From: Fontimonas thermophila
Lineage (GTDB): Bacteria > Pseudomonadota > Gammaproteobacteria > Nevskiales > Nevskiaceae
DNA length: 64,000 nucleotides
Direction of reading: 5' to 3'
NCBI RefSeq assembly: GCF_900113085.1
Contig: NZ_FOOC01000004.1
Location: 205,124-269,123, forward strand
Position 1 is the stretch's first letter. Each line of letters opens with the position of its first letter. The position numbers were made by a program, and so were the translations under genes. The notes under the pieces were generated by a model, which was given only the letters and a program-made list of their open reading frames with translations, was not told the DNA's origin and searched no databases. Below, piece after piece: positions 1 through 64,000 of the stretch.

Positions 1-192
1 ATGCTGATGGTCACCAAGGGTTATTCGACGCAGGAGATCTCCGACCGCCTGCACCTGTCGCCGAAGACGGTGAGCACCTATCGCTATCGCCTGTTCGAGA
101 AACTGGGCGTGAGCAACGACGTCGAACTCACGCGCATGGCGATGCGCTACGGTTTGCTCGACGAACGCGCCGAGAACCGGTCCGAGATTTGA
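1..192 (+). CDS. LuxR-type response regulator, C-terminal part (GacA/UvrY family), truncated by window start
   Basis: Only the last 63 residues are present; the frame is open at base 1, so the receiver domain lies outside the window. The visible part is a LuxR-type helix-turn-helix, with a TQEISDRLHLSPKTVSTYR recognition segment followed by a dimer helix. Family members are DNA-binding response regulators. The gene overlaps the next one as TGATG and sits directly before uvrC, the arrangement seen for gacA/uvrY in gammaproteobacteria, where the protein works with the BarA/GacS kinase to drive Csr/Rsm small RNAs. The family assignment rests on the HTH plus context; other NarL-type regulators cannot be excluded. 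Confidence 0.8.
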   Translation: MLMVTKGYSTQEISDRLHLSPKTVSTYRYRLFEKLGVSNDVELTRMAMRYGLLDERAENRSEI

Positions 193-2009
193 TGGCGCAA
201 GCGGATACGCCTTTCGATCATCGGGCGTTCCTGTCGCAACTGAGTACGCGCCCCGGCGTCTACCGCATGTATGGGGCCGGCGGCGAGCTGCTGTACGTCG
301 GCAAGGCGCGCAATCTGCGCAAGCGGGTCTCCAGCTACTTTCTGCGCGACAGCGGCAATCCCCGCATCGAGCGCATGGTTGCGCAAATCCACCGCATCGA
401 GGTGACGCTGACGCACACCGAGGACGAAGCCTTGCTGCTGGAGGCGGCGCTGATCAAGGAGTTCAAGCCGCGTTACAACGTCTATTACCGCGACGACAAG
501 AGCTACCCTTACGTGCGCCTGACCGCGCACCGCTACCCGCGTATCGCCTACCACCGCGGCGCCCGCGTCCCGGGCGAGCAGTATTTCGGCCCGTTCCCCA
601 GTGCATCGGCGGTGCGCGAAACGCTCGCGACCCTGCAGAAGCTGTTTCGCCTGCGGCCATGCCGCGACAGTTTTTTTGCCCACCGCGACCGCCCCTGCCT
701 GCAGTATCAGATCAAACGCTGCTCCGCGCCGTGCGTCGGACGGATTTCCGAAGAGGAATACGCACAGGACGTACGCAAGGCCGTGCGTTTGCTCGAGGGC
801 AGGGCCGATGAGCTCGCGCGCGAACTCACCGACGAGATGGAGCGTGCCGCCGAGCGTCTCGACTTCGAGCTGGCGGCGCGGCTGCGCGATCAGATCGCTG
901 CGCTCAAACGCGTGCGCCAGAACGAGGCAATGACCGGCGGCGCCGAGGATCTGGACGTGATCGCCGTCGCGCCGCATGCAGCGATGAGCTGCGTAGTGGT
1001 CCTGAGCGTGCGCGGTGGGGTGAATCTGGGGCACAGCAGTCACTTCCCCAGCCATCCGCTGGATACGTCGCCGGAGGAGTTGCTCGAGAGCTTCATCAGC
1101 CAGCACTACCTCGCGCAGACGCCGCCACCGGAGATTCTGCTCAGCCATGCGCTCGGTGACGCCGGTTTACTGGAAGAGGCACTGAGCCAGCGCGCCAAGC
1201 GGCGGATCAGGCTGCGCAGGCCCCTGCGCGGACTCAAGCTGCGGTTGCTGGATATGGCCCAGCAGACGGCACACCAGGCCTTGTCCACACGGCTGCTGGA
1301 GACGGCCAGCATGGACGAGCGCCTGCTCGAGCTGCAGCGCGTGCTCGATCTGGACCGTCCGCCCCAGCGTCTGGAGTGCTTCGACATTTCCCACACCCAG
1401 GGCGAGCGTGCGGTTGCCTCCTGCGTCGTGTTCGATGCCAATGGACCGCTGAAAGCGGCATATCGCAAATTCAACATCGAGGGCATCACCCCCGGTGACG
1501 ACTATGCGGCGATCCACCAGGCGGTGAGCCGGCGTTTCGCCAAGGCCAAGGCCGGGCAGGGGCCTTTGCCCGACGTGCTGTTGATCGACGGCGGGCAGGG
1601 ACAGCTCGAGGCGGCGCTGGCGGCTGTGGACGAGCACGGAATCATGGACCTGCGGGTCGTCGCCATCGCCAAGGGACCGACGCGCAAGCCGGGTCTCGAG
1701 GCGCTGATCGTCCCGGAACAGGAACAGCCGCTGCGTCTGCCTGCGGATTCGCCCGCGCTACACCTGATCCAGCACATCCGCGACGAGGCGCATCGCTTTG
1801 CGGTTGCCGGGCATCGTGCGCGCCGCGACAAGGCGCGGCTCGGTTCGGCGCTCGACGAGATCGAGGGGCTCGGACCTGCGCGCCGGCGCGCCTTGCTGCG
1901 TGCCTTTGGCGGGTTGGCGCAAATCCGCCGCGCTAGCATCGACGAGCTGGCGCAGGTACAAGGAGTGTCGCGCACGCTCGCCGAGCGTATCTACGCGCAT
2001 TTCCACTGA
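192..2009 (+). CDS. uvrC: Excinuclease ABC subunit C
   Basis: UvrC makes the two incisions of nucleotide excision repair after UvrAB has located the lesion. The 605-residue protein has the expected order: N-terminal GIY-YIG nuclease (PGVYRMY ... LLYVGKARNLRKRV, about residues 15-95), a UVR UvrB-binding helix pair (about 205-240), the RNase H-like 5' nuclease (ECFDISHTQG, about 395 onward) and tandem helix-hairpin-helix motifs at the end (EIEGLGPARRRALL). Length matches the family. The ATG at 192 overlaps the preceding stop as TGATG and is preferred over the TTG three bases upstream. It is probably co-transcribed with the regulator before it and pgsA after it. Confidence 0.97.
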   Translation: MAQADTPFDHRAFLSQLSTRPGVYRMYGAGGELLYVGKARNLRKRVSSYFLRDSGNPRIERMVAQIHRIEVTLTHTEDEALLLEAALIKEFKPRYNVYYRDDKSYPYVRLTAHRYPRIAYHRGARVPGEQYFGPFPSASAVRETLATLQKLFRLRPCRDSFFAHRDRPCLQYQIKRCSAPCVGRISEEEYAQDVRKAVRLLEGRADELARELTDEMERAAERLDFELAARLRDQIAALKRVRQNEAMTGGAEDLDVIAVAPHAAMSCVVVLSVRGGVNLGHSSHFPSHPLDTSPEELLESFISQHYLAQTPPPEILLSHALGDAGLLEEALSQRAKRRIRLRRPLRGLKLRLLDMAQQTAHQALSTRLLETASMDERLLELQRVLDLDRPPQRLECFDISHTQGERAVASCVVFDANGPLKAAYRKFNIEGITPGDDYAAIHQAVSRRFAKAKAGQGPLPDVLLIDGGQGQLEAALAAVDEHGIMDLRVVAIAKGPTRKPGLEALIVPEQEQPLRLPADSPALHLIQHIRDEAHRFAVAGHRARRDKARLGSALDEIEGLGPARRRALLRAFGGLAQIRRASIDELAQVQGVSRTLAERIYAHFH

Positions 2010-2057
2010 GCTGGGCTATCCTGAGCGCCCAGACCTCTTCATGCCAACCCGACTCAC

Positions 2058-2618
2058 GTGCCGATCACACTGCCCCTGCTGCTGACGCTGATGCGCGTCG
2101 CGGTCATTCCGGTCGTGCTGGCCCTGTTTTTCGTGGATTGGCCTTATGCACGGCAGATTGCGACGGTGCTGTACACGCTGGCCGGTTTCACCGACTGGCT
2201 GGACGGCCATCTGGCGCGGCGCTGGAACCAGACCAGCAAATTCGGGGCTTTTCTCGATCCGGTTGCCGACAAGCTTCTGGTCACCGTCTGCCTGGTGATG
2301 CTGCTGCAAGATGCCCCGAGTGGCGTGCTGGCGGTGATCGCCGCGATCATCATCGGCCGCGAAATCACGATTTCGGCCTTGCGCGAATGGATGGCGGAGC
2401 TGGGCCAGCGCACCAGCGTCGCCGTCAGCCGCATCGGCAAATGGAAGACCGGATTTCAGATGACCGCAATCGGCATGATGATCTGGCAAATGCCACTGCT
2501 GGGCATTCCGATTTACGACATCGGTTACGCATTGCTGTTCGTGGCCGCGGCATTGACGCTCTGGAGCATGGTCGCTTACCTGCGCGCCGCCTGGCCGATT
2601 CTCCGTGACGGCGGATAG
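2058..2618 (+). CDS. pgsA: CDP-diacylglycerol--glycerol-3-phosphate 3-phosphatidyltransferase
   Basis: PgsA makes phosphatidylglycerophosphate from CDP-diacylglycerol and glycerol 3-phosphate, the committed step to phosphatidylglycerol and cardiolipin, in the inner membrane. The 186-residue protein carries the full CDP-alcohol phosphotransferase signature, TDWLDGHLARRW followed by GAFLDPVADK, with all four Asp of the DxxDGxxAR...G...D...D pattern. Hydrophobic segments flank it. The GTG at 2058 gives the usual PITLPLLLTLMRV N-terminus. It lies 48 bases after uvrC, the conserved uvrC-pgsA pairing. The tRNA genes that follow pgsA in some enterics are not present. Confidence 0.95.
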   Translation: MPITLPLLLTLMRVAVIPVVLALFFVDWPYARQIATVLYTLAGFTDWLDGHLARRWNQTSKFGAFLDPVADKLLVTVCLVMLLQDAPSGVLAVIAAIIIGREITISALREWMAELGQRTSVAVSRIGKWKTGFQMTAIGMMIWQMPLLGIPIYDIGYALLFVAAALTLWSMVAYLRAAWPILRDGG

Positions 2619-2691
2619 CGGTCTGCCGACACCACACGCCGCCGGCATGGATTTGTCCGATGGGTATCTCGCCGCAGGATCCGCCGGATCT

Positions 2692-3225
2692 TCAGCCGGA
2701 TCGCAGCAGCACGTAGAGCGCGCCGCTGCCGCCATCCACCGGCCGCGCGCTGCAGAAGGCGAGCACGTCGCGACGCTGGCGCAGCCAGCCGTCGAGCAGC
2801 CGTTTGAGCACGGGGCCGCTGTTGGGCGAGCCGTGGCCCTTGCCGTGAATGATCCGTACGCAGCGGATGTCGCGCTGCCGGCATTCGGCGAGAAACCGCA
2901 CGATCGCGTGGCGCGCCTGGTCGCGGTTGTGGCCGTGCAGGTCGAGGACGCGTTCGATGTGGTAGTGACCCCGGCGCAGACGTCGCAGCACCGCCTCCTG
3001 CACGCCGGGGGCGCGGTAGTGCAGCGTCTCTCCGTGTTCGAGCAGACCCGGATCGGGATCGAGCAGCATCTCGCGCAGGACTTCGAGATCGTCGGCTTCC
3101 CGCTGATGGGCACGCGGTTCGGGTCTGCGGCCTGGGTCTGCCACCCGCGGCGAGGGTGGGCGCGGGCGCACGTCGCGCATCGCCAGGCGGAACAGCCGGG
3201 CGTCTTCGTCGTCGATGGCGGTCAT
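2692..3225 (-). CDS. Smr domain protein (SmrA-like endonuclease)
   Basis: A 177-residue soluble protein with a C-terminal Smr domain (about residues 90-177). The diagnostic LDLHGHNRDQAR and HGKGHGSPNSGPVLKRLL motifs are intact, and the N-terminal half is charged and probably flexible. Stand-alone Smr proteins of proteobacteria are nicking endonucleases or RNA-processing enzymes; the exact substrate cannot be read here. The gene is convergent with pgsA, 73 bases away, and divergent from surE with about 100 bases between the starts, so it is likely transcribed alone. Confidence 0.85.
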   Translation of the reverse strand: MTAIDDEDARLFRLAMRDVRPRPPSPRVADPGRRPEPRAHQREADDLEVLREMLLDPDPGLLEHGETLHYRAPGVQEAVLRRLRRGHYHIERVLDLHGHNRDQARHAIVRFLAECRQRDIRCVRIIHGKGHGSPNSGPVLKRLLDGWLRQRRDVLAFCSARPVDGGSGALYVLLRSG

Positions 3226-3322
3226 GGCAGGTTGGATGGGCGCAACCGCCGGCGGGTTCCGGCAGCGTCTGTGCGCATGATAGGGGACGGCCGGTTAAAC
3301 TGATGAAAACCGCTTTGTCCGC

Positions 3323-4069
3323 ATGAAAATCCTGCTCTCGAACGACGATGGCTGCATGGCGCCGGGTCTGGTGTGCCTGCGCGATTACCTGCGCAGCCGC
3401 CACCAGGTGACCGTCGTTGCGCCGGACCGCAATCGCAGCGGCGCCAGCAACTCGCTGACCCTGCTCAACCCGCTGCGCGTGCAGCAGCACGCCGACGGCA
3501 CGCTGTGCGTCGATGGGACGCCGACCGATTGTGTGCACCTGGCGCTCACCGGACTGCTCGACAGCCAGCCGGACATGGTCGTCTCCGGCATCAATGCCGG
3601 CGCCAACCTTGGGGACGACACCCTCTACTCGGGGACCGTGGCCGCGGCGATGGAAGGCCGGCATCTGGGCTATTCCGCGATCGCGATCTCCAATGTCTCG
3701 ATCGCCCCCAAGCATTACGACACCGCCGCGCGTGTCGCCTTGCGGCTGATCGAACGTCTGGAGGCGGCCCCGTTGCCCGGCGACACCATCCTCAACGTCA
3801 ATGTGCCGGACGTGCCGTGGGAGCAGCTCGCCGGTTTCGAGGTGACGCGTCTGGGCAACCGCCACCGTTCCGATCAGGTGTTCAAGTCGCAGGATCCGCG
3901 GGGACGCACGATCTACTGGATCGGGGCTGCCGGCGCCGAGGCGGATTGCGGTCCGGGCACCGACTTTCACGCCATTGCCCACAACCGGGTCGCGATCACG
4001 CCCTTGCTCGTCGATCTGACGCGCTACAGCGCGCTCGAGCAACTGGGCAGGTGGGCCGAGGCGTTATGA
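3323..4069 (+). CDS. surE: 5'/3'-nucleotidase SurE
   Basis: SurE is a metal-dependent nucleoside monophosphate phosphatase, often with exopolyphosphatase activity, linked to stationary-phase survival. The 248-residue protein has the metal-binding NDDG motif at residues 7-10, the NRSGASNSL segment near residue 37 and [11 protein letters not shown] near residue 90, all family signatures. The stop overlaps the pcm start as ATGA, so the two are translationally coupled. surE-pcm is a widely conserved pair of stress and repair functions. Confidence 0.96.
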
Positions 4070-4737
4070 GTGCACGCCGGTCCTCACACATGGCGACGAC
4101 CTCGGCAGCCCACCCGGCGCAGCAGCGTCTCGTCGATGAGTTGCGCCGTCAGGGTATCGCCGACGAGCGCGTGCTGGGCGCGATCGCCAAGGTGCCGCGC
4201 CATCTGTTCGTCGATGATGCCTTGCAGAGCCGCGCTTACGAGAACACGGCCTTGCCGATCGGGCATGCGCAGACGATCTCGCAACCCTATGTCGTGGCCC
4301 TGATGACCCAGGCCGTGCTCGGTGGACGCAAGCCGCCACAGCGTGTGCTCGAAATCGGCACCGGCTGCGGCTACCAGACTGCGATCCTCGCCGAGCTGGT
4401 GCCCGTCGTATTCACGGTCGAACGCATCAAGCCCCTGTCGGAACAGGCGCGCAAGCGGCTCGGTGCGCTGCATTACCGCAACATCCACTTCGGCTATGCC
4501 GATGGCAGTCAGGGCTGGCTGCCGTATGCGCCGTATGACGGCATTCTGGTCACGGCCGGTGCGGAGGCGGTGCCGCCAGCGCTGATGCAACAGCTCGCGC
4601 CGACCGGACGGCTGGTCATGCCGGTCGGCCCACAGGGGGCGCAGCGCCTGAAGCTGATCGAGCGCCGGATCGCGGGTTTTCACGAACAAGACCTGGGTGC
4701 GGTCAGCTTCGTGCCCCTGTTGCCGGGGAAGTGCTGA
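4066..4737 (+). CDS. pcm: Protein-L-isoaspartate O-methyltransferase
   Basis: Pcm methylates L-isoaspartyl residues in damaged proteins with S-adenosylmethionine, starting their repair. The 223-residue product contains the SAM-binding motif [15 protein letters not shown] (about residue 92 on), the substrate-side [18 protein letters not shown] segment before it and the closing LVMPVG strand. The ATG at 4066 overlaps the surE stop (ATGA) and is chosen for that reason; a second ATG at 4090 would remove eight residues. It is followed one base later by a DedA-like gene. Confidence 0.96.
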
Positions 4738-4738
4738 T

Positions 4739-5317
4739 ATGCGCATTTTTGGCCGTCTGTACGACCGGATGCTCGATGCCGCGCGCCACCCGCACGCGGA
4801 CTGGTACCTGGGTGCGGTCAGCGTCGCCGAATCCTCGTTCTTTCCGATTCCACCGGACGTGATGCTGGCGCCGATGGCGCTGGCGCGGCCGCGCGAGTGG
4901 GTCTTCCTGGCAACGCTGACGACCCTGACCTCGGTGATCGGCGGGCTGATCGGTTATGCGATCGGTCATTTCGCGCTCGATGCCGCGATGCCCCTGATCG
5001 AGCAGTGGGGGTACCGTCCGGCGTATGACACGGCCGTGCTGTGGTTCGAGCGCCATGGTTTTTGGGCCATTTTCGTCGCCGGCTTCACGCCGATTCCGTA
5101 CAAGATCTTCACGGTCTCGGCCGGTGCCGCGCACATGGCCTTGCTGCCCTTCATCCTCGGGTCCCTCATCGGCCGCGGCGGTCGTTTCTTCCTGGTCGCC
5201 GGCTTGCTCGGTGTGCTCGGTCCGCGCATCGAGCCGCGTCTGCGCCAGTTTGTCGATGCGATCGGCTGGGTGACGCTTGCCGCCGTGGTCATCGGCGTGT
5301 GGCTGTGGCAGCGGTGA
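4739..5317 (+). CDS. YqaA/DedA (SNARE-associated) family membrane protein
   Basis: A 192-residue inner-membrane protein of the YqaA branch of the DedA/VTT superfamily. It has several hydrophobic helices (about residues 38-80, 100-160 and 172-190) and the family FVAGFTPIPYKIFTVSAG segment with the conserved helix-breaking Pro and Gly. DedA-type proteins are implicated in membrane homeostasis and lipid-carrier flipping; the substrate of YqaA is not established. It sits between pcm and nlpD, overlapping nlpD as GTGA. Insertion of yqaA between pcm and nlpD recurs in non-enteric gammaproteobacteria. Confidence 0.85.
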   Translation: MRIFGRLYDRMLDAARHPHADWYLGAVSVAESSFFPIPPDVMLAPMALARPREWVFLATLTTLTSVIGGLIGYAIGHFALDAAMPLIEQWGYRPAYDTAVLWFERHGFWAIFVAGFTPIPYKIFTVSAGAAHMALLPFILGSLIGRGGRFFLVAGLLGVLGPRIEPRLRQFVDAIGWVTLAAVVIGVWLWQR

Positions 5318-6084
5318 GAATCCTCGCGACGGGACTGTTATGCCTGGCGGCGGGATTGGGTGCCGGCTGTGCCGGCTGGTCCACCTGGGAAGACCAGCGG
5401 CAGCGCGATCCGCCGCCGTGGCGTGCGGTCGGGCCGGATGACTATGTCGTGCGCCGTGGCGATACCGTGTATTCGATCGCGTTCCGGCACAACCTCGACT
5501 ACCGCGAGTTGGCACGCTGGAACGGCATCGGATCCGATTATCGGATCTACCCGGGTCAGGTCCTGCGCTTAAAACCGCCATCGGGTGTCGCCGCTGCGAC
5601 CGATCCGCCATCGCGTCCGGCCTCTGCCCCGGGCAGTATTTTTTCCCGGCCACCGGCAGGCAAGCCTGCGGCACCGGCAGCGCCGACCCTCGATCCAGAT
5701 ACATCTGAGGGCCGTTATACCTGGGTCTGGCCCACCACCGCACCCATCGTGCGGGCCTATGGGATAGATGGCAACCGCGGGATCGATTTCGGTGGCCGGG
5801 AGGGGCAACCGGTCCTCGCCGCCGCGCCGGGCCGCGTGGTGTACAGCGGCAACGCGCTCAAGGGATATGGCGAGCTGATCATCATCAAGCATGATGACGT
5901 GTACCTGTCGGCCTACGGATACAACCGGGTCCGGTATGTCAAGGAGGGCGACGTCGTCACCGCCGGACAGCCGATCGCCGAGATGGGGCGTGGACCGGAG
6001 AACAGACCCCTGCTGCATTTCGAGATCCGGCGCAGCGGCAAGCCGATCGATCCGGCCGAGAAATTACCGCGCCATCCCAGCTGA
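5314..6084 (+). CDS. nlpD: NlpD-like LysM/LytM lipoprotein, amidase activator
   Basis: The 256-residue protein starts with a signal peptide ending at Cys19 (LGAGC), a probable lipobox although the -3 residue is Gly. It is followed by a LysM peptidoglycan-binding domain (YVVRRGDTVYSIAF, about residues 44-90), a Pro/Ala-rich linker and a C-terminal LytM/M23 domain (about 150-255). The first zinc-binding His of active M23 enzymes is missing (NRGIDFGG) and the final motif is LHFEIR rather than HxH. This fits NlpD, which activates AmiC at the septum rather than cutting peptidoglycan itself. GTG start overlapping yqaA (GTGA). rpoS does not follow. Confidence 0.88.
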   Translation: MRILATGLLCLAAGLGAGCAGWSTWEDQRQRDPPPWRAVGPDDYVVRRGDTVYSIAFRHNLDYRELARWNGIGSDYRIYPGQVLRLKPPSGVAAATDPPSRPASAPGSIFSRPPAGKPAAPAAPTLDPDTSEGRYTWVWPTTAPIVRAYGIDGNRGIDFGGREGQPVLAAAPGRVVYSGNALKGYGELIIIKHDDVYLSAYGYNRVRYVKEGDVVTAGQPIAEMGRGPENRPLLHFEIRRSGKPIDPAEKLPRHPS

Positions 6085-6106
6085 TCCGCCGATCGAGCAT
6101 GCGTAA

Positions 6107-6128
6107 ACCGTGCGCGTTTGCGCACGGT
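6107..6128. other. Perfect 9-bp inverted repeat after nlpD
   Basis: ACCGTGCGC and GCGCACGGT are separated by GTTT, giving a strong hairpin 22 bases after the nlpD stop. No T run follows on the plus strand, so it is not a standard intrinsic terminator; it may protect or attenuate the transcript 3' end. Confidence 0.5.
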
Positions 6129-6147
6129 GCCGCCGGCGGATATCGGC

Positions 6148-6177
6148 TTTGCATCTTGCACACTGCGATTCGATAAT
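6148..6177 (+). promoter_or_regulatory. Candidate sigma70 promoter of alaC
   Basis: TTTGCA (6148-6153) and GATAAT (6172-6177) are separated by 18 bases; the -10 matches consensus at 5 of 6 positions. It lies 45 bases before the alaC GTG and after the nlpD hairpin, where a new transcription unit would be expected to begin. Confidence 0.45.
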
Positions 6178-6221
6178 ACCGCCCCTTTTCAACCCGCCGT
6201 TTTCCACTTTCCGGGACGTCC

Positions 6222-7448
6222 GTGAACACCGTCTTCCCGCGCATCCAGCGCCTGCCGCCCTACGTCTTCAATATCGTCGGAGATTTGAAGAAGGCGGCCC
6301 GAGCCCGTGGCGAGGACATCATCGATTTCGGCATGGGCAATCCGGATCAGCCGACGCCGCGGCACATCGTTGACAAACTGGTCGAGGCCGCCGTGCGTGG
6401 CACCGAGTCCGAGTACGTCAAGCCCGAGCATCGCGACGAAGACGGCGTACACACGCACCGCTATTCGCTGTCCAAGGGTGTGCCGCGGCTGCGCCGGGCG
6501 ATGAGCCGCTGGTACAAGACCCGCTACGACGTGGATCTCGATCCCGAGACCGAGGTCATCGCGACGATCGGCTCCAAGGAAGGGCTTGCGCATCTTGCGT
6601 TTGCAACGCTCTCCGCCGGCGACGTCGTCCTGGTGCCCAATCCGGCCTATCCGATCCACCCATACGGAGTCGTGCTCGCCGGTGCCGACGTTCGGCACGT
6701 GCGACTGACCCCGGAAGTGGATTTCTTCGAGGAGCTCCAGCGCGCGATCAAGGAAACCTGGCCGGCGCCCAAGATGTTGATCCTCAATTTCCCGGGCAAT
6801 CCGACGACGCAGTGTGTCGATCTTGCGTTTTTCGAGAAGGCGGTGGCTTTGTGCCGGGAGCATCAGATCTGGCTGATCCACGATCTGGCCTATGCCGACA
6901 TCGTCTTCGACGGCTATGTCGCGCCCAGCGTGCTGCAGGTTCCCGGCGCAAAAGAGGTGGCCGTGGAGTTCTTCACGCTGTCGAAGTCGTACAACATGCC
7001 GGGCTGGCGCGTCGGTTTCATGGCCGGCAATCCCACGCTGGTCGCGGCGCTGGCGCGGATCAAGTCCTACCTCGATTACGGCATGTTCACGCCGATCCAG
7101 ATCGCCGCGATCACTGCGCTCGAAGGACCCCAGGACTGCGTGCGCCAGATCGCCGACATGTACCGTTCGCGTCGGGACGTGCTCTGTGACGGCCTCAACG
7201 CAGCCGGCTGGAAGGTCGAAAAACCCAAAGCGACGATGTTCGTCTGGGCCGAGATTCCGGAACCTTTCCGGCATCTGGGGTCGATCGAGTTCTCCAAGCG
7301 GCTGCTCGAGGAGGCCAAGGTTGCGGTCTCGCCGGGCATCGGCTTCGGTGAATACGGCGACGGGCATGTGCGCTTTGCCTTGATCGAGAACGAGCACCGC
7401 ACCCGTCAGGCGATCCGCGGGATCAAGCGCATGCTCAGGAACGCATAG
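6222..7448 (+). CDS. alaC: Alanine-synthesizing aminotransferase (AlaC-type class I/II)
   Basis: A 408-residue PLP aminotransferase. AlaC transfers the amino group of glutamate to pyruvate to make alanine. The N-terminus [19 protein letters not shown] and [13 protein letters not shown] are typical of this branch. The PLP lysine lies in [17 protein letters not shown], with NFPGNPTTQ and the terminal [12 protein letters not shown] arginine also present. The GTG start at 6222 follows a promoter-like sequence. The gene precedes hom and thrC, a linkage known in several beta- and gammaproteobacteria. LL-diaminopimelate-type aminotransferases are close relatives, so the exact substrate is inferred. 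Confidence 0.85.
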
Positions 7449-7544
7449 GAAGCAGCGCCGGCAGGGGGCCGCGGCAGCGGATGCACCCCAGGCCAGTTGC
7501 GGCGGTCTGCACGGGCGGAAACGGCGACAGCGATCTGATTCGGG

Positions 7545-8855
7545 ATGAGCGCACCAGTAAGACTCGGAGTCGTGGGCTTGGGTACGGTCGGGCAGGGCGT
7601 GCTGCGCCTGCTCGGGCACAACGCGGAGGAAATCACCCGTCGTGTCGGCACATCCGTCGTCGTCACCGATGTCGCGGTGCGCGATCCGGCGCGTGCGCGC
7701 GACTGCGATCTGTCCGGGATCAGGGTGTGGGACGATGCCGTGCGCCTCGTGCGCGAGGCCGATGTCGATGTCGTCGTCGAGCTGATCGGCGGCAAAACTG
7801 TGGCCCGTGAGGTGATCCTCGCCGCGATCGCGCGCGGCAAGCCGGTGGTCACCGCGAACAAGGCCCTGCTCGCCGAGGATGGCAATGCCATCTTCGAGGC
7901 CGCACGCATGGCCGGCGTGGTCGTCGCATTCGAGGCGGCGGTCGCTGGCGGTATCCCGATCATCAAGGCGATCCGCGAGGGCTTGGCGGGGAACGTCATC
8001 GCCAGCGTGGCCGGGATCATCAACGGCACCTGCAATTACATCCTCACGCAGATGGCCGAGAAGGGCGAATCTTTCGAGGATGCGCTCGCGACGGCGCAGC
8101 GCCTGGGCTATGCCGAGGCCGATCCGCATTTCGACGTCGGCGGCATCGATGCGGCGCACAAGCTGGCGATTCTCGCCGCGATCGCCTTTGGCATGCCGCT
8201 GGCCTATGGCGAGGTCGCCGTCGAGGGCATTACCCACGTCACGCCCGAGGACATCAAAATCGCCCAGGTGTTCGGCTACCGCATCAAGCTGCTTGCCATC
8301 GCCAAGCGTCACGGCGCTGCGGTCGAGCTGCGCGTGCATCCGACGCTGATCCCCGATGACACCGTGCTCGCCAAGGTCGATGGCGTGCTCAACGCCGTCG
8401 TCGTGCACGGCAACGCGGTCGGCCAGGTGGGGTTTTATGGGCGCGGCGCCGGCGGCGATGCCACCGCTTCCGCAGTGGTTGCCGATGTGATCGATGTCGC
8501 GCGTGCGCTCGTTACGGATTCCCGGCACGTGGTGCCCGCTCTGGCGTTCCAGCCCGATGCGCTGCGGCCCTTGCCCGTGCTGCCGATCCGCGCGGTCGAA
8601 AGCGCGTTTTATCTGCGCCTGCGTGTCGCCGACGAGCCAGGCGTACTGTCCCAACTGACCGCGATCCTCGCGGCGCACGACATCAGCATCGAGGCCATTC
8701 TGCAACGCGAGCCGCGCGGCGGCGACGATGCGACCGTGGCCTTGATCACTTCGGTGATTCCGGAGCATCGCTTCGACGATGCGCTGGCCGAGATGCAGCG
8801 GCTGCCCTTCGTGCGCGCGGGCAGCGCACGCTTCCGCGTCGAGAAGTTCGACTGA
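7545..8855 (+). CDS. hom: Homoserine dehydrogenase
   Basis: Reduces aspartate semialdehyde to homoserine, the branch point for threonine and methionine. The 436-residue monofunctional enzyme has the N-terminal dinucleotide fold (VVGLGTVGQG), the VTANKALL and GIINGTCNYILTQM active-site motifs in the middle and a C-terminal ACT domain (about 350-436; YLRLRVADEPGVLSQL) for feedback control by threonine. There is no fused aspartokinase. It stands 96 bases after alaC and 66 before thrC, so the three probably form one unit. Confidence 0.96.
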   Translation: MSAPVRLGVVGLGTVGQGVLRLLGHNAEEITRRVGTSVVVTDVAVRDPARARDCDLSGIRVWDDAVRLVREADVDVVVELIGGKTVAREVILAAIARGKPVVTANKALLAEDGNAIFEAARMAGVVVAFEAAVAGGIPIIKAIREGLAGNVIASVAGIINGTCNYILTQMAEKGESFEDALATAQRLGYAEADPHFDVGGIDAAHKLAILAAIAFGMPLAYGEVAVEGITHVTPEDIKIAQVFGYRIKLLAIAKRHGAAVELRVHPTLIPDDTVLAKVDGVLNAVVVHGNAVGQVGFYGRGAGGDATASAVVADVIDVARALVTDSRHVVPALAFQPDALRPLPVLPIRAVESAFYLRLRVADEPGVLSQLTAILAAHDISIEAILQREPRGGDDATVALITSVIPEHRFDDALAEMQRLPFVRAGSARFRVEKFD

Positions 8856-8921
8856 TCACCGCCGACGCGGATGGATACAGAAGCTGTCGCAGGAAAAGTT
8901 TTTCTGATTTAGAGACCGTCC

Positions 8922-10043
8922 GTGAGTTCTTACACCGGCATCATCGAGCATTACCGCAGCCGCCTGCCATTTGGTCCGCAAGTGCGCGCGATTGCCCTGG
9001 GCGAGGGGCGCACACCGCTGATTCGCCTGCATAACCTGCCACGCGACATCGGGTTCGAAGGCGAGTTGTATGTGAAGTTCGAGGGGTTGAATCCGACCGG
9101 TTCGTTCAAGGACCGGGGCATGACCGCGGCGGTGACGCAGGCGGTGCACGAGGGCGCACGTGCGATCATCTGCGCATCCACCGGCAATACCTCCGCCGCC
9201 GCGGCGGCTTATGCCGCGCGCGCCGGCATCACCGCCTTCGTGCTGATTCCCGAGGGCAAGATCGCGCTCGGTAAACTGGCCCAGGCCATTGCTCACGGCG
9301 CCGTCGTCGTGCAGATCGCCGGCAACTTCGACGATGGCATGCGCCTGGTCAAGGAAGTGGCCGAGAGTGCACCGGTGGCGATCGTCAATTCCATCAATCC
9401 GTATCGCCTGCAAGGCCAGAAGACCGCGGCCTTCGAGATCGTCGAGGCGCTCGGGCGGGCGCCGGATTACCACTGCCTGCCGGTCGGCAATGCCGGCAAC
9501 ATCACGGCGTACTGGATCGGCTATGCGGAGATGTCGGGCTGGGAGACGGCGGCGAACAGCCTGCCCGAGGCCTTGCGCCGGTATGACACCCATGCCGTCG
9601 TCGGCACGCGGCCGAAGATGGTCGGCTATCAGGCTGCCGGCAGCGCACCGTTTCTGCGCGGAGGGCCGGTTGAGCATCCGGAGACGGTGGCAACCGCGAT
9701 CCGCATCGGTCATCCGCAGTCCTGGGACCGGGCGTGGATTGCACAGAAAGAATCCGGCGGCTGGTTCGACGAATGCACCGACGCCGAGATTCTCGCAACC
9801 CAGCGGCGGCTCGCCGAGCGTGAAGGGGTGTTTTGCGAACCCGCATCGGCGGTTTCGCTGTGCGGCGCGCTGCGCGACATCCAGTCTGGGCGTATCCCGC
9901 AGGGTGCGACCGTGGTCTGCACCTTGACCGGTAACGGCCTGAAGGATCCGGACATCGTGATGAAGAACGGTTTGCAGGGCCTGATTCGCGTGCCAGCCGA
10001 GCGTGGCGCCGTCGAGAAGGCGCTGCTCGACCGGCTGTCCTGA
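8922..10043 (+). CDS. thrC: Threonine synthase
   Basis: Converts O-phosphohomoserine to threonine with PLP. The 373-residue protein carries the PLP lysine in PTGSFKDRG (near residue 65), the ASTGNTSAAAAAYAARAG phosphate-binding region and the PVGNAGNITAYW loop. Its length and sequence fit the shorter threonine synthase class found with monofunctional hom, not the longer E. coli type. The GTG at 8922 begins an N-terminus (SSYTGIIEHYRSRLPF) typical of the class. recJ starts only six bases after its end. Confidence 0.95.
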   Translation: MSSYTGIIEHYRSRLPFGPQVRAIALGEGRTPLIRLHNLPRDIGFEGELYVKFEGLNPTGSFKDRGMTAAVTQAVHEGARAIICASTGNTSAAAAAYAARAGITAFVLIPEGKIALGKLAQAIAHGAVVVQIAGNFDDGMRLVKEVAESAPVAIVNSINPYRLQGQKTAAFEIVEALGRAPDYHCLPVGNAGNITAYWIGYAEMSGWETAANSLPEALRRYDTHAVVGTRPKMVGYQAAGSAPFLRGGPVEHPETVATAIRIGHPQSWDRAWIAQKESGGWFDECTDAEILATQRRLAEREGVFCEPASAVSLCGALRDIQSGRIPQGATVVCTLTGNGLKDPDIVMKNGLQGLIRVPAERGAVEKALLDRLS

Positions 10044-10048
10044 GGACC

Positions 10049-11755
10049 GTGGCCGGCGCCGATCCCGTCATCCGCCGCCGCGCCGCCGGCGATCCGGAGC
10101 GTCTGCCGTCCTCGTTGCATCCGGTATTGCGCCGTGTGTACGCCGCGCGCGGCGTGCAGGCGCACGAGCTGTCGCTGACGCTCTCCGATCTGCTGCCGCC
10201 CTCCGGTCTGCTGGGAATCGATGCCGCGGCCGCGCGACTGGCCGATGCGATCGAACGGGGTGAAGGGATCGTCGTCGCCGGGGATTACGACGCCGACGGA
10301 GCCACCGCCACGGCCGTTGCGGTGCTCGGTCTGCGCGCACTCGGGGCCGCGGATGTGCACTATGTCGTGCCGGACCGCTTCCGCATGGGCTACGGTCTGT
10401 CGCCCGCGCTGGCACAGATGGCGGCTGCGACCGGTGCGCGCGTGCTCGTGACCGTCGACAATGGCATCGCCAGCCTCGCCGGTGTCGAGACCGCACGCGC
10501 GCTCGGTCTGGCCGTCATCGTCACCGATCATCATTTGCCGGGGCCCGAGCTGCCGGCAGCAGATGCCATCGTCAATCCCAACCAGCCGGGCTGCCGGTTC
10601 GCATCCAAAGCGCTGTCCGGCGTGGGGACGATGTTCTATGTGCTGCTCGCCGTGCGCGCCGAGCTGCGCCGGCGCGGGGCATTCGCGGTGCGTCCGCAAC
10701 CCCATCTCGCGGAGTTGCTGGATCTGGTTGCGATCGGCACGGTTGCGGACGTCGTGCGCCTGGATCACAACAATCGCATTCTCGTCGAGCAGGGCTTGCG
10801 GCGTATCCGCGCCGGGCGTATGCGCCCGGGGATCGAAGCATTGCTGCGCTGTGCCGGGCGCCAGGCCACGCGCCTGGACGCGCAGGATCTCGGCTTTGCG
10901 CTGGCTCCGCGGATCAATGCCGCGGGCCGGCTCGACGACATGCGCATCGGCATCGCCTGCCTGCTTGCGCCGGACCTGGCTGCCGCACAACCCCTGGCGG
11001 AGACACTGGACCGGTTCAATCGCGAGCGCCGCGACATCCAGGAGCAGATGCAGCTCGATGCCCAGGCCCTGATCGAGGACGCCGGCCGCACCGGACTGTG
11101 CCTGTTCCATCCCGACTGGCACGAAGGCGTCGTCGGACTCGTTGCCTCCCGTATCAAGGAGCTCCATCACCGGCCGACGATCGCATTCGCGCGCGCGCAG
11201 CAGGAGGGCGAGCTCAAGGGCTCCGGGCGCTCGATCCCGGGCCTGCACCTGCGCGACGTGCTCGCCGCGATCGATGCGCGGCATCCCGGCCTGATTCTCC
11301 GCTTCGGCGGTCATGCCATGGCGGCCGGATTGACGCTGAAAGCAGCGCACCTGGCTGAATTCGCGGCCGCTTTCGATGCCACATGCGCCGCGCAGCTCGA
11401 TGAGGTCGCGCTCGAACGCCTGATCGAGACCGATGGTCCGCTCGATGCGCACGAGCTTAATCTCGACACGGCGCGTGCCCTGGAGCAGGGCGGCCCCTGG
11501 GGTCAGGGGTTTGCCGAGCCCTTGTTCGAAGGTACGTTCGAGGTCGTCGAGGCGCGCGGCGTCGGCAGCGAGGGCGCGCATGTCCGCTACCGCCTGCGCC
11601 ACGACGGCGGGCTCACCGTCACGGCGATCGATTTTGGCGGCGCATCGCGTCTGTGCGCGAACGGACGGGTCGCTGCGGTCTATGCCTTGTCCGTCGACCG
11701 CCATCAGGGCAGCGAGGCGCTGAATCTGCGCATCGTCCATCTGCGCCCGTTGTAG
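10049..11755 (+). CDS. recJ: Single-stranded-DNA-specific exonuclease RecJ
   Basis: RecJ is the 5'-3' ssDNA exonuclease of recombination and mismatch repair. The 568-residue protein contains the DHH phosphoesterase motifs GDYDADGATATA, VTVDNG and VTDHHLPG (about residues 75-170), and later the DHHA1 domain with RSIPGLHLRDVL and FGGHAMAAG. An OB-like C-terminal domain follows. The GTG at 10049 is six bases after thrC, indicating co-transcription with hom-thrC, an arrangement also seen in other proteobacteria. Confidence 0.95.
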   Translation: MAGADPVIRRRAAGDPERLPSSLHPVLRRVYAARGVQAHELSLTLSDLLPPSGLLGIDAAAARLADAIERGEGIVVAGDYDADGATATAVAVLGLRALGAADVHYVVPDRFRMGYGLSPALAQMAAATGARVLVTVDNGIASLAGVETARALGLAVIVTDHHLPGPELPAADAIVNPNQPGCRFASKALSGVGTMFYVLLAVRAELRRRGAFAVRPQPHLAELLDLVAIGTVADVVRLDHNNRILVEQGLRRIRAGRMRPGIEALLRCAGRQATRLDAQDLGFALAPRINAAGRLDDMRIGIACLLAPDLAAAQPLAETLDRFNRERRDIQEQMQLDAQALIEDAGRTGLCLFHPDWHEGVVGLVASRIKELHHRPTIAFARAQQEGELKGSGRSIPGLHLRDVLAAIDARHPGLILRFGGHAMAAGLTLKAAHLAEFAAAFDATCAAQLDEVALERLIETDGPLDAHELNLDTARALEQGGPWGQGFAEPLFEGTFEVVEARGVGSEGAHVRYRLRHDGGLTVTAIDFGGASRLCANGRVAAVYALSVDRHQGSEALNLRIVHLRPL

Positions 11756-11849
11756 GACGATGGCGTAGGCAAAATCTACTGTCGCAGGTCCCGGCCAGAG
11801 CACCTAGGATCACGATCATTCGTTTCATCCTGTCTGCAAGAGGTGCGCC

Positions 11850-14042
11850 GTGGGGAGTGTCAGATCGGTTTTGTGCGCCGGCTGGATGGCGGTGTGGCTG
11901 TCGGCCTGTGGCAGTTCGGAACGGGCGCAGGTGATCGCACCGGGCCCGCAGGCTGCGCCGCAGACGCGCTTTGATCTCGCCAACCGCTGCTTTGCGCTCA
12001 AGTCCCTGGATGCGGACCGTTTTGTCGTACGACAGGGTTCGGGCTATGCGGCGAGCGGTTCTACGCTCGATGGTGCCGAGCGCTTCTACATGAAGCCCAC
12101 GGCCCTGGGCGAATATCTGTTCTATGCCCGGGACCGCGTGCTGCTCGCCGGCAACGGTGCTGCGGTCGAGGCCGCGACGGCGGCGTCGGCGCTGTCAGAC
12201 TGGCGGCTCGAAACCACCGCGCCGGGCCGTTACACCGCGCGTCTGGATGCGCTGGGCAAAGCGCTGGCGACCGATGCGCAGGGTCAGCTCGTGCTCGCCG
12301 ATACGCCCGTCGAGCTGGCCTTCGTTCCGGCCACGGAGTGCACGGCCTACCCGGAAATTCCCACCGATGTGATCGGTGAAACCTACAAGGGCCGCGGCGT
12401 GGACCAGCCGGTCGTCGGCTTTGCCGAGGTACACACCCACATGGCGATGGGTCATGAAATGTCCGACGGCAAGACCCGCGTTGGTCCCTCCGCCGGCGGC
12501 GCTCTCTACGGACAGATGTTCCACCGCTACGGTGTGCCGCATGCGCTCGAGGACTGCGAGCAGTGGCACGGACCCAATGGCATCCGCGATCCCGAGGCGC
12601 TGATTCTCGATCAGGAGCCGCTCAAGCTGCATGACACCCAGGGATGGCCAACCTTCGTCGATTGGCCCGCGCACGATTCCCAGCTGCATCAGGCGATGTA
12701 CTACAAGTGGGTCGAGCGGGCGTGGAAGGCGGGTCTGCGCATCATGGTGTCGGAAGGCACCAACATCGAGGCATTGTGCGATGTCGCCCGGCTGTATATG
12801 AGCACCGTGCGCCCGGATGCCGTCGGCTTTGAGTGCCGCGACATGGATCTTGGCATCGCGCAGATCAAGTATCTGTATCAGCTGCAGGATTATGTCGATG
12901 CGCAGGAGGGCGGCCCCGGCAAAGGGTGGTTCCGCATCGTCAAGGATCCGGCCGAGGCGCGCCGTGTGATCAACGAGGGCAAGCTCGCCGTCGTGCCGGG
13001 TCTGGAATTTTCCAATGTGTTCCGCTGCAACGTGCGCTTCGACCCGCTCGGCGGCGAGACGTCCGGCTGCACGCGGGAGGACATCGACCGCCAGATCGAT
13101 GAAATCTGGGAATTGGGCGTGCGCGAGATCTTCCCCTACCACGATGTCAACAGCGCGCTCGGCGGCACCGGGATCTTCGACGGGTTGGCGCTGAATCTGG
13201 TCGGTTTCTACGGCACCGGCCGGTTCTGGGAGACGTATGACTGTCCCAACGGCGGAGAGGGGGAGACCTATTTTTATGACGCTGGCGCGTACATGACGAC
13301 CGCGCTTCCGGGTACCGGCAACGATCCGCTGACGCAGGCGGTGATCGGGCTGCTGCAAGGGCCGGCACCGATTTATCCGCCGGATCGGCGGCAGTGCAAC
13401 GCGCGCGGCATGACCGAGCTCGGGCGCTATGCGATACAGAAGCTGATGGAAAAAGGTTTCATCATCGACATCGACCACGCCGAGCTGTCGATCAAGAGCG
13501 AAATGATCGCGATGGCCAAGGCGCAGAACCCGCCGTATCCGCTGATCTCGGCGCATGGCGGCCACGGCGGGATTTCGATGGAGCAGGCCCGGGATATCCT
13601 CGCGCTCGGAGGCCTCATCTATCCGATGAAGCCCAATGGTCGGGGCCATGTCGAGTTCATCGAAAAGCTCAAGCCAGTCTGGCAGGCTGCCGGCCGCACC
13701 GATCCGATCGCGGTCGGTTATGGCATGGACGCCAATGGCATCGCCAACCGGGCGCGTCCGCGCGGTGCCGGCGCCGAGCCGGTGCGCTATCCGTTCACGC
13801 TGTTCCGCGGCGAGGACTGGGGGCCAATGTTCGCAGGCATCGCGCCGGTGACGTTCAATCTGCAGACTATCCCGGAGAGCGGCAAGACCTGGAACATCGA
13901 TGAGGTCGGCACGGCTCATTATGGGATGGTCGCCGACTACGTCGAAGAAATCCGGCTCGAAGGTGGCCGCGAAGCGCTCGAAGCGCTCTACCACTCCGCC
14001 GAAGCCTATCTGCGCATGTGGGAGCAGACGGTCAATCGCTGA
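11850..14042 (+). CDS. Secreted lipoprotein with membrane-dipeptidase-like (M19-type) amidohydrolase domain
   Basis: A 730-residue lipoprotein: the signal peptide ends in LSAC with the lipid-bearing Cys20. Residues about 40-165 look like a small beta-rich module and the rest is an amidohydrolase-fold barrel. Metal-ligand candidates are visible in order: HTH at 195-197, PYHDVNS, IDIDHAE, ISAHGGHGG and GYGMDANG. These match the layout of peptidase family M19 (renal/membrane dipeptidase), although the protein is much longer than a typical M19 enzyme. The substrate is unknown; a secreted dipeptide or cyclic amide is plausible. GTG start with AGAGG upstream. It heads a block with a cupredoxin-like gene nine bases on and a membrane protein. 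Confidence 0.7.
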   Translation: MGSVRSVLCAGWMAVWLSACGSSERAQVIAPGPQAAPQTRFDLANRCFALKSLDADRFVVRQGSGYAASGSTLDGAERFYMKPTALGEYLFYARDRVLLAGNGAAVEAATAASALSDWRLETTAPGRYTARLDALGKALATDAQGQLVLADTPVELAFVPATECTAYPEIPTDVIGETYKGRGVDQPVVGFAEVHTHMAMGHEMSDGKTRVGPSAGGALYGQMFHRYGVPHALEDCEQWHGPNGIRDPEALILDQEPLKLHDTQGWPTFVDWPAHDSQLHQAMYYKWVERAWKAGLRIMVSEGTNIEALCDVARLYMSTVRPDAVGFECRDMDLGIAQIKYLYQLQDYVDAQEGGPGKGWFRIVKDPAEARRVINEGKLAVVPGLEFSNVFRCNVRFDPLGGETSGCTREDIDRQIDEIWELGVREIFPYHDVNSALGGTGIFDGLALNLVGFYGTGRFWETYDCPNGGEGETYFYDAGAYMTTALPGTGNDPLTQAVIGLLQGPAPIYPPDRRQCNARGMTELGRYAIQKLMEKGFIIDIDHAELSIKSEMIAMAKAQNPPYPLISAHGGHGGISMEQARDILALGGLIYPMKPNGRGHVEFIEKLKPVWQAAGRTDPIAVGYGMDANGIANRARPRGAGAEPVRYPFTLFRGEDWGPMFAGIAPVTFNLQTIPESGKTWNIDEVGTAHYGMVADYVEEIRLEGGREALEALYHSAEAYLRMWEQTVNR

Positions 14043-14050
14043 GGCGGGTG

Positions 14051-14458
14051 ATGAGACTTGCGATCTTCGGGGTGCTGACGGCGGCGGTGCTCGCCGGATT
14101 GTGGTGGTGGCTCAAGCCCGCCCACCGTCCGGCGCCGGTGCCACCGCCGGCCGCCGCCGTGCCGGCACCGGCGCAGGAGGCGCCGGCTGCGCCCACGCCG
14201 CGGCGGTTTCATTTGCGCGTGCCCGCCGACACCGGTGCCGATGGCGTACTGCGGGTACGCAAAGGAGAAGCGGTCGTCATCACCGTCAGCAGCGACCGTG
14301 CCGACGAGCTGCACCTGCACGGCTATGACCTGACCCTGGATCTGCGTCCGGGCGAGACGGGGACGCTGGCCTTTACCGCGGCGCATGCTGGCCGCTTCGA
14401 AATCGAGCTGCATCGCGGCCATGTCGCGCTCGCTGTGCTCGAGGTCATTCCCGACTGA
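14051..14458 (+). CDS. Membrane-anchored cupredoxin-like protein
   Basis: A 135-residue protein with one N-terminal membrane segment (about residues 5-20), a Pro/Ala-rich linker and a small beta-sandwich. The sequence LHLHGYDLTLDLRPGETG followed by GRFEIELH resembles the EfeO/cupredoxin-like domain, in which His residues can bind copper. There is no Cys in the position of a blue-copper ligand, so a classical electron-transfer type 1 site is unlikely; copper sensing, scavenging or delivery is more plausible. It starts nine bases after the M19-like gene and is followed eight bases later by a membrane protein, so the three look like one operon. Function is inferred from fold only. Confidence 0.65.
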   Translation: MRLAIFGVLTAAVLAGLWWWLKPAHRPAPVPPPAAAVPAPAQEAPAAPTPRRFHLRVPADTGADGVLRVRKGEAVVITVSSDRADELHLHGYDLTLDLRPGETGTLAFTAAHAGRFEIELHRGHVALAVLEVIPD

Positions 14459-14465
14459 GCGCGTC

Positions 14466-15908
14466 TTGCGGTGGGTCGCTGCGCTCGCCCTGGGCGCGGC
14501 GCCGACCCTTGCCGCCGCCCATTCTTTCGGCCGCATCTACAACCTGCCGGTGCCGTTCTGGCTCTACGCCTACGGTGCCGCAGCGGCGCTGGTGCTGTCG
14601 TTTCTGGTCGTCGCCTGGTTTGGCAGCGCGCCGGCGGTATCCGTCGATCCGACCGGGCGCGATCTGTCGCAGGCAGCCTGGCTGCGCCTGCTGCGCCGCT
14701 GGCATCTGCCGCGGCTGCTGCGTTGGCTGGCGTTGCTGTGCCTGCTGCTCTGCGTGCTGACCGGCTATTTCGGCACGCGCGATCCCTACCGCAATTTCAA
14801 CATGACCTTTTTCTGGGTCGTGTTCGTGCTGGGGTTTTCCTACGCGACCGCACTGCTCGGCGATCTTTACGCCTATATCAACCCCTGGCGCACGCTCGCC
14901 GCACTCGTCGGGCGCATCTGGCACGGGTATCTGCAGGGGCGCGTGGCTTACCCGTCGTGGCTGTCGTACTGGCCGGCGCTCGTGCTCTACATGGGTTTTA
15001 TCTGGATCGAACTGTTCGGTTTCACGCGTCCGGTGTCGCTGGCGCAGTGGCTGGTGATCTACACGGGGCTGAATCTGTGTGCGGTAGGGTTGTTCGGCGC
15101 CCGTGCATGGTTTCGCTATGGCGAGTTCTTCGCGGTCTTTCTGCGCCTGCTCGGCCTGATGGCGCCCCTGCAGTGGCGTGCCGGTGGAGGGTTACGCCTG
15201 CGTATGCCGTTCTCCGGCTTGCTGCAGACCCGCGCCGAGAGCTGGAGCCTGGTCGTGTTCGTGCTGTTCATGTTGTCGTCGACGGCGTTCGACGGCCTGC
15301 GTGCGACGGTGCCGTGGTACCGCCTGTTCTGGGGAGATGCCACCGGCCTTTTAACCGCATGGCTCGGCGAGCCGCCGATACGGTTGTGGGTCGAGCTGCG
15401 CCCCTGGTATCTGGCTTACGAGACGCTGAGCCTGCTGCTCTCGCCATTTTTGTACCTCGCGGTTTACTTGTTGTTCATCGCGTTGGCGAAGTGGCTGGGG
15501 CGTAGCCACGCAAGCGTGCGCGAACTGGCCTTTGCATTTGCGTTTTCCTTGCTGCCGATCGCGCTCGTCTATCACATCACCCATTACTACACGCTGCTGT
15601 TGACGCAGGGGGTGAAGATCATCAGCCTGCTGTCCGATCCATTCGGTTACGGCTGGAACTTGTTTGGCACCGCCGGTCTTTTCCGCGCACCGATCCTGCC
15701 GGATCCGGGGACGGTCTGGCATACCCAGGTCGGATTGATCCTGTTCGGTCATGTCGTCAGCGTCTGGATCGCGCACCTCGAGGCGCTGCGTTTGTTCGCC
15801 GGGCGTATCCGCGCGCTGCTGAGCCAGCTCCCGATGCTGCTGCTGATGGTTGCATTCACGACCGCGGGTCTGTGGATTCTGGCGCAACCGATCCAGTTCG
15901 CGCCCTGA
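14466..15908 (+). CDS. Large polytopic membrane protein of unknown function
   Basis: About 480 residues with a signal-like N-terminus (ALALGAAPTLAAAHSFGRIY) and roughly a dozen hydrophobic segments through to the end. A conserved-looking region reads YNLPVPFWLYAYGAAAAL. Some homologues of this type have been annotated as fenitrothion hydrolase (FedA/FedB-like), but I cannot confirm that activity and no hydrolase motif is visible. His-rich loops (VYHITHYYTLLLTQG) could bind metal or heme. The start is uncertain: TTG at 14466 gives the cleanest signal sequence. The upstream cupredoxin-like gene suggests the two proteins may handle copper or electrons together. It ends four bases from the convergent sufS. 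Confidence 0.55.
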   Translation: MRWVAALALGAAPTLAAAHSFGRIYNLPVPFWLYAYGAAAALVLSFLVVAWFGSAPAVSVDPTGRDLSQAAWLRLLRRWHLPRLLRWLALLCLLLCVLTGYFGTRDPYRNFNMTFFWVVFVLGFSYATALLGDLYAYINPWRTLAALVGRIWHGYLQGRVAYPSWLSYWPALVLYMGFIWIELFGFTRPVSLAQWLVIYTGLNLCAVGLFGARAWFRYGEFFAVFLRLLGLMAPLQWRAGGGLRLRMPFSGLLQTRAESWSLVVFVLFMLSSTAFDGLRATVPWYRLFWGDATGLLTAWLGEPPIRLWVELRPWYLAYETLSLLLSPFLYLAVYLLFIALAKWLGRSHASVRELAFAFAFSLLPIALVYHITHYYTLLLTQGVKIISLLSDPFGYGWNLFGTAGLFRAPILPDPGTVWHTQVGLILFGHVVSVWIAHLEALRLFAGRIRALLSQLPMLLLMVAFTTAGLWILAQPIQFAP

Positions 15909-15912
15909 AATT

Positions 15913-17121
15913 TCACGCAAGCAGGCGATTCACCGTGTGCAGCGCATCGACCAGTTGGTCGATGTCATCGCGCCCGTTGTAGAGGGCGAGCGAGGCGCGG
16001 GCGGTGGCCACAAGACCCAGGCGCTGCATGAGCGGCATCGTGCAGTGATGCCCAGTGCGAATCGCAACGCCGGCCATATCCAGGATGCTGCCGATGTCCT
16101 GCGGATGCGCCCTGTCCATGACGAAAGACAGGATGCCGCTTTTTTGCGGCGCGGTACCGACGAGATGCAAACCGGGCACGGTTCTCATGCGCTCGGTGGC
16201 GTAGTCGAGCAGCGCGTGTTCGTGTGCGGCGACATTGTCGATGCCAAGGCTATCGAGGTAATCGAGTGCGGCTGCAGTGCCGATGGCGCCGGCCATGTTC
16301 GGGGTGCCGGCCTCGAACTTGTACGGAACATCGTTCCAGGTGCTGCCTTCGAAAGCGACGCTGCGGATCATGTCGCCGCCGCCGTCGCGCGGCTGCATGG
16401 TTTCGAGATGTTCGCGGCGGGCGTAGAGGAACCCGAATCCGGTCGGGCCATAGCATTTGTGTGCGGAGGCGACGTAGAAATCGGCGCCGAGTGCACGCAC
16501 GTCGATGCGGGTGTGGGCAAGCGCCTGCGCTCCATCCACGAGCACCGGGATGTTGCGCGCATGCGCATGTTCGATCATCTGCGCGATGGGGTTGACCGTG
16601 CCCAGGGTGTTGGAGACGTGGCAGACGGCGACCAGCCGGGTGCGCGGATTGAGCATCGCACGCCAGGCGTCGAAATCGAGCGCACCGTGTTCATCGAGGG
16701 GAGCGGCAACGGTTTTTGCACCGACGAGCTGCCACGGCACGATGTTGGAATGGTGCTCCATCGCCGTCAGCAAGACCTCGTCGCCAGCCTGCAGGCGTGG
16801 AGCGAGAAAGCCCCGTGCGACCAGGTTGATTGCGTCGGTCGCGCCGCGTGTGAAGACGATTTCTTCGCGCGCCGCGTTCAGCCAGGCGGCGATGCGGTCG
16901 CGCGCGCGCTCGTAGGCGGCAGTCGCGCGCGCAGCCAGCTCGTGCACGGCGCGATGCACATTGGCATTGGCGTGGCGGTAGTAGTCATCCATCGCGGCGA
17001 GTACCGCGGCGGGCTTGTGCGTCGTCGCTGCATTGTCCAGATAGGCCAGGCGCTTGCCGTGGATGCGCTCGGAGAGGATCGGAAAGTCGGCACGCACGCG
17101 CGCAAGATCGAACGTGTTCAT
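15913..17121 (-). CDS. sufS: Cysteine desulfurase SufS
   Basis: SufS takes sulfur from L-cysteine as a persulfide for iron-sulfur cluster assembly, leaving alanine. The 402-residue protein has the AYLDNAATTHKP start, MEHHSNIVPW, the PLP lysine in SAHKCYGPTG and the active cysteine in RTGHHCTMPLM, which is the group II (SufS/CsdA) form. Its ATG overlaps the sufD stop (ATGA), so it is the last gene of the suf operon. No sufE or sufU follows; the sulfur acceptor must be encoded elsewhere. Confidence 0.96.
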   Translation of the reverse strand: MNTFDLARVRADFPILSERIHGKRLAYLDNAATTHKPAAVLAAMDDYYRHANANVHRAVHELAARATAAYERARDRIAAWLNAAREEIVFTRGATDAINLVARGFLAPRLQAGDEVLLTAMEHHSNIVPWQLVGAKTVAAPLDEHGALDFDAWRAMLNPRTRLVAVCHVSNTLGTVNPIAQMIEHAHARNIPVLVDGAQALAHTRIDVRALGADFYVASAHKCYGPTGFGFLYARREHLETMQPRDGGGDMIRSVAFEGSTWNDVPYKFEAGTPNMAGAIGTAAALDYLDSLGIDNVAAHEHALLDYATERMRTVPGLHLVGTAPQKSGILSFVMDRAHPQDIGSILDMAGVAIRTGHHCTMPLMQRLGLVATARASLALYNGRDDIDQLVDALHTVNRLLA

Positions 17122-18179
17122 GTCAGTTCCGTGATCCCGGCACCCCCGTCCATGCGGGTGAGGAATTTTGCGGTGATCTCGCTGCGCAATTCGGGAGGAT
17201 GGATGTGCTGGAAGATTTCGTTGGCGAAGCTGTAGGTCAGAAGTGCACGGGCTGCCGCTTCGGGTACGCCACGCGTGCGCAGATAAAACAGGGCCGTGGG
17301 GTCGAGGCGACCGAAGGTTGCACCATGCGCGCATTTGACGTCATCCGCGTAGATCTCCAGCTCGGGTTTGGCATTGATCTGGGCCTTGCGCGAGAGCAGC
17401 AGATTGGCGATACGCAGTTCCGAGTCGGTTTTCTGGGCGTGCGGATGGACCATGATTCTGCCGTTGAAGACGGCGCAGGCTCGATCGAAGGCAAGGCCGC
17501 GGAAATACCCGCGGCTGATGCAGTGCGCGGCGCGGTGATCGACGCGCACGTGATGGTCGAGATGGGTTGCTCCAGCAGGAGCATATAGCCCATACAGGTG
17601 CGCCGTGGCACCGGGGGCATCGAGAGCAACCGCCAGGTCGTGGCGGGCAAAACGCGCGTCGAGGTCGATCGTGACGATGTCGACGCGCGCGTTTTCGGCC
17701 ACGCTGATCGCGATACGTGTGATGCGGTGGGCCGCTTCGCTGGCGGTGAGCACGCGGGTCAAGCGCAGACGCGCGCCCGGCGCCAAGGCAAGCGTGATGA
17801 AGCAGGTGGCAAAGCGCGTGTCGCCGGCATCTTCGAGTCGCAGCTCGGCGTTGCCGTCGACGGTCAGGTGATACCGCCCATGACGCCCTGTATCGAGCCT
17901 GACCTGGCCGTCGATCGGACGATGCTGCTGCCCGCCGGCGAGAGCGGCATTGAGCGCATCGAGACCGTCGGCATAGTCGGCGGGAAATTCGTGGGTGTCG
18001 GGGTTGGGGGCGATGTCTTCCGCAGCGAGTGTCTGCAGCACCGAAAGATCGGTGTACTTCCATTGCTCTTCGTGCGGTCCTGGCAGTCCGAGGCGTAGCA
18101 GCGCATCGAGTGCCGCACGGCGTGCGGCGCTAACATCCGGGAGTGCCTCGATCGCGGTGACGATGTTGTCCAGCATCAT
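17118..18179 (-). CDS. sufD: Fe-S cluster assembly protein SufD
   Basis: SufD is the SufB paralogue in the SufBC2D scaffold that builds new Fe-S clusters. The 353-residue protein has EEQWKYTDL at the N-terminus, a right-handed beta-helix core and the C-terminal KTDSELRIANLLLS, EIYADDVKCAHGATFG and RALLTYSFANEI motifs. The His of CAHGATFG corresponds to the residue proposed to help cluster building at the SufB-SufD interface. It overlaps sufC upstream and sufS downstream, so stoichiometry is probably kept by coupled translation. Confidence 0.95.
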   Translation of the reverse strand: MMLDNIVTAIEALPDVSAARRAALDALLRLGLPGPHEEQWKYTDLSVLQTLAAEDIAPNPDTHEFPADYADGLDALNAALAGGQQHRPIDGQVRLDTGRHGRYHLTVDGNAELRLEDAGDTRFATCFITLALAPGARLRLTRVLTASEAAHRITRIAISVAENARVDIVTIDLDARFARHDLAVALDAPGATAHLYGLYAPAGATHLDHHVRVDHRAAHCISRGYFRGLAFDRACAVFNGRIMVHPHAQKTDSELRIANLLLSRKAQINAKPELEIYADDVKCAHGATFGRLDPTALFYLRTRGVPEAAARALLTYSFANEIFQHIHPPELRSEITAKFLTRMDGGAGITELT

Positions 18180-18919
18180 GCCGCATCCAGCCAGCCGTAA
18201 CCTTTTTCCTCCAGCTCGCGCGCAAGATCGGGCCCGCCCGATTTGACGATGCGGCCACCGGAGAGCACGTGCACGTGATCCGGCTGCACATGGTCGAGCA
18301 GGCGCTGGTAATGGGTGACCAGCAAAGTTGCGCGCGCTGGCGAACGCAGGGCATTGATGCCTTCGGCAACGATTTTGAGTGCGTCGATGTCGAGTCCGGA
18401 GTCGGTTTCGTCGAGCACCATCAGCTTGGGTTCGAGCACGAGCATCTGCAGAATCTCGTTGCGCTTCTTCTCGCCGCCGGAGAATCCCTCGTTGACGCCA
18501 CGCGACAGCATCGCGGGATCCATCTTCATCTGCTTGACACGGTGGCGCACCCAGGCGAGGAAATCCGCCGCTTCGAGCTCGGGTTCACCGCGGTGCTTGC
18601 GCTGGGCATTGACCGCGGCCCTGAGGAACACCATGTTGCTGACGCCGGGGATTTCGACCGGATACTGGAAGCCCAGAAAAATGCCGGCAGCGGCGCGCTC
18701 CTCCGGCGGCAACGTGAGCAGGTCACGCCCTTCGAACCGGATGCGGCCATCGGTGACGATGTAGTCCTCGCTCCCGGCGATGATTTTCGACAGCGTCGAT
18801 TTGCCGGAGCCGTTCGGGCCCATGACGGCATGGACCTCGCCGGCGTTTACCGTCAGGTTCAGCCCTTTGAGGATGGCGGTATCGCCGGCACGGGCGTGGA
18901 GATTTTCGATTTCGAGCAT
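18176..18919 (-). CDS. sufC: Fe-S cluster assembly ATPase SufC
   Basis: SufC is the ABC-type ATPase of the SufBC2D complex. In its 247 residues are Walker A (GPNGSGKST, about 34-42), the signature region FSGGEKKRNEILQ and Walker B LMVLDETDSGLD, with the DSGLDIDALK sequence typical of SufC. The ATG at 18919 gives the usual MLEIENL start; upstream in-frame codons would add a tail not seen in the family. A 130-base gap separates it from sufB, larger than the other junctions of the operon, but I see no terminator there. Confidence 0.96.
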   Translation of the reverse strand: MLEIENLHARAGDTAILKGLNLTVNAGEVHAVMGPNGSGKSTLSKIIAGSEDYIVTDGRIRFEGRDLLTLPPEERAAAGIFLGFQYPVEIPGVSNMVFLRAAVNAQRKHRGEPELEAADFLAWVRHRVKQMKMDPAMLSRGVNEGFSGGEKKRNEILQMLVLEPKLMVLDETDSGLDIDALKIVAEGINALRSPARATLLVTHYQRLLDHVQPDHVHVLSGGRIVKSGGPDLARELEEKGYGWLDAA

Positions 18920-19049
18920 GGAAGCTGGAACGTTTGTTCTGGCGAATGCGTGATTCATCAAACCGCCGAAAGAGGCAGGGCAGGGTGAAGCGATGCGGCG
19001 GTTCACCCGTCTTTGGCGTGCTGGTGCACAGGCAGGTTCGTGGCCGCCG

Positions 19050-20501
19050 TCAACCCACGGCGCCCTCCAGAGAAACCTGCAGCAGCTTTTGCGCCTCGAC
19101 GGCGAACTCCATCGGCAATTCCTTGAATACCTGTTTGCAGAAGCCGTTGACGATCATCGAAACTGCATCTTCCTCGCCGATACCGCGTGTGCGCGCATAG
19201 AACAGCTGTTCGTCGCTGATTCTGGATGTCGTTGCTTCGTGTTCGACGATTGCCGTCGGATTGCGGATCTCGGTGTATGGAAACGTGTGCGCGCCGCAGC
19301 GATCACCGATCAACAGCGAATCGCACTGGGTGTAGTTGCGTGCGTTGTCCGCAGATTCCAGCACCCGCACCAGGCCGCGATAGGACTGCTGGCCAAATCC
19401 GGCCGCGATGCCCTTGGAGACGATCGTCGAGCGCGTGTTCTTGCCGACATGGATCATCTTGGTCCCGGTGTCGGCCTGCTGGTGATGGTGGGTCAGTGCC
19501 ACCGAGTAGAACTCGCCCACCGACTCGTCGCCGCGCAGGATGCAGCTTGGATATTTCCAGGTGATCGCCGAGCCGGTCTCGACTTGGGTCCATGCGATCT
19601 TGCTGCGCCTGCCGCGGCAGTCGCCGCGTTTGGTGACGAAGTTGTAGATGCCGCCGACGCCGTTTTCGTCCCCTGGATACCAGTTTTGCACCGTCGAGTA
19701 CTTGATCTCGGCCTCATCGAGCGCGACCAGTTCGACGACGGCGGCATGCAGCTGGTTTTCATCGCGTTGCGGCGCGGTGCAGCCTTCGAGGTAGGAAACA
19801 TGGCTGCCGGCTTCCGCGATGATCAGTGTGCGTTCGAACTGCCCGGTATTGCGCTCATTGATGCGGAAATAGGTGGACAGCTCCATCGGGCAGCGCACCC
19901 CCTTGGGGATGTACACGAACGATCCGTCGGTGAATACCGCCGAATTGAGCGCGGCGAAGAAGTTGTCGCCAAAGGGCACGACCGAACCCAGATACCGTCG
20001 CACCAGCTCCGGATACTCCTGCACCGCTTCGCTGATCGGGCAGAAGATCACGCCGGCTTCGGCGAGTTTTTTCTTGAACGTCGTGGCGACCGAGACCGAG
20101 TCGAACACGACATCGACGGCCACGCCGGCAAGCATTTCCTGTTCTTTGAGCGGAATGCCGAGCTTGGTGTAGGTCTCGAGCAGCTTGGGATCGACCTCGT
20201 CAAGGGATTTCGGCCGCTTGGCCATCGACTTGGGAGCCGAGTAATAGGAAATCGACTGATAGTCGATCGCTGGGTAGCGCAGATGCGCCCAGCGTGGCTC
20301 GCGCATCGTCAGCCAGCGGCGATAGGCCTTGAGGCGGAACTCGAGCAGCCAGTCGGGTTCTTTCTTGCGCGCCGACAAGGCGCGGATCACGTTCTCGTCG
20401 AGGCCGGGCGGGAGCGTATCCGCAGCGATATCGGTGACGAAGCCGGCACCATAGCTGCGGTTCTTGACCAGCTCGCGAACATCTTGGGCGTTGGCGGACA
20501 T
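19050..20501 (-). CDS. sufB: Fe-S cluster assembly protein SufB
   Basis: SufB is the main scaffold on which the nascent cluster forms. The 483-residue protein has the classic [15 protein letters not shown] start, the sulfur-entry cysteine in [20 protein letters not shown] and the cluster-site cysteine in [14 protein letters not shown], then [16 protein letters not shown]. Length and motifs match typical SufB. It begins three bases after the regulator stop, so it is the first structural gene of the operon. Confidence 0.97.
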
Positions 20502-20504
20502 GAT

Positions 20505-20969
20505 TTATGGAGAGTCAGCGGGCGGACGATGGAAGGTCAGCACGAATTCCGCGCGCGCACGAGCGGGTGGCGGTGCAGCCATTTGGGCGAGCGTGACGGC
20601 TTCGAGGGCTTGACGGATGGCGATGTTGATCAGACGCCAGTTCGCGCGCGTGCTGCAGGCCGACTCCAGCGTGCAGCCGCCCGGGTGTGTGGCACACTCG
20701 GTGACGCCGATCGGGCCTTCGAGCGCCGCGATGATGTCGGCGACACTGATACGTTCGGCCGGGCGTGCCAGACGATACCCGCCGTGTGCGCCGCGCAGTG
20801 ACTGCAGCAGTCCCCCGCGTGCCAACGCCTTGAGCAGTTTGGCGACAGTGGGAGACGGCAGACCGCTACGCTCGGCCAGCTCGAGCCCGCTGTGTACGCG
20901 CGCGGCATCACGCGCGATCAGCGTCATCAGCACGGTGGCGTAGTCGGCGAGTTTGCTGAGCTTCAGCAT
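20505..20969 (-). CDS. Rrf2-family SUF operon regulator
   Basis: A 154-residue Rrf2/IscR-family repressor. The winged helix (ERSGLPSPTVAKLLKALARGGLL) is followed by the wing RGAHGGYRLAR and by three cysteines in an ECATHPGGCTLESACS segment (C-x6-C-x5-C) suited to bind an Fe-S cluster. It heads the suf operon, three bases before sufB, and matches the SUF system assembly regulators known in Xanthomonas-type genomes. Cluster occupancy probably reports Fe-S status and controls the promoter just upstream (20995-21023). Start chosen at the ATG at 20969, which gives the standard MLKLSKLADYA N-terminus. Confidence 0.9.
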   Translation of the reverse strand: MLKLSKLADYATVLMTLIARDAARVHSGLELAERSGLPSPTVAKLLKALARGGLLQSLRGAHGGYRLARPAERISVADIIAALEGPIGVTECATHPGGCTLESACSTRANWRLINIAIRQALEAVTLAQMAAPPPARARAEFVLTFHRPPADSP

Positions 20970-20984
20970 AATAGGACCGAAATG

Positions 20985-21001
20985 GTACACAATGATTGTA
21001 C
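20985..21001. promoter_or_regulatory. Candidate operator for the suf regulator
   Basis: GTACACAATGATTGTAC contains a perfect ACAAT-G-ATTGT palindrome with imperfect outer GTAC arms. It overlaps the -10 element and probable start site of the minus-strand suf promoter, the position expected for an autorepressor of the Rrf2 family. Binding is inferred. Confidence 0.5.
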
Positions 21002-21023
21002 GCGCCGCGCGCGTGTGCCGCAA
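20995..21023 (-). promoter_or_regulatory. suf operon promoter
   Basis: Read on the minus strand, TTGCGG (21018-21023) and TACAAT (20995-21000) are separated by exactly 17 bases. The -10 lies about 25 bases before the regulator start codon, leaving a short leader. It is one of the best-formed promoters in the window. Confidence 0.6.
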
Positions 21024-21086
21024 TCGACGGCGGCATATCAGCGATCAGGGATCCATTTGAGGAACCAAGAAAGGAGCCATATCGGC

Positions 21087-21539
21087 ATGGACGATACAGA
21101 TCTGGCGTCGGCACCGGAGTGGGACGTCGAGCGTCCTTACGTCGAGGTGGTGGATGTCGGGCCCGAGCATCTGGACCGTTTCGGACATACCAACAACGTG
21201 GTTTATCTGTCGTGGCTGGAGCGCGTGGCCTGGGGCCATTCGGTGAGCCTGGGGCTGGATTTCGCCGCCTACGAGCGGCTCGGTGCCGGCTGTGTCGCGC
21301 GCCGCCACGAGCTTGACTATCTTGCGCCGACCTTTGCCGGCGATCGCCTGTGGGTGGCCACCTGGGTACACGAGAACGATTTTAGGCTGTCGATGTGGCG
21401 GCGTTACCAGATCCTGCGCGCCTCCGATCGCAAGACCGTACTGCGCGCGGCGACGCAATGGGTCTGCATCGACATGAAAACCGGCCGGCCGCGGCGTATG
21501 CCACCGGAATTCCGCGCCTACGCGCCCTGGCCGAAATGA
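21087..21539 (+). CDS. Acyl-CoA thioesterase, 4HBT hot-dog family
   Basis: A 150-residue hot-dog-fold thioesterase of the YbgC/FadM/4-hydroxybenzoyl-CoA group. The active-site motif HLDRFGHTNNVVYLSWLERV carries the catalytic Asp and the conserved GHTNN; the rest forms the expected beta strands (VARRHELDYLAPTFAGD). It likely hydrolyses acyl-CoA or acyl-ACP thioesters in the cytosol, with unknown chain preference. The ATG at 21087 has GGAG ten bases upstream. It is divergent from the suf operon, and its promoter must lie in the shared 117-base region. Confidence 0.85.
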   Translation: MDDTDLASAPEWDVERPYVEVVDVGPEHLDRFGHTNNVVYLSWLERVAWGHSVSLGLDFAAYERLGAGCVARRHELDYLAPTFAGDRLWVATWVHENDFRLSMWRRYQILRASDRKTVLRAATQWVCIDMKTGRPRRMPPEFRAYAPWPK

Positions 21540-21561
21540 GTCTGATCCGGTACGCGGCTTT

Positions 21562-22032
21562 TTAAGTGTTTATGAGCGCGGCGTCCTGGTGAGCCGACGA
21601 TGGTCGGGCGATCCACCAGGCCTGCGTCCAATATAGCGCCGGTGCGCTGCCCAGCCGGCCGGCGACATAGGCGAGCTGCCGGAAGCGCCGGGCCAGTTGC
21701 ACAACGGTCCGGTGCTCGATATCGAACAGACAAACCCCCGGTTCTGGCCAGCTGCCATCGGCAGCACAGTTGAATGCCGGGCGATGGCAGTAGCCGCGGC
21801 GCGCGAGTTCGCTGTACAGCCGGCGCAGGCGCTGGGCGTTCTCGGCGTCGCGCAACCGTCGGCAGCCCGGGTTGCAGGGCGTGATGACCGCCCAGGACCG
21901 GCGGCAGCCAGCCCGGCGCAGCGCGGCATCGGCTTTCGGATCGACGATGCCGATGCGACGTTCGACGGCGCGCTCGCCGCAGTCGATGTAATAGCGCGCG
22001 GTGCGAAAAGCCGTCTCCAGTGATGTCCACAT
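21562..22032 (-). CDS. DUF3293 domain protein
   Basis: A 156-residue soluble protein resembling the DUF3293 family, with SWAVITPCNPGCRRLRDAENAQRL near residue 45 and a downstream FNCAADGSWPEPGVCLFDI region. The function of the family is not known to me. It contains several cysteines. The ATG at 22032 overlaps the stop of the upstream hydrolase (TGATG on the minus strand), so the two are coupled. It is convergent with the thioesterase gene. Confidence 0.65.
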   Translation of the reverse strand: MWTSLETAFRTARYYIDCGERAVERRIGIVDPKADAALRRAGCRRSWAVITPCNPGCRRLRDAENAQRLRRLYSELARRGYCHRPAFNCAADGSWPEPGVCLFDIEHRTVVQLARRFRQLAYVAGRLGSAPALYWTQAWWIARPSSAHQDAALINT

Positions 22033-22532
22033 CACGACGGCATGCGTGCGAGAAAATCGTCGAAGATCTGCGCGATGGTGTCGATACGCGCATTGAGCGT
22101 GTGCTCGGCATCGAGCAGGTGCAAATCCGCCTTGTGCCGCTTTGCGAAACGCAAGGCGCGCTCGACCGGGACGATCTCATCGTGCCAGCCGTGGATCACG
22201 CAGCAGAGCGCGGGAATGCCTTCGGGCTCGGCGTCCCAGCCCGGAAAGTAGAGTGCCGGCGCCATCAAAAACAGGCCGTGCGGCGCAAGATCGGCACAGG
22301 CCATCGCCGACACATAGCCCCCCATGCTGGAGCCGGCGAGCACAAGCCGCCGCGCCTGCGGACGCAAAGCCAGGAGCTGCGCCACGCGCGCGTTGGGGTC
22401 GTGCGTGTGACTATAATCCGGGCTCATGACCTCGAAGCCGCGCGAGCGGGCGACGTCGGCGAGTCGCTGGATTTTGCGCCCCCAGGGGCCGCTTTCCTTG
22501 CCGTGGGCGAAGCAGACGAGGCTGTCGATCAT
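22032..22532 (-). CDS. Small alpha/beta-hydrolase (YqiA/YcfP-like)
   Basis: A 166-residue alpha/beta-hydrolase without a lid. The nucleophile elbow is AGSSMGGYVSA, the acid is probably Asp in HGWHDEIVP, and the His is in LLDAEHTLN. FAHGKESGPWG at the N-terminus is the oxyanion-loop region typical of the YqiA group of small esterases. The natural substrate is unknown. Start taken at the ATG at 22532; further upstream codons would enter the 20-base gap to the divergent small gene. Confidence 0.8.
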   Translation of the reverse strand: MIDSLVCFAHGKESGPWGRKIQRLADVARSRGFEVMSPDYSHTHDPNARVAQLLALRPQARRLVLAGSSMGGYVSAMACADLAPHGLFLMAPALYFPGWDAEPEGIPALCCVIHGWHDEIVPVERALRFAKRHKADLHLLDAEHTLNARIDTIAQIFDDFLARMPS

Positions 22533-22552
22533 GAGATGACTCGGGAGCTTGA

Positions 22553-22849
22553 GTGCGCCGCATGATAAAAAAACCAGCGGAATCGGATTCTGCGCGGTCA
22601 CGGCGTCTGCGCAAAGGCGAGCCGCTCGAGGTCGAGCTCACGGTCAGTTTCAAGTTCGGAGACGAACCGGGCGATACGGTGACGCCCATCCGTGAACGCC
22701 GCGTGCCGATGGTCGATTCGGTGTTCAAGAACCGCGATCGTATCTTGCGTGCCTTCGTGAAACTGCTGGTGAAGACCGGATTGAGAAGTCCGAAAGTGGT
22801 GGGGCAGATGATGCCGCTGGGTCCGCGGCGCGGGCGGGCTCGGCGATGA
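22553..22849 (+). CDS. Small basic hypothetical protein
   Basis: I do not recognise this 98-residue protein. It is strongly basic and soluble, with a central VELTVSFKFGDEPGDTV strand-like stretch and a C-terminal helix RDRILRAFVKLLVKTGL followed by an Arg-rich end (GPRRGRARR) that could bind nucleic acid or membrane surfaces. GGGAG five bases before the GTG at 22553 supports that start; an ATG at 22562 is the alternative. It overlaps the next membrane-protein gene as ATGA, so both are probably made together with the downstream membrane hydrolase. Confidence 0.55.
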   Translation: MRRMIKKPAESDSARSRRLRKGEPLEVELTVSFKFGDEPGDTVTPIRERRVPMVDSVFKNRDRILRAFVKLLVKTGLRSPKVVGQMMPLGPRRGRARR

Positions 22850-23142
22850 AGCTGCTGCAGATTCTCAATGCCGTGGTGCTTGCACTGACGGCGACGTTGG
22901 CGGTGACGCTGGGTGTCGTGTGCCTGATGTATGCGGTGCACCTCGATCTTTCCCCCCGCATGCGCGCGGAATGGCCGACGGTTGCGACCGTCACGGGCGT
23001 GTTCTGGGTGCTGGCGGTGTTCGCCGGTGCCGCGCTATGGGCCCAGCATCGCCGCCATCGCTGGCGCTGGCCGGCACAGGCTGCGAGCCTGCTTGCGCTC
23101 GTGATCGGTACACTCGTGCTTTTGCGCGTTTTGCGTGCCTGA
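22846..23142 (+). CDS. Small three-helix membrane protein
   Basis: A 98-residue protein with three predicted membrane segments (about residues 5-28, 46-66 and 74-95). WAQHRRHRWRWPAQ forms a positively charged loop between the second and third. I do not recognise a family. It overlaps the upstream small basic protein (ATGA) and the next gene begins within a few bases of its stop, so it looks like part of a three-gene unit ending in a membrane-bound hydrolase. Confidence 0.55.
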   Translation: MKLLQILNAVVLALTATLAVTLGVVCLMYAVHLDLSPRMRAEWPTVATVTGVFWVLAVFAGAALWAQHRRHRWRWPAQAASLLALVIGTLVLLRVLRA

Positions 23143-23146
23143 CACC

Positions 23147-24556
23147 ATGGAACTCTCACCACCGCGGCAATGGGAATGGCTCGGCCTGATGCCGATCGCG
23201 GCGGGCCTGTACTGGCTGCTTGCGCACGGCGGCGGAGACTGGTGGATCTGGGCGGTGTGGCCGGGGGCGTTGTTGCTGGCCTCAGGTGTCGCCTTGTTGT
23301 TGATGCCCGGGGATGACCGCGTCCTCGGTGTGATGGGGGGCGGCGCCGTGCTCGGTATTCTGGCCACACCGTTGGCATGGATCGTCGCCGATCTGGAGGC
23401 TGCCTTCTATGGCATGGTGATGTCCGCGGCGAGCCTGCTCGTCGCCGGCCGCATCGGCCTGCAGCGGCAACCCCGCCATGCCGGTGTGCCCCCACCCGAC
23501 ATGTCGGTGGCCATGGATTTCAAGGCCGGGCTCGACGAGGCCTTGCTCGGCTATTTCGTCTGTACGGCGACGGTGCCTAGCGGTGCGCATGCGGAGCGGA
23601 TGTGCGAGGAATCGATTCGTCTCGAGGCGCTGATGCGCGAGCGCGGCTGGGTTACGGATCCGGCGTCCCTGCATCCCGCGCCACCGCCTCCGGATGAAAC
23701 CTACGTCGAACGCGCGCGCACCTTCGGTATCGATTACGAGGTGCTGCGTTTCGACAGCGGATTTGTGCCGCCGATGATCCTGCCGGGTGCGGACCGCTGG
23801 CTCGGCTATGAGGCCAACCGCAGTTGTCATGTCCGTCTGCTGCGCCATCCAGGTCCGCCGCGTCCATGGTTGCTATGCCTGCACGGCTATCGCATGGGGG
23901 TGCCGTGGCTGGATCTGAGTCTGTTTTCGCCGGGTTGGCTGCATCACCGTCTGGGACTCAATCTGATCCAGCCAGTCTTGCCCCTGCACGGGCCGCGGCG
24001 CGAGGGGCTGCGCTCCGGCGACCAGTTCCTCGATGGCGATCTGCTCGACCTGCTTTTTGCAGAGATGCAAACGCTCTGGGATGTGCGGCGCACCCTGGCC
24101 TGGCTGCGGACCCAGGAAGCCTCGCCACGGATCGGTGTGTTCGGCGTTTCCCTCGGCGGATATAACGCTGCCTTGCTCGCCGGTTACGAGCAGGGGCTGG
24201 ATTTCGTCGTCGCGGGTATTCCTGTCACCGATTTCGCAGCGGCGCTGTGGCGCTTCCTGCCGCCGACGCATCTGCGCTATTTCACCTCCCGCGGACTCGA
24301 CCAGGACCGCTACAGCCGTCTGCTGTCGGCGGTGTCGCCGCTGGCGCGGCCGCCCCTCATTGGATCGTCGCGACTGCACATTTTCGCGGCCACCGGTGAC
24401 CGGCTGGTCCCGCCGAGCCACGCGCTGGCGCTCGCCCGGCACTGGCAGGTGGGTGTGAGCTGGTACCAGGGTTCGCACCTGAGTGTGCGCCATGAGCGGG
24501 TGCCGCACGCCGTCCTGCGTCAGGCCGTTGCCGGCGCGGGCTGGATGGTGGAGTAG
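23147..24556 (+). CDS. Membrane-anchored alpha/beta-hydrolase
   Basis: About 469 residues. The first 110 residues hold three or four hydrophobic helices, followed by a hydrolase domain with WLLCLHGYRMG (oxyanion region), the nucleophile motif GVFGVSLGGYNAALL, an acid in FAATGDRLVPP and a terminal His in GSHLSVRHERV. The domain order suggests the active site is tethered at the membrane and acts on a lipid or hydrophobic ester. The ATG at 23147 is preferred; a GTG at 23135 would overlap the preceding gene. The substrate is unknown. Its partners are the two small proteins just upstream. Confidence 0.65.
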   Translation: MELSPPRQWEWLGLMPIAAGLYWLLAHGGGDWWIWAVWPGALLLASGVALLLMPGDDRVLGVMGGGAVLGILATPLAWIVADLEAAFYGMVMSAASLLVAGRIGLQRQPRHAGVPPPDMSVAMDFKAGLDEALLGYFVCTATVPSGAHAERMCEESIRLEALMRERGWVTDPASLHPAPPPPDETYVERARTFGIDYEVLRFDSGFVPPMILPGADRWLGYEANRSCHVRLLRHPGPPRPWLLCLHGYRMGVPWLDLSLFSPGWLHHRLGLNLIQPVLPLHGPRREGLRSGDQFLDGDLLDLLFAEMQTLWDVRRTLAWLRTQEASPRIGVFGVSLGGYNAALLAGYEQGLDFVVAGIPVTDFAAALWRFLPPTHLRYFTSRGLDQDRYSRLLSAVSPLARPPLIGSSRLHIFAATGDRLVPPSHALALARHWQVGVSWYQGSHLSVRHERVPHAVLRQAVAGAGWMVE

Positions 24557-24608
24557 ACTTTACTTCTCGCGGATCGATTCCGCTTATTTTGAGTTTTCCG
24601 CCAAGCCC

Positions 24609-25730
24609 ATGACTGCAGTCGCCATCACCGGCAGCGGCCTGTACACGCCGCCGCACTCCATCTCCAACGACGAGCTGGTCGCCTGCTACAACGCGTACGT
24701 CGAGCGCTTCAATGCCGACAACGCCGCCGCCATCGCCGCCGGGCATGTGGCCCCGCTGCAGGCTTCGAGTTCGGAATTCATCGTCAAGGCCTCGGGTATC
24801 CGCGCGCGCTACGTTGTCGATCGCGAGGGGATTCTCGATGTCGATGTCATGCGCCCGCGCATCCCCTTGCGCGGCGATGACCAACCCTCGCTGATGTGCG
24901 AGATGGGCATGATTGCGGCACGTCAGGCGCTGGAGCGCGCCGGACGCACGGCTGCCGACATCGATTTCACCGTCGTTGCCTGTTCGAACCTGCAGCGGCC
25001 TTATCCGGCGATCGCGGTAGAGATCCAGCATCATCTCGGGTGCGCCGGCTATGCCTATGACATGAACGTTGCCTGCGCATCGGCGGCATTCGGGATCCAG
25101 GCCGCGGTCGATGCCGTGCGCATGGGCAATGCCCGCGCCGCGCTGGTCATCAGTCCGGAGATCTGCAGCGGGCACTTGAACTGGCGCAATCGCGACTGCC
25201 ATTTCATTTTCGGTGATGCGGCCACGGCGGTGGTCGTCGAGCCGACCGCACAGGCGCGTGGGCGTGTGTGCTTCGAGGTGCTGGGAACCCGGCTGCGCAC
25301 GCAGTTCTCGAACAATATCCGCAACAACTTCGGTTTCCTCAATGCCTGCGAGCAGCCCCAGCGCAGCTGGGATGACGTCTTGTTCCGGCAGGAAGGACGC
25401 AAGGTGTTCAAGGAAGTCGTGCCTTTGGTCGCGGAGCTGATTCTCGGTCACCTTGCCGACCTGCGGATCGATCCGAAGGCGGTGCGCCGCTTCTGGCTGC
25501 ACCAGGCCAATCTGGGGATGAATCAATTGATCGCCAAGAAAGTCCTGGGGCGCGAACCAAACGCCGACGAGGCGCCGGTGATTCTCGACGAGTATGCGAA
25601 TACCAGCTCTGCCGGATCGGTGATCGCTTTTCACAAGTACCACGAGGATCTTCAGTCCGGTGAGGTTGCGGTGCTCTGCGCCTTCGGCGCGGGCTATTCG
25701 GCCGGTTCGGTGGTCATGAAGCGCATCTAA
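24609..25730 (+). CDS. Beta-ketoacyl-ACP synthase III, long form (FabH-like)
   Basis: A 373-residue thiolase-fold condensing enzyme. The FabH triad is visible: Cys156 in NVACASAA, His298 in FWLHQANLGMNQ and Asn331 in EYANTSSAGS. It is about 55 residues longer than E. coli FabH and has an insert near residues 30-60, like the second KAS III seen in Pseudomonas-type genomes. It could start fatty-acid synthesis from an acyl-CoA other than acetyl-CoA, perhaps salvaging beta-oxidation products. Genes nearby (sppA, hydrolases) give no firm clue. Start at the ATG at 24609. Confidence 0.82.
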   Translation: MTAVAITGSGLYTPPHSISNDELVACYNAYVERFNADNAAAIAAGHVAPLQASSSEFIVKASGIRARYVVDREGILDVDVMRPRIPLRGDDQPSLMCEMGMIAARQALERAGRTAADIDFTVVACSNLQRPYPAIAVEIQHHLGCAGYAYDMNVACASAAFGIQAAVDAVRMGNARAALVISPEICSGHLNWRNRDCHFIFGDAATAVVVEPTAQARGRVCFEVLGTRLRTQFSNNIRNNFGFLNACEQPQRSWDDVLFRQEGRKVFKEVVPLVAELILGHLADLRIDPKAVRRFWLHQANLGMNQLIAKKVLGREPNADEAPVILDEYANTSSAGSVIAFHKYHEDLQSGEVAVLCAFGAGYSAGSVVMKRI

Positions 25731-25768
25731 CCTTTGAATCGACCCATCCTTGAATCAACGTTCCAAAC

Positions 25769-27631
25769 ATGAGTGAGTCGAAATCCCCGCTGCGTCGCGC
25801 CTTCGCATGGGTGTGGAGCGCCATCGTCGCGATCTACCGGATCATGGTCGTCATCGTCATCCTCGTGTCGCTGGCGCTGGTCTGGATGGCCTGGCGTGGC
25901 GGCAAGCCGGTGGCCGTCGAGGACAACATCGCCCTGGTGCTGGCGCCGACCGGCGTTCTGGTCGAGCAGATCAACGAAGATCCCGGACAGCGTTTTCTGG
26001 AGGATTTGAGCGGCGAGCCGCCCTCGCAGTCGAGCCTGCGAGAGTTGATCGATGCGCTCGATACCGCGCGCGAGGATGACCGTATCGCGCTTGCCGTGCT
26101 CAGGCTCGATGGATTGTGGGACGCCGGCCTGGCCCAGCTCGACGAGCTCCGCGCGGCGATGGCGCGGTTCCAGGCCGCCGGCAAGAAAATCGTGGCGTGG
26201 GGGCCGTGGTACGAGCAGATGCACTACTACGCAGCCGCACAGGCCGACGAAGTGGTGCTCGACCCCTATGGCATCGTCTATGTCGAAGGCTTCAGCCTCT
26301 ACAACAACTATTACCGGGAGGCCCTGGACAAGCTCGGTGTGGACATGCACGTATTCCGTGTCGGCGAGTACAAGTCGGCGGTCGAGCCATTCACCCGCAA
26401 TGACATGTCGGCGGAGGCCCGCGCCGCCAATCTGGACTGGCTCGGGGATTTATGGACGGCCTACGGCAAGGCGGTGGCGCAAGGACGCGGCCTGCCGGCC
26501 ACCATCGCGGATGATTACGTCAACGGCCTGCGCGAGGGCATGGTGGCCGCCGGTGGCGACGCCGCCGCCTATGCGCGCGACCGCGGTCTGGTGACGCATC
26601 TTGAGACGCTTACCGCATTTCGCAAGCGCATCGGCGAGATCGTCGGCATGAGCGAGGAGCATGGCAGTTTCCGCCAGATCCATTATCTGGATTACCTCGC
26701 GGCGGTGGAGCGCGAAAAGCGCGTGCACAAGGCCGATCGTGACCAGCGCAAAGTGGCGTTGGTGGTCGTTCAGGGCGAGATCGTCGATGGGCCTGGCCAG
26801 ATCGGCCAGGCCGGTGGCGACACGATCTTCGACCTGCTCGACGAGGTGCGCCGCGATCCGCAGGTCGCCGCCGTCGTGCTGCGCATCGATTCGCCGGGGG
26901 GCAGTGTTTGGGCTGCCGAACAGATCCGCCGGGGTGTGCAAAACCTGCGCGCCGAAGGCAAGCCGGTCGTCGCGTCGATGTCCACCGTCGCGGCAAGCGG
27001 TGGATACTGGGTGGCGATGGATGCCGACCAGATCTGGGGCCATGACACGACGATCACCGGCTCGATCGGCGTTTTCGGCCTGATCCCGACCCTGGATCGG
27101 ACGCTGGCGAAGATCGGCATACACACCGACGGTGTGGGCACGACGCCGCTGGCCGGTGCGTTCCGGATCGACCGTCCGCTGACCCCCGATGTGGCGGCGA
27201 TCGTCCAGGCGAGCATCGAAAAAATATACCGCGATTTCATTTCCGGCGTCGCCAATGCGCGCAAACTGCCGGTGGAGAAGGTCGATGCGCTCGCCCGCGG
27301 CCGTGTCTGGAGTGGTGCCGATGCCTACCGGCTCGGGCTAATCGATCACATCGGAGGACTGCGCGAGGCCGCCGACGCCGCCGCGCAGCTCGCCGGGCTC
27401 GAGCCGGGGCAGTACCAGCTCGACGAACGTCGGCCACAACACGATTTTGTCTCCGTGCTGCTGTCGCAGTTTTCGGGTCGTATCCGTGTCGAACTGGTGC
27501 CAGGCGTCGCGCAGTGGCTCGATCGGCTGCGCGCGCGTACCGATCTTGAGCGTGTGTTGGCCGTCTTCAACGACCCGCGTGGCGTCTATGCGCACTGTTT
27601 CTGCACCGTGTCCAGCGGCCGGGGACGTTGA
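25769..27631 (+). CDS. sppA: Signal peptide peptidase SppA, 67-kDa type
   Basis: SppA degrades cleaved signal peptides in the membrane using a Ser/Lys dyad. This 620-residue protein is the long two-domain form: one N-terminal membrane anchor (about 18-42), a first S49 domain with the general-base Lys202 (GEYKSAVEPF) and a second S49 domain with the nucleophile Ser410 (TVAASGGYWVAM). IDSPGGSVWAAEQIR and TGSIGVFG complete the S49 fold. Its stop overlaps the next hydrolase gene as TGATG. Confidence 0.94.
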   Translation: MSESKSPLRRAFAWVWSAIVAIYRIMVVIVILVSLALVWMAWRGGKPVAVEDNIALVLAPTGVLVEQINEDPGQRFLEDLSGEPPSQSSLRELIDALDTAREDDRIALAVLRLDGLWDAGLAQLDELRAAMARFQAAGKKIVAWGPWYEQMHYYAAAQADEVVLDPYGIVYVEGFSLYNNYYREALDKLGVDMHVFRVGEYKSAVEPFTRNDMSAEARAANLDWLGDLWTAYGKAVAQGRGLPATIADDYVNGLREGMVAAGGDAAAYARDRGLVTHLETLTAFRKRIGEIVGMSEEHGSFRQIHYLDYLAAVEREKRVHKADRDQRKVALVVVQGEIVDGPGQIGQAGGDTIFDLLDEVRRDPQVAAVVLRIDSPGGSVWAAEQIRRGVQNLRAEGKPVVASMSTVAASGGYWVAMDADQIWGHDTTITGSIGVFGLIPTLDRTLAKIGIHTDGVGTTPLAGAFRIDRPLTPDVAAIVQASIEKIYRDFISGVANARKLPVEKVDALARGRVWSGADAYRLGLIDHIGGLREAADAAAQLAGLEPGQYQLDERRPQHDFVSVLLSQFSGRIRVELVPGVAQWLDRLRARTDLERVLAVFNDPRGVYAHCFCTVSSGRGR

Positions 27632-28443
27632 TGCCGCGGGTCCGTGTCGATGATTTCGAGATGCACTACGTGGAGGCCGGTTGCGGTCCCCCTCTGGTTT
27701 TTCTGCACGGATTGGGGGGTAGCGCCGAAGATTGGGAATACCAGATTCCGCATTTCGCAGGCGCCTGGCGCGTACTTGCTCCGGATTTGCGCGGCTTTGG
27801 ATTAAGCGGCGCCGGCCACCGGCGGTTCGACGTTATGCGGTTTGCCGCGGATGTGCGCGCTTTTCTCGATGCGGTCGGTGTCGGCTCCTGCTGTCTCGTC
27901 GGCCATTCGATGGGCGGTGCGGTGGCTCTGACGCTGACGCTGGCCCAGCCGCAGCGCATCGAGCGTCTGGTCATCGCCAACAGCGCGCCGAGTTTTCGGC
28001 CGCAATCCCTGCGCCACCATTTTGAATTTGCGTACCGCCTGCTGGCGATGGGATTGCTGGGTCCGGCGCGGCTTGCGCGCATCAGTGCGGCGCGCATGTT
28101 TCCTGGTGATGCGCTGGCCGCACGGCGTGCCCGGCACATCGAGCGCGGTGCGCGCAACACGCGCCGCGCATATCTGGGAGCGCTGCTCGCGCTGGGACGC
28201 TGGTCGGTGATCGAGCGCCTGCCGGAGTTGACCCTGCCGGTGCTCGTCGCCGCATCCGAGCATGATTATTTCGGGCACGATGAGACGGTGAAATTCGCCC
28301 ATGCCTTGCCGCGTGGCCGGCTCCATCTGTTCAAGGGTGCGCATCACGGCTTGCCCATGGAGCAACCCGAAGCGTTCAACGCCGTTCTCGAGCGATTCCT
28401 GCGCGGCTCTGCGCTGCAATCCCGCCCCGGGGTCGCGGCGTGA
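27631..28443 (+). CDS. Alpha/beta-hydrolase fold protein
   Basis: A 270-residue soluble hydrolase. LVFLHGLGGSAEDW is the oxyanion loop, LVGHSMGGAVAL the nucleophile elbow, and the acid and His lie in VAASEHDYFGHDE and KGAHHGLPMEQPEAFN. This layout matches esterases or C-C bond hydrolases of the MhpC/PcaD type, but the substrate cannot be read from sequence. It is coupled to sppA upstream (TGATG) and to murI downstream (GTGA). Confidence 0.8.
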   Translation: MPRVRVDDFEMHYVEAGCGPPLVFLHGLGGSAEDWEYQIPHFAGAWRVLAPDLRGFGLSGAGHRRFDVMRFAADVRAFLDAVGVGSCCLVGHSMGGAVALTLTLAQPQRIERLVIANSAPSFRPQSLRHHFEFAYRLLAMGLLGPARLARISAARMFPGDALAARRARHIERGARNTRRAYLGALLALGRWSVIERLPELTLPVLVAASEHDYFGHDETVKFAHALPRGRLHLFKGAHHGLPMEQPEAFNAVLERFLRGSALQSRPGVAA

Positions 28444-29213
28444 GCATCGGGATTTTCGATTCCGGTGTCGGTGGGATTTCGGTCCTGCGCGAGATTCGCC
28501 GTCTGCTGCCAGCGGAGGATTTGATCTACTACGCCGACAGTGCGCATTGCCCCTATGGTGGCAAGCCGCGCGAGCAAATCCTTGCGCGGAGCACGGCGAT
28601 CACCGAATTTCTCATCGCCCAGGGTGCGCGATTGATCGTCGTCGCCTGCAATACCGCGACGATTGCGGCCGTCGAGCACTTGCGCGCGACCTATCCGCTG
28701 TCTTTCGTCGGCATGGAGCCGGCGGTCAAACCGGCTGTGGCCTTGACGCGCACCGGGGTGGTCGGGGTGCTGGCCACCGGCGCCGCACTCGCCGGCGAGA
28801 AATTCCATCGCCTGCTCGCCCAGCATGCCGGAGGCGTGCGTGTGATCACGCAACCGTGCCCTGGGCTCGTCGAGCAGGTCGAATACGGAGACCTCGACGG
28901 TCCGCAGACCCGCGCACTGGTGGAGCGCTATACCAGACCATTGCTGGCGCAGCGGGCGGATGTGCTCGTCCTCGGGTGCACGCATTATCCGTTCCTGCGT
29001 CCGCTGATCCAGGATGTCGTCGGACCCGCGGTCACCCTGCTCGATACCGGTGAGGCCGTCGCCCGGCAGACGCAGCGCCTGCTCGAACGCCAAGGCGTGC
29101 TCGTCGGTGCGCAGCGCCTGGGTACCATCGCATGGCACACGAGCGGCGATGCCGCGGCTTTCGCGCGTCTGCGCCGGCTGCTGCTGCCCGAGGACGATGG
29201 ATGCGGGGGCTAG
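28440..29213 (+). CDS. murI: Glutamate racemase
   Basis: MurI provides D-glutamate for peptidoglycan. The 257-residue protein has both catalytic cysteines in their motifs: Cys70 in VVACNTATIAA and Cys180 in VLGCTHYPF, with IGIFDSGVGGISVL at the N-terminus and YADSAHCPYG following. The GTG start overlaps the hydrolase stop (GTGA). It converges on nadC with only ten bases between, and no terminator is evident in that gap. Confidence 0.96.
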   Translation: MSIGIFDSGVGGISVLREIRRLLPAEDLIYYADSAHCPYGGKPREQILARSTAITEFLIAQGARLIVVACNTATIAAVEHLRATYPLSFVGMEPAVKPAVALTRTGVVGVLATGAALAGEKFHRLLAQHAGGVRVITQPCPGLVEQVEYGDLDGPQTRALVERYTRPLLAQRADVLVLGCTHYPFLRPLIQDVVGPAVTLLDTGEAVARQTQRLLERQGVLVGAQRLGTIAWHTSGDAAAFARLRRLLLPEDDGCGG

Positions 29214-29223
29214 GCGGGATTCG

Positions 29224-30078
29224 CTAGTAGAAGCGCATCGACAGATCGATGGCGCGCAGATGCTTGGTGATGGCACCGACCGAGATGCGATCGACCCCGG
29301 TTTCGGCCAGTTCGCGGATGCGCTCCAGCGTCGCTCCTCCGGAATACTCGATCAGCGTGCGGCCGCCGACAGCGCGGTGCGCTTGAGTCAGGCGTACCGC
29401 GGCCCGCAGATCGTCGATGGAAAAATCATCCACGAGCAGCAGATCGACGTCCGCCGCGAGCGCGGCGCGGACTTCGTCGAGGTTCTCGGCCTCGGTCATC
29501 AGTGGCACGCCGGCATTCAGCGCACGCGCCTGCGCGATCGCCTGCGTGATGCCGCCAGCTGCGGCGATGTGGTTCTCCTTGATCAGGATGCCGTCATAAA
29601 GGCCGATGCGGTGGTTGACGCCGCCGCCGCAGAGCACTGCGTATTTCTGCGCGTTGCGCAATCCGGGCAGGGTCTTGCGCGTGTCGGCGATGCGGCAGGC
29701 GGTGCCGGCGACGGCATCGACATAACGCGCCACCGCTGTCGCCGTGCCGGAGAGTGTCTGCAGGAAGTTGAGCGCTGTCCGCTCGCCGGTGAGCAGTGCG
29801 CGGGCCGGTCCGCTCATCGACAGCACCGATTGGCCGGCATGCACGCGGCCACCTTCGGCGACCCGCCACTTAAGCGCCACCGTCGGGTCGATCTGGCGGA
29901 ACACCTCCTCGACCCATGGCCGGCCGCAGATCACCGCGCTTTCGCGCGCGATGATGTGGGCCCGTGCCTGCTGGTCTGCGGCGACGAGCCTTGCCGTCAC
30001 GTCGCCGCTGCCGATGTCCTCGGCGAGCGCTCGCGCCACGGTTTCGGTGATGTCGTTGACGTATGCCGGGAGCTGCAT
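29224..30078 (-). CDS. nadC: Nicotinate-nucleotide pyrophosphorylase (carboxylating)
   Basis: NadC converts quinolinate and PRPP to nicotinate mononucleotide in de novo NAD synthesis; nadA, which makes quinolinate, is in the same window at 41358. The 284-residue protein has AEDIGSGDVTARL, ERTALNFLQTLSGTAT, ADTRKTLPGLRNAQKYAV and IKENHIAAAGG, which line the active site. Start set at the ATG at 30078. It follows argF by 13 bases and is probably co-transcribed with it. Confidence 0.95.
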   Translation of the reverse strand: MQLPAYVNDITETVARALAEDIGSGDVTARLVAADQQARAHIIARESAVICGRPWVEEVFRQIDPTVALKWRVAEGGRVHAGQSVLSMSGPARALLTGERTALNFLQTLSGTATAVARYVDAVAGTACRIADTRKTLPGLRNAQKYAVLCGGGVNHRIGLYDGILIKENHIAAAGGITQAIAQARALNAGVPLMTEAENLDEVRAALAADVDLLLVDDFSIDDLRAAVRLTQAHRAVGGRTLIEYSGGATLERIRELAETGVDRISVGAITKHLRAIDLSMRFY

Positions 30079-30091
30079 GGGGTTGATTCCT

Positions 30092-30985
30092 TCATGCCCA
30101 CAGGAATTCGAGCAGCGCCATCTGCGCCCAGAGACGGTTTTCCGCTTCGTCCCAGACGACGGATTGCGGTCCGTCGATGACCTCGGCGGAAACTTCTTCG
30201 CCGCGATGCGCCGGCAAGCAGTGCATGAAGATCGCATCCGGTTTGGCATGCGCCATCAGCGCGCGATCAACCTGATAACCGGCAAACGCGGCCAGGCGTT
30301 TGTGGGTTTCCGCCTCCTGCCCCATGCTGGTCCAGGTGTCGGTGACGATGAGATCGGCGCCGCTGGCCGCGGCCACAGGATCGGTACACAGCTCGATGCA
30401 GCGTCCTGCCGATGCCACCACTGCCGGGTCGGGTTCGTAACCTTTGGGGGTGGCGATGCGCAGGGAAAAGCCGAACAGGGCAGCGGCCTCGATCCAGGAG
30501 TGACAAACGTTGTTGCCGTCACCGATCCAGGCCGCAATCTTGCCGCGCGGATCACCGCGGTGTTCGAACCAGCACTGCAGATCGGCGAGCAGCTGGCAGG
30601 GATGGTGCCGGTCGGACAAACCATTGATCACGGGTACGCGGGAATGTGCCGCCAGGGTTTCCTGGTCGGCCTGCGAGTCGTTGCGGATCATGATCGCATC
30701 GCACATGCGTGAGAGCACACGCGCGGTGTCGGCGATGGGCTCGTCGCGGCCGAGCTGGGTGGTGCCGGCGTGCAGGAACATGGCATGTCCACCGAATCTG
30801 GCCATGCCGGCCTCGAAGCTGACCCGGGTCCGGGTTGAGTTCTTCGTGAAAATCATCGCCAGCGTCTTGCCGACGAATGGTCGATAGGCCGGATCGCGAT
30901 GCGCTCGCAGCGCCATCGCGCGTTCGACCACGGCGCGCGCTTCGGTGGCCGAGAGATCGGAGAGTCGCAGGAAATGCCGCACCAT
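30092..30985 (-). CDS. argF: Ornithine carbamoyltransferase
   Basis: Makes citrulline from ornithine and carbamoyl phosphate in arginine synthesis. The 297-residue protein carries the carbamoyl-phosphate motif KNSTRTRVSFE, HHPCQLLAD, the ornithine-side TWTSMGQEAE loop and the catalytic FMHCLPAHRGEEV, which together separate it from aspartate carbamoyltransferase. The ATG at 30985 has GGGAG eight bases upstream. The ribosome-binding site lies immediately after a terminator-like hairpin (31001-31028), so expression may depend on read-through from sodB or on a promoter not obvious to me. Confidence 0.94.
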   Translation of the reverse strand: MVRHFLRLSDLSATEARAVVERAMALRAHRDPAYRPFVGKTLAMIFTKNSTRTRVSFEAGMARFGGHAMFLHAGTTQLGRDEPIADTARVLSRMCDAIMIRNDSQADQETLAAHSRVPVINGLSDRHHPCQLLADLQCWFEHRGDPRGKIAAWIGDGNNVCHSWIEAAALFGFSLRIATPKGYEPDPAVVASAGRCIELCTDPVAAASGADLIVTDTWTSMGQEAETHKRLAAFAGYQVDRALMAHAKPDAIFMHCLPAHRGEEVSAEVIDGPQSVVWDEAENRLWAQMALLEFLWA

Positions 30986-31000
30986 GTACGTGGCTCCCAA

Positions 31001-31028
31001 ACGAAAAGGGCCGCGCGGTGCGCGGCCC
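31001..31028 (-). terminator. Intrinsic terminator after sodB, just before argF
   Basis: On the minus strand GGGCCGCGC-ACC-GCGCGGCCC forms a perfect 9-bp stem followed by TTTTCGTTTG. It is 36 bases after the sodB stop and about 23 bases before the argF start codon. Confidence 0.8.
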
Positions 31029-31063
31029 GGATGTACTCCGGCTGGCGAGAACCGGCAATCGAA

Positions 31064-31639
31064 CTAGCCGAGATTCTTCTCGACGAATTCCCAGTTTACC
31101 AACGCCCAGAAGTGCTCGAGATAGCTCGGACGTGCGTTGCGGTAATCGATGTAATAGGCGTGCTCCCAGACGTCGCAGGTCAGCAGCGGTTTCTTGCCCT
31201 CGGTCAGGGGTGTGCCGGCATTCGAGGTGTTGACCACGGCAAGGGTGCCATCGGTGTTCTTGACCAGCCAGGTCCAGCCGGAGCCGAAATTCCCGATCGC
31301 CTGTTCGGTGAAGTGCTTCTTGAAATCGTCGATCCCGCCGAAGGCTTTGACCAGTGCGTCGCTGAGTTTCTTGCCCGGCGGCGTCTGCTTGGGCGTCAGG
31401 CAGTTCCAGAAGAACGTGTGGTTCCACACCTGGGCGGCGTTGTTGAAGATCTTGCCGGAGGACTTCATGACGATGTCCTCAAGGCGCATGTTCTCGAATT
31501 CGGTGCCGGCAATCAGCTTGTTGCCGTTGTCGACATAGGCCTTGTGATGCTTGCCGTAGTGATAATCGAGCGTCTCGGCCGACATGTGCGGGGCGAGCGC
31601 GTCGCGGGGGTACGGAAGTTCGGGGAGCGTCAGTGCCAT
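31064..31639 (-). CDS. sodB: Superoxide dismutase, Fe type
   Basis: A cytoplasmic superoxide dismutase of 191 residues. Metal ligands are His27 (TLDYHYGKHH), His74 (AAQVWNHTFFW), Asp156 and His160 (CDVWEHAYYIDYRN). The FNNAAQVWNHTFFWN stretch and lack of an export signal fit the iron enzyme, though Fe/Mn specificity cannot be proved by motif alone. It is divergent from grxD, whose product handles Fe-S clusters, and has its own promoter (31699-31728) and terminator (31001-31028). Confidence 0.94.
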   Translation of the reverse strand: MALTLPELPYPRDALAPHMSAETLDYHYGKHHKAYVDNGNKLIAGTEFENMRLEDIVMKSSGKIFNNAAQVWNHTFFWNCLTPKQTPPGKKLSDALVKAFGGIDDFKKHFTEQAIGNFGSGWTWLVKNTDGTLAVVNTSNAGTPLTEGKKPLLTCDVWEHAYYIDYRNARPSYLEHFWALVNWEFVEKNLG

Positions 31640-31698
31640 TGTGATTGTCCTCGTCTGGCTTGCAGCTTGCGCTTGCTGCGGGGTGCAAAGGGGGAAAC

Positions 31699-31728
31699 AA
31701 AATAGGCTAGGGCGGCGGCAGATTTCAA
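31699..31728 (-). promoter_or_regulatory. sodB promoter
   Basis: On the minus strand TTGAAA (31723-31728) and TATTTT (31699-31704) are separated by 18 bases. The -35 matches consensus at 5 of 6 positions. About 60 bases of leader remain before the sodB ATG. Confidence 0.5.
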
Positions 31729-31768
31729 TAGCACCGGTCCGCGGTCTCGTGCCGTTCTCACCGGATCG

Positions 31769-31799
31769 TTCACCCTTACGCCGTCATGACGCGTATAAT
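31769..31799 (+). promoter_or_regulatory. grxD promoter
   Basis: A perfect TATAAT (31794-31799) with a weak -35 TTCACC (31769-31774) at 19-base spacing. It lies 35 bases before the grxD ATG and divergent from the sodB promoter. Confidence 0.5.
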
Positions 31800-31834
31800 C
31801 CGCCGCCGTTCACACTCCGCTGGTGGAGACCTCG

Positions 31835-32164
31835 ATGGATGCACTCGAGCGCATCAAGAAACAAGTCACTGAAAACCCGATCATTATCTACATGAAAGGA
31901 ACGCCGGACTTCCCGCAATGCGGGTTTTCTGCGCGCGCCGTACAGGCGATCAAGGCCTGTGACGTGCCGTTCGCCTACGTCAACGTCTATGAGGACGAGG
32001 AGATCTACCGCGCCTTGCCCAAGTTCGCCAACTGGCCGACGTTCCCGCAGCTGTATGTAAAGGGCGAGCTGATCGGTGGATGCGACATCACGCTCGACCT
32101 GTACCAGTCCGGTGAGCTTCAGAAGATGCTCAAGGAGGCAGTTGGCGAAAAGAAAGCCGCCTGA
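31835..32164 (+). CDS. grxD: Monothiol glutaredoxin GrxD (Grx4 type)
   Basis: Monothiol glutaredoxins of this type bind a [2Fe-2S] cluster with glutathione and pass it to targets. The 109-residue protein has the CGFS active site with Cys29 (PQCGFSARAV), preceded by IIYMKGTPDFP and followed by WPTFPQLYVKGELIGGCDI. Start fixed at the ATG at 31835, which has GGAG six bases upstream; the GTG at 31823 lies before that site. It is a single-gene unit between a perfect -10 and a good terminator. Confidence 0.95.
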   Translation: MDALERIKKQVTENPIIIYMKGTPDFPQCGFSARAVQAIKACDVPFAYVNVYEDEEIYRALPKFANWPTFPQLYVKGELIGGCDITLDLYQSGELQKMLKEAVGEKKAA

Positions 32165-32184
32165 TCTTCCGATCTGCAGATCCA

Positions 32185-32211
32185 GCGCCCGCACAGCGGG
32201 CGCTTTTGCTT
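32185..32211 (+). terminator. Intrinsic terminator of grxD
   Basis: GCGCCCGC-ACA-GCGGGCGC, a perfect 8-bp stem, is followed by TTTTGCTT, 21 bases after the grxD stop. Confidence 0.85.
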
Positions 32212-32227
32212 GGCGCTGCCTTGGGCG

Positions 32228-32776
32228 CTACGGGCCGGGGTAGAGCAGGGCTTCGGCTACCTGGCGGCGGCGAGCCGTACCGCACAGTGCCTCGATCAGC
32301 TGCAAACCGAAGGCCACGGCCGTTGCCGGCCCTTGGCTCGTGATGCAGTGACCGTCGACGACGACCGGCCGGTTCACATAGTGCAGCAGCGCGTCGCGAA
32401 ACGCCGGGTAGCAGGTGGCCTGCTTGCCATCGAGCAGCCCGTGTGGCGAGAGCGCCAGCGCCGGTGCTGCGCAAATTCCGGCGTACCAGCGATGGGCGCG
32501 ACGCTGGGCCTTGAGCTTCTCGATCAACGGCATGCAGGCGCCGAGCGCACGCGCTCCCGCCTCGCCGCCAGGCAAGGCGATCAGATCGAAGCTCTGATCC
32601 AGCACCGCCTCAAGCCGGGCATCGGCGACTAGGACGAGGCCGCGGGTCGCATTGATCGTGCGGTCTGACCCGATGCTCGCCACTGTCACTGCGACGTCTG
32701 CACGGCGCAGTAAATTGACGATGGTGACCGTTTCCAGCGACTCCGATCCATCGGCAACCGGGATCAACGCATTCAT
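32228..32776 (-). CDS. DJ-1/PfpI family protein (YajL-like)
   Basis: A 182-residue protein of the DJ-1/ThiJ superfamily. The reactive cysteine Cys102 is in AGICAAPALAL, the acid residue is in the N-terminal ADGSESLE segment, and LIALPGGEAGA precedes it. YajL-type members protect proteins from oxidative and carbonyl stress; the precise reaction is debated. It lies tail to tail with grxD and near sodB, a redox neighbourhood. It is divergent from icd. Confidence 0.85.
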   Translation of the reverse strand: MNALIPVADGSESLETVTIVNLLRRADVAVTVASIGSDRTINATRGLVLVADARLEAVLDQSFDLIALPGGEAGARALGACMPLIEKLKAQRRAHRWYAGICAAPALALSPHGLLDGKQATCYPAFRDALLHYVNRPVVVDGHCITSQGPATAVAFGLQLIEALCGTARRRQVAEALLYPGP

Positions 32777-32809
32777 GGGAATTCCCCCGCAGGTTTGGAT
32801 ACACGTTAT

Positions 32810-32826
32810 GCCATTGCGGCAATGGC
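32810..32826. other. Inverted repeat between the DJ-1 gene and icd
   Basis: GCCATTG-CGG-CAATGGC, a perfect 7-bp inverted repeat in the divergent intergenic region. It could be an operator or a transcript hairpin; no regulator can be named. Confidence 0.4.
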
Positions 32827-32830
32827 GTCA

Positions 32831-32854
32831 CTACGCCCAGGCAAACGGGCGTAG
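32831..32854. other. Second inverted repeat upstream of icd
   Basis: CTACGCCC and GGGCGTAG, a perfect 8-bp inverted repeat with an 8-base loop, only four bases after the first repeat. Its right arm runs into TAGAAT (32852-32857), a possible -10 for icd without a convincing -35. Confidence 0.4.
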
Positions 32855-32899
32855 AATTCGTGCCGAATCCCAGAGTAGAAGAACCGGAGACTCTTTCGC

Positions 32900-34666
32900 A
32901 TGTCCGCCTACCGCCATATCAAGATTCCCTCGACCGGCGAGAAGATCACCATCCGCAACGGCAAGCTGCATGTGCCCGACAACCCGATCATCGGCTACGT
33001 GGAGGGCGATGGCATCGGGCCAGACATCACCAAGGCCTGCCTGCGCGTCTGGGATGCGGCCGTTGCCAAGGCCTACGGCGGCAGACGCAAGATTCACTGG
33101 TGCGAAACCTTCCTCGGCGAGAAAGCGGCGAGTCTCTACGACGGCAACTACTGCCCGGATGAGACGCTGGAGGTGCTCAAGGATCTGGTGGTCTCGATCA
33201 AGGGACCACTGACGACGCCGGTCGGCGGCGGTTTTCGCAGCCTCAACGTGGCGCTGCGCCAGGAGCTCGACCTTTATGCCTGTGTGCGCCCCGTGCGCCA
33301 TTACGCCGGTGTCCCCAGCCCGCTCAAGCGGCCGGACAAGGTCGATGTGGTGATCTTCCGCGAGAATACAGAAGACGTGTACGCGGGCATCGAATACAAG
33401 GCCGGGACGCCGGAGAACGAAAAACTCGCCCGCTTCCTGCGCGAGGAAATGGGGGCCAAGTTCTTCGAAGGCGCTGGACTGGGAGTGAAACCGATTTCCG
33501 AATTCGGCTCCAAGCGCCTCATCCGCAAGGCGATCCAGTACGCGATCGACAACGGGCGTGAATCGGTGACCCTGGTGCACAAAGGCAACATCATGAAGTT
33601 CACGGAAGGCGCTTTCCGGAACTGGGGCTACGAGGTCGCGCGCGAGGAATTCGGCAGCGTCACCATCACCGAGGAGCAGTTATACGCCGAATACAAGGGC
33701 AAGCAACCCGAGGGCAAGATCGTCATCAAGGACCGCATCGCCGACATCATGTTCCAGATGATGCTGCTGCGTCCCGAGGAGTTCGACGTGATCGCGACGA
33801 TGAACCTCAATGGCGATTACCTCTCCGATGCGATCGCTGCGGAAGTCGGCGGGGTGGGCATCGCGCCCGGCGCGAACATCGCCGATCACATCGCCGTGTT
33901 CGAGGCCACACACGGCACTGCGCCCAAGTACGCCAACTTGAACAAGGTCAATCCGGGTTCTTTGCTGTTCTCCGGCGTGATGATGCTCGAGTACATGGGC
34001 TGGAAGGAGGCTGCGGACCTGATCACGCTGGTCTATCCGGAAGTCGTATCGGACGGCATCGTGACCTACGATTTCGCGCGCCAGATCGAAGGCGCGACCG
34101 AAGTCGGTACATCGCAGTTCGCCGACGCGCTGATCGAGCGCATCGAGGGCGGCGTCGATCTCGAAGCCAAGCGCAAGGCGCAGCAGGCGCGGCTCGCCAA
34201 GGAGCGCAAGCAGCGCGAGATCCGTCGCCTGCTGCAACCGTTCGAGGAAATGATCGAGACCGGACGTGTGCCGACGACCGTCGCCGATCTGATGACGCGA
34301 TCGCTGATCACGGTGAGCGATAACGAGACCGTCGAAAGCGCGATGCATGTGATGGCCGACAATGACATCAGCTCGGTCGTCGTCGAGCCCAATGAGCAGG
34401 GCGAGTGGGGCATCGTCACGCGTCGCGACATCGTCGCCAAGATCGTGCATCCCGGCAAAAATCCGGCGACGACACGGGTCAAGGAGATTTGCACGCGGCC
34501 GGTGGTGTCGGTCCCGGCGGAGATGAGCATCCGCGAGGCGGCCGCCAAGATCTCCAGCTCCAACTTCAGCCGTTTCACGGTCGAGCAGGGTGGCAAGATC
34601 ATCGGCATCGTCACCGAGACCGATATCTTCAACGCGGTGGAGAAGTTCGCCTGGGCCCAGGAGTGA
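32900..34666 (+). CDS. icd: NADP-dependent isocitrate dehydrogenase fused to a C-terminal CBS-domain pair
   Basis: Residues 1 to about 418 are a full isocitrate dehydrogenase, making 2-oxoglutarate and [14 protein letters not shown], the substrate loop [13 protein letters not shown] (Ser114 matches the Ser113 that AceK phosphorylates in E. coli) and [10 protein letters not shown] are intact. The Lys-Tyr of APKYA and the Tyr/Arg of TYDFAR point to NADP. After a charged helical linker ([17 protein letters not shown], about 430-445), residues 463-588 form two CBS motifs, [16 protein letters not shown] to TRRDIVAK and [14 protein letters not shown] to [12 protein letters not shown]. Typical Icd ends near 416 residues. 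CBS pairs usually bind adenine nucleotides, so ligand control is likely. One continuous frame with no slip site seen. Confidence 0.93.
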
Positions 34667-34681
34667 CCACAGAGGCGGGAC

Positions 34682-35455
34682 ATGAGTCGTGACCCGCGCA
34701 TCGGGCTTCTCGTTGTCGGGGACGAAATCCTCTCCGGCAAGCGCCAGGATCGGCATTTCGCGAAAGTCATCGAGCTGCTCCGTGCCCGCGGCTTGGAGCT
34801 TGCCTGGGCGCGCTTCGTCGGCGATGACGAACCCGAGATCGCGGATGCCTTGGTGCAAGCCCGCGCTCGAGGCGACATCGTGTTGTCCTGCGGCGGTATT
34901 GGCGCGACGCCGGATGACCGGACGCGCCAGGCCGCCGCACGCGCCTTCGGTGTGCCACTTGCGCGGCACACCGAGGCCGAGGCCCTGATCGTTGCGCAGT
35001 ACGGAGCGGCGGCGCATCCGCATCGTGTGCTGATGGCGGATTTTCCGCGCGGCGCAGGGTTGATTCCCAATCCGGTCAATCGCGTCGCCGGATTTTTCAT
35101 CGAGGATTGCAATTTCGTGCCCGGCTTTCCGGAAATGGCCTGGCCGATGCTCGAGTGGGTGCTCGATACGCGCTATGCACGGCTGCACCGTACGCAGCCG
35201 CCGGCAGAGTACCGGCTGCGTGTGCTCGGCACCTGCGGCGAAGCCGATCTGCTGCCGCTGATGGAAGCGACGCTGGCCTGCCATCCGCAGGTCAAGCTGT
35301 CCAGCCTGCCATCCCGCGGCGATGGCATACGGCCACGCCACATCGAGTTTGGATTCAAGGGTGAGGCATCCGCTGCCGCCGCGGCCTACCGCCATTTTCG
35401 TGCGCAACTGGGTGGATTCCCGCAGGTGCAAGTCGAGGAGTTGGCTGCGCCGTGA
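34682..35455 (+). CDS. CinA-like molybdopterin-binding domain protein
   Basis: A 257-residue protein with the MoCF/CinA N-terminal fold: GLLVVGDEILSGKRQDRH at the start, DIVLSCGGIGATPDDRTRQAAA in the middle and the FVPGFPEMAWPML segment. It lacks the C-terminal NMN-deamidase domain of full CinA and is closer to the short YfaY-type proteins, some of which hydrolyse ADP-ribose or related nucleotides. The role here is unknown. It starts 16 bases after icd and is probably in the same transcript, which is interesting beside a CBS-regulated enzyme. Confidence 0.8.
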   Translation: MSRDPRIGLLVVGDEILSGKRQDRHFAKVIELLRARGLELAWARFVGDDEPEIADALVQARARGDIVLSCGGIGATPDDRTRQAAARAFGVPLARHTEAEALIVAQYGAAAHPHRVLMADFPRGAGLIPNPVNRVAGFFIEDCNFVPGFPEMAWPMLEWVLDTRYARLHRTQPPAEYRLRVLGTCGEADLLPLMEATLACHPQVKLSSLPSRGDGIRPRHIEFGFKGEASAAAAAYRHFRAQLGGFPQVQVEELAAP

Positions 35456-35465
35456 TCGGGTAACC

Positions 35466-36341
35466 CTAGGCCCGGTGTGATTCGTGCGACAGGGTATGGG
35501 GCCACAGCGAGATCAGCACACAAGTGCCGATGACGAGCAGGGCGCCCACGGCCGACCACAGGTCGATGCGCTCATCCCATAGCCACCATCCCAGCACCGC
35601 CGAGATCGGCACGGCCGCGTAGGTGAACGGACTGATCAATGCGGCCGGCGCGCAGCCATAGGCGCGGGTGAGATGGATTTGCCCCAGGGTCGCCAGCAGC
35701 CCGGCGCCGACCAGCAGGGCGAGCGCATCCGACGATGGCGTGGTCCACGACCACGGCAGGGGCAGGCTCGCGATCGCCGTGCCCATCAGCGCGAAGTAAA
35801 AGACGATCCGTGCAGGTGGCTCGGTGTCGGCGATGCGGCGGATGCTCACCATCGCGCAGCCGGCGAGTATGCCCGAGGCGGCGCCGATGAGTCCCGCGAG
35901 CGGATCGATCGGATGCAACCCCGGCTTGACGATCAGCGCGATTCCGGCAAGCCCCAGGACCGCGGCGGGAAAGGCGATGGCTGCGGGTTTCTCACCGATC
36001 CATGCCCAGGCGATGAAAGGAATCCACAGTGGCGTGGAATAGGTCAGCAGAATGGCCTCGGCAAGCGGGAGCCGTGCGATGGCGTAGAAAAACGCATACA
36101 TCGCCAGGATTCCAAAGCCGGCGCGCCACAGATGACCCCCGAGACGGCGCGTGCGGATGCCCGCTCCGCCGCGCCGCAGCAGCAGCGGCAGCAGGATGAA
36201 TAGACTGACCGCACAGCGGACGAACACGATCACGGTATTGGGCGTCGTTGCGGCGGCGAGCTTGATGCAAACGCCCATCACCGAGAACGCGCTGGCCGCA
36301 AGTACGGCATGAAGAGCGCCACGGCGCAGATCGTGGGACAT
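35466..36341 (-). CDS. EamA (DMT superfamily) transporter
   Basis: A 291-residue inner-membrane protein with about ten helices in two EamA repeats. YAFFYAIARLPLAEAILLTY in the first repeat and GQIHLTRAYGCAPAALISPF in the second are the family signatures. Members export amino acids or other small metabolites; the substrate is not readable. Start set at the ATG at 36341, giving SHDLRRGALHAVLAASAFS. It is convergent with the CinA-like gene, ten bases apart. Confidence 0.85.
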   Translation of the reverse strand: MSHDLRRGALHAVLAASAFSVMGVCIKLAAATTPNTVIVFVRCAVSLFILLPLLLRRGGAGIRTRRLGGHLWRAGFGILAMYAFFYAIARLPLAEAILLTYSTPLWIPFIAWAWIGEKPAAIAFPAAVLGLAGIALIVKPGLHPIDPLAGLIGAASGILAGCAMVSIRRIADTEPPARIVFYFALMGTAIASLPLPWSWTTPSSDALALLVGAGLLATLGQIHLTRAYGCAPAALISPFTYAAVPISAVLGWWLWDERIDLWSAVGALLVIGTCVLISLWPHTLSHESHRA

Positions 36342-36433
36342 AGGGGGCTGAGCGGCGAGAGAGGGGAAAGCGCGGCCAGAATGCAGACGCGTTAGATTGT
36401 AGCGGCCAGCGGCCGATCGGGACGGAAGGGCAA

Positions 36434-36892
36434 ATGCAGCCAAACGAAAGCGCAAACGGGCGCAACAAACCCGTGCTGATGCTCGTGGAGGACAATCTCG
36501 CGGACGTGCGGCTCGCACAGGAAGTGCTGCGTCTTGCCGCTTTTGCCCACGAACTCGTCATCGCCCGCGACGGCGAACAGGTACTGCGCATGCTGCGCCG
36601 CGCCCCCGGCTATGAGGCTACACCGCTGCCGGCATTGATTTTGCTCGATCTGAATTTGCCGCGCCGCGATGGTCGCGAGGTGCTGCGCGAAATCAAACAG
36701 GATCCCCGGCTGCGGCGTATTCCCGTGCTGGTGCTGAGTACCTCCAAATCCAGCGCCGATGTCAATGACTGCTACGATGCCCACGCCAACGCCTATCTGA
36801 CCAAGCCGGTGGACATCGCCGAATTCGCGCATCTGGCCGAGCTGATCCGTGATTTCTGGTTCGGGATGGCCCAGTTGCCGCGACCGGCCTGA
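36434..36892 (+). CDS. Single-domain response regulator (Rcp1/CheY-like)
   Basis: A 152-residue receiver-only protein. The acidic pocket VEDN (Glu19, Asp20), phospho-acceptor Asp72 (ILLDLNLPRRDG), the switch Ser/Thr in VLVLSTSKS and Lys124 (YLTKPVD) are all present. NLADVRLAQE and the long insert before Asp72 are typical of the Rcp1 branch, partners of phytochrome-type and other hybrid histidine kinases. No kinase gene is nearby, so it is an orphan, and the output must be protein-protein contact. It ends before a terminator (36927-36964). Confidence 0.88.
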   Translation: MQPNESANGRNKPVLMLVEDNLADVRLAQEVLRLAAFAHELVIARDGEQVLRMLRRAPGYEATPLPALILLDLNLPRRDGREVLREIKQDPRLRRIPVLVLSTSKSSADVNDCYDAHANAYLTKPVDIAEFAHLAELIRDFWFGMAQLPRPA

Positions 36893-36926
36893 CTGGACCG
36901 TGGCGCGCGCACCCTTGAAAATAGGC

Positions 36927-36964
36927 CGCATCGTCCCCATAGGGCGAGGTGCGCTTTTGTTTGT
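36927..36964 (+). terminator. Intrinsic terminator after the response regulator
   Basis: CGCA-T-CG-T-CCC-CATA-GGG-CG-AGG-TGCG forms an interrupted stem with a four-base loop, followed by TTTTGTTTGTT. It ends about 17 bases before the FmdB-type gene. Confidence 0.6.
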
Positions 36965-36980
36965 TCGATAAGAGGTTGCG

Positions 36981-37265
36981 ATGCCAATCTACGAGTATGT
37001 ATGCGCGGCTTGTGGCGCCGAAACCGAGCTGATGCATAAAGTCTCCGAATCGCCTGGTGACTGCCCGGTCTGCGCCAAGCCGGCATTGACCAAGCTGATC
37101 TCGGCGGCTGGCTTTCGGCTAGCCGGCGGTGGCTGGTACGAAACCGACTTCAAGTCCGGGAACAAGCGCAATCTCGCCGGCGACTCTGGCGGTGAATCGT
37201 CGAGCTGCACGCCTACGGGCTGCGACAAACCCGGCTGTGCCGCCAAAGCCGAAGCGACTGCCTGA
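36981..37265 (+). CDS. FmdB-family zinc ribbon protein
   Basis: A 94-residue protein with the FmdB/CxxC putative regulatory domain: MPIYEYVCAACGAETEL at the start and CPVCAKPALTKLISAAGF giving the second CxxC, four cysteines for one zinc. The tail is rich in Gly, Ser and Cys (GCDKPGCAAKAEA) and probably disordered. The first member was linked to formamidase regulation but the general role is unknown. It stands before DUF502 and aspS, an order conserved in many proteobacteria, which suggests a link to translation. Confidence 0.88.
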   Translation: MPIYEYVCAACGAETELMHKVSESPGDCPVCAKPALTKLISAAGFRLAGGGWYETDFKSGNKRNLAGDSGGESSSCTPTGCDKPGCAAKAEATA

Positions 37266-37304
37266 TCCGGAAGATCCGGCCAGCGGCCGGCTCGGAGCCC
37301 GAAC

Positions 37305-37919
37305 TTGACCCATCTACTGCGCCGCTGGCTGATCGCCGGCATGCTGATCTGGTTGCCGCTGGGCGCCACGCTGCTGGTGATCCGTTTCGTCGTCGGCTTA
37401 CTCGACACCAGTTTGCTCCTGATTCCGGCCGCCTACCGTCCGGACATTCCGGGGATCGGCGTGCTGCTGTCCATCGTGCTCGTCCTGGGCACCGGCGCGG
37501 TCGCGGCGAACTATCTCGGCAGCCGCCTCGTCGTCTGGACGGAGGCGTTGTTGTCGCGCATCCCGCTGGTACGCACGGTTTACGGCGGCATCAAAAAGCT
37601 CGCGGAGACGATTTTCTCGGACCAATCGGTGTCGTTCCGCCAGCCAATCCTGATCGAGTATCCGCGTAAAGGGATCTGGTCGATCGCCTTCATCACCGGT
37701 GCGCCGATCGGGGAAGTGCAGGACAAGACCGCCGATTACGTGCTGACCTGTTTCGTGCCGACGACGCCCAATCCGACGTCCGGGTTCATCGTGCTGGTGC
37801 CGGAGAAAGACATCATCCGTCTGGACATGTCGGTTGAGGATGCGATGCGCTTGGTCATCTCGCTGGGCGTGGTAACCCCGGATGACATGCCGCGCAAAAA
37901 CGGTGACGACCGATCTTGA
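37305..37919 (+). CDS. DUF502 membrane protein
   Basis: A 204-residue protein with two N-terminal membrane helices (about residues 8-32 and 48-72) and a cytosolic C-terminal domain containing IPLVRTVYGGIKKLAE and FVPTTPNPTSGFIVLVP, the hallmarks of DUF502. Function is unknown; plant homologues (LCV/COV1) act in trafficking or vascular patterning. The TTG start at 37305 gives the right N-terminus (THLLRRWLIAGMLIWLPLGATL). It lies between the FmdB-type gene and aspS. Confidence 0.87.
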   Translation: MTHLLRRWLIAGMLIWLPLGATLLVIRFVVGLLDTSLLLIPAAYRPDIPGIGVLLSIVLVLGTGAVAANYLGSRLVVWTEALLSRIPLVRTVYGGIKKLAETIFSDQSVSFRQPILIEYPRKGIWSIAFITGAPIGEVQDKTADYVLTCFVPTTPNPTSGFIVLVPEKDIIRLDMSVEDAMRLVISLGVVTPDDMPRKNGDDRS

Positions 37920-38047
37920 TTCTGAAGACGGCGCTGCGCGTACCCGAGTAAACTACAGCGCTTCGGCCGCCGACGTACGGTCGCCGGCCTGATCGATCCC
38001 ATCCCAGCGGCGCGTGTCCGCGCGCTTGCATTTACTTAGCATCGAAC

Positions 38048-39841
38048 ATGCGTACTCATTACTGTGGCCAAGTCACCGAGCGGCAAGTCGGCGAGACGGT
38101 GACCGTCTGCGGCTGGGTGCATCGCCGCCGCGATCATGGTGGTGTCATCTTCATCGACCTGCGCGATCGCGAAGGCGTGCTGCAGTGCGTGTTCGATCCC
38201 GACGCCCATGAGGCGTTCGCCGCGGCCGACCGGCTGCGCTCCGAGTATGTGGTGCAGATCGTCGGTCGGGTGCGCCTGCGTCCGCCCGGCACCGAGAATC
38301 CCAACCTGAACACCGGCAAGGTCGAACTGCTCGGGCAGTCGGTGGTGCTGCTCAACCGGTCCGAAACCCCGCCGTTCCACCCCGACGACGAGACCGTCGG
38401 CGAGGACATCCGGCTCAAATACCGCTACATCGATTTGCGCCGGCCGGAGATGCAGAAAAACCTGCGTCTGCGCCATGCCGTGATCAAGCGCATCCGCGAT
38501 TTCATGGATGGCCATGGATTCGTCGAAGTCGAGACGCCGATCCTGACCAAGGCCACGCCGGAGGGCGCGCGCGATTATCTGGTACCCTCGCGGACGCATC
38601 CCGGGCAGTTCTTCGCGCTGCCGCAGTCGCCGCAGCTGTTCAAGCAGCTTCTGATGATGTCGGGGCTGGATCGTTACTACCAGATCGCGCGCTGCTTCCG
38701 CGACGAGGATTTGCGTGCCGATCGTCAGCCAGAATTCACCCAGCTCGACGTCGAGACCTCGTTCATGACACAGAGCGAGATCATGGCGCTGATCGAGGCT
38801 CTGGTGAAGGATGTCTTTCAGGCCGTGCTCGGGGTCGATCTGGGCAGCCTGCCGCACCTGAGCTATGCCGAAGCGATGCGCCGCTATGGGTCCGACAAGC
38901 CCGATCTGCGCAATCCGCTCGAGCTCGTCGAGATCGCCGATCTGGTCAGGGATGTGGACTTCAAGGTGTTCGCCGGACCGGCCAACGATCCCAAGTGCCG
39001 CGTGGCGGCGCTGCGTGTGCCTGGCGGACGCGAGAAACTCTCCCGTGGCGAGATCGACAAATGCACCGAATTCGTCAAACACTACGGCGCCAAGGGACTG
39101 GCCTATATCGTGGTCAACGACATCACCAAAGGACGCGAGGGGCTGCAGTCACCGATCGTCAAGAATCTGCACGACACGGCGCTCAGCGGGATTCTGCAGC
39201 GCACCGGGGCGCGTGATGGCGATGTGATCTTCTTTGGTGCCGACAAGTGGAAGATCGTTTGCGATGCGCTGGGCGCACTGCGTCTCAAGCTGGGCCACGA
39301 TCTGGGTCTGACCGCGGACGGCTGGCGTGCGCTGTGGGTCATCGACTGGCCGATGTTCGAATGGGACGAGACCGAACAGCGCTGGGTTTCCCTGCATCAT
39401 CCGTTCACTGCGCCGAAACCTTTCGATGCCGAGGCTTTGCGGGCCAATCCCGGCGCGACGCTGTCACAGGGCTACGACATCGTCCTCAATGGAATCGAGC
39501 TCGGCGGCGGCTCGGTCCGCATCCACACGGCGGCCGTCCAGCAAGCAGTGTTCGAGTTGCTCGGCATCGGCCCGCAGGAGCAGGAGCAGAAATTCGGTTT
39601 TCTGCTTCAAGCCTTGTCCTATGGCGCGCCGCCACACGGCGGCATCGCGCTCGGACTCGACCGTCTGGTGATGCTGATGGCCGGTCGTCCGAGCATCCGT
39701 GATGTCATCGCATTCCCGAAGACGCAGACCGCGCATTGTCCGTTGACGGATGCGCCCAGCAGCGTCGATCCGCGCCAGCTACGGGAACTGCACATCCGTT
39801 CCATGGTCCAGCCGAAGACAGAGCCTGGTGCGCCGGCGTGA
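38048..39841 (+). CDS. aspS: Aspartyl-tRNA synthetase, probably non-discriminating
   Basis: A class II synthetase of 597 residues charging tRNA-Asp. It has the N-terminal OB anticodon domain (to about 105), motif 2 ([18 protein letters not shown]), the bacterial GAD insert and motif 3 ([15 protein letters not shown]). His30 in [10 protein letters not shown] and Gly81 in [11 protein letters not shown] match the residues (His31, Gly82) associated with the non-discriminating enzyme of Pseudomonas aeruginosa. It may therefore also form Asp-tRNA-Asn, which GatCAB would amidate. That specificity is inferred. It is preceded by DUF502. Confidence 0.96.
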
Positions 39842-39861
39842 AGCAAAAGGAGATATTCCGC

Positions 39862-41253
39862 ATGTTTCGTCTGATCCCATCGCTGCGCATCGCCGTGTTG
39901 TTCGCGACGGCTGCCGTCCTCTCCGCCTGCGATATCGGGGGCATCGGCGATGGCAACCGGCTGGAGTCTTTGCAGATCGCGCGCTTAACCGCGCTGATCG
40001 ATCGTGACCGCAACGACTCGTACGTATGCTTCACCGACAAGCTCCAGCTGATCGGCACATTCACCAACGGCGGGCGCGGGGATTACAGCAGCCGCGCCCG
40101 CTGGGCGTCCTCCGATCCGAGCATCGTGGCGGTCAGCAACGGCGACATCTTGATCCCGGGAAGCCAGACACTGGCGTATGCACCGGGCACGATCATCCCC
40201 AAGGCCCAGGGTACTGCGACCATCACTGCGGAATTCGTCGGCCTCTCGGCGAGCTACGAGGTCACGGTCAAGACCATCGAGCCCAGCGCGATCGAGATCA
40301 GCGCCGAGCGCATCGTGCTCGCGCCGGAGACCGTGCGCGGGCTGAGCCTCACCGCCCATGTCGATGGGTACGAGCTGGATGTCACCCAGGCGGCGACGTG
40401 GTCATTCGTGGATGCCAATGATCAGACGGACGACATCGCCACGATCAATGCCACGACGGGGACAGTCGTCGCACGGCTGCCGCCGACACTGCCGGTTACC
40501 CTGCGCGCGCGCGCCGAGTTCCCCGAGTGCCAGGACGAGACGCATACGGCACCGCGCCGGTATGAGGCGGACGTGGTCATCGACAACCCGGAGAGTCTGA
40601 CCCTGGAGCGCGAATTTGCCGACGGCGCGCCGCTGATCGTCAATACCAGCGAGGCATACAAGGTCACGGCCAACTTCAGTGGCGGAGAAACCCAGGATTT
40701 GACTGGGCAGGCTAAGCTCGAGAGTAGCGACAGCGCGACGATCGCGCCGACCGTGTTTTCGATCGTCTCCGCCCTCAAGGCCGGCAGCAGCGTGATGCTC
40801 AAGGCGGTATATGGCGGTCCGTCGGCGGAGGGCGACGAGGCCTTCCCGCCAAGGGTTGAGAGTAATGTCATCAGCCTCGATGCCGTCGAGGGAGTGCTGC
40901 AGGGCTTCACGATCGCGCCGCTGAACGAAACGATCACCGCGCTGGGGCGGCAACAGTTCACGGCCTTGGGGCGTTTCATGTCCGGTGATGCGTTGATCGA
41001 ACAGCCGATCACGCGGCACGTGATCTGGGCGGTCCGTGCATTGGACGATGCGGCCACTTCGGCCGTTTCGATCTCGAACCTGCTCGCGAGCAAGGGCCTT
41101 GCAGTGTCCCTGCAGCCCAGAACCGATGCCGTCAAGGTGCGCGCGACCTTCGATCTACCCAACACGACGGAAGATCTCGTTGAGGAGACCGTGCTGTGCA
41201 TCGCAAAACCTGACGATGCTGCCGGCAGTTGTCCGCCTGACGACATGCCTTGA
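39862..41253 (+). CDS. Lipoprotein with Ig-like (BIG2-type) repeats
   Basis: A 463-residue lipoprotein. The signal peptide ends in LSAC (Cys23) with Asp24 after it, which in E. coli keeps lipoproteins in the inner membrane. The body is a run of beta-rich Ig-like modules: RARWASSDPSIVAVSNGDI and GTATITAEF are a BIG2-type pattern, and two or three further modules follow. No catalytic motif is visible. AAGGAG lies about ten bases before the ATG at 39862. It is 20 bases after aspS. Function unknown; structural or adhesion-like roles are possible. Confidence 0.7.
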   Translation: MFRLIPSLRIAVLFATAAVLSACDIGGIGDGNRLESLQIARLTALIDRDRNDSYVCFTDKLQLIGTFTNGGRGDYSSRARWASSDPSIVAVSNGDILIPGSQTLAYAPGTIIPKAQGTATITAEFVGLSASYEVTVKTIEPSAIEISAERIVLAPETVRGLSLTAHVDGYELDVTQAATWSFVDANDQTDDIATINATTGTVVARLPPTLPVTLRARAEFPECQDETHTAPRRYEADVVIDNPESLTLEREFADGAPLIVNTSEAYKVTANFSGGETQDLTGQAKLESSDSATIAPTVFSIVSALKAGSSVMLKAVYGGPSAEGDEAFPPRVESNVISLDAVEGVLQGFTIAPLNETITALGRQQFTALGRFMSGDALIEQPITRHVIWAVRALDDAATSAVSISNLLASKGLAVSLQPRTDAVKVRATFDLPNTTEDLVEETVLCIAKPDDAAGSCPPDDMP

Positions 41254-41357
41254 CCGTCAGTGGCGCTGCTGCGCCGACCCAAGCGGTAGTAGGGCAGGGT
41301 GCGCGGAGATACAATATCCGGCCCGGAGGCAGGCCTAGTTTCGTGGAGGCCCCGACC

Positions 41358-42455
41358 ATGGCTGCGGTACTGAAAATCGAAGATTTCAACCTGCTGGACG
41401 ATGGCGAATGCGAGGCGCGCATCGTGGCCGCCAAGCGTATGCTCGGGGATCGCCTGTGCATCCTCGGCCATCACTACCAGCGCAACGAGGTGTTCAGACA
41501 CGCCCATTTCTCGGGCGATTCCCTGAAGCTGTCGCAGCTTGCCGCCAAGACCAAGGCTGATTTCATCGTCTTCTGCGGGGTGCATTTCATGGCCGAGGTC
41601 GCCGATATCGTCACCGGCGGCGAGCGCACCGTGATCCTGCCCGATCTCGCTGCCGGATGTTCGATGGCGGACATGGCCAACCTGGCCAAGGTGCGCAAGT
41701 GCTGGGACGAGTTGTCCACCGTGCTCGACCCCGACCAGATGGTCACGCCGGTGACCTACATCAATTCCGCGGCGGATCTGAAAGCATTCTGCGGCCGCCA
41801 TGGCGGCATCGTCTGCACCTCGAGCAATGCGCGTGCCGTGCTGGAATGGGCCTTTGCGCGCCGTGAGAAAGTGTTGTTCTTCCCCGACCAGCATCTGGGG
41901 CGCAACACGGCTTATGGCATGGGGATCCCGCTCGATGAAATGGTGGTCTGGGACTTCAGCAAGCCGATGGGTGGGCTGTCGCCGGAGGCGATCCGCAAGG
42001 CCCGGATGATCCTCTGGAAGGGATTCTGCTCGGTGCATCAGATGTTCCAGCCGCAGCACATCGACCATTTCCGTCGCCGCGTGCCGCACGGCAAGGTCAT
42101 CAGCCATCCGGAAAATGCTTTCGAGGTCTGCCAGAAATCGGACTACGTGGGCAGCACCGAGTACATCCTGCGTACGGTGCGTGCCTCGCAGCCGGGTGAA
42201 CACTGGCTGGTCGGCACCGAGCTCAACCTGGTCAACCGCCTCGCCGAAGAAATGAGGCCGCGGGGAGTGACGGTCGAGTTCATGTCGCCGACCGTATGCA
42301 TGTGCTCGACGATGTTTCGCATCGACCCGCAGCATCTGGCCTGGACGCTCGACAATCTCGTCGCCGGCAAGGTCGTCAACCAGATCCGCGTGCCGCACGA
42401 GGTTGCCGAACCAGCCCGCGCGGCGCTCGATTTGATGCTGGAAGTCGTCGATTAA
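41358..42455 (+). CDS. nadA: Quinolinate synthase
   Basis: NadA condenses iminoaspartate with dihydroxyacetone phosphate to quinolinate using a [4Fe-4S] cluster. The 365-residue protein has ILGHHYQRNEV, FCGVHFMAEVADI (cluster cysteine), DLAAGCSMADM, SHPENAFEVCQKSDYVGST and the terminal SPTVCMCSTMFRID. It is the longer NadA form. The ATG at 41358 has a GGAGG about eight bases upstream. Its product feeds NadC (29224-30078). The cluster makes it a client of the suf system in this window. Confidence 0.94.
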   Translation: MAAVLKIEDFNLLDDGECEARIVAAKRMLGDRLCILGHHYQRNEVFRHAHFSGDSLKLSQLAAKTKADFIVFCGVHFMAEVADIVTGGERTVILPDLAAGCSMADMANLAKVRKCWDELSTVLDPDQMVTPVTYINSAADLKAFCGRHGGIVCTSSNARAVLEWAFARREKVLFFPDQHLGRNTAYGMGIPLDEMVVWDFSKPMGGLSPEAIRKARMILWKGFCSVHQMFQPQHIDHFRRRVPHGKVISHPENAFEVCQKSDYVGSTEYILRTVRASQPGEHWLVGTELNLVNRLAEEMRPRGVTVEFMSPTVCMCSTMFRIDPQHLAWTLDNLVAGKVVNQIRVPHEVAEPARAALDLMLEVVD

Positions 42456-42458
42456 CCC

Positions 42459-42524
42459 CGTGAGGCGCAAGAGCCGCAGTGCGGTTCCCGGCCGGCTCTG
42501 ACGTCTCACCCATCACGCCTCACG
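42459..42524. other. Nested inverted repeats in the glyA leader
   Basis: An outer pair CGTGAGGCG (42459-42467) and CGCCTCACG (42516-42524) encloses an inner pair AGAGCCG (42470-42476) and CGGCTCT (42493-42499). Both pairs are perfect. The structure fills the gap between nadA and glyA and ends 11 bases before the glyA ATG. No T run follows, so it is not an ordinary terminator; a regulatory leader is possible. Confidence 0.55.
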
Positions 42525-42535
42525 AGTCAACGCCT

Positions 42536-43822
42536 ATGTGGACCCACGCCCCGAGTCTTGCCCAATTCGATCCTGAGCTTGCTGCGGCCATCGAGGCCGA
42601 GCGTGTGCGCCAGGAAGCGCACATCGAGCTCATCGCCTCCGAAAACTATGCCAGCCCCGCGGTCATGGCCGCGCAAGGCAGTGCCCTGACCAACAAATAT
42701 GCCGAGGGGTATCCAGGCAGGCGCTACTACGGCGGCTGCGAGCACGTGGACGTCGCCGAGAGCCTGGCGATCGAACGGGTGAAGAAGCTGTTCGACTGCG
42801 ATTACGCCAACGTCCAGCCGCATTCGGGCGCCCAGGCCAACGCCGCGGTATTTCTCGCGCTCGTCAATCCTGGCGACACGGTGATGGGCATGAACCTCGC
42901 CCAGGGCGGGCATCTGACCCATGGCAATCCAGCCAATTTTTCCGGCAAGCAATACAAGATCGTGCCGTACGGCCTCGATCCGGCGACCGGACTGATCGAC
43001 TATGACGAGATGGAACGCATCGCGCTCCAGACCCGGCCGAAGATGATCATCGGTGGGTTTTCTGCATATTCGCGCGTGAAGGACTGGAAACGCATGCGCG
43101 AGATCGCCGACAAGGTCGGTGCCTGGTTCTGGGTGGACATGGCCCATGTCGCCGGGCTCGTCGCCGCCGGGGAATACCCGAGCCCCTTGCCGTATGCGCA
43201 CGTCGTGACCTCGACGACTCACAAGACCCTGCGCGGTCCGCGTGGCGGCATCATCCTCACCAAGAATCAACCCGAGGATTTCAACAAGAAACTGAACTCG
43301 GCCGTGTTCCCGGGCATCCAGGGCGGGCCGCTGATGCATGTGATCGCGGCCAAGGCGGTGGCGTTCAAGGAAGCCTTGGATCCGGGCTTCAAGATTTATC
43401 AGCGGCAGGTCATTGCCAACGCGCGTGCGATGGCCAAGGTTTTTCTCGAACGCGGTTACAAGGTCGTTTCCGGCGGGACCGACAATCATCTGTTCCTGCT
43501 CGATCTGATCGCCAAGAACATCACCGGCAAGGATGCCGAGGCGGCGCTCGGCCGCGCGCACATCACGGTCAACAAGAATTCCGTACCCAACGATCCGAAG
43601 TCGCCATTCGTGACCTCGGGTCTGCGCCTGGGCTCTCCGGCTGCGACCACACGAGGGTTCAAGGAAGCCGAGATGATCCAGGTCGCCGGCTGGATCGCCG
43701 ACATTCTCGATGCGATGGCCGTCGGTGCCGATGTCGAGAGTGTCGTCAACCGGGTGCGCGGCGAGGTCGAGCGGCTCTGTGCGCGGTTCCCGGTCTACGG
43801 ACCGCTCAAGCGCGCGGCCTGA
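42536..43822 (+). CDS. glyA: Serine hydroxymethyltransferase
   Basis: GlyA interconverts serine and glycine with tetrahydrofolate and is the main one-carbon source, together with FolD (56764-57624). The 428-residue protein has [25 protein letters not shown], the PLP lysine in [13 protein letters not shown] and [15 protein letters not shown]. The ATG at 42536 gives an N-terminus of normal length. The leader holds nested inverted repeats. nrdR follows after 26 bases, a conserved glyA-nrdR linkage. Confidence 0.96.
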
Positions 43823-43848
43823 GATCGGGTAAGCACGGGATTCGTTCG

Positions 43849-44388
43849 ATGCAATGCCCGTTCTGCAAGGCGCCGGATACCCGCGTCGTCGATTCCCGCC
43901 TGGCCGAGGACGGTACGCAGGTCCGCCGCCGTCGCGAATGCGAGCAGTGCGGCGGGCGGTTCACGACATTCGAGCGTGCGCACCTGGCGATGCCCAACGT
44001 CATCAAGCGCAGCGGTAATCCCGAGCCGTTCTCGGAGGACAAGCTGCGTCGTGGCATGGAGAGCGCACTGTACAAGCGACCGGTGACCGCCGAGCAGCTC
44101 GATCATGCGATCGAGAACATCAAGCGCAAGCTGCGCGGTCTGGCCGAACGCGAGGTGCCTTCGCGCCAGCTCGGCGAATGGGTGATGGAGGAATTGCGCG
44201 ATCTCGATCACGTCGCTTATGTGCGCTTTGCGTCGATTTATCGCGCATTCTCCGACGTCAACGCCTTTCGCGAAGAAATCGAGCGTTTGCAGACGCTGCC
44301 GACGCCAGAGGAACGTCGCTTGCAGTTGCCGCTGATCGAGGAGCTGGACATCGCCCGCGACACCCCGGCGGGTGGGCGCAAGGGCTAA
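43849..44388 (+). CDS. nrdR: Transcriptional repressor NrdR
   Basis: NrdR represses ribonucleotide reductase genes in response to dATP/ATP. The 179-residue protein has the zinc ribbon (CPFC near residue 3 and CEQC near residue 31), then an ATP-cone ([20 protein letters not shown] onward). It is a little longer than usual at the C-terminus. It opens the run of riboflavin genes and is 12 bases before ribD. No NrdR box is visible nearby, as its targets lie elsewhere. Confidence 0.95.
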
Positions 44389-44400
44389 AGGCGCGTGTCG

Positions 44401-45498
44401 ATGTCCGATCCTGCTTTTGGGGCACCGGAAGCACTGATGGCGCGCGCGCTGCGCCTGGCCGAGCGCGGCATGATGACCACGCATCCCAATCCACGTGTCG
44501 GCTGCGTCATCGTGCGCGACGGCATCATCGTCGGCGAAGGGGCCCACGAGCGCGCCGGCGAACCCCACGCCGAAGTGCATGCCCTGCGCAGTGCCGGCGA
44601 CCGGGCGCGCGGTGCCGACGTGTATGTGAGTCTGGAGCCCTGCTGCCATCACGGCCGTACTCCGCCGTGCACCGATGCGCTGATCGCTGCTGGTGTCGCC
44701 CGGGTGTTCGTGGCCACGGCCGATCCCAATCCCAAAGTCGCAGGACAAGGCATCCAACGCCTGCGCGCTGCCGGCATCGAGGTGCATGTCGGCCTGCTGG
44801 CAGCCGAGGCGCAGCGGATCAACCGGGGGTTTTTCGCGCGCATGATGCGTGGACGTCCCTGGCTTGTGCTCAAGCTCGCGATGAGTCTGGATGCCCGCAC
44901 GGCGATGGCGAGCGGTGAAAGCCAGTGGATCACCGGCGAGGCCGCACGCGCTGATGCGCACCGTCTGCGTGCCGAGGCCGGCGCCGTGCTCACGGGCGTC
45001 GGTACCGTTGTCGCCGACGATCCCCGACTGAGCGCGCGCGGTCTGGGCGAGGGCGTGCGCCAGCCCGATCGCATCGTGCTCGACACGCAAGCCCGTGCGC
45101 CGGTTCATGCCCGGGTCTGGCAGCCGGGCGCACGTCGGTTGTGGATCACCCGGCAGCTTCCCCCAATCGTGCCGGAGGGCGTGACGGTGGTTCTCGCCGG
45201 GGCGGACGCTCAAGGCCGGATCGATCTCAAGGACGCACTGCAGGCGCTCGCCCGCCACGAAGTCAACGAGATCCTCGCCGAGTGCGGGCCGCGACTCGCC
45301 GGCAGCCTGCTGGAGCAGGGTCTGGTCGATGAGATCATCGCCTATGTAGCACCCAAGCTGTTGGGCGATCAGGCGCGCCCGCTTGCCCATTTGCCGGGCA
45401 TCGAACGACTCACGCAGGCACTGGTCTGGCGCTGGGTCGATGTGCGTCAGATCGGTGACGATGTGCGGCTAATCTTGCAGCCGCGCACGTGCATTTGA
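44401..45498 (+). CDS. ribD: Bifunctional riboflavin deaminase/reductase RibD
   Basis: RibD deaminates and then reduces the pyrimidine intermediate of riboflavin synthesis. The 365-residue protein has an N-terminal cytidine-deaminase-type zinc site (PHAEVHAL and EPCCHHGRTPPC, about 50-85) and a C-terminal DHFR-like reductase (PWLVLKLAMSLDAR, ILAECGPRLAGSLL). The ATG at 44401 is chosen because the AAAGG upstream is correctly spaced for it; a GTG at 44395 is too close. It is the first rib gene of the operon. Confidence 0.95.
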   Translation: MSDPAFGAPEALMARALRLAERGMMTTHPNPRVGCVIVRDGIIVGEGAHERAGEPHAEVHALRSAGDRARGADVYVSLEPCCHHGRTPPCTDALIAAGVARVFVATADPNPKVAGQGIQRLRAAGIEVHVGLLAAEAQRINRGFFARMMRGRPWLVLKLAMSLDARTAMASGESQWITGEAARADAHRLRAEAGAVLTGVGTVVADDPRLSARGLGEGVRQPDRIVLDTQARAPVHARVWQPGARRLWITRQLPPIVPEGVTVVLAGADAQGRIDLKDALQALARHEVNEILAECGPRLAGSLLEQGLVDEIIAYVAPKLLGDQARPLAHLPGIERLTQALVWRWVDVRQIGDDVRLILQPRTCI

Positions 45499-45510
45499 GG
45501 AATCATTGGA

Positions 45511-46113
45511 ATGTTCACGGGCATCATCGAAGCGGTGGGGCGCATTGCGGCGAGCGCCGATGTCGGGGGAGATCGGCGCATGCGGTTCGAGGCGGTGGGT
45601 TATTTCGCCGGCACGCAGCCGGGCGACAGCATCGCCGTCAACGGTATCTGCCTGACGGCGATTGAATGCAGCGCCGATCACTTCAGCGCCGATTTGTCCG
45701 TGGAGACCTTGCAGCAGACCACTGCGGGGAGTTGGTGTCCCGGCCACAGCGTGAATCTCGAACGTGCGCTGACCGCAGGCAAGCCGCTGGGCGGGCATCT
45801 CGTCAGCGGGCATGTCGATGGTGTGGGCATCGTCCTTGAGCGGCATCAGGATGCGCGCTCCTGGCGGTTCACCTTTGAGGCCCCGGCCATGCTTGCGCGT
45901 TACATTGCACGCAAGGGGTCGATCTGTATCGACGGTGTCAGCCTGACGGTCAACGAAGTAGACGGCCATCGCTTTGGCGTTAACATCATTCCCCACACCT
46001 TGAGCCATACGACGCTCGCTGTGTTGCAACCCGGAGATCGCGTGAATCTCGAAGTCGATTTGGTGGCGCGTTACCTGGAGCGCCTGCTGGCGCAGCGGGA
46101 GATCCTGCCATGA
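45511..46113 (+). CDS. ribE: Riboflavin synthase
   Basis: Dismutates two 6,7-dimethyl-8-ribityllumazine molecules to riboflavin. The 200-residue protein shows the two homologous lumazine-binding barrels: MFTGIIEAVG with GDSIAVNGICLTA in the first and KGSICIDGVSLTVNEV in the second, plus GGHLVSGHVDG between. Also called ribC in E. coli. Its stop overlaps the next gene (ATGA). Confidence 0.95.
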   Translation: MFTGIIEAVGRIAASADVGGDRRMRFEAVGYFAGTQPGDSIAVNGICLTAIECSADHFSADLSVETLQQTTAGSWCPGHSVNLERALTAGKPLGGHLVSGHVDGVGIVLERHQDARSWRFTFEAPAMLARYIARKGSICIDGVSLTVNEVDGHRFGVNIIPHTLSHTTLAVLQPGDRVNLEVDLVARYLERLLAQREILP

Positions 46114-47255
46114 AACCCGAAAACAGCGACCCGGCGCCCGAATCGCCAGCGCGGCTCGATTCGATCGAAGACATCATCGCCGACATCAAGGCCGGCAAGA
46201 TGGTGATCCTGATGGATGACGAAGATCGCGAGAACGAGGGCGATCTGGTCATGGCTGCCGAGCTGGTGCGGCCGGAAGATATCAACTTCATGGCCCGTTA
46301 TGGCCGCGGGCTGATCTGCCTGACACTGACAGCCGAGCGCTGCCGCCAGCTGCGGCTGCCGCAAATGGTGTCGCACAACGAGGAGAGTCACCGCACGGCA
46401 TTCACGGTATCGATCGAAGCCGCAAGCGGTGTCACCACCGGCATCTCCGCGCACGACCGCGCGCATACGGTGCGCGTGGCTGTCAGGCCGGATGCCCGCC
46501 CGGAGGATCTGGTCCAGCCGGGACACATCTTTCCGCTGATGGCGCAGCCCGGTGGCGTGCTCACCCGCGCTGGGCATACGGAGGCCGGCTGCGACCTTGC
46601 CCGCCTCGCCGGGCTCACACCGGCGGCGGTCATCGTCGAAATCCTCAACGAGGACGGAACGATGGCGCGACGCCCGGATCTCGAGAAATTCGCCCGACAG
46701 CATGGGCTCAAGCTCGGTACGATCGCCGATCTGATCCGCTACCGGCTCGCCAACGAACACACCGTGGAACGCGTGGCCGAGACGCACGTTAATACCGAGT
46801 TCGGCGAGTTTCGCCTGGTCACTTACCAGGACAGCATCGACAACACCATCCATCTGGCGATGGTCAAGGGGACGATCGATCCCCAGCAGCCGACGTTGGT
46901 GCGCGTGCATATCCGCAATACCTTGCAGGACGTGCTCGGCGTGTGTCATGCGGATTTTGCCTGGCCGTTGCGGCGTGCCCTGCAGCGCGTTTCCGAAGAG
47001 GGTGCCGGCGTCGTCGTGTTGCTGCGCAAACCGGAGAGCTCCCGCGAGTTGCTGCAGCAGATCGTCTCGCTGAACAAGGAAGCGCTCGAAGAACACCCCC
47101 ACGACGCCCGGCAAGTGCTGCGCACCTATGGCATCGGTGCGCAAATCCTCTCCGATCTGGGCGTGCGCAAGATGCGGGTACTGTCCGCACCCAAGCGTAT
47201 GCAAGGTATCTCCGGCTTTGGGCTGGAGGTCGTCGATTACGTTCCCTGCGATTGA
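46110..47255 (+). CDS. ribB: 3,4-dihydroxy-2-butanone 4-phosphate synthase with degenerate GTP cyclohydrolase II-like domain
   Basis: The first half (residues 15-215) is DHBP synthase, making the four-carbon unit of riboflavin: [38 protein letters not shown] and [16 protein letters not shown] are intact. The second half (about 225-381) aligns in length with GTP cyclohydrolase II but lacks its zinc cysteines, having [18 protein letters not shown] where the C-x10-C-x-C site should be. This is the RibBX arrangement known in proteobacteria, where the tail is not an active RibA. A separate ribA is needed elsewhere. It overlaps ribE and ribH. Confidence 0.92.
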
Positions 47256-47782
47256 TGAAGAAGTCCAAGACTGCGAATCCCGCTGCGGTGCCGGCCGATG
47301 CCAAGACGGGCTATGCCGCGCCGCAGATTCCGGATCGGACCGAACTTGCCGGTGTGAGAATCGCCGTACTGGCGACACGCTGGAACGTTGGCATCGTCGA
47401 TGCGCTGCGCGCCGGCGCGAGGGCTTGTCTGCGCGACTGGGGTGTATCCGATGAAGACGTCGCCGAGTTTCGTGCCCCGGGTGCTTACGAGATACCCCTT
47501 GCGGCCCTGCACCTGCTCAAGAAAGGCCGGTATGACGGCGTGGTGGCGTTGGCCGCGGTGATCCGCGGCGAAACCCCGCATTTCGACTATGTCGCCGGCG
47601 AGTGCGCACGCGGTTTGATGCAGGTACAGATCAAGACTCGCAAGCCGGTGGGGTTTGGCGTGCTCACCGTCAACACCGTCGAGCAGGCGTGGGCACGTGC
47701 CGGGCAGGGGCGGGACAACAAGGGTTACGAGGCCGCGGCGGCGATGCTGGAGATGATCTGCCTGTCCCGGAGGCTATCGTGA
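47255..47782 (+). CDS. ribH: 6,7-dimethyl-8-ribityllumazine synthase
   Basis: Lumazine synthase joins the DHBP and pyrimidine units in the penultimate step to riboflavin. The 175-residue protein has ATRWNVGIVDALRAGA, FRAPGAYEIPLAA, AAVIRGETPHFDYVAGEC and FGVLTVNTVEQA in order. It carries about 25 extra N-terminal residues before the core. The ATG overlaps the ribB stop (TGATG) and the gene overlaps nusB (GTGA). Confidence 0.95.
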   Translation: MKKSKTANPAAVPADAKTGYAAPQIPDRTELAGVRIAVLATRWNVGIVDALRAGARACLRDWGVSDEDVAEFRAPGAYEIPLAALHLLKKGRYDGVVALAAVIRGETPHFDYVAGECARGLMQVQIKTRKPVGFGVLTVNTVEQAWARAGQGRDNKGYEAAAAMLEMICLSRRLS

Positions 47783-48213
47783 GCGAGATGCAGGCGCTCA
47801 GCCGCCGGGGTCTGGCCCGCCGCCTGACCGTGCAGGCCTTGTACCAGTGGCTGATCAATGAGAGCACACCGGCTGCCTTGCTGCGGCAGTTCCGCGAGCA
47901 GGAAGAGGGGCTCGGCCGCGCCGATCCACTGTATTTCGAAGAGCTGCTCACCGGTGTCGTCACACACGCCTCGGCGCTGACCGTCGATCTGGTGCCGCAT
48001 CTGGATCGTCCGCTGGAGCAGCTCGACCCGGTCGAACACGCCATCCTCCTGCTCGGCGCCTACGAGCTGCGCCACAAACCGGAAGTGCCGTGGAAGGTTG
48101 TCGTCAACGAGGCGGTGAATCTGGCGAAGATCTTCGGTGCAGAGGAGGGCTACAAATTCGTCAATGGCGTACTCGACAAGCTGGCCCGCCAGCTGCGCGC
48201 GCATGAGATCTAG
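47779..48213 (+). CDS. nusB: Transcription antitermination factor NusB
   Basis: NusB pairs with NusE (S10) on boxA RNA during rRNA antitermination. The 144-residue all-helical protein begins SRRGLARRLTVQALYQW and ends with EVPWKVVVNEAVNLAKIFG and KFVNGVLDKLAR, all family features. The GTG start has a GGAGG seven bases before it and overlaps the ribH stop. Confidence 0.94.
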   Translation: MSEMQALSRRGLARRLTVQALYQWLINESTPAALLRQFREQEEGLGRADPLYFEELLTGVVTHASALTVDLVPHLDRPLEQLDPVEHAILLLGAYELRHKPEVPWKVVVNEAVNLAKIFGAEEGYKFVNGVLDKLARQLRAHEI

Positions 48214-48249
48214 TCGGCCATTCCGACGGTCCAGGGCGATGATCCGCGC

Positions 48250-49191
48250 ATGGATGAATTTGCGCTGATCCGCCGCTATTTTGCCGGCCTGACGGCGGCC
48301 AGCAGTGGCGTCGTCGTCGGCATCGGCGACGATGCCGCGCTGTTGACGCCCACGCCAGATCAGCAGCTCGCCGTCACCTGTGACACCCTGATCGAGGGGC
48401 GGCATTTCCCGGTCGGTACGTCTGCCTACGACATCGGTTGGAAAGCGCTGGCGGTGAATCTCTCCGATCTGGCGGCGATGGGCGCGCAGCCGCGCTGGTT
48501 TACGCTGGCGCTCAGCCTGCCGCAGGCCGACCCGGGCTGGCTCGCCGAGTTCAGTGCAGGGCTGCGCGCGCTCGCCGACCGTCACAGCGTCGCACTCGTC
48601 GGCGGCGATACCACCCGTGGCAGCCTGAGCATCACGATCACGGCGCTGGGCGAATCGCCGGCGGGGATGGCATTGCGGCGCAGCGGCGCACAGGTGGGCG
48701 ATTGCGTGTGCGTCACCGGAACCCTTGGCGATGCCGCCGCGGCTTTAGCGCTGCTGGATCAGGGAACGCGCGATGCCGAGCTGCTGATGCGCCTGAACCG
48801 CCCGGAACCTCGCGTCGGTGCGGGACTTGCGTTGCGCACGCTCGCACATGCCGCGATCGATCTGTCGGACGGGCTCTCCGGCGATTTGCCGCACATTCTC
48901 GAGGCCAGTGGGGTCGGCGCTGAGATCGATGTCGATGCCTTGCCTGCTTCCGTTGCCCTGCGCAGGCGCTATCCGCTGCGCGATGCGCGCATGCGCTACC
49001 AGCTCGCGGGCGGGGACGACTACGAGCTGTGTCTGTGTATCCCTCCGGATCGTCTGGATCACGCGCGCGCCCGGCTCGACGTTCCGCTCCACGTCGTGGG
49101 CCGGATCACGGCGGTGCGCGGCCTGCGCTATGTCGATGCTTCTGGCGCTACCATCGTATTCAACCATCCCGGTTTCCGGCATTTCGAATGA
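48250..49191 (+). CDS. thiL: Thiamine-monophosphate kinase
   Basis: ThiL phosphorylates thiamine monophosphate to the active diphosphate. The 313-residue protein has the AIR-synthase fold motifs GIGDDAALL, VTCDTLIEGRHF, AVNLSDLAAMGAQP, LVGGDTTRGSL and IDLSDGLSGDLPHIL. It lies between nusB and pgpA, overlapping pgpA as ATGA, the standard gammaproteobacterial order. Confidence 0.95.
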   Translation: MDEFALIRRYFAGLTAASSGVVVGIGDDAALLTPTPDQQLAVTCDTLIEGRHFPVGTSAYDIGWKALAVNLSDLAAMGAQPRWFTLALSLPQADPGWLAEFSAGLRALADRHSVALVGGDTTRGSLSITITALGESPAGMALRRSGAQVGDCVCVTGTLGDAAAALALLDQGTRDAELLMRLNRPEPRVGAGLALRTLAHAAIDLSDGLSGDLPHILEASGVGAEIDVDALPASVALRRRYPLRDARMRYQLAGGDDYELCLCIPPDRLDHARARLDVPLHVVGRITAVRGLRYVDASGATIVFNHPGFRHFE

Positions 49192-49706
49192 GCACCCCCA
49201 TCGTTCCGCGTCCCCCGACCCAACTGATTCTGACGACTCCCGAACATTTGCTCGCGTTCGGGTTCGGTGCAGGTCTAGCCCCGTTTGCACCAGGGACGGT
49301 CGGGACGCTGGTCGGTGTGCTGCTGTTTTTGCCGCTGTCGTGGCTGCCGCCACCGGCCTATGCCGCAACGGTCGTCGGGCTGTTCATGCTGGGCTGCTGG
49401 ATCTGCGGAGAAAGTGCGCGCCTGCTCGGTGTGCACGATTACGGCGGTATCGTTTTCGACGAAATCGTGGGATATCTGATCGCCGCGGCGCCGCTGCTGT
49501 TTTTCCCGGCGCTGACGGCAGCGGTCTGGGCGGTTGCACTGATCGGTGCGTTCGCGCTGTTTCGCCTGCTTGACATTCTCAAACCCTGGCCGATCCGCAT
49601 CCTCGATCGCGCCGTCCGTGGCGGGTTGGGCATCATGCTCGACGATGCCCTCGCCGGCCTCTTCGCCGCTGTCCTGCTGTGGGCCGTGTTGAGGCTGTTT
49701 GGGTAA
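49188..49706 (+). CDS. pgpA: Phosphatidylglycerophosphatase A
   Basis: PgpA removes the phosphate from phosphatidylglycerophosphate, the product of PgsA (2058-2618). The 172-residue membrane protein has FGFGAGLAPFAPGTVGTL near residue 24, FDEIVGYLIA in the middle and KPWPIRILDRAVRGGLGIMLDDALAG near the end, with four hydrophobic segments. It is the last gene of the nrdR-rib-nusB-thiL run. Confidence 0.95.
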   Translation: MSTPIVPRPPTQLILTTPEHLLAFGFGAGLAPFAPGTVGTLVGVLLFLPLSWLPPPAYAATVVGLFMLGCWICGESARLLGVHDYGGIVFDEIVGYLIAAAPLLFFPALTAAVWAVALIGAFALFRLLDILKPWPIRILDRAVRGGLGIMLDDALAGLFAAVLLWAVLRLFG

Positions 49707-49805
49707 TACATCTTTCCCTTGAATCAGCCTTTCTGCTGCGCCATTCTCAAGCGCTAAGGGCGCGTTTCCATGACTGCCCGGTCATCCTGATTACGGGAAC
49801 TCACG

Positions 49806-51599
49806 ATGACGACGATACGCATCGGTTGCGCCTCCGCATTCTGGGGCGATACCAACACCGCCGCCGCGCAACTGGTCGAGCGCGGCAATATCGACTATCT
49901 GGTCTTCGACTATCTGGCCGAGATCACGATGTCGATTCTCGCCGCCAAGCGCATGAAAGATCCCAACGAGGGTTATGCGACGGATTTCGTCGAACATGTG
50001 ATGGCACCGCTGTTGCCGCAGATCAAGGCAAACGGCATCAAGGTCGTCGCCAATGCTGGCGGCGTCAATCCGCTGGCTTGCAAGAAGGCGCTCGAAGATG
50101 CTGCGGCCAAGGCCGGTATCGACCTGCGTGTCGGTGTCGTGCTGGGCGACGATTTGCTGCCGCGCAAGAAAGAATTTTCCGATTGTGTGGAGATCGATAC
50201 CGGTGCGCGGATGCCGCCGACGCTGGTGTCGATGAATGCTTACCTGGGGGCGTTTCCGATCGCGCGTGCGCTCGATGCCGGTGCCGAGGTGGTGATCACC
50301 GGCCGCTGTGTCGATTCGGCCGTCGCGCTCGGGCCGATGATTCACGCGTTTGGCTGGAAAGAGAACGAATACGACAAGCTCGCTGCCGGTTCGGTCGCCG
50401 GCCATATCATCGAATGCGGCGCGCAGTGCACCGGCGGCAATTTCACCGACTGGGAGCAGGTCGCGGACGGCTACGCCGACATGGGATTTCCGATTGCCGA
50501 GGTCTTCGCAGACGGTACGTTCGAGATCACCAAGCCGCACGGCACTGGCGGACTCGTTTCCGTACACACGGTGCTCGAACAAATGCTCTACGAGATCGGC
50601 GATCCACGCGCGTATCTGCTGCCGGATGTCGCCGTCGATTTCACGCAGGTACGTCTCGAGCAGGTCGGTGAAAACCGCGTGCGAGTGCGTGGTGCGCGCG
50701 GACAGGCGCCCACGGATCGTTACAAAGTCAGCGCGACTTACCCGGCCGGCATGCGCTGCGCGGCGCTGTTCATGATCGGCGGCATCGATGCCGCAAGAAA
50801 GGGGCGGGCGTCGGCGACGGCGATTGTCGAGAAAGTCCGTCGGCAGCTGCTCGCTGCGCGGCTCGGCGATTTCAGCGGTGTCGATATCCATTGCATTGGC
50901 GCCGAGGAGAGCTACGGCCCGCATGCACGCCCCGGAGCCGCGGCGACGCGCGAGGTCGTCGTCAAGATCGCGGTCCAGCATGCAAATCCCAAGGCGCTCA
51001 AGCTGTTCGCCCGCGAGATCGCGCAAGCGGCAACCGGCATGGCGCCGGGATTTACCGGCTATTTCGGCAGCGGACGGCCCGAGCCGCATATGATCCCGAA
51101 GCTGTTTTCGACGCTGGTGCCCAAGGCGCAGGTGCCCATCGAAGTCGTCGTCGGGACTGAGCGCTTTGCCGTTTCCGTGCCCAGCCAAGGCGGGTTCGTC
51201 CCGCCTCCGCCGGAGCCACAGATCGATCCGGATGTGGAGATTGCCGATCCGGTCCACGTGCCCTTGATCAAGCTCGCGCTCGCGCGTTCCGGCGACAAGG
51301 GTGACCACGCCAACATCGGTGTCATCGCGCGCACACCTGATTACCTGCCGTATATCGAGGCGGCGCTGTCCACTACGGCCGTGCGCCAATGGTTCGCCCA
51401 CGTACTCGCCGGTGGCGCCCAGGGACGGGTCGAGCGCTGGCGTCTGCCGGGGACGCACAGCTTGAACTTCATGCTGTATCACGCGCTCGGCGGAGGTGGC
51501 GCGGCTTCGCTGCGCACCGATCCGCAAGGCAAGACTTTTGCGCAGATGCTGCTGGAGTTCCCGGTACCGGTGCCGCGTGCCCTGGCGGCGCAGCTGTAA
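49806..51599 (+). CDS. AtuA-like protein (acyclic terpene utilisation family, DUF1446)
   Basis: A 597-residue soluble protein with an N-terminal AtuA/DUF1446 domain ([59 protein letters not shown]) and a short C-terminal AtuA-like domain (about 480-597; [18 protein letters not shown]). AtuA is required for citronellol/geraniol catabolism in Pseudomonas, but its reaction is undefined and the family also occurs in other acyl-CoA pathways. Here it is followed by ETF-QO, EtfBA and an acyl-CoA dehydrogenase, supporting an acyl-CoA degradation role. The other atu genes (carboxylase subunits) are not in the window. Confidence 0.8.
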
Positions 51600-51743
51600 G
51601 CAACGCCGATGCGCTGGCCGTTGCGCCAGCCAGTTGTGTTACGCCAGCGCTGCGGTTTGGCGCCGCGTCGACTACAATTTGCACCCCTTTAACCCTCAGA
51701 CTCGGCCCGAGCGCCCGTTCAGGGCCTGCCAGGAAGTGCGTGC

Positions 51744-53405
51744 ATGTCTGTAGAACGCGATGTCATGGAATACGACGTCCTCGTCGTCGGTGCCGGCCCC
51801 GCAGGTCTTTCGGCGGCGTGCCGGATCAAACAACTGGCGGCGGCCGCCGGCCAAGAGATCAGCGTTTGCGTCATCGAAAAGGGCTCCGAGGTCGGTGCGC
51901 ATATCCTCTCCGGCGCGGTGTTCGAACCACGCGCGCTCAACGAACTGTTCCCGGACTGGAAGGAAAAGGGCGCACCGCTGAAAACCCCGGTCACCGCCGA
52001 CGAGATCTATTTCTTCACGGGCGCCACCCGCGCGCTGAAGATGCCCAACCTGTTTGTGCCCAAGACCATGCACAACGAGGGCAATTACATCATCTCGCTG
52101 GCGAACCTGTGCCGCTGGCTGGCGCAGCAGGCCGAGGCGCTCGGTGTGGAGATCTATCCCGGTTTCGCCGCGCAGACGGCGATCATCGAGGACAACGTGG
52201 TTCGGGGCGTCATCCTCAGCGACATGGGCGTCGCGCGCGATGGCACGCACAAGCCCGACTACACCCCGGGCATGGAGCTGCGCGCCAAGTACACGCTGTT
52301 CGCGGAAGGCTGCCGTGGTCACATCGGCAAACAGCTCATCGCCCGGTATGAACTGGCCAGGGATGCCGACCCGCAGCATTATGCAATCGGCCTCAAGGAA
52401 ATCTGGACCATCGATCCGGCCAAACACAGGCCAGGGCTCGTCGTACACGGAGCCGGCTGGCCCCTGAGTCTGTTCGGTACCGATGCGACGGGAGGCTCGT
52501 TTCTGTATCACCTCGAAGACAACACGGTTTACGTCGGCCTGATCGTCGATCTGTCGTACTCCAATCCGTACTTGTCACCCTTTGATGAATTCCAGCGTTT
52601 CAAGCATCACCCGGTGATCCGGCAGTATCTCGAAGGGGGTACACGCACGGCCTACGGCGCGCGCGCCATCGTCAAGGGTGGTCTCAACGCCTTGCCGCGC
52701 CTGGTGTTCCCGGGTGGCATGCTGATCGGCGACGATGCCGGCACGCTCAATTTCGCCAAGATCAAGGGCAGCCACACGGCCATGAAATGCGGCATGATCG
52801 CCGCCGAAGCGGTCGCCGAGGCCTTGCTTGCTGGAAATCCAGGCGGTGAGGTGCTGGAGAGCTATCCGGCGAAATTCAAGGCGAGCTGGCTGTACGACGA
52901 ACTCTACCGCAGCCGTAACTTTGGTCCGGTGCTGCACAAGTTCGGCGCGCTGATCGGTGGTGCCATCAACTACATCGAGCAAAACTGGTTTGGCGGCAAG
53001 TTTCCGTGGACTGTGCACGACCTCAAGCCGGATCATGCCGCACTCAAGCTCGCATCTGAATGCAAGCCGATCGCTTATCCCAAGCCGGACGGCAAGCTGT
53101 CGTTCGACAAGCTGTCCTCGGTGTTTTTGTCGAGCACGAACCACGAGGAGGATCAGCCGGTCCATTTGCAGCTCAAGGACCCGTCGATCCCGATCGCAAA
53201 GAATCTGCCGCTGTATGCCGAACCGGCGCAGCGGTACTGCCCGGCCGGTGTCTATGAGGTGATCGACGAAGGCAATACCAAGCGCTTCCAGATCAACGCG
53301 CAGAACTGCGTGCATTGCAAGACCTGCGACATCAAAGACCCCGCGCAGAACATCAACTGGGTTGCGCCCGAGGGCGGAGGCGGGCCCAATTACGCCAATA
53401 TGTGA
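51744..53405 (+). CDS. Electron transfer flavoprotein-ubiquinone oxidoreductase
   Basis: ETF-QO passes electrons from reduced ETF to ubiquinone in the membrane. The 553-residue protein has an FAD-binding Rossmann motif (VLVVGAGPAGLSAA near residue 12), the ubiquinone-pocket region GMLIGDDAGTLNFAKIKG, and a C-terminal [4Fe-4S] domain with cysteines in RYCPAGVYE and NCVHCKTCDIKDP. It binds the membrane peripherally. etfB and etfA follow, forming one electron path from acyl-CoA dehydrogenase to quinone. Confidence 0.95.
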   Translation: MSVERDVMEYDVLVVGAGPAGLSAACRIKQLAAAAGQEISVCVIEKGSEVGAHILSGAVFEPRALNELFPDWKEKGAPLKTPVTADEIYFFTGATRALKMPNLFVPKTMHNEGNYIISLANLCRWLAQQAEALGVEIYPGFAAQTAIIEDNVVRGVILSDMGVARDGTHKPDYTPGMELRAKYTLFAEGCRGHIGKQLIARYELARDADPQHYAIGLKEIWTIDPAKHRPGLVVHGAGWPLSLFGTDATGGSFLYHLEDNTVYVGLIVDLSYSNPYLSPFDEFQRFKHHPVIRQYLEGGTRTAYGARAIVKGGLNALPRLVFPGGMLIGDDAGTLNFAKIKGSHTAMKCGMIAAEAVAEALLAGNPGGEVLESYPAKFKASWLYDELYRSRNFGPVLHKFGALIGGAINYIEQNWFGGKFPWTVHDLKPDHAALKLASECKPIAYPKPDGKLSFDKLSSVFLSSTNHEEDQPVHLQLKDPSIPIAKNLPLYAEPAQRYCPAGVYEVIDEGNTKRFQINAQNCVHCKTCDIKDPAQNINWVAPEGGGGPNYANM

Positions 53406-53460
53406 GACCCCGGCGATTTCTGGGGCCGTGACTTTTGTGTTTCGCAACTGAGATGAGCCG

Positions 53461-54207
53461 ATGAAAGCACTCGTGAGCGTCAAACGCGTCGTGGACTACA
53501 ACGTCCGTATCCAGGTGAAGTCCGACGGATCGGGCGTCGTCACTGATGGCGTCAAACACTCGATGAATCCTTTCGACGAGATCGCGATGGAAGAGGCGGT
53601 GCGTCTGAAGGAGAAGGGCAAGATCACCGAGATCGTCGCCGTGACCATTGGTGGCGCGAAAAACGAAGAGACGCTGCGCACCGCGCTCGCGTTTGGTGCG
53701 GACCGGGCGATCCACATCAAGGAAGAGGGCGAGGTGCAGCCGCTGACGGCTGCCAAGGCGCTGGCCGCGACGATGAAAAAAGAAGGGGCGCAGCTCTTTT
53801 TGTGTGGCAAGCAGGCCATTGATGACGACGCCAATCAGACCGGGCAAATGGTTGCGGCCTTGCTCGACATCGCCCAGGCGACGTTTGCGTCCAAGATCGA
53901 GATCGATGGCGGCAAGGCCACGGTGACGCGGGAAGTGGATGCTGGCCTGGAGACGCTGGAAGTCGATCTGCCGGCGGTGATCACCACCGACCTGCGCCTC
54001 AACGAGCCGCGTTATCTGAAACTGCCGGACATCATGAAGGCAAAGAAGAAGCCGATCGAGACCGTAACCTTCGCCGATCTCGGCGTGAGCCCCGCTGCCG
54101 GCATCAAGACGACCAAGACCGTGCCGCCGCCGAGCCGCTCCAAGGGGGTCATGGTCAAGACCGTCGATGAGCTGGTCTCTGCCCTCAAGGCCAAGGGGCT
54201 TCTGTAA
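53461..54207 (+). CDS. etfB: Electron transfer flavoprotein subunit beta
   Basis: The AMP-binding subunit of ETF, 248 residues. [17 protein letters not shown] at the start, [20 protein letters not shown] and the signature [20 protein letters not shown] are all present. EtfAB accepts electrons from several acyl-CoA dehydrogenases. It is 55 bases after the ETF-QO gene and 98 before etfA. Confidence 0.96.
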
Positions 54208-54305
54208 ACCGACGTTCTGCCCTGCACGCGACATCCCGGAGCAACATCCCCAAACGCCGGGTTGCCGATGGTGCGGGCGCGACGACTCCAACAAGGAATG
54301 AACCG

Positions 54306-55241
54306 ATGAGCAAGATTCTGATTGTTGCCGAACACGCCGAGGGCAAGCTCAACAGCGGTGTCGCCAAGACCGTGGCTGCAGCCAAGGCCATCGGCGGTGA
54401 GATCCACGTCGCCGTATTTGCTGCGGATGCCGCCGCTGTCGCGGCCCAAGCCGCCAAGCTCGACGGTGTGAACAAGGTGCTGGCCGTCAACAACCCCGCC
54501 AACGCGCAGCCGCTTGCTGCGCTGCTGGCGCCACAGGTGGTGGAACTGGCCAAGTCCGGTTATACCCACGTGCTGTTCCCGGGAACGACGTTCGGCAAGG
54601 ATCTCGCGCCGCGTGTCGCCGCCAAGCTCGATGTGCAGCAAGTCAGCGACGTCATGGCCGTGCATGGTCCTTCGACCTTCGATCGGCCGATTTACGCCGG
54701 CAATGCCATCACGACGGTGCAGGCTCCGGCCGGCACGGTTGTCGCCACGGTGCGGCTGGCCTCGTTCCAGGCCGTCGGCAACACCGGCAATGCCAGCATC
54801 GAGACGGTCAAGATCGACGCCGTGCTGCCCTCCCATACGCGCTTCGTGAAGCTTGAGGCGCAAAAGTCGGAACGCCCCGACCTGCAGTCGGCCGCTCGGG
54901 TCGTATCGGGTGGCCGCGCGCTCGGCAGCGCCGAGAATTTCAAAATCATCTATGCGCTCGCCGACAAGATCGGTGCGGCCGTTGGCGCGTCGCGGGCTGC
55001 CGTCGACTCCGGTTACGTGCCCAACGACATGCAGGTCGGACAGACCGGCAAGATCATCGCTCCGGAGCTGTATTTTGCGATCGGCATCTCGGGCGCGATC
55101 CAGCATCTGGCCGGCATCAAGGACGCGCGGACGATCGTGGCGATCAACAAAGACCCCGAGGCGCCGATCTTCGAAGTCGCTGACTTCGGCCTTGTCGGCG
55201 ACTTGTTCCAGATCGTACCCGAGCTGACGCAAAAGCTCTGA
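54306..55241 (+). CDS. etfA: Electron transfer flavoprotein subunit alpha
   Basis: The FAD-carrying ETF subunit, 311 residues. The C-terminal FAD domain has [51 protein letters not shown] and [20 protein letters not shown], the classic ETF-alpha signature. It ends at a strong terminator (55267-55295), closing the ETF transcript. Confidence 0.96.
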
Positions 55242-55266
55242 CACCGCGCGCGGTGGCTCACCCCAG

Positions 55267-55295
55267 GCGCGGAGGTCTTCCTCCGCGCTTTTTTT
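55267..55295 (+). terminator. Strong intrinsic terminator after etfA
   Basis: GCGCGGAGG-TCTT-CCTCCGCGC, a perfect 9-bp stem, is followed directly by seven T, 25 bases after the etfA stop. It is the strongest terminator in the window. Confidence 0.92.
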
Positions 55296-55345
55296 ATGTC
55301 CGAATCATCTTCCAATCACCCCTTGGGGACGCGAGGTCTTTTCGT

Positions 55346-55428
55346 CTAGTACCCCATCTGGCGGGCCGCGAGATCTTTCATGATTTCCTGCGAGCCGCCG
55401 CCGATCGACAGAAGCCTGGTTTCGCGGT
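55346..55428 (-). repeat. Downstream copy of the acyl-CoA dehydrogenase 3' end (gene fragment)
   Basis: These 83 bases repeat positions 55534-55616 with two mismatches (81 of 83 identical), offset by 188 bases. Read on the minus strand it encodes the last residues of the dehydrogenase, LSIGGGSQEIMKDLAARQMG plus Tyr and a stop, preceded by ETRL instead of ETKV. Similarity extends about 15 bases further at the stop side (from 55331 and 55523) with small gaps. The fragment has no start or gene body of its own, so it is a partial duplication or the tail of a deleted paralogue. Confidence 0.92.
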
Positions 55429-55434
55429 GCGGCA

Positions 55435-55449
55435 GCGACACGGTGTCGC
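55435..55449. other. Perfect palindrome between the two repeat copies
   Basis: GCGACAC-G-GTGTCGC, 7+1+7 bases, lies just beyond the end of the first copy of the 83-bp repeat, in sequence that matches no gene I recognise. It could be a recombination junction or protein-binding site. Confidence 0.45.
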
Positions 55450-55533
55450 GAGTCCGCCGCAGGCGGGCGAGCGTGGGTGCGGGAGCTGCCGCCGACCGCG
55501 ACTCAAGCCCCGTGTGGCGGCGGCGAGGTTTTT

Positions 55534-55616
55534 CTAGTACCCCATCTGGCGGGCCGCGAGATCTTTCATGATTTCCTGCGAGCCGCCGCCGATCGACAGA
55601 ACCTTGGTTTCGCGGT
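55534..55616 (-). repeat. Native copy of the 83-bp repeat within the acyl-CoA dehydrogenase gene
   Basis: This is the 3' end of the dehydrogenase gene, including its stop codon. The second, truncated copy lies 188 bases downstream (55346-55428). As 188 is not a multiple of three, the unit is not an in-frame protein repeat. Confidence 0.92.
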
Positions 55617-56718
55617 AGATCCGCTCCACCTTGCTGCCTTGCAGATAGCCGGCGCCGCCGAGGATCTGCATCGCCTCGTTGGCGATCCATTCCAGGCTCA
55701 TCGTCGCGAAGTTCTTGAGCATGCACACCTCGGCAACGGGCATTTGTCGGTGACTGACCCGCCAGGCGAGCATTTCGAGCTGGGCTTTGACAGCCTCGAT
55801 GCGCATCCGCATGTCCACCAGCTTGTGCCGGATCACCTGGTTTTTGATCAGTGGCTTGCCGAATGTCTCGCGCTGGCGCGCATAGGCCAGCGCCTCGTCG
55901 TAACAGACGCAGGCCAGCGCGTAAGCCTGTGCTGCGAGCATGATGCGCTCTTGGTTGAAGTTCATCATGATCGCCATGAAACCGGCGTTTTCGGGACCGA
56001 TCCGGTTGGCGACCGGGACGCGGACATGGTCGAAGTAGAGTGTGGCCGTATCCGAACACCACCAGCCCATTTTCTTCAGCGGAGAACGCGACAGCCCCGG
56101 CATGTCGCCTTCGATGACGAGCAATGAAATACCGCCCATGCCCGGACCGCCGGTGCGCACTGCCGTGGTAATGAAATCGGCGCGCATACCGGAGGTGATG
56201 AAAGTCTTCGAGCCGTTGACGATGTAATGGTCGCCGTCGCGCTCAGCGCGGGTTTTGAGATTGGCGACATCGGATCCGCCGGAGGGCTCGGTAATCGCCA
56301 GTGCCGCGATTTTTTCTCCAGCGAGTACGGGGGTGACGAAGCGCTGCTTTTGCTCGTGCGTACCGGCATGGACGATCGGCGGTGTGCCGATGCCATGCGA
56401 CATCAGGCTGGCGATGACACCGCCGCTGCCAGCACGCGCCAGTTCCTCGGTCAGGACGATCAGGTAAAACAGGTCGGGCACTTCGATTCCGCCGTAGGCT
56501 TCGGGAAAGCCGATTTGCAACAGCCCCGCTGCGGCGGCAGCCCGATGCAGGCTGCGCGGCAGTTCACCGGCGGCCTCCCAGCGATCGACGTGGGGGATGA
56601 TTTCCTGCTCGACGAAACGTCGCGCCTGGCGGCGTAAGGTTTCGTGTTCCTCGGTATAGAACGGATGCTTTGCGGTCACTTGGATTACCGTACGTTCCGG
56701 CGCAAAATGCCTAGGCAC
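55534..56718 (-). CDS. Acyl-CoA dehydrogenase
   Basis: A flavoprotein of about 394 residues that introduces the alpha-beta double bond in acyl-CoA and hands electrons to ETF, encoded next door. AALAITEPSGGSDVANLKT and ARQRETFGKPLIKNQVIRHK are family motifs. The MCAD-type catalytic Glu position (YEGT) reads IGGGS here, so the base is probably supplied from another helix as in the isovaleryl/long-chain groups; substrate unknown. The GTG at 56718 is the longest start; a GTG at 56679 would drop 13 residues. Its 3' end is duplicated downstream. It is convergent with etfA. Confidence 0.88.
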   Translation of the reverse strand: MPRHFAPERTVIQVTAKHPFYTEEHETLRRQARRFVEQEIIPHVDRWEAAGELPRSLHRAAAAAGLLQIGFPEAYGGIEVPDLFYLIVLTEELARAGSGGVIASLMSHGIGTPPIVHAGTHEQKQRFVTPVLAGEKIAALAITEPSGGSDVANLKTRAERDGDHYIVNGSKTFITSGMRADFITTAVRTGGPGMGGISLLVIEGDMPGLSRSPLKKMGWWCSDTATLYFDHVRVPVANRIGPENAGFMAIMMNFNQERIMLAAQAYALACVCYDEALAYARQRETFGKPLIKNQVIRHKLVDMRMRIEAVKAQLEMLAWRVSHRQMPVAEVCMLKNFATMSLEWIANEAMQILGGAGYLQGSKVERIYRETKVLSIGGGSQEIMKDLAARQMGY

Positions 56719-56763
56719 GCAAGATAAACGCTTCGATCAGGATTTGTCATTCGGATATCATGA

Positions 56764-57624
56764 TTACCGCTGCCCCGGGGTGGTGTTCGCTGCCTGCAGC
56801 GTGTTGACCATGAGCATGGCCACGGTCATCGGGCCGACACCGCCCGGCACGGGTGTGATCCAACCCGCGCGCGCGCGTACCGATTCGAAGTCGCAGTCGC
56901 CGACGAGCTTGCCGGACGGCAGCCGGTTGATGCCGACGTCGATCACGGTCGCGCCCGGCTTGACCCATTCGCCCTGGATCATCCCCGGTTTGCCGACGGC
57001 GACGACGAGGATGTCAGCCCGTGCGACTTCGCCGGGAACGTTCGCGGTGAAACGGTGGCAGCAGGTTGCGGTGGCGCCGGCGAGCATCAATTCGAGCATC
57101 ATCGGCCGGCCGACGTGGTTGCTCGCGCCGACGACGACGGCGGTGCGGCCCTTGAACGTTTCGCCGACCGAGCGCAGCAATTCCATGACACCATAGGGCG
57201 TGCACGGTCGCAGCAAGGGTTTGCGCTGCGCCAGCCGGCCGAGGTTGTAGGGATGAAAGCCATCGACGTCCTTTGTCGGCAGGATGCGCTCGGTGATCCG
57301 CGTTGCATCGATGTGCGCCGGCAGCGGTAGCTGCACGAGAATGCCGTCAATCGACGCATCGGCGTTCAGAGCGTCGATCGCATCGAGCAATTGATCCTCG
57401 CTCACCGACGCGTCGAAATGCAGGGGTACCGAGCGGATGCCGACTTTTTCGCAGGTCAGGCGCTTGTTGCGAACATAAACCTCCGAGGCAGGGTCGTTGC
57501 CGACCAAAATGGTGGCCAGCGCCGGTGCGCGCAGACCACGCTGCAAACGTTCGGCCACACCGGCGCGGACGCGATCCTGGACGGCGGCGGCCACGGCTTT
57601 GCCATCGATCAATTGGGCGCTCAA
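56764..57624 (-). CDS. folD: Methylenetetrahydrofolate dehydrogenase/cyclohydrolase
   Basis: FolD interconverts methylene-, methenyl- and formyl-tetrahydrofolate, working with GlyA. The 286-residue protein has [17 protein letters not shown] with the catalytic Lys, [12 protein letters not shown], the NADP loop [12 protein letters not shown] and the terminal [16 protein letters not shown]. It is divergent from the ccm operon with an 86-base gap holding promoters for both, though I could not fix their elements with confidence. Confidence 0.95.
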
Positions 57625-57710
57625 GACTGGGGATCCGGATCTTTGAAGGGAAGACGCATATTGTACGGCGCTGCCCGTACACTACGCGGCTTCCCACCGG
57701 CGGAAATACT

Positions 57711-58307
57711 GTGACCCGATTGCTGATCCAAGCCTTGTGTATCCGACGCGGCGACCGTGTACTGGTCCCAACGCTCGATCTCGCCGTGACGTCCGGCGAG
57801 TTGCTGCATGTACGCGGCGCCAACGGCAGTGGCAAGACCACGCTGCTGGAGATGCTCGCGGGTCTGCGTCCGGCAGAGGGCATTCGCCGCGAGCCCGAGG
57901 ACATGCCGCTGCACTGGATCGGTCATCGCAACGCGCTGGCGTCGCACTTAAGCCCGATCGAGAACCTGCAATTCTGGTGTGGCGTGAACGGCGTCGATGC
58001 GGCCGGGGTCGTGCCGGCGCTGGAACGGATGAGGTTGCCGCCTGCGGCACGGCGGCGGCCCGTGCGCATGCTCTCCGCCGGACAGAAGCGGCGCAGCGCG
58101 CTCGCACGGCTGTTGCTCGTACAGCGGCCGCTGTGGTTGCTCGACGAGCCGCTGGACGGGCTCGATCGCGACGGCATCGCCATTCTCGGGGAACTGCTGT
58201 CGGCACACGTACGTGCCGGTGGTTTGGTGGTCATGACCAGTCACCAGGCCCTGCCGGCGAATCTGCCGTCGGTACGCGAGATCGAACTCGCACGGGGGAT
58301 GATGTGA
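57711..58307 (+). CDS. ccmA: Heme exporter ATPase CcmA
   Basis: CcmA is the ATPase of the CcmABCD complex that releases holo-CcmE in System I cytochrome c maturation. The 198-residue ABC protein has Walker A (GANGSGKTT), the signature MLSAGQKRRSALARL and Walker B LWLLDEPLDGLD. The GTG at 57711 is the start that gives a normal length; a large open frame upstream is chance. It is the first gene of the operon and overlaps ccmB (TGATG). Confidence 0.94.
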   Translation: MTRLLIQALCIRRGDRVLVPTLDLAVTSGELLHVRGANGSGKTTLLEMLAGLRPAEGIRREPEDMPLHWIGHRNALASHLSPIENLQFWCGVNGVDAAGVVPALERMRLPPAARRRPVRMLSAGQKRRSALARLLLVQRPLWLLDEPLDGLDRDGIAILGELLSAHVRAGGLVVMTSHQALPANLPSVREIELARGMM

Positions 58308-58972
58308 TGCGCGCGGTGCAGGCGCTTTTGTCCCGCGAGCTGCGGTTGGCCCTGCGTGCCAAGACCGACTGGCTAATGCCCCCCTTCTTTTTGCTGGTCG
58401 TCGTCACGCTGTTCGGTCTGGGAGGCAAGGCCCACGATCCCGCGCTCAGCGTCTATGCGCCGGCCATCCTGTGGGTGGCCTCGCTGCTTGCTGCGCTGCT
58501 GACATTGGAGCGCCTGTTCCGGCCTGACTATGAGGACGGCACGCTCGAGCAACTGTGCCTTGCGCCGGGGCCGCTGTATGCGCTGGTGCTGGCCAAGTTC
58601 ATCGCGCATTGGCTGCTGACCGGTCTGCCGCTGGTGATGCTGGCGGCGCCGCTGGCCGTCGGTCTGGGTCTGTCCGGCACCGCCGTGCCGACGCTGGTGG
58701 CGGGGCTTGCGCTCGGAACCCCTTGTCTGAGCGCGCTCGGCGGGTTCGTGGCGGCGCTCACCGTCGGTTTGCCGCGCACAGGGCTTTTGCTGCCGGTTCT
58801 GGTGTTGCCACTGATCGTGCCGGTCGTGATCTTCGGCGCCGGCGCCGTGCGCGCCGCGCAAGAGGGCCTGGACGCGCAGGCTCCGTTATACTTTCTGGCC
58901 GCCATTCTGGTGTTGTCCCTGAGTCTCGTGCCCGGGGTCGCCAGCGCAGCCTTACGCAACGCCTTCGACTGA
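58307..58972 (+). CDS. ccmB: Heme exporter membrane protein CcmB
   Basis: A 221-residue inner-membrane protein with six hydrophobic segments, partner of CcmA. FRPDYEDGTLEQLCLAP after the second helix and LPLIVPVVIFGAGAV near the end are conserved in CcmB. It overlaps ccmA and is followed by ccmC after 15 bases. Confidence 0.94.
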   Translation: MRAVQALLSRELRLALRAKTDWLMPPFFLLVVVTLFGLGGKAHDPALSVYAPAILWVASLLAALLTLERLFRPDYEDGTLEQLCLAPGPLYALVLAKFIAHWLLTGLPLVMLAAPLAVGLGLSGTAVPTLVAGLALGTPCLSALGGFVAALTVGLPRTGLLLPVLVLPLIVPVVIFGAGAVRAAQEGLDAQAPLYFLAAILVLSLSLVPGVASAALRNAFD

Positions 58973-58987
58973 CCCCGCGATCAACGC

Positions 58988-59734
58988 ATGTGGACCTGGT
59001 TCCATCGTCTCGCCTCGCCGCCGTTTTTCTTCCGGCTGGCGGAGCGCTGGGCACCGTGGCTCGGTGTCGCTGCCCTGGTCTTGCTCGCCTGGGGCTGGAT
59101 CGGCGGGCTGGTTTTTGCGCCCCCGGATTACCAGCAAAAAGACGCATTCCGCATCATCTACGTGCACGTTCCGGCGGCAGCCGTGTCCTTGTCGCTGTAC
59201 ACGCTGATGGCACTTGCCGGTGCCGTGGCCGTGATCTGGCGCATGAAGCTGGCCGAATGCGTGCTGGTTGCGACCGCTCCGGTGGGCGCCAGTATGACGG
59301 TGGTGGCGCTCGTCACCGGCATGTTGTGGGGCAAGCCGATGTGGGGTACCTACTGGGTTTGGGATGCGCGCCTGACCTCAGAGCTGGTGTTGCTGTTCCT
59401 TTACCTGGGGGTGATCGGGCTCTACCGGGCGTTCGACGATCCACGCGCCGGGGCGCGCGCCTGCGCGCTGCTCGCGATCGTCGGTGTCGTCAACGTGCCG
59501 ATCGTCAAATACTCGGTGGAATGGTGGAACTCGCTACACCAGGGTTCTACGATCATGAAGCTCGGCAAGCCATCGATCGCCCTGGAGATGGCGATTCCGC
59601 TGTACGCGGCCGTCGCGGGCACGCTTCTGTTTTGCGGCTATGCGATCCTGCGCCGGGTTCAGAACGAACTGCTGTGGCGCGAACGCGGCACGCAATGGGT
59701 CAGAGAGCTCAGGGTCGGGGAACCGGGGCGATGA
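58988..59734 (+). CDS. ccmC: Heme handling protein CcmC
   Basis: CcmC loads heme onto CcmE at the periplasmic face. The 248-residue, six-helix protein has the tryptophan-rich WWD-type motif MWGTYWVWDARLTSEL and two heme-ligand histidines, in IYVHVPAAAVS and NSLHQGSTI. Start at the ATG at 58988. Confidence 0.95.
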   Translation: MWTWFHRLASPPFFFRLAERWAPWLGVAALVLLAWGWIGGLVFAPPDYQQKDAFRIIYVHVPAAAVSLSLYTLMALAGAVAVIWRMKLAECVLVATAPVGASMTVVALVTGMLWGKPMWGTYWVWDARLTSELVLLFLYLGVIGLYRAFDDPRAGARACALLAIVGVVNVPIVKYSVEWWNSLHQGSTIMKLGKPSIALEMAIPLYAAVAGTLLFCGYAILRRVQNELLWRERGTQWVRELRVGEPGR

Positions 59735-59764
59735 ACCAGGGTCTGCACCGATCGGGGCGGGACG

Positions 59765-59905
59765 ATGGCTGAGTTCTGGCACATGAGCGGATACGCGCCC
59801 TATGTCTGGGGCAGCTTTGGCTTCACAGCCATGGTATTGGCGTGGAACTGGTGGGCGCCGCGCAGCCGGCGGCGCCGCATTCTCGAAGCGGAACTGGACG
59901 AATGA
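59765..59905 (+). CDS. ccmD: CcmD
   Basis: A 46-residue protein found by reading the gap between ccmC and ccmE. It starts with MAEFWHMSGYAPYVWGS, has one membrane helix (FGFTAMVLAWNWWAP) and ends in an Arg-rich then acidic tail (RSRRRRILEAELDE), the normal CcmD layout. CcmD is needed for release of holo-CcmE from CcmABC. It overlaps ccmE as ATGA. Confidence 0.88.
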   Translation: MAEFWHMSGYAPYVWGSFGFTAMVLAWNWWAPRSRRRRILEAELDE

Positions 59906-60399
59906 CGAAACGGCAGCAACGGATGACTGCGGTCGCCGCGCTGGTGTTGGGAATCGGCGTCGCCGCAGCGCTGGCCTTCACGGCTTTCCGGAAAAACATG
60001 ATGTATTTCTACACCCCGACCGATCTCGTTGCGCAGGCGGTGCCGGCCGGTGCCAAGATCCGGCTTGGGGGTCTGGTCGTCGCGGGTACTCTGCAGCGTG
60101 GGGAGGGTCTGGACGTGCGCTTCACGGTTGCCGACTGCGAGCAATCGGTGCCGGTGCGTTACAGCGGTATCCTGCCCGATCTGTTTCGTGAGGGGCAGGG
60201 GATCGTCGCCACGGGGCGTGTCGGACCCGACGGGGTATTCATGGCCGACGAGGTCCTCGCCAAACACGACGAAAACTACATGCCGCCCGAGCTGGCCGAG
60301 AAGCTGGTGGCGGCAGATGGCCGCCATTCCTGCGCGGAATTTTCCCGGCCGGTGATGGGCCGCCGTCCGGCCATTGCCGATAGGCCGAGCCAGTCGTGA
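59902..60399 (+). CDS. ccmE: Heme chaperone CcmE
   Basis: CcmE carries heme covalently in the periplasm. The 165-residue protein has one N-terminal anchor (about 10-28), an OB-fold domain and the heme-binding His122 in LAKHDENYMPPE, with Tyr126 as expected. The ATG overlaps the ccmD stop; the gene overlaps ccmF (GTGA). Confidence 0.95.
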   Translation: MTKRQQRMTAVAALVLGIGVAAALAFTAFRKNMMYFYTPTDLVAQAVPAGAKIRLGGLVVAGTLQRGEGLDVRFTVADCEQSVPVRYSGILPDLFREGQGIVATGRVGPDGVFMADEVLAKHDENYMPPELAEKLVAADGRHSCAEFSRPVMGRRPAIADRPSQS

Positions 60400-62363
60400 T
60401 CCCGGAACTCGGTCATTTCGCGCTGCTTGCCGCGCTTGCGGTGGCGATCATCCAGGGCACGTTTCCCTTCGTCGGCGTGTGGCGACGCGATGCGCGCCTG
60501 ATGGCGGTCGGGGTTTCTGCTGCGCAGGCGCAGTTCGTGCTGATCCTGATCGCATATGCGTGCCTGACCTGGGCGTTCGTCGAACGCGACTGGTCGGTAG
60601 CCTATGTTGCCGCCAACGCTCATTCGCAACTGCCGCTGATGTATCGGATCAGCGCAGTCTGGGGAGCGCACGAGGGGTCGATGCTGCTGTGGGTCTTGAT
60701 ACTCGCTGGTTGGTCGGCGGCGGTGTCGCTGTTCAGCCGCAGCCTGCCCGCCGACGTGCAGGCCCAGGTGCTGGCCGTGCTGGGTGCGCTGGCCGTCGGA
60801 TTTTTACTGTTCATTCTGCTTACCTCGAACCCATTCGATCGCATATTCCCGGTCCCGGAGGACGGACGTGATCTCAATCCCCTGCTGCAAGATCCTGGTC
60901 TGGTGATCCATCCGCCTTTGCTGTACATGGGGTACGTCGGCTTTTCGGTGGCTTTTGCCTTTGCGATCGCCGCGCTGATCGGCGGCCGTCTCGATGCTGC
61001 CTGGGCACGGTGGACGCGGCCGTGGACGACGCTGGCCTGGCTGTTTCTGACGCTGGGTATCACGCTGGGTTCGTGGTGGGCCTATCACGAGCTGGGCTGG
61101 GGTGGCTGGTGGTTCTGGGATCCGGTGGAGAATGCCTCGTTCATGCCCTGGCTCGTCGGTACCGCGCTGATCCACTCGCTCGCGGTCACCGAGAAGCGGG
61201 GTCTGCTCAAATCCTGGACGGTGCTGCTCGCGATTCTCGCATTCGCGCTGTCGCTGCTCGGCACGTTTTTGGTCCGCTCGGGCGTCCTCGTCTCGGTGCA
61301 TGCTTTTGCCACCGATCCGGCGCGCGGCGTCTTCATCCTGACGTTTCTGGCCGTGGTCCTCGGCATTGCTTTTGCGCTGTATGCCTGGCGTGCCCCGCGG
61401 TTTGCGGCGGATGGCGAGTTGCAGTGGTTGTCGCGCGAGGGCTTGCTGCTGCTCAACAACGTGTTCCTGGTCATCGCCGCCGCGGCGGTGCTCATCGGGA
61501 CGCTTTATCCGCTGGTCATCGACGCCTTCGGTCTGGGCAAGATCTCCGTCGGGCCGCCGTATTTCAATGCGGTCTTCATCCCGCTGACTGCGCCGCTGGT
61601 GCTGTTCGTTGGGCTGGCTTCGGCGGTTGGCTGGAAACGCGCACGCTGGCCGGAGGTCTGGCCGCGTATCCGCCTGGCTTTGTTCATCGCCCTGGGGGTG
61701 GGGGTGTGTCTGCCGTGGCTGTTGCATCGGCACATTCAGCCTGCGGCGGTTGCGGGCGCATTTCTTGCCCTGTGGACACTGATCATGGCCTGCGAGGAAC
61801 CCTGGCGACGCTGGCGTGCCCGCGGCAGGCGTGGGATCGCGCAAATCCCGCGCGCGGTCTGGGGTATGACCGTTGCGCACATCGGGCTCGGCGTCTGGGT
61901 GTTGGGTCTGACGTTCGTGACGCTTTATCACATCGAGCGCGATGTCCGCCTCGGGCCCGGACAGAGCGCCGAGGTGGGGGCGTATCGTTTCGAGCTGCAG
62001 AGCGTGACGCCGCGCCCGGGCCCCAACTATGACGCCGATCAGGCGCTGGTCGTGGTCACGCGTGATGCAGAGGTCATCGCCCGGCTCAAGCCCGAGCGGC
62101 GCCGTTACCGCGCGCAGGGCACGGTGATGACCGAAGCCGCCGTCGATCACACGCCATTGCGCGATCTTTATGTCGCCCTGGCCGAGCCACTGGAGGGCGG
62201 TGACTGGGCACTGCGGATTTATTTCAAGCCGATGATGCGGCTGGTCTGGCTGGGTGGCGTATTGATGGCCATCGGTGGTTTGCTCGCGGCCAGCGACCGC
62301 CGCTACCGGCTGGCCCGTTGGGCCGCGCATCCAGCCGCGCGGATCGATGGAGTGCCGGCCTGA
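60396..62363 (+). CDS. ccmF: Heme lyase subunit CcmF
   Basis: CcmF, with CcmH and CcmI, attaches heme to apocytochrome c. The 655-residue protein has about 14 membrane segments, the WWD motif in GWGGWWFWDPVENASFMPW and conserved periplasmic histidines (QDPGLVIHPPLLYMGYVG, LIHSLAVTEKRG). GTG start overlapping ccmE, with the end overlapping ccmG (TGATG). Confidence 0.95.
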   Translation: MIPELGHFALLAALAVAIIQGTFPFVGVWRRDARLMAVGVSAAQAQFVLILIAYACLTWAFVERDWSVAYVAANAHSQLPLMYRISAVWGAHEGSMLLWVLILAGWSAAVSLFSRSLPADVQAQVLAVLGALAVGFLLFILLTSNPFDRIFPVPEDGRDLNPLLQDPGLVIHPPLLYMGYVGFSVAFAFAIAALIGGRLDAAWARWTRPWTTLAWLFLTLGITLGSWWAYHELGWGGWWFWDPVENASFMPWLVGTALIHSLAVTEKRGLLKSWTVLLAILAFALSLLGTFLVRSGVLVSVHAFATDPARGVFILTFLAVVLGIAFALYAWRAPRFAADGELQWLSREGLLLLNNVFLVIAAAAVLIGTLYPLVIDAFGLGKISVGPPYFNAVFIPLTAPLVLFVGLASAVGWKRARWPEVWPRIRLALFIALGVGVCLPWLLHRHIQPAAVAGAFLALWTLIMACEEPWRRWRARGRRGIAQIPRAVWGMTVAHIGLGVWVLGLTFVTLYHIERDVRLGPGQSAEVGAYRFELQSVTPRPGPNYDADQALVVVTRDAEVIARLKPERRRYRAQGTVMTEAAVDHTPLRDLYVALAEPLEGGDWALRIYFKPMMRLVWLGGVLMAIGGLLAASDRRYRLARWAAHPAARIDGVPA

Positions 62364-62884
62364 TGCGCATCCGCTACCTGCTGCCGGCACTGGTTCTGGT
62401 CGGTCTCGTGCTTTTGTTCGCGTTTGGGCTGCAGCATGATCCGCGACAGATTCCATCGCCGCTGATCGGCAAGCCGGCACCGGCGTTTACGCTGCGCCTG
62501 CTCGGCGAGCAGACCCCCTACACGCAGGAACAGCTGCGCGGTCGGCCGCTGCTGGTGAATTTCTGGGCGAGTTGGTGCGCAGGCTGTCTGGTGGAACATC
62601 CGTTCCTTATGGAGCTGGCGCGCCGGGGAGTGGAGATCGTCGGCATCGATTACAAAGACACCGACACCGAGGCGTTGCGCTGGCTGGCACGCCACGGCAA
62701 TCCGTATCGCACCATTGCCGCCGATACTGAAGGTCGCGCCGGTCTGGACTGGGGTGTCTATGGTGTGCCGGAGACCTTCGTGCTCGATGCGCAGGGCATC
62801 ATTGTGTACAAGCACATCGGCCCACTCGACGAAGAAGCCTGGCGTACGAAAATCGCGCCATTGCTGGCAGGTGGAGCAGGCTGA
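62363..62884 (+). CDS. ccmG: Thiol:disulfide interchange protein CcmG/DsbE
   Basis: CcmG keeps the apocytochrome CxxCH thiols reduced. The 173-residue protein has an N-terminal anchor (about 5-23), the GKPAPAFTL entry strand and a thioredoxin active site WCAGC (Cys72, Cys75) in NFWASWCAGC. Ala-Gly between the cysteines differs from the Pro-Thr or Val-Pro seen in well-studied CcmG. The cis-Pro loop GVPETFVLDAQG is normal. It overlaps ccmH. Confidence 0.93.
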   Translation: MRIRYLLPALVLVGLVLLFAFGLQHDPRQIPSPLIGKPAPAFTLRLLGEQTPYTQEQLRGRPLLVNFWASWCAGCLVEHPFLMELARRGVEIVGIDYKDTDTEALRWLARHGNPYRTIAADTEGRAGLDWGVYGVPETFVLDAQGIIVYKHIGPLDEEAWRTKIAPLLAGGAG

Positions 62885-63324
62885 TGCGTATTGGGCTGTT
62901 CGTGCTCGGACTCATCGCCGCTGTGTACGCCGCGGCGCAGGATGCGTCATTCACGCCGGAGCAGGCCCAGCGTTATCAGCGCTTGGTCGGTGAGCTGCGC
63001 TGTCTGGTCTGCCAGAACCAGTCGATCGCCGATTCCAACGCACCGCTTGCCGCTGATTTGCGCGAGCAAGTGCGCACGCAAATCCTCGCTGGACACAGCG
63101 ATGACCAGATCCGGAGCTACGTGACCGCGCGCTATGGCGATTTCGTGCTCTACCGCCCGCCATTCAAGCCCACGACCTGGCTGCTGTGGCTCGGACCGTT
63201 TCTGCTATTGGCGCTCGCGCTGACGGTGGCCGGCATCTTTGTACGCCGTCGCACCCGGGCAGCGCCCGGCGGCGAGCCGGATCGGGAGCATTTGCGCCGA
63301 CTGCTCGATGAGGAATCCCGATGA
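62884..63324 (+). CDS. ccmH: Cytochrome c maturation protein CcmH
   Basis: CcmH is the thiol-redox subunit of the heme lyase. The 146-residue protein has a signal peptide, the active motif LRCLVCQNQS (Cys40, Cys43) and one C-terminal membrane helix (about 98-120). It is the short form without the TPR domain, which is encoded separately as ccmI. It overlaps ccmI as ATGA. Confidence 0.95.
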   Translation: MRIGLFVLGLIAAVYAAAQDASFTPEQAQRYQRLVGELRCLVCQNQSIADSNAPLAADLREQVRTQILAGHSDDQIRSYVTARYGDFVLYRPPFKPTTWLLWLGPFLLLALALTVAGIFVRRRTRAAPGGEPDREHLRRLLDEESR

Positions 63325-64000
63325 GCGGCGTGTGGATGGCGGCAATCGTCCTGCTCGGGGCCGCGATCGCGCTGTGGCCTTTGTGGGTGGGCGGCGAGCG
63401 CATGGCACTGCGGCGGCGCTCGCTCAACGTCGCGGCCTATCGCAGCCGGATGGCGGAAATCGAGCTCGAGGTCGAGGCCGGCACGATCACGGCCGATGCC
63501 GCTGCCTCGCTGCGCGACGAGGCGGCGCTGCGTTTGCTGGCAGACGCCGCATCCGAAAACGAGGATCACGAGCACGTGCCGGCGCGCCGGCGGTGGGGGT
63601 TTGCCGCTCTCGGTACGGTCCTGATCGTGACACTGCCCGCCGTGGGTTACTACTTCAGCGATAGCCGCGAGCTGGCGCGCTGGATCGCCGAAGCACGGCG
63701 TGATCCCGAGGCTGCCCAGCGCCTGGCCATCGATAGCATGGTGCAGCGATTGCAAACGCGGCTCGAAAAAGAACCCGCGGATGCGCAGGGCTGGGCCATG
63801 CTCGGCCGTTCATACCAGGTGCTTGGCCGGTATGCAGGCGCCGTCGAGGCCTACGAGCGGGCCAACCGGCTAACCAGCACCGCGCCCAATGCAAGCTGGT
63901 TGGCCGATGAGGCTGAGGCCCGTCTTCTGCTGCAAGGCGATCACGATCTGCAGGGCATGCCGCGCATGTTGTTCGAACGCGCGCTGGCCGTCGATCCGCG
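63321..64000 (+). CDS. ccmI: Cytochrome c maturation protein CcmI, 5' part, cut by window end
   Basis: The frame is open to the last base, giving 226 residues. Two membrane helices (about 3-25 and 91-108) flank a cytosolic loop with a helical segment (YRSRMAEIELEVEAG), then a periplasmic TPR region begins (AQGWAMLGRSYQVLGRYAGAVEAYERA). CcmI binds the apocytochrome and presents it to CcmF/H. The ATG overlaps the ccmH stop. The C-terminal part lies beyond the window. Confidence 0.9.
   Translation, partial: MSGVWMAAIVLLGAAIALWPLWVGGERMALRRRSLNVAAYRSRMAEIELEVEAGTITADAAASLRDEAALRLLADAASENEDHEHVPARRRWGFAALGTVLIVTLPAVGYYFSDSRELARWIAEARRDPEAAQRLAIDSMVQRLQTRLEKEPADAQGWAMLGRSYQVLGRYAGAVEAYERANRLTSTAPNASWLADEAEARLLLQGDHDLQGMPRMLFERALAVDP

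What the first reader, a model, noticed from the sequence alone, without database searches (positions are those of the whole stretch)
32900..34666. Isocitrate dehydrogenase fused to a CBS-domain pair
The sequence shows one uninterrupted 588-residue frame: a complete NADP-type Icd followed by a charged helix and two CBS motifs. Established knowledge: CBS pairs usually bind AMP, ATP, SAM or similar ligands and control the attached enzyme (IMPDH, CBS, transporters). Standard Icd is regulated by AceK phosphorylation at a serine that is also kept here (Ser114). Inference: the TCA/glyoxylate branch point here may be under direct allosteric control by nucleotide charge, possibly on top of phosphorylation.
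Basis: partly seen in the sequence, partly recalled or inferred. Interest (0 to 1): 0.78.

Follow-up and report, generated by a model that had tools for sequence, protein, structure and literature searches.

The report
Isocitrate dehydrogenase with built-in nucleotide sensor
A central-metabolism enzyme (isocitrate dehydrogenase) carries, in one conserved protein, a domain pair that in other proteins often senses energy nucleotides, and it does so in bacteria that mostly have the glyoxylate shortcut but lack the kinase that controls this branch point in E. coli.

Summary
One 588-residue frame (32900-34666, +) encodes a complete NADP-type isocitrate dehydrogenase (Icd), a conserved charged helical linker and two CBS domains. 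It is a widespread family: 33 of 61 genomes (own plus 60 relatives), 17 of 274 sampled from the class, and 60 of 62 named loci in one frame (Nevskiales, Salinisphaerales, Ectothiorhodospiraceae and others). In 80 distinct sequences the CBS ligand signature (T507, D510, R558, D575) never varies. The tree fits one gain and several losses.

The genome has malate synthase and isocitrate lyase but no AceK. AceK is in 0 of the same 61 genomes. Among class genomes with isocitrate lyase it is in 1 of 12 fused and 31 of 60 others; over all class genomes the difference is not significant, and a relatedness-aware test had no power. Two CBS-less relatives carry icd-aceK in tandem.

Stand-alone CBS proteins of the same subfamily sit beside icd in six Chloroflexota loci. 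Most likely mechanism: adenylate binding to the CBS pair tunes Icd; ligand and direction are untested. Six searches of an open full-text library showed no paper on this architecture. A different Icd fusion (zinc-ribbon DUF1451) turned up in another class.

The parts
32900..34147 (+). NADP-type isocitrate dehydrogenase domain, residues 1-416
   Evidence: Pfam PF00180 31-410; TIGR00183 648 bits; alignment to E. coli 1ai2 and P. aeruginosa 5m2e; cofactor residues K343 79/80, Y344 80/80, V350 79/80, Y390 80/80, R394 80/80 (roles of V350, Y390, R394 recalled)
34148..34273 (+). conserved charged helical linker, residues 417-458 (invariant R436, E440, P447, M451, G455, P458)
   Evidence: predicted helices 421-445 and 447-454; residue counts over 80 distinct sequences; first part left behind in an Icd without the CBS pair (L138)
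34274..34444 (+). CBS domain 1, about residues 459-515, with signature W503-x-x-x-T507-x-x-D510
   Evidence: Pfam CBS, two stretches; boundaries from the NCBIfam CbpB match 459-515; T507 and D510 80/80
34478..34642 (+). CBS domain 2, residues 527-581, with R558 and G569-x-x-[ST]572-x-x-D575
   Evidence: Pfam stretch 527-581; R558, G569, D575 80/80 and S/T572 80/80
34682..35455 (+). next gene downstream, 15 bases after the stop: CinA-like, NMN-deamidase-related / molybdopterin-binding protein; neighbour, not part of the enzyme
   Evidence: ORF; NCBIfam PRK01215 and cinA_nterm matches below their cut-offs

Best explanation
The gene encodes an NADP-dependent isocitrate dehydrogenase with a C-terminal Bateman module (CBS pair) that acts as a built-in allosteric sensor. 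Two Icd chains dimerise; their two CBS pairs, held by the helical arms, pair with each other and bind an adenine nucleotide (AMP/ADP/ATP or a related one) at sites made by T507/D510 and R558/S-T572/D575. Ligand binding changes the arms and so the catalytic clefts. My guess for direction is that AMP/ADP favours the active form and ATP the slow form, so that in energy-rich cells isocitrate is left for isocitrate lyase. In these lineages this would do part of the job that AceK phosphorylation does in E. coli. Shown: the fusion, its conservation, intact catalytic, cofactor and CBS-site residues, shunt genes present, AceK not found. Inferred: dimer arrangement, ligand, direction, functional replacement of AceK.
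For: Single conserved frame. Purifying selection on the CBS part. Only 7 of the 125 positions 459-583 are invariant in 80 distinct sequences, and five of them (T507, D510, R558, G569, D575) lie in the ligand-site motifs, while the mean top-residue frequency there is 0.62. Solved relatives of the CBS pair by sequence or fold include CBS-CP12, MJ1225 and AcuB; AcuB entries are titled with AMP, ADP or Ap4A. CBS model with mean pLDDT 85.9. Isocitrate lyase in 12 of 17 fused against 60 of 257 other class genomes. AceK in 0 of 61 genomes, own plus relatives; among class genomes with isocitrate lyase, 1 of 12 fused against 31 of 60 others (Fisher p 0.009, not corrected for relatedness). Within the same Icd clade AceK occurs in 1 of 48 fused and 5 of 17 unfused genomes, with icd and aceK 224 and 225 bases apart in G326 and G216. 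In six Chloroflexota loci a stand-alone CBS protein of the same subfamily ends about 70-240 bases from icd.
Against: No binding or kinetic data. CBS pairs can bind SAM, Mg-ATP, c-di-AMP or nothing, and can serve only oligomerisation (recalled; some ligands in titles). Seven of 33 fused genomes and 5 of 17 fused class genomes have no confident isocitrate lyase, so control of the shunt cannot be the whole role; one of the seven, G016, is only 79% complete. One fused genome (G272) also has an AceK match. Without conditioning on isocitrate lyase the AceK difference is not significant (1 of 17 against 39 of 257, p 0.48), and the relatedness-aware pair test found only 3 usable pairs and no signal. 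The CBS part evolves faster than Icd.
Confidence: 0.6

Rival explanations
1. The CBS pair senses another ligand (NAD(P)H, SAM, Ap4A, Mg-ATP, c-di-AMP) and reports redox, one-carbon or stress state rather than adenylate charge.
For: CBS folds in the hit list are titled with MTA/SAM (MJ0100), ATP (MgtE), AMP/ADP/Ap4A (AcuB); the next gene downstream is CinA/NMN-deamidase-like, i.e. near NAD metabolism (matches below cut-off).
Against: Invariant T-x-x-D, S/T-x-x-D and the strand Arg fit a phosphorylated adenosine ligand best (residues; role of these residues recalled).
Confidence: 0.22
2. The CBS pair is a structural or oligomerisation module (dimer to tetramer or higher, or docking to another protein) without metabolite control.
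For: The linker is predicted helical and is conserved; CBS-CP12 in the hit list is titled as a hexamer; in Chloroflexota related CBS proteins lie beside icd as separate genes, which would also fit a docking partner.
Against: Five of the seven invariant positions of the CBS part lie in the ligand-site motifs.
Confidence: 0.15
3. The CBS part is a neutral passenger with no function in these organisms.
For: It appears to have been lost several times: G054/G059, G235 (linker remnant kept), the G326 group.
Against: dN/dS of the CBS part 0.14-0.22; invariant signature in 80/80; retained in several orders.
Confidence: 0.03

Closest known systems
Dimeric NADP-Icd of E. coli type (subfamily I; 1ai2, 5m2e)
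   Same: Same fold, catalytic and NADP residues; 58-60% identity in the Foldseek alignments to the E. coli and P. aeruginosa entries (sequence alignment)
   Different: Those chains are 414-418 aa with no CBS pair; E. coli is controlled by AceK, not found here. The stretch that matches E. coli's AceK-recognition segment looks closer to archaeal Icd (2iv0), but CBS-less G326, which has aceK beside icd, shows the same kind of stretch
CBS-CP12 of cyanobacteria (5nmu, 5nvd)
   Same: Nearest solved CBS pair by fold search, fourth by sequence profile; also a CBS pair fused to a part that acts on central carbon metabolism (inhibits PRK; PMC9514657, passages seen)
   Different: CBS is N-terminal and fused to a small inhibitor protein, not to an enzyme
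IMP dehydrogenase with Bateman domain
   Same: Metabolic dehydrogenase with a CBS pair that binds nucleotides (recalled; TIGR01302 matches the CBS part, 32 bits, far below its cut-off)
   Different: CBS is inserted in the catalytic domain, not attached by a C-terminal helix (recalled); unrelated catalytic domain
Thermus-type IDH with C-terminal extension (subfamily IV, 2d1c, TIGR02924)
   Same: An IDH with extra C-terminal residues
   Different: Extension forms a clasp (PMC3521221, passages); P0001 scores 236 bits against the TIGR02924 cut-off of 561
Stand-alone CBS proteins beside icd in Chloroflexota (L102, L103, L106, L107, L109, L116)
   Same: 35-42% identical CBS pair with the same W-G-I-[MV]-T-M-R-D and S-D-T-D-[IL]-F motifs, next to icd
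   Different: Separate gene, convergent orientation, own N-terminal part where the frame is complete; their Icd belongs to another Icd clade

Membership tests
NADP-dependent isocitrate dehydrogenase (TIGR00183) | Score above the curated cut-off | tested here: met
   648.2 bits against 567.3
NADP-dependent isocitrate dehydrogenase (TIGR00183) | Substrate and NADP-discriminating residues (E. coli S113, N115, R119, R129, R153, K230, K344, Y345) | tested here: met
   Aligned S114, N116, R120, R130, R154, K228, K343, Y344 are invariant in the 32-row alignment; residue list from PMC3521221 Table 2; in the 80-row set K343 is R once
NADP-dependent isocitrate dehydrogenase (TIGR00183) | Catalytic activity with NADP | not testable with these tools
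   needs the purified protein
CBS-domain (Bateman) module | Two CBS domains above the Pfam cut-off | tested here: met
   PF00571, two stretches, 89.8 bits for the whole protein against 24; predicted CBS fold, Foldseek E 4.7e-13 to 5nvd
CBS-domain (Bateman) module | Nucleotide-site motif [ST]-x-x-D in both repeats (motif recalled) | tested here: met
   T507/D510 and S-T572/D575 in 80 of 80
CBS-domain (Bateman) module | Ligand binding | not testable with these tools
   needs a binding assay
AceK-controlled Icd (E. coli system) | aceK gene in the genome | tested here: not met
   PF06315 at E <= 1e-20: no match in G000 or in 60 relatives; control rings in E. coli
AceK-controlled Icd (E. coli system) | Phosphorylatable serine | tested here: met
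   S114 in 78 of 78 distinct rows with a residue there; also a substrate residue, so not diagnostic
Thermus-type subfamily IV IDH (TIGR02924) | Score above the curated cut-off | tested here: not met
   236.4 bits against 561.35

The most novel reading that the evidence does not exclude
The Icd-CBS protein is a second, kinase-free solution to the TCA/glyoxylate branch point: direct adenylate sensing inside Icd does the job of AceK, and lineages have swapped one for the other. Nearly all fused genomes lack AceK (47 of 48), while 5 of 17 CBS-less genomes of the same Icd clade carry aceK, in G326 and G216 directly after icd.
Probability: 0.35. Interest if true: 0.8.

Novelty: new variant of a known kind. 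Interest (0 to 1): 0.6.

Why it matters
Control of isocitrate dehydrogenase by AceK is a textbook case of regulation at a metabolic branch point. How AceK-less bacteria with the same branch point manage it is largely open (recalled). A conserved Icd with its own CBS sensor makes that question directly testable with one purified protein and its truncation. Standard annotation probably hides it, because the Icd models that score above their cut-off (TIGR00183, PRK07006) cover only the Icd part.

Tried and rejected
Rejected: sequencing or annotation artefact (fusion in 80 distinct sequences); Thermus-type extension; a second close Icd in the own genome (the other Iso_dh hit is distant; unrelated IDH types not searched); phosphorylation by AceK in this genome.

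Led nowhere: relatedness-aware test of CBS against AceK, only 3 independent pairs on starred branches; Rfam scan of the window at gathering threshold, no match. Literature: ten searches in all. Six aimed at this architecture; the other four were about AceK and IDH regulation (51), CBS-CP12 (62), a zinc-ribbon Icd (69) and CBS control of enzymes (72). The widest, 'isocitrate dehydrogenase' with 'CBS domain', gave 30 papers, of which I saw titles and abstract starts, plus passages of one (PMC8542936); one search held 337 papers and listed 20. No title or abstract start that I saw described an Icd-CBS fusion. PMC4720418 has the CBS term only in its reference list. Of PMC3521221 I saw passages and section 11, of PMC9514657 passages. 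Subscription journals and preprints are not in that library, so print elsewhere is not excluded.

Not done: a model of the dimer (only single chains could be folded; the full-length model has mean pLDDT 77.2 and pTM 0.64, so its interdomain arrangement was not interpreted).

Rows dropped before counts: alignment A1 holds the window protein and 31 of the other 35 fused loci then on hand (L011, L013, L022, L033 left out); A2 holds 16 of these 32. The trees hold only rows whose Icd match runs from residue 20 or before to 400 or beyond with at least 450 bits, identical ones once: 113 rows and, one row per genome with a known handle, 67 rows. One search counted 81 fused sequences; the recount found that the window protein was in twice, so all counts here use 80. 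The AceK, isocitrate-lyase and fusion labels were copied by hand from the tables; the 15 near unfused class genomes were picked by score (650 bits or more). The first dN/dS run handled two minus-strand rows wrongly; one search replaces it.

Full report
WHAT IS THERE. The + strand frame 32900-34666 starts with ATG, ends with TGA and encodes 588 residues. Residues 1-416 are a full NADP-type isocitrate dehydrogenase (Pfam Iso_dh; TIGR00183 648 bits). Residues 417-458 are predicted as two helices (421-445 and 447-454). The rest is a CBS pair. The CBS part alone was modelled with mean pLDDT 85.9, and its best fold matches in the PDB are cyanobacterial CBS-CP12. Catalytic and NADP-discriminating residues are kept (residue roles from PMC3521221, section 11). 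The window lies in a 2.73 Mb, 28-contig genome, 99.6% complete. By the C-terminal part of this protein its nearest named relatives are Sinimarinibacterium, Solimonas and Nevskia, so I place it in the Nevskiales (inference).

HOW WIDESPREAD. Of 61 genomes (own plus 60 relatives), 33 hold the whole fusion, 2 hold an unfused Icd of the same clade (G054, G059), and the other 26 have only distant hits (best E 5e-51 or weaker); unrelated IDH types were not searched. Of 274 genomes spread over the class, 17 have the linker and CBS part in such a gene (in G232 it is cut by contig ends). In the named genome collection 342 candidate stretches encode a relative of the CBS part and the best 80 were returned, so the full number there is unknown. 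Of these 80, 62 are of the Icd-CBS type: 60 show Icd and CBS in one frame, one is cut by a contig end before Icd can be seen (L099), and one has its frame broken twice (L084, Alkalilimnicola ehrlichii; not mended). The other 18 are CBS proteins without Icd from Chloroflexota (14) and Methylomirabilota (4). In 398 genomes over the phylum only G000 and G131 matched over the CBS part.

CONSERVATION. Over 80 distinct fused sequences T507, D510, R558, G569 and D575 are invariant, and position 572 is always S or T. Only 7 of the 125 positions 459-583 are invariant; the other two are M465 and P534. The mean frequency of the commonest residue is 0.84 in Icd, 0.64 in the linker and 0.62 in the CBS part, so the ligand signature stands out from a faster-changing background. 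In the linker R436, E440, P447, M451, G455 and P458 are invariant. dN/dS against three close relatives is 0.06-0.09 (Icd), 0.16-0.24 (linker) and 0.14-0.22 (CBS). That these CBS residues bind the ribose and phosphates of adenine nucleotides is recalled knowledge; the strand Arg falls on an Arg of MJ1225 in the profile alignment.

EVOLUTION. On trees of the Icd part all fused proteins fall with some unfused ones in one group (78 fused and 12 unfused rows, support 96; 39 fused and 12 unfused, support 99/95), and the fusion label needs 6 changes (at least 4 and 3 forced by starred branches). This fits one gain and several losses, though a count of changes cannot tell gain from loss and several long branches are unsure. 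Signs of loss: L138 (G235), sister of the fused G091, keeps about 23 residues of the linker after Icd and then stops, with a methyltransferase-like frame next (the name of that frame is my reading of the translation). G054/G059 sit with fused genomes of their family.

LINK TO THE GLYOXYLATE BRANCH POINT. The own genome has malate synthase and isocitrate lyase close together on C12 (213822-214553 and 215285-216550) and no AceK. AceK (PF06315) is in 0 of the 61 genomes. There a confident isocitrate lyase is in 26 of 33 fused and 14 of 28 other genomes (13 weak matches, E 6e-21 to 4e-23, were not counted as isocitrate lyase). In the class AceK is in 40 of 274 genomes and isocitrate lyase in 72 of 274. 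Isocitrate lyase is in 12 of 17 fused and 60 of 257 others (p 1e-4). Among genomes with isocitrate lyase AceK is in 1 of 12 fused and 31 of 60 others (p 0.009). Against this: without conditioning on isocitrate lyase the difference is not significant (1 of 17 and 39 of 257, p 0.48), none of these p-values accounts for relatedness, and the independent-pairs test has 3 pairs and no signal. Within the Icd clade AceK is in 1 of 48 fused and 5 of 17 unfused genomes (p 0.004, uncorrected); four of the five fall in one weakly supported group (G326, G216, G253, G208). In G326 icd ends at 1868 and a complete AceK gene starts at 2093 of L178. In G216 the two frames lie in the same order 225 bases apart (AceK match). 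I take this as a suggestive swap, not as proof.

A SECOND CLUE. The nearest relatives of the CBS part outside the fusion, in the list returned, are CBS proteins without Icd that share its motifs. In six of the 18 such loci (L102, L103, L106, L107, L109, L116, all Chloroflexota) the CBS gene and an icd gene converge with gaps of about 70-240 bases (frame coordinates). The other ten showed no icd nearby; the DNA held around several of them is short. The six belong to related lineages, so this may be one event, and a convergent pair is a weaker link than an operon.

MECHANISM. Best reading: an adenylate-sensing Bateman module on Icd (confidence 0.6). Shown: architecture, conservation, selection, gene content. 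Inferred: dimer arrangement, ligand, direction, replacement of AceK. Rivals: another ligand (0.22), pure oligomerisation or docking (0.15), passenger (0.03).

NOVELTY. Both parts are known kinds; the combination is a new variant. Six searches of an open full-text library aimed at it showed no paper on it, judged from listings and a few passages. The Icd models that reach their cut-off (TIGR00183, PRK07006) cover only the Icd part.

NOTICED. In the phylum scan 49 genomes of two families outside the class (f202, f235) have an Icd match, 44 of them in frames of 571-621 residues. I read 11 of these genes. Their tail is not CBS but a helical-looking region and a zinc ribbon; Pfam finds DUF1451 in both that were scanned. 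The C-terminus of Icd has thus taken up different extra domains at least twice.

Noticed in passing
L182-L191, L193 (11 of 12 fetched stretches; genomes of families f202 and f235, another class of the same phylum): A different Icd fusion: NADP-Icd followed by a helical-looking region and a zinc-ribbon domain (DUF1451, PF07295; Pfam run on 2 of the 11). 44 of 49 genomes of these families with an Icd match show frames of 571-621 aa; the other five show shorter frames. Function unknown; perhaps a metal or redox sensor or a docking part.
   Followed up: partly
L102, L103, L106, L107, L109, L116: CBS proteins of the same subfamily, without Icd, sit convergently beside icd in Chloroflexota (gaps about 70-240 bases).
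   Followed up: partly
L178:615-1868 and 2093-3838 (G326); L179:3374-4627 and 1403-3148, minus strand (G216): CBS-less Icd of the same clade with aceK directly downstream.
   Followed up: yes
L138:1492-2802 (G235): Icd that ends in a remnant of the linker helix; the CBS pair is gone.
   Followed up: yes
L084:2677-4426 (Alkalilimnicola ehrlichii AK92): Icd-CBS gene whose frame is broken in two places; real or an assembly error is not known.
   Followed up: no
G197:C10:98209-101067 (L163): A genome with the fusion also has a second, ordinary Icd right after its isocitrate lyase gene.
   Followed up: no
window 34682-35455 (+): CinA/NMN-deamidase-like gene 15 bases after the fusion's stop codon, possibly co-transcribed; conservation of this neighbour was not checked.
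   Followed up: no
G001, G002, G008, G009, G010 (same genus as the window): These genomes show no close Icd, only distant hits; perhaps another type of isocitrate dehydrogenase takes its place within the genus. Other IDH types were not searched.
   Followed up: no
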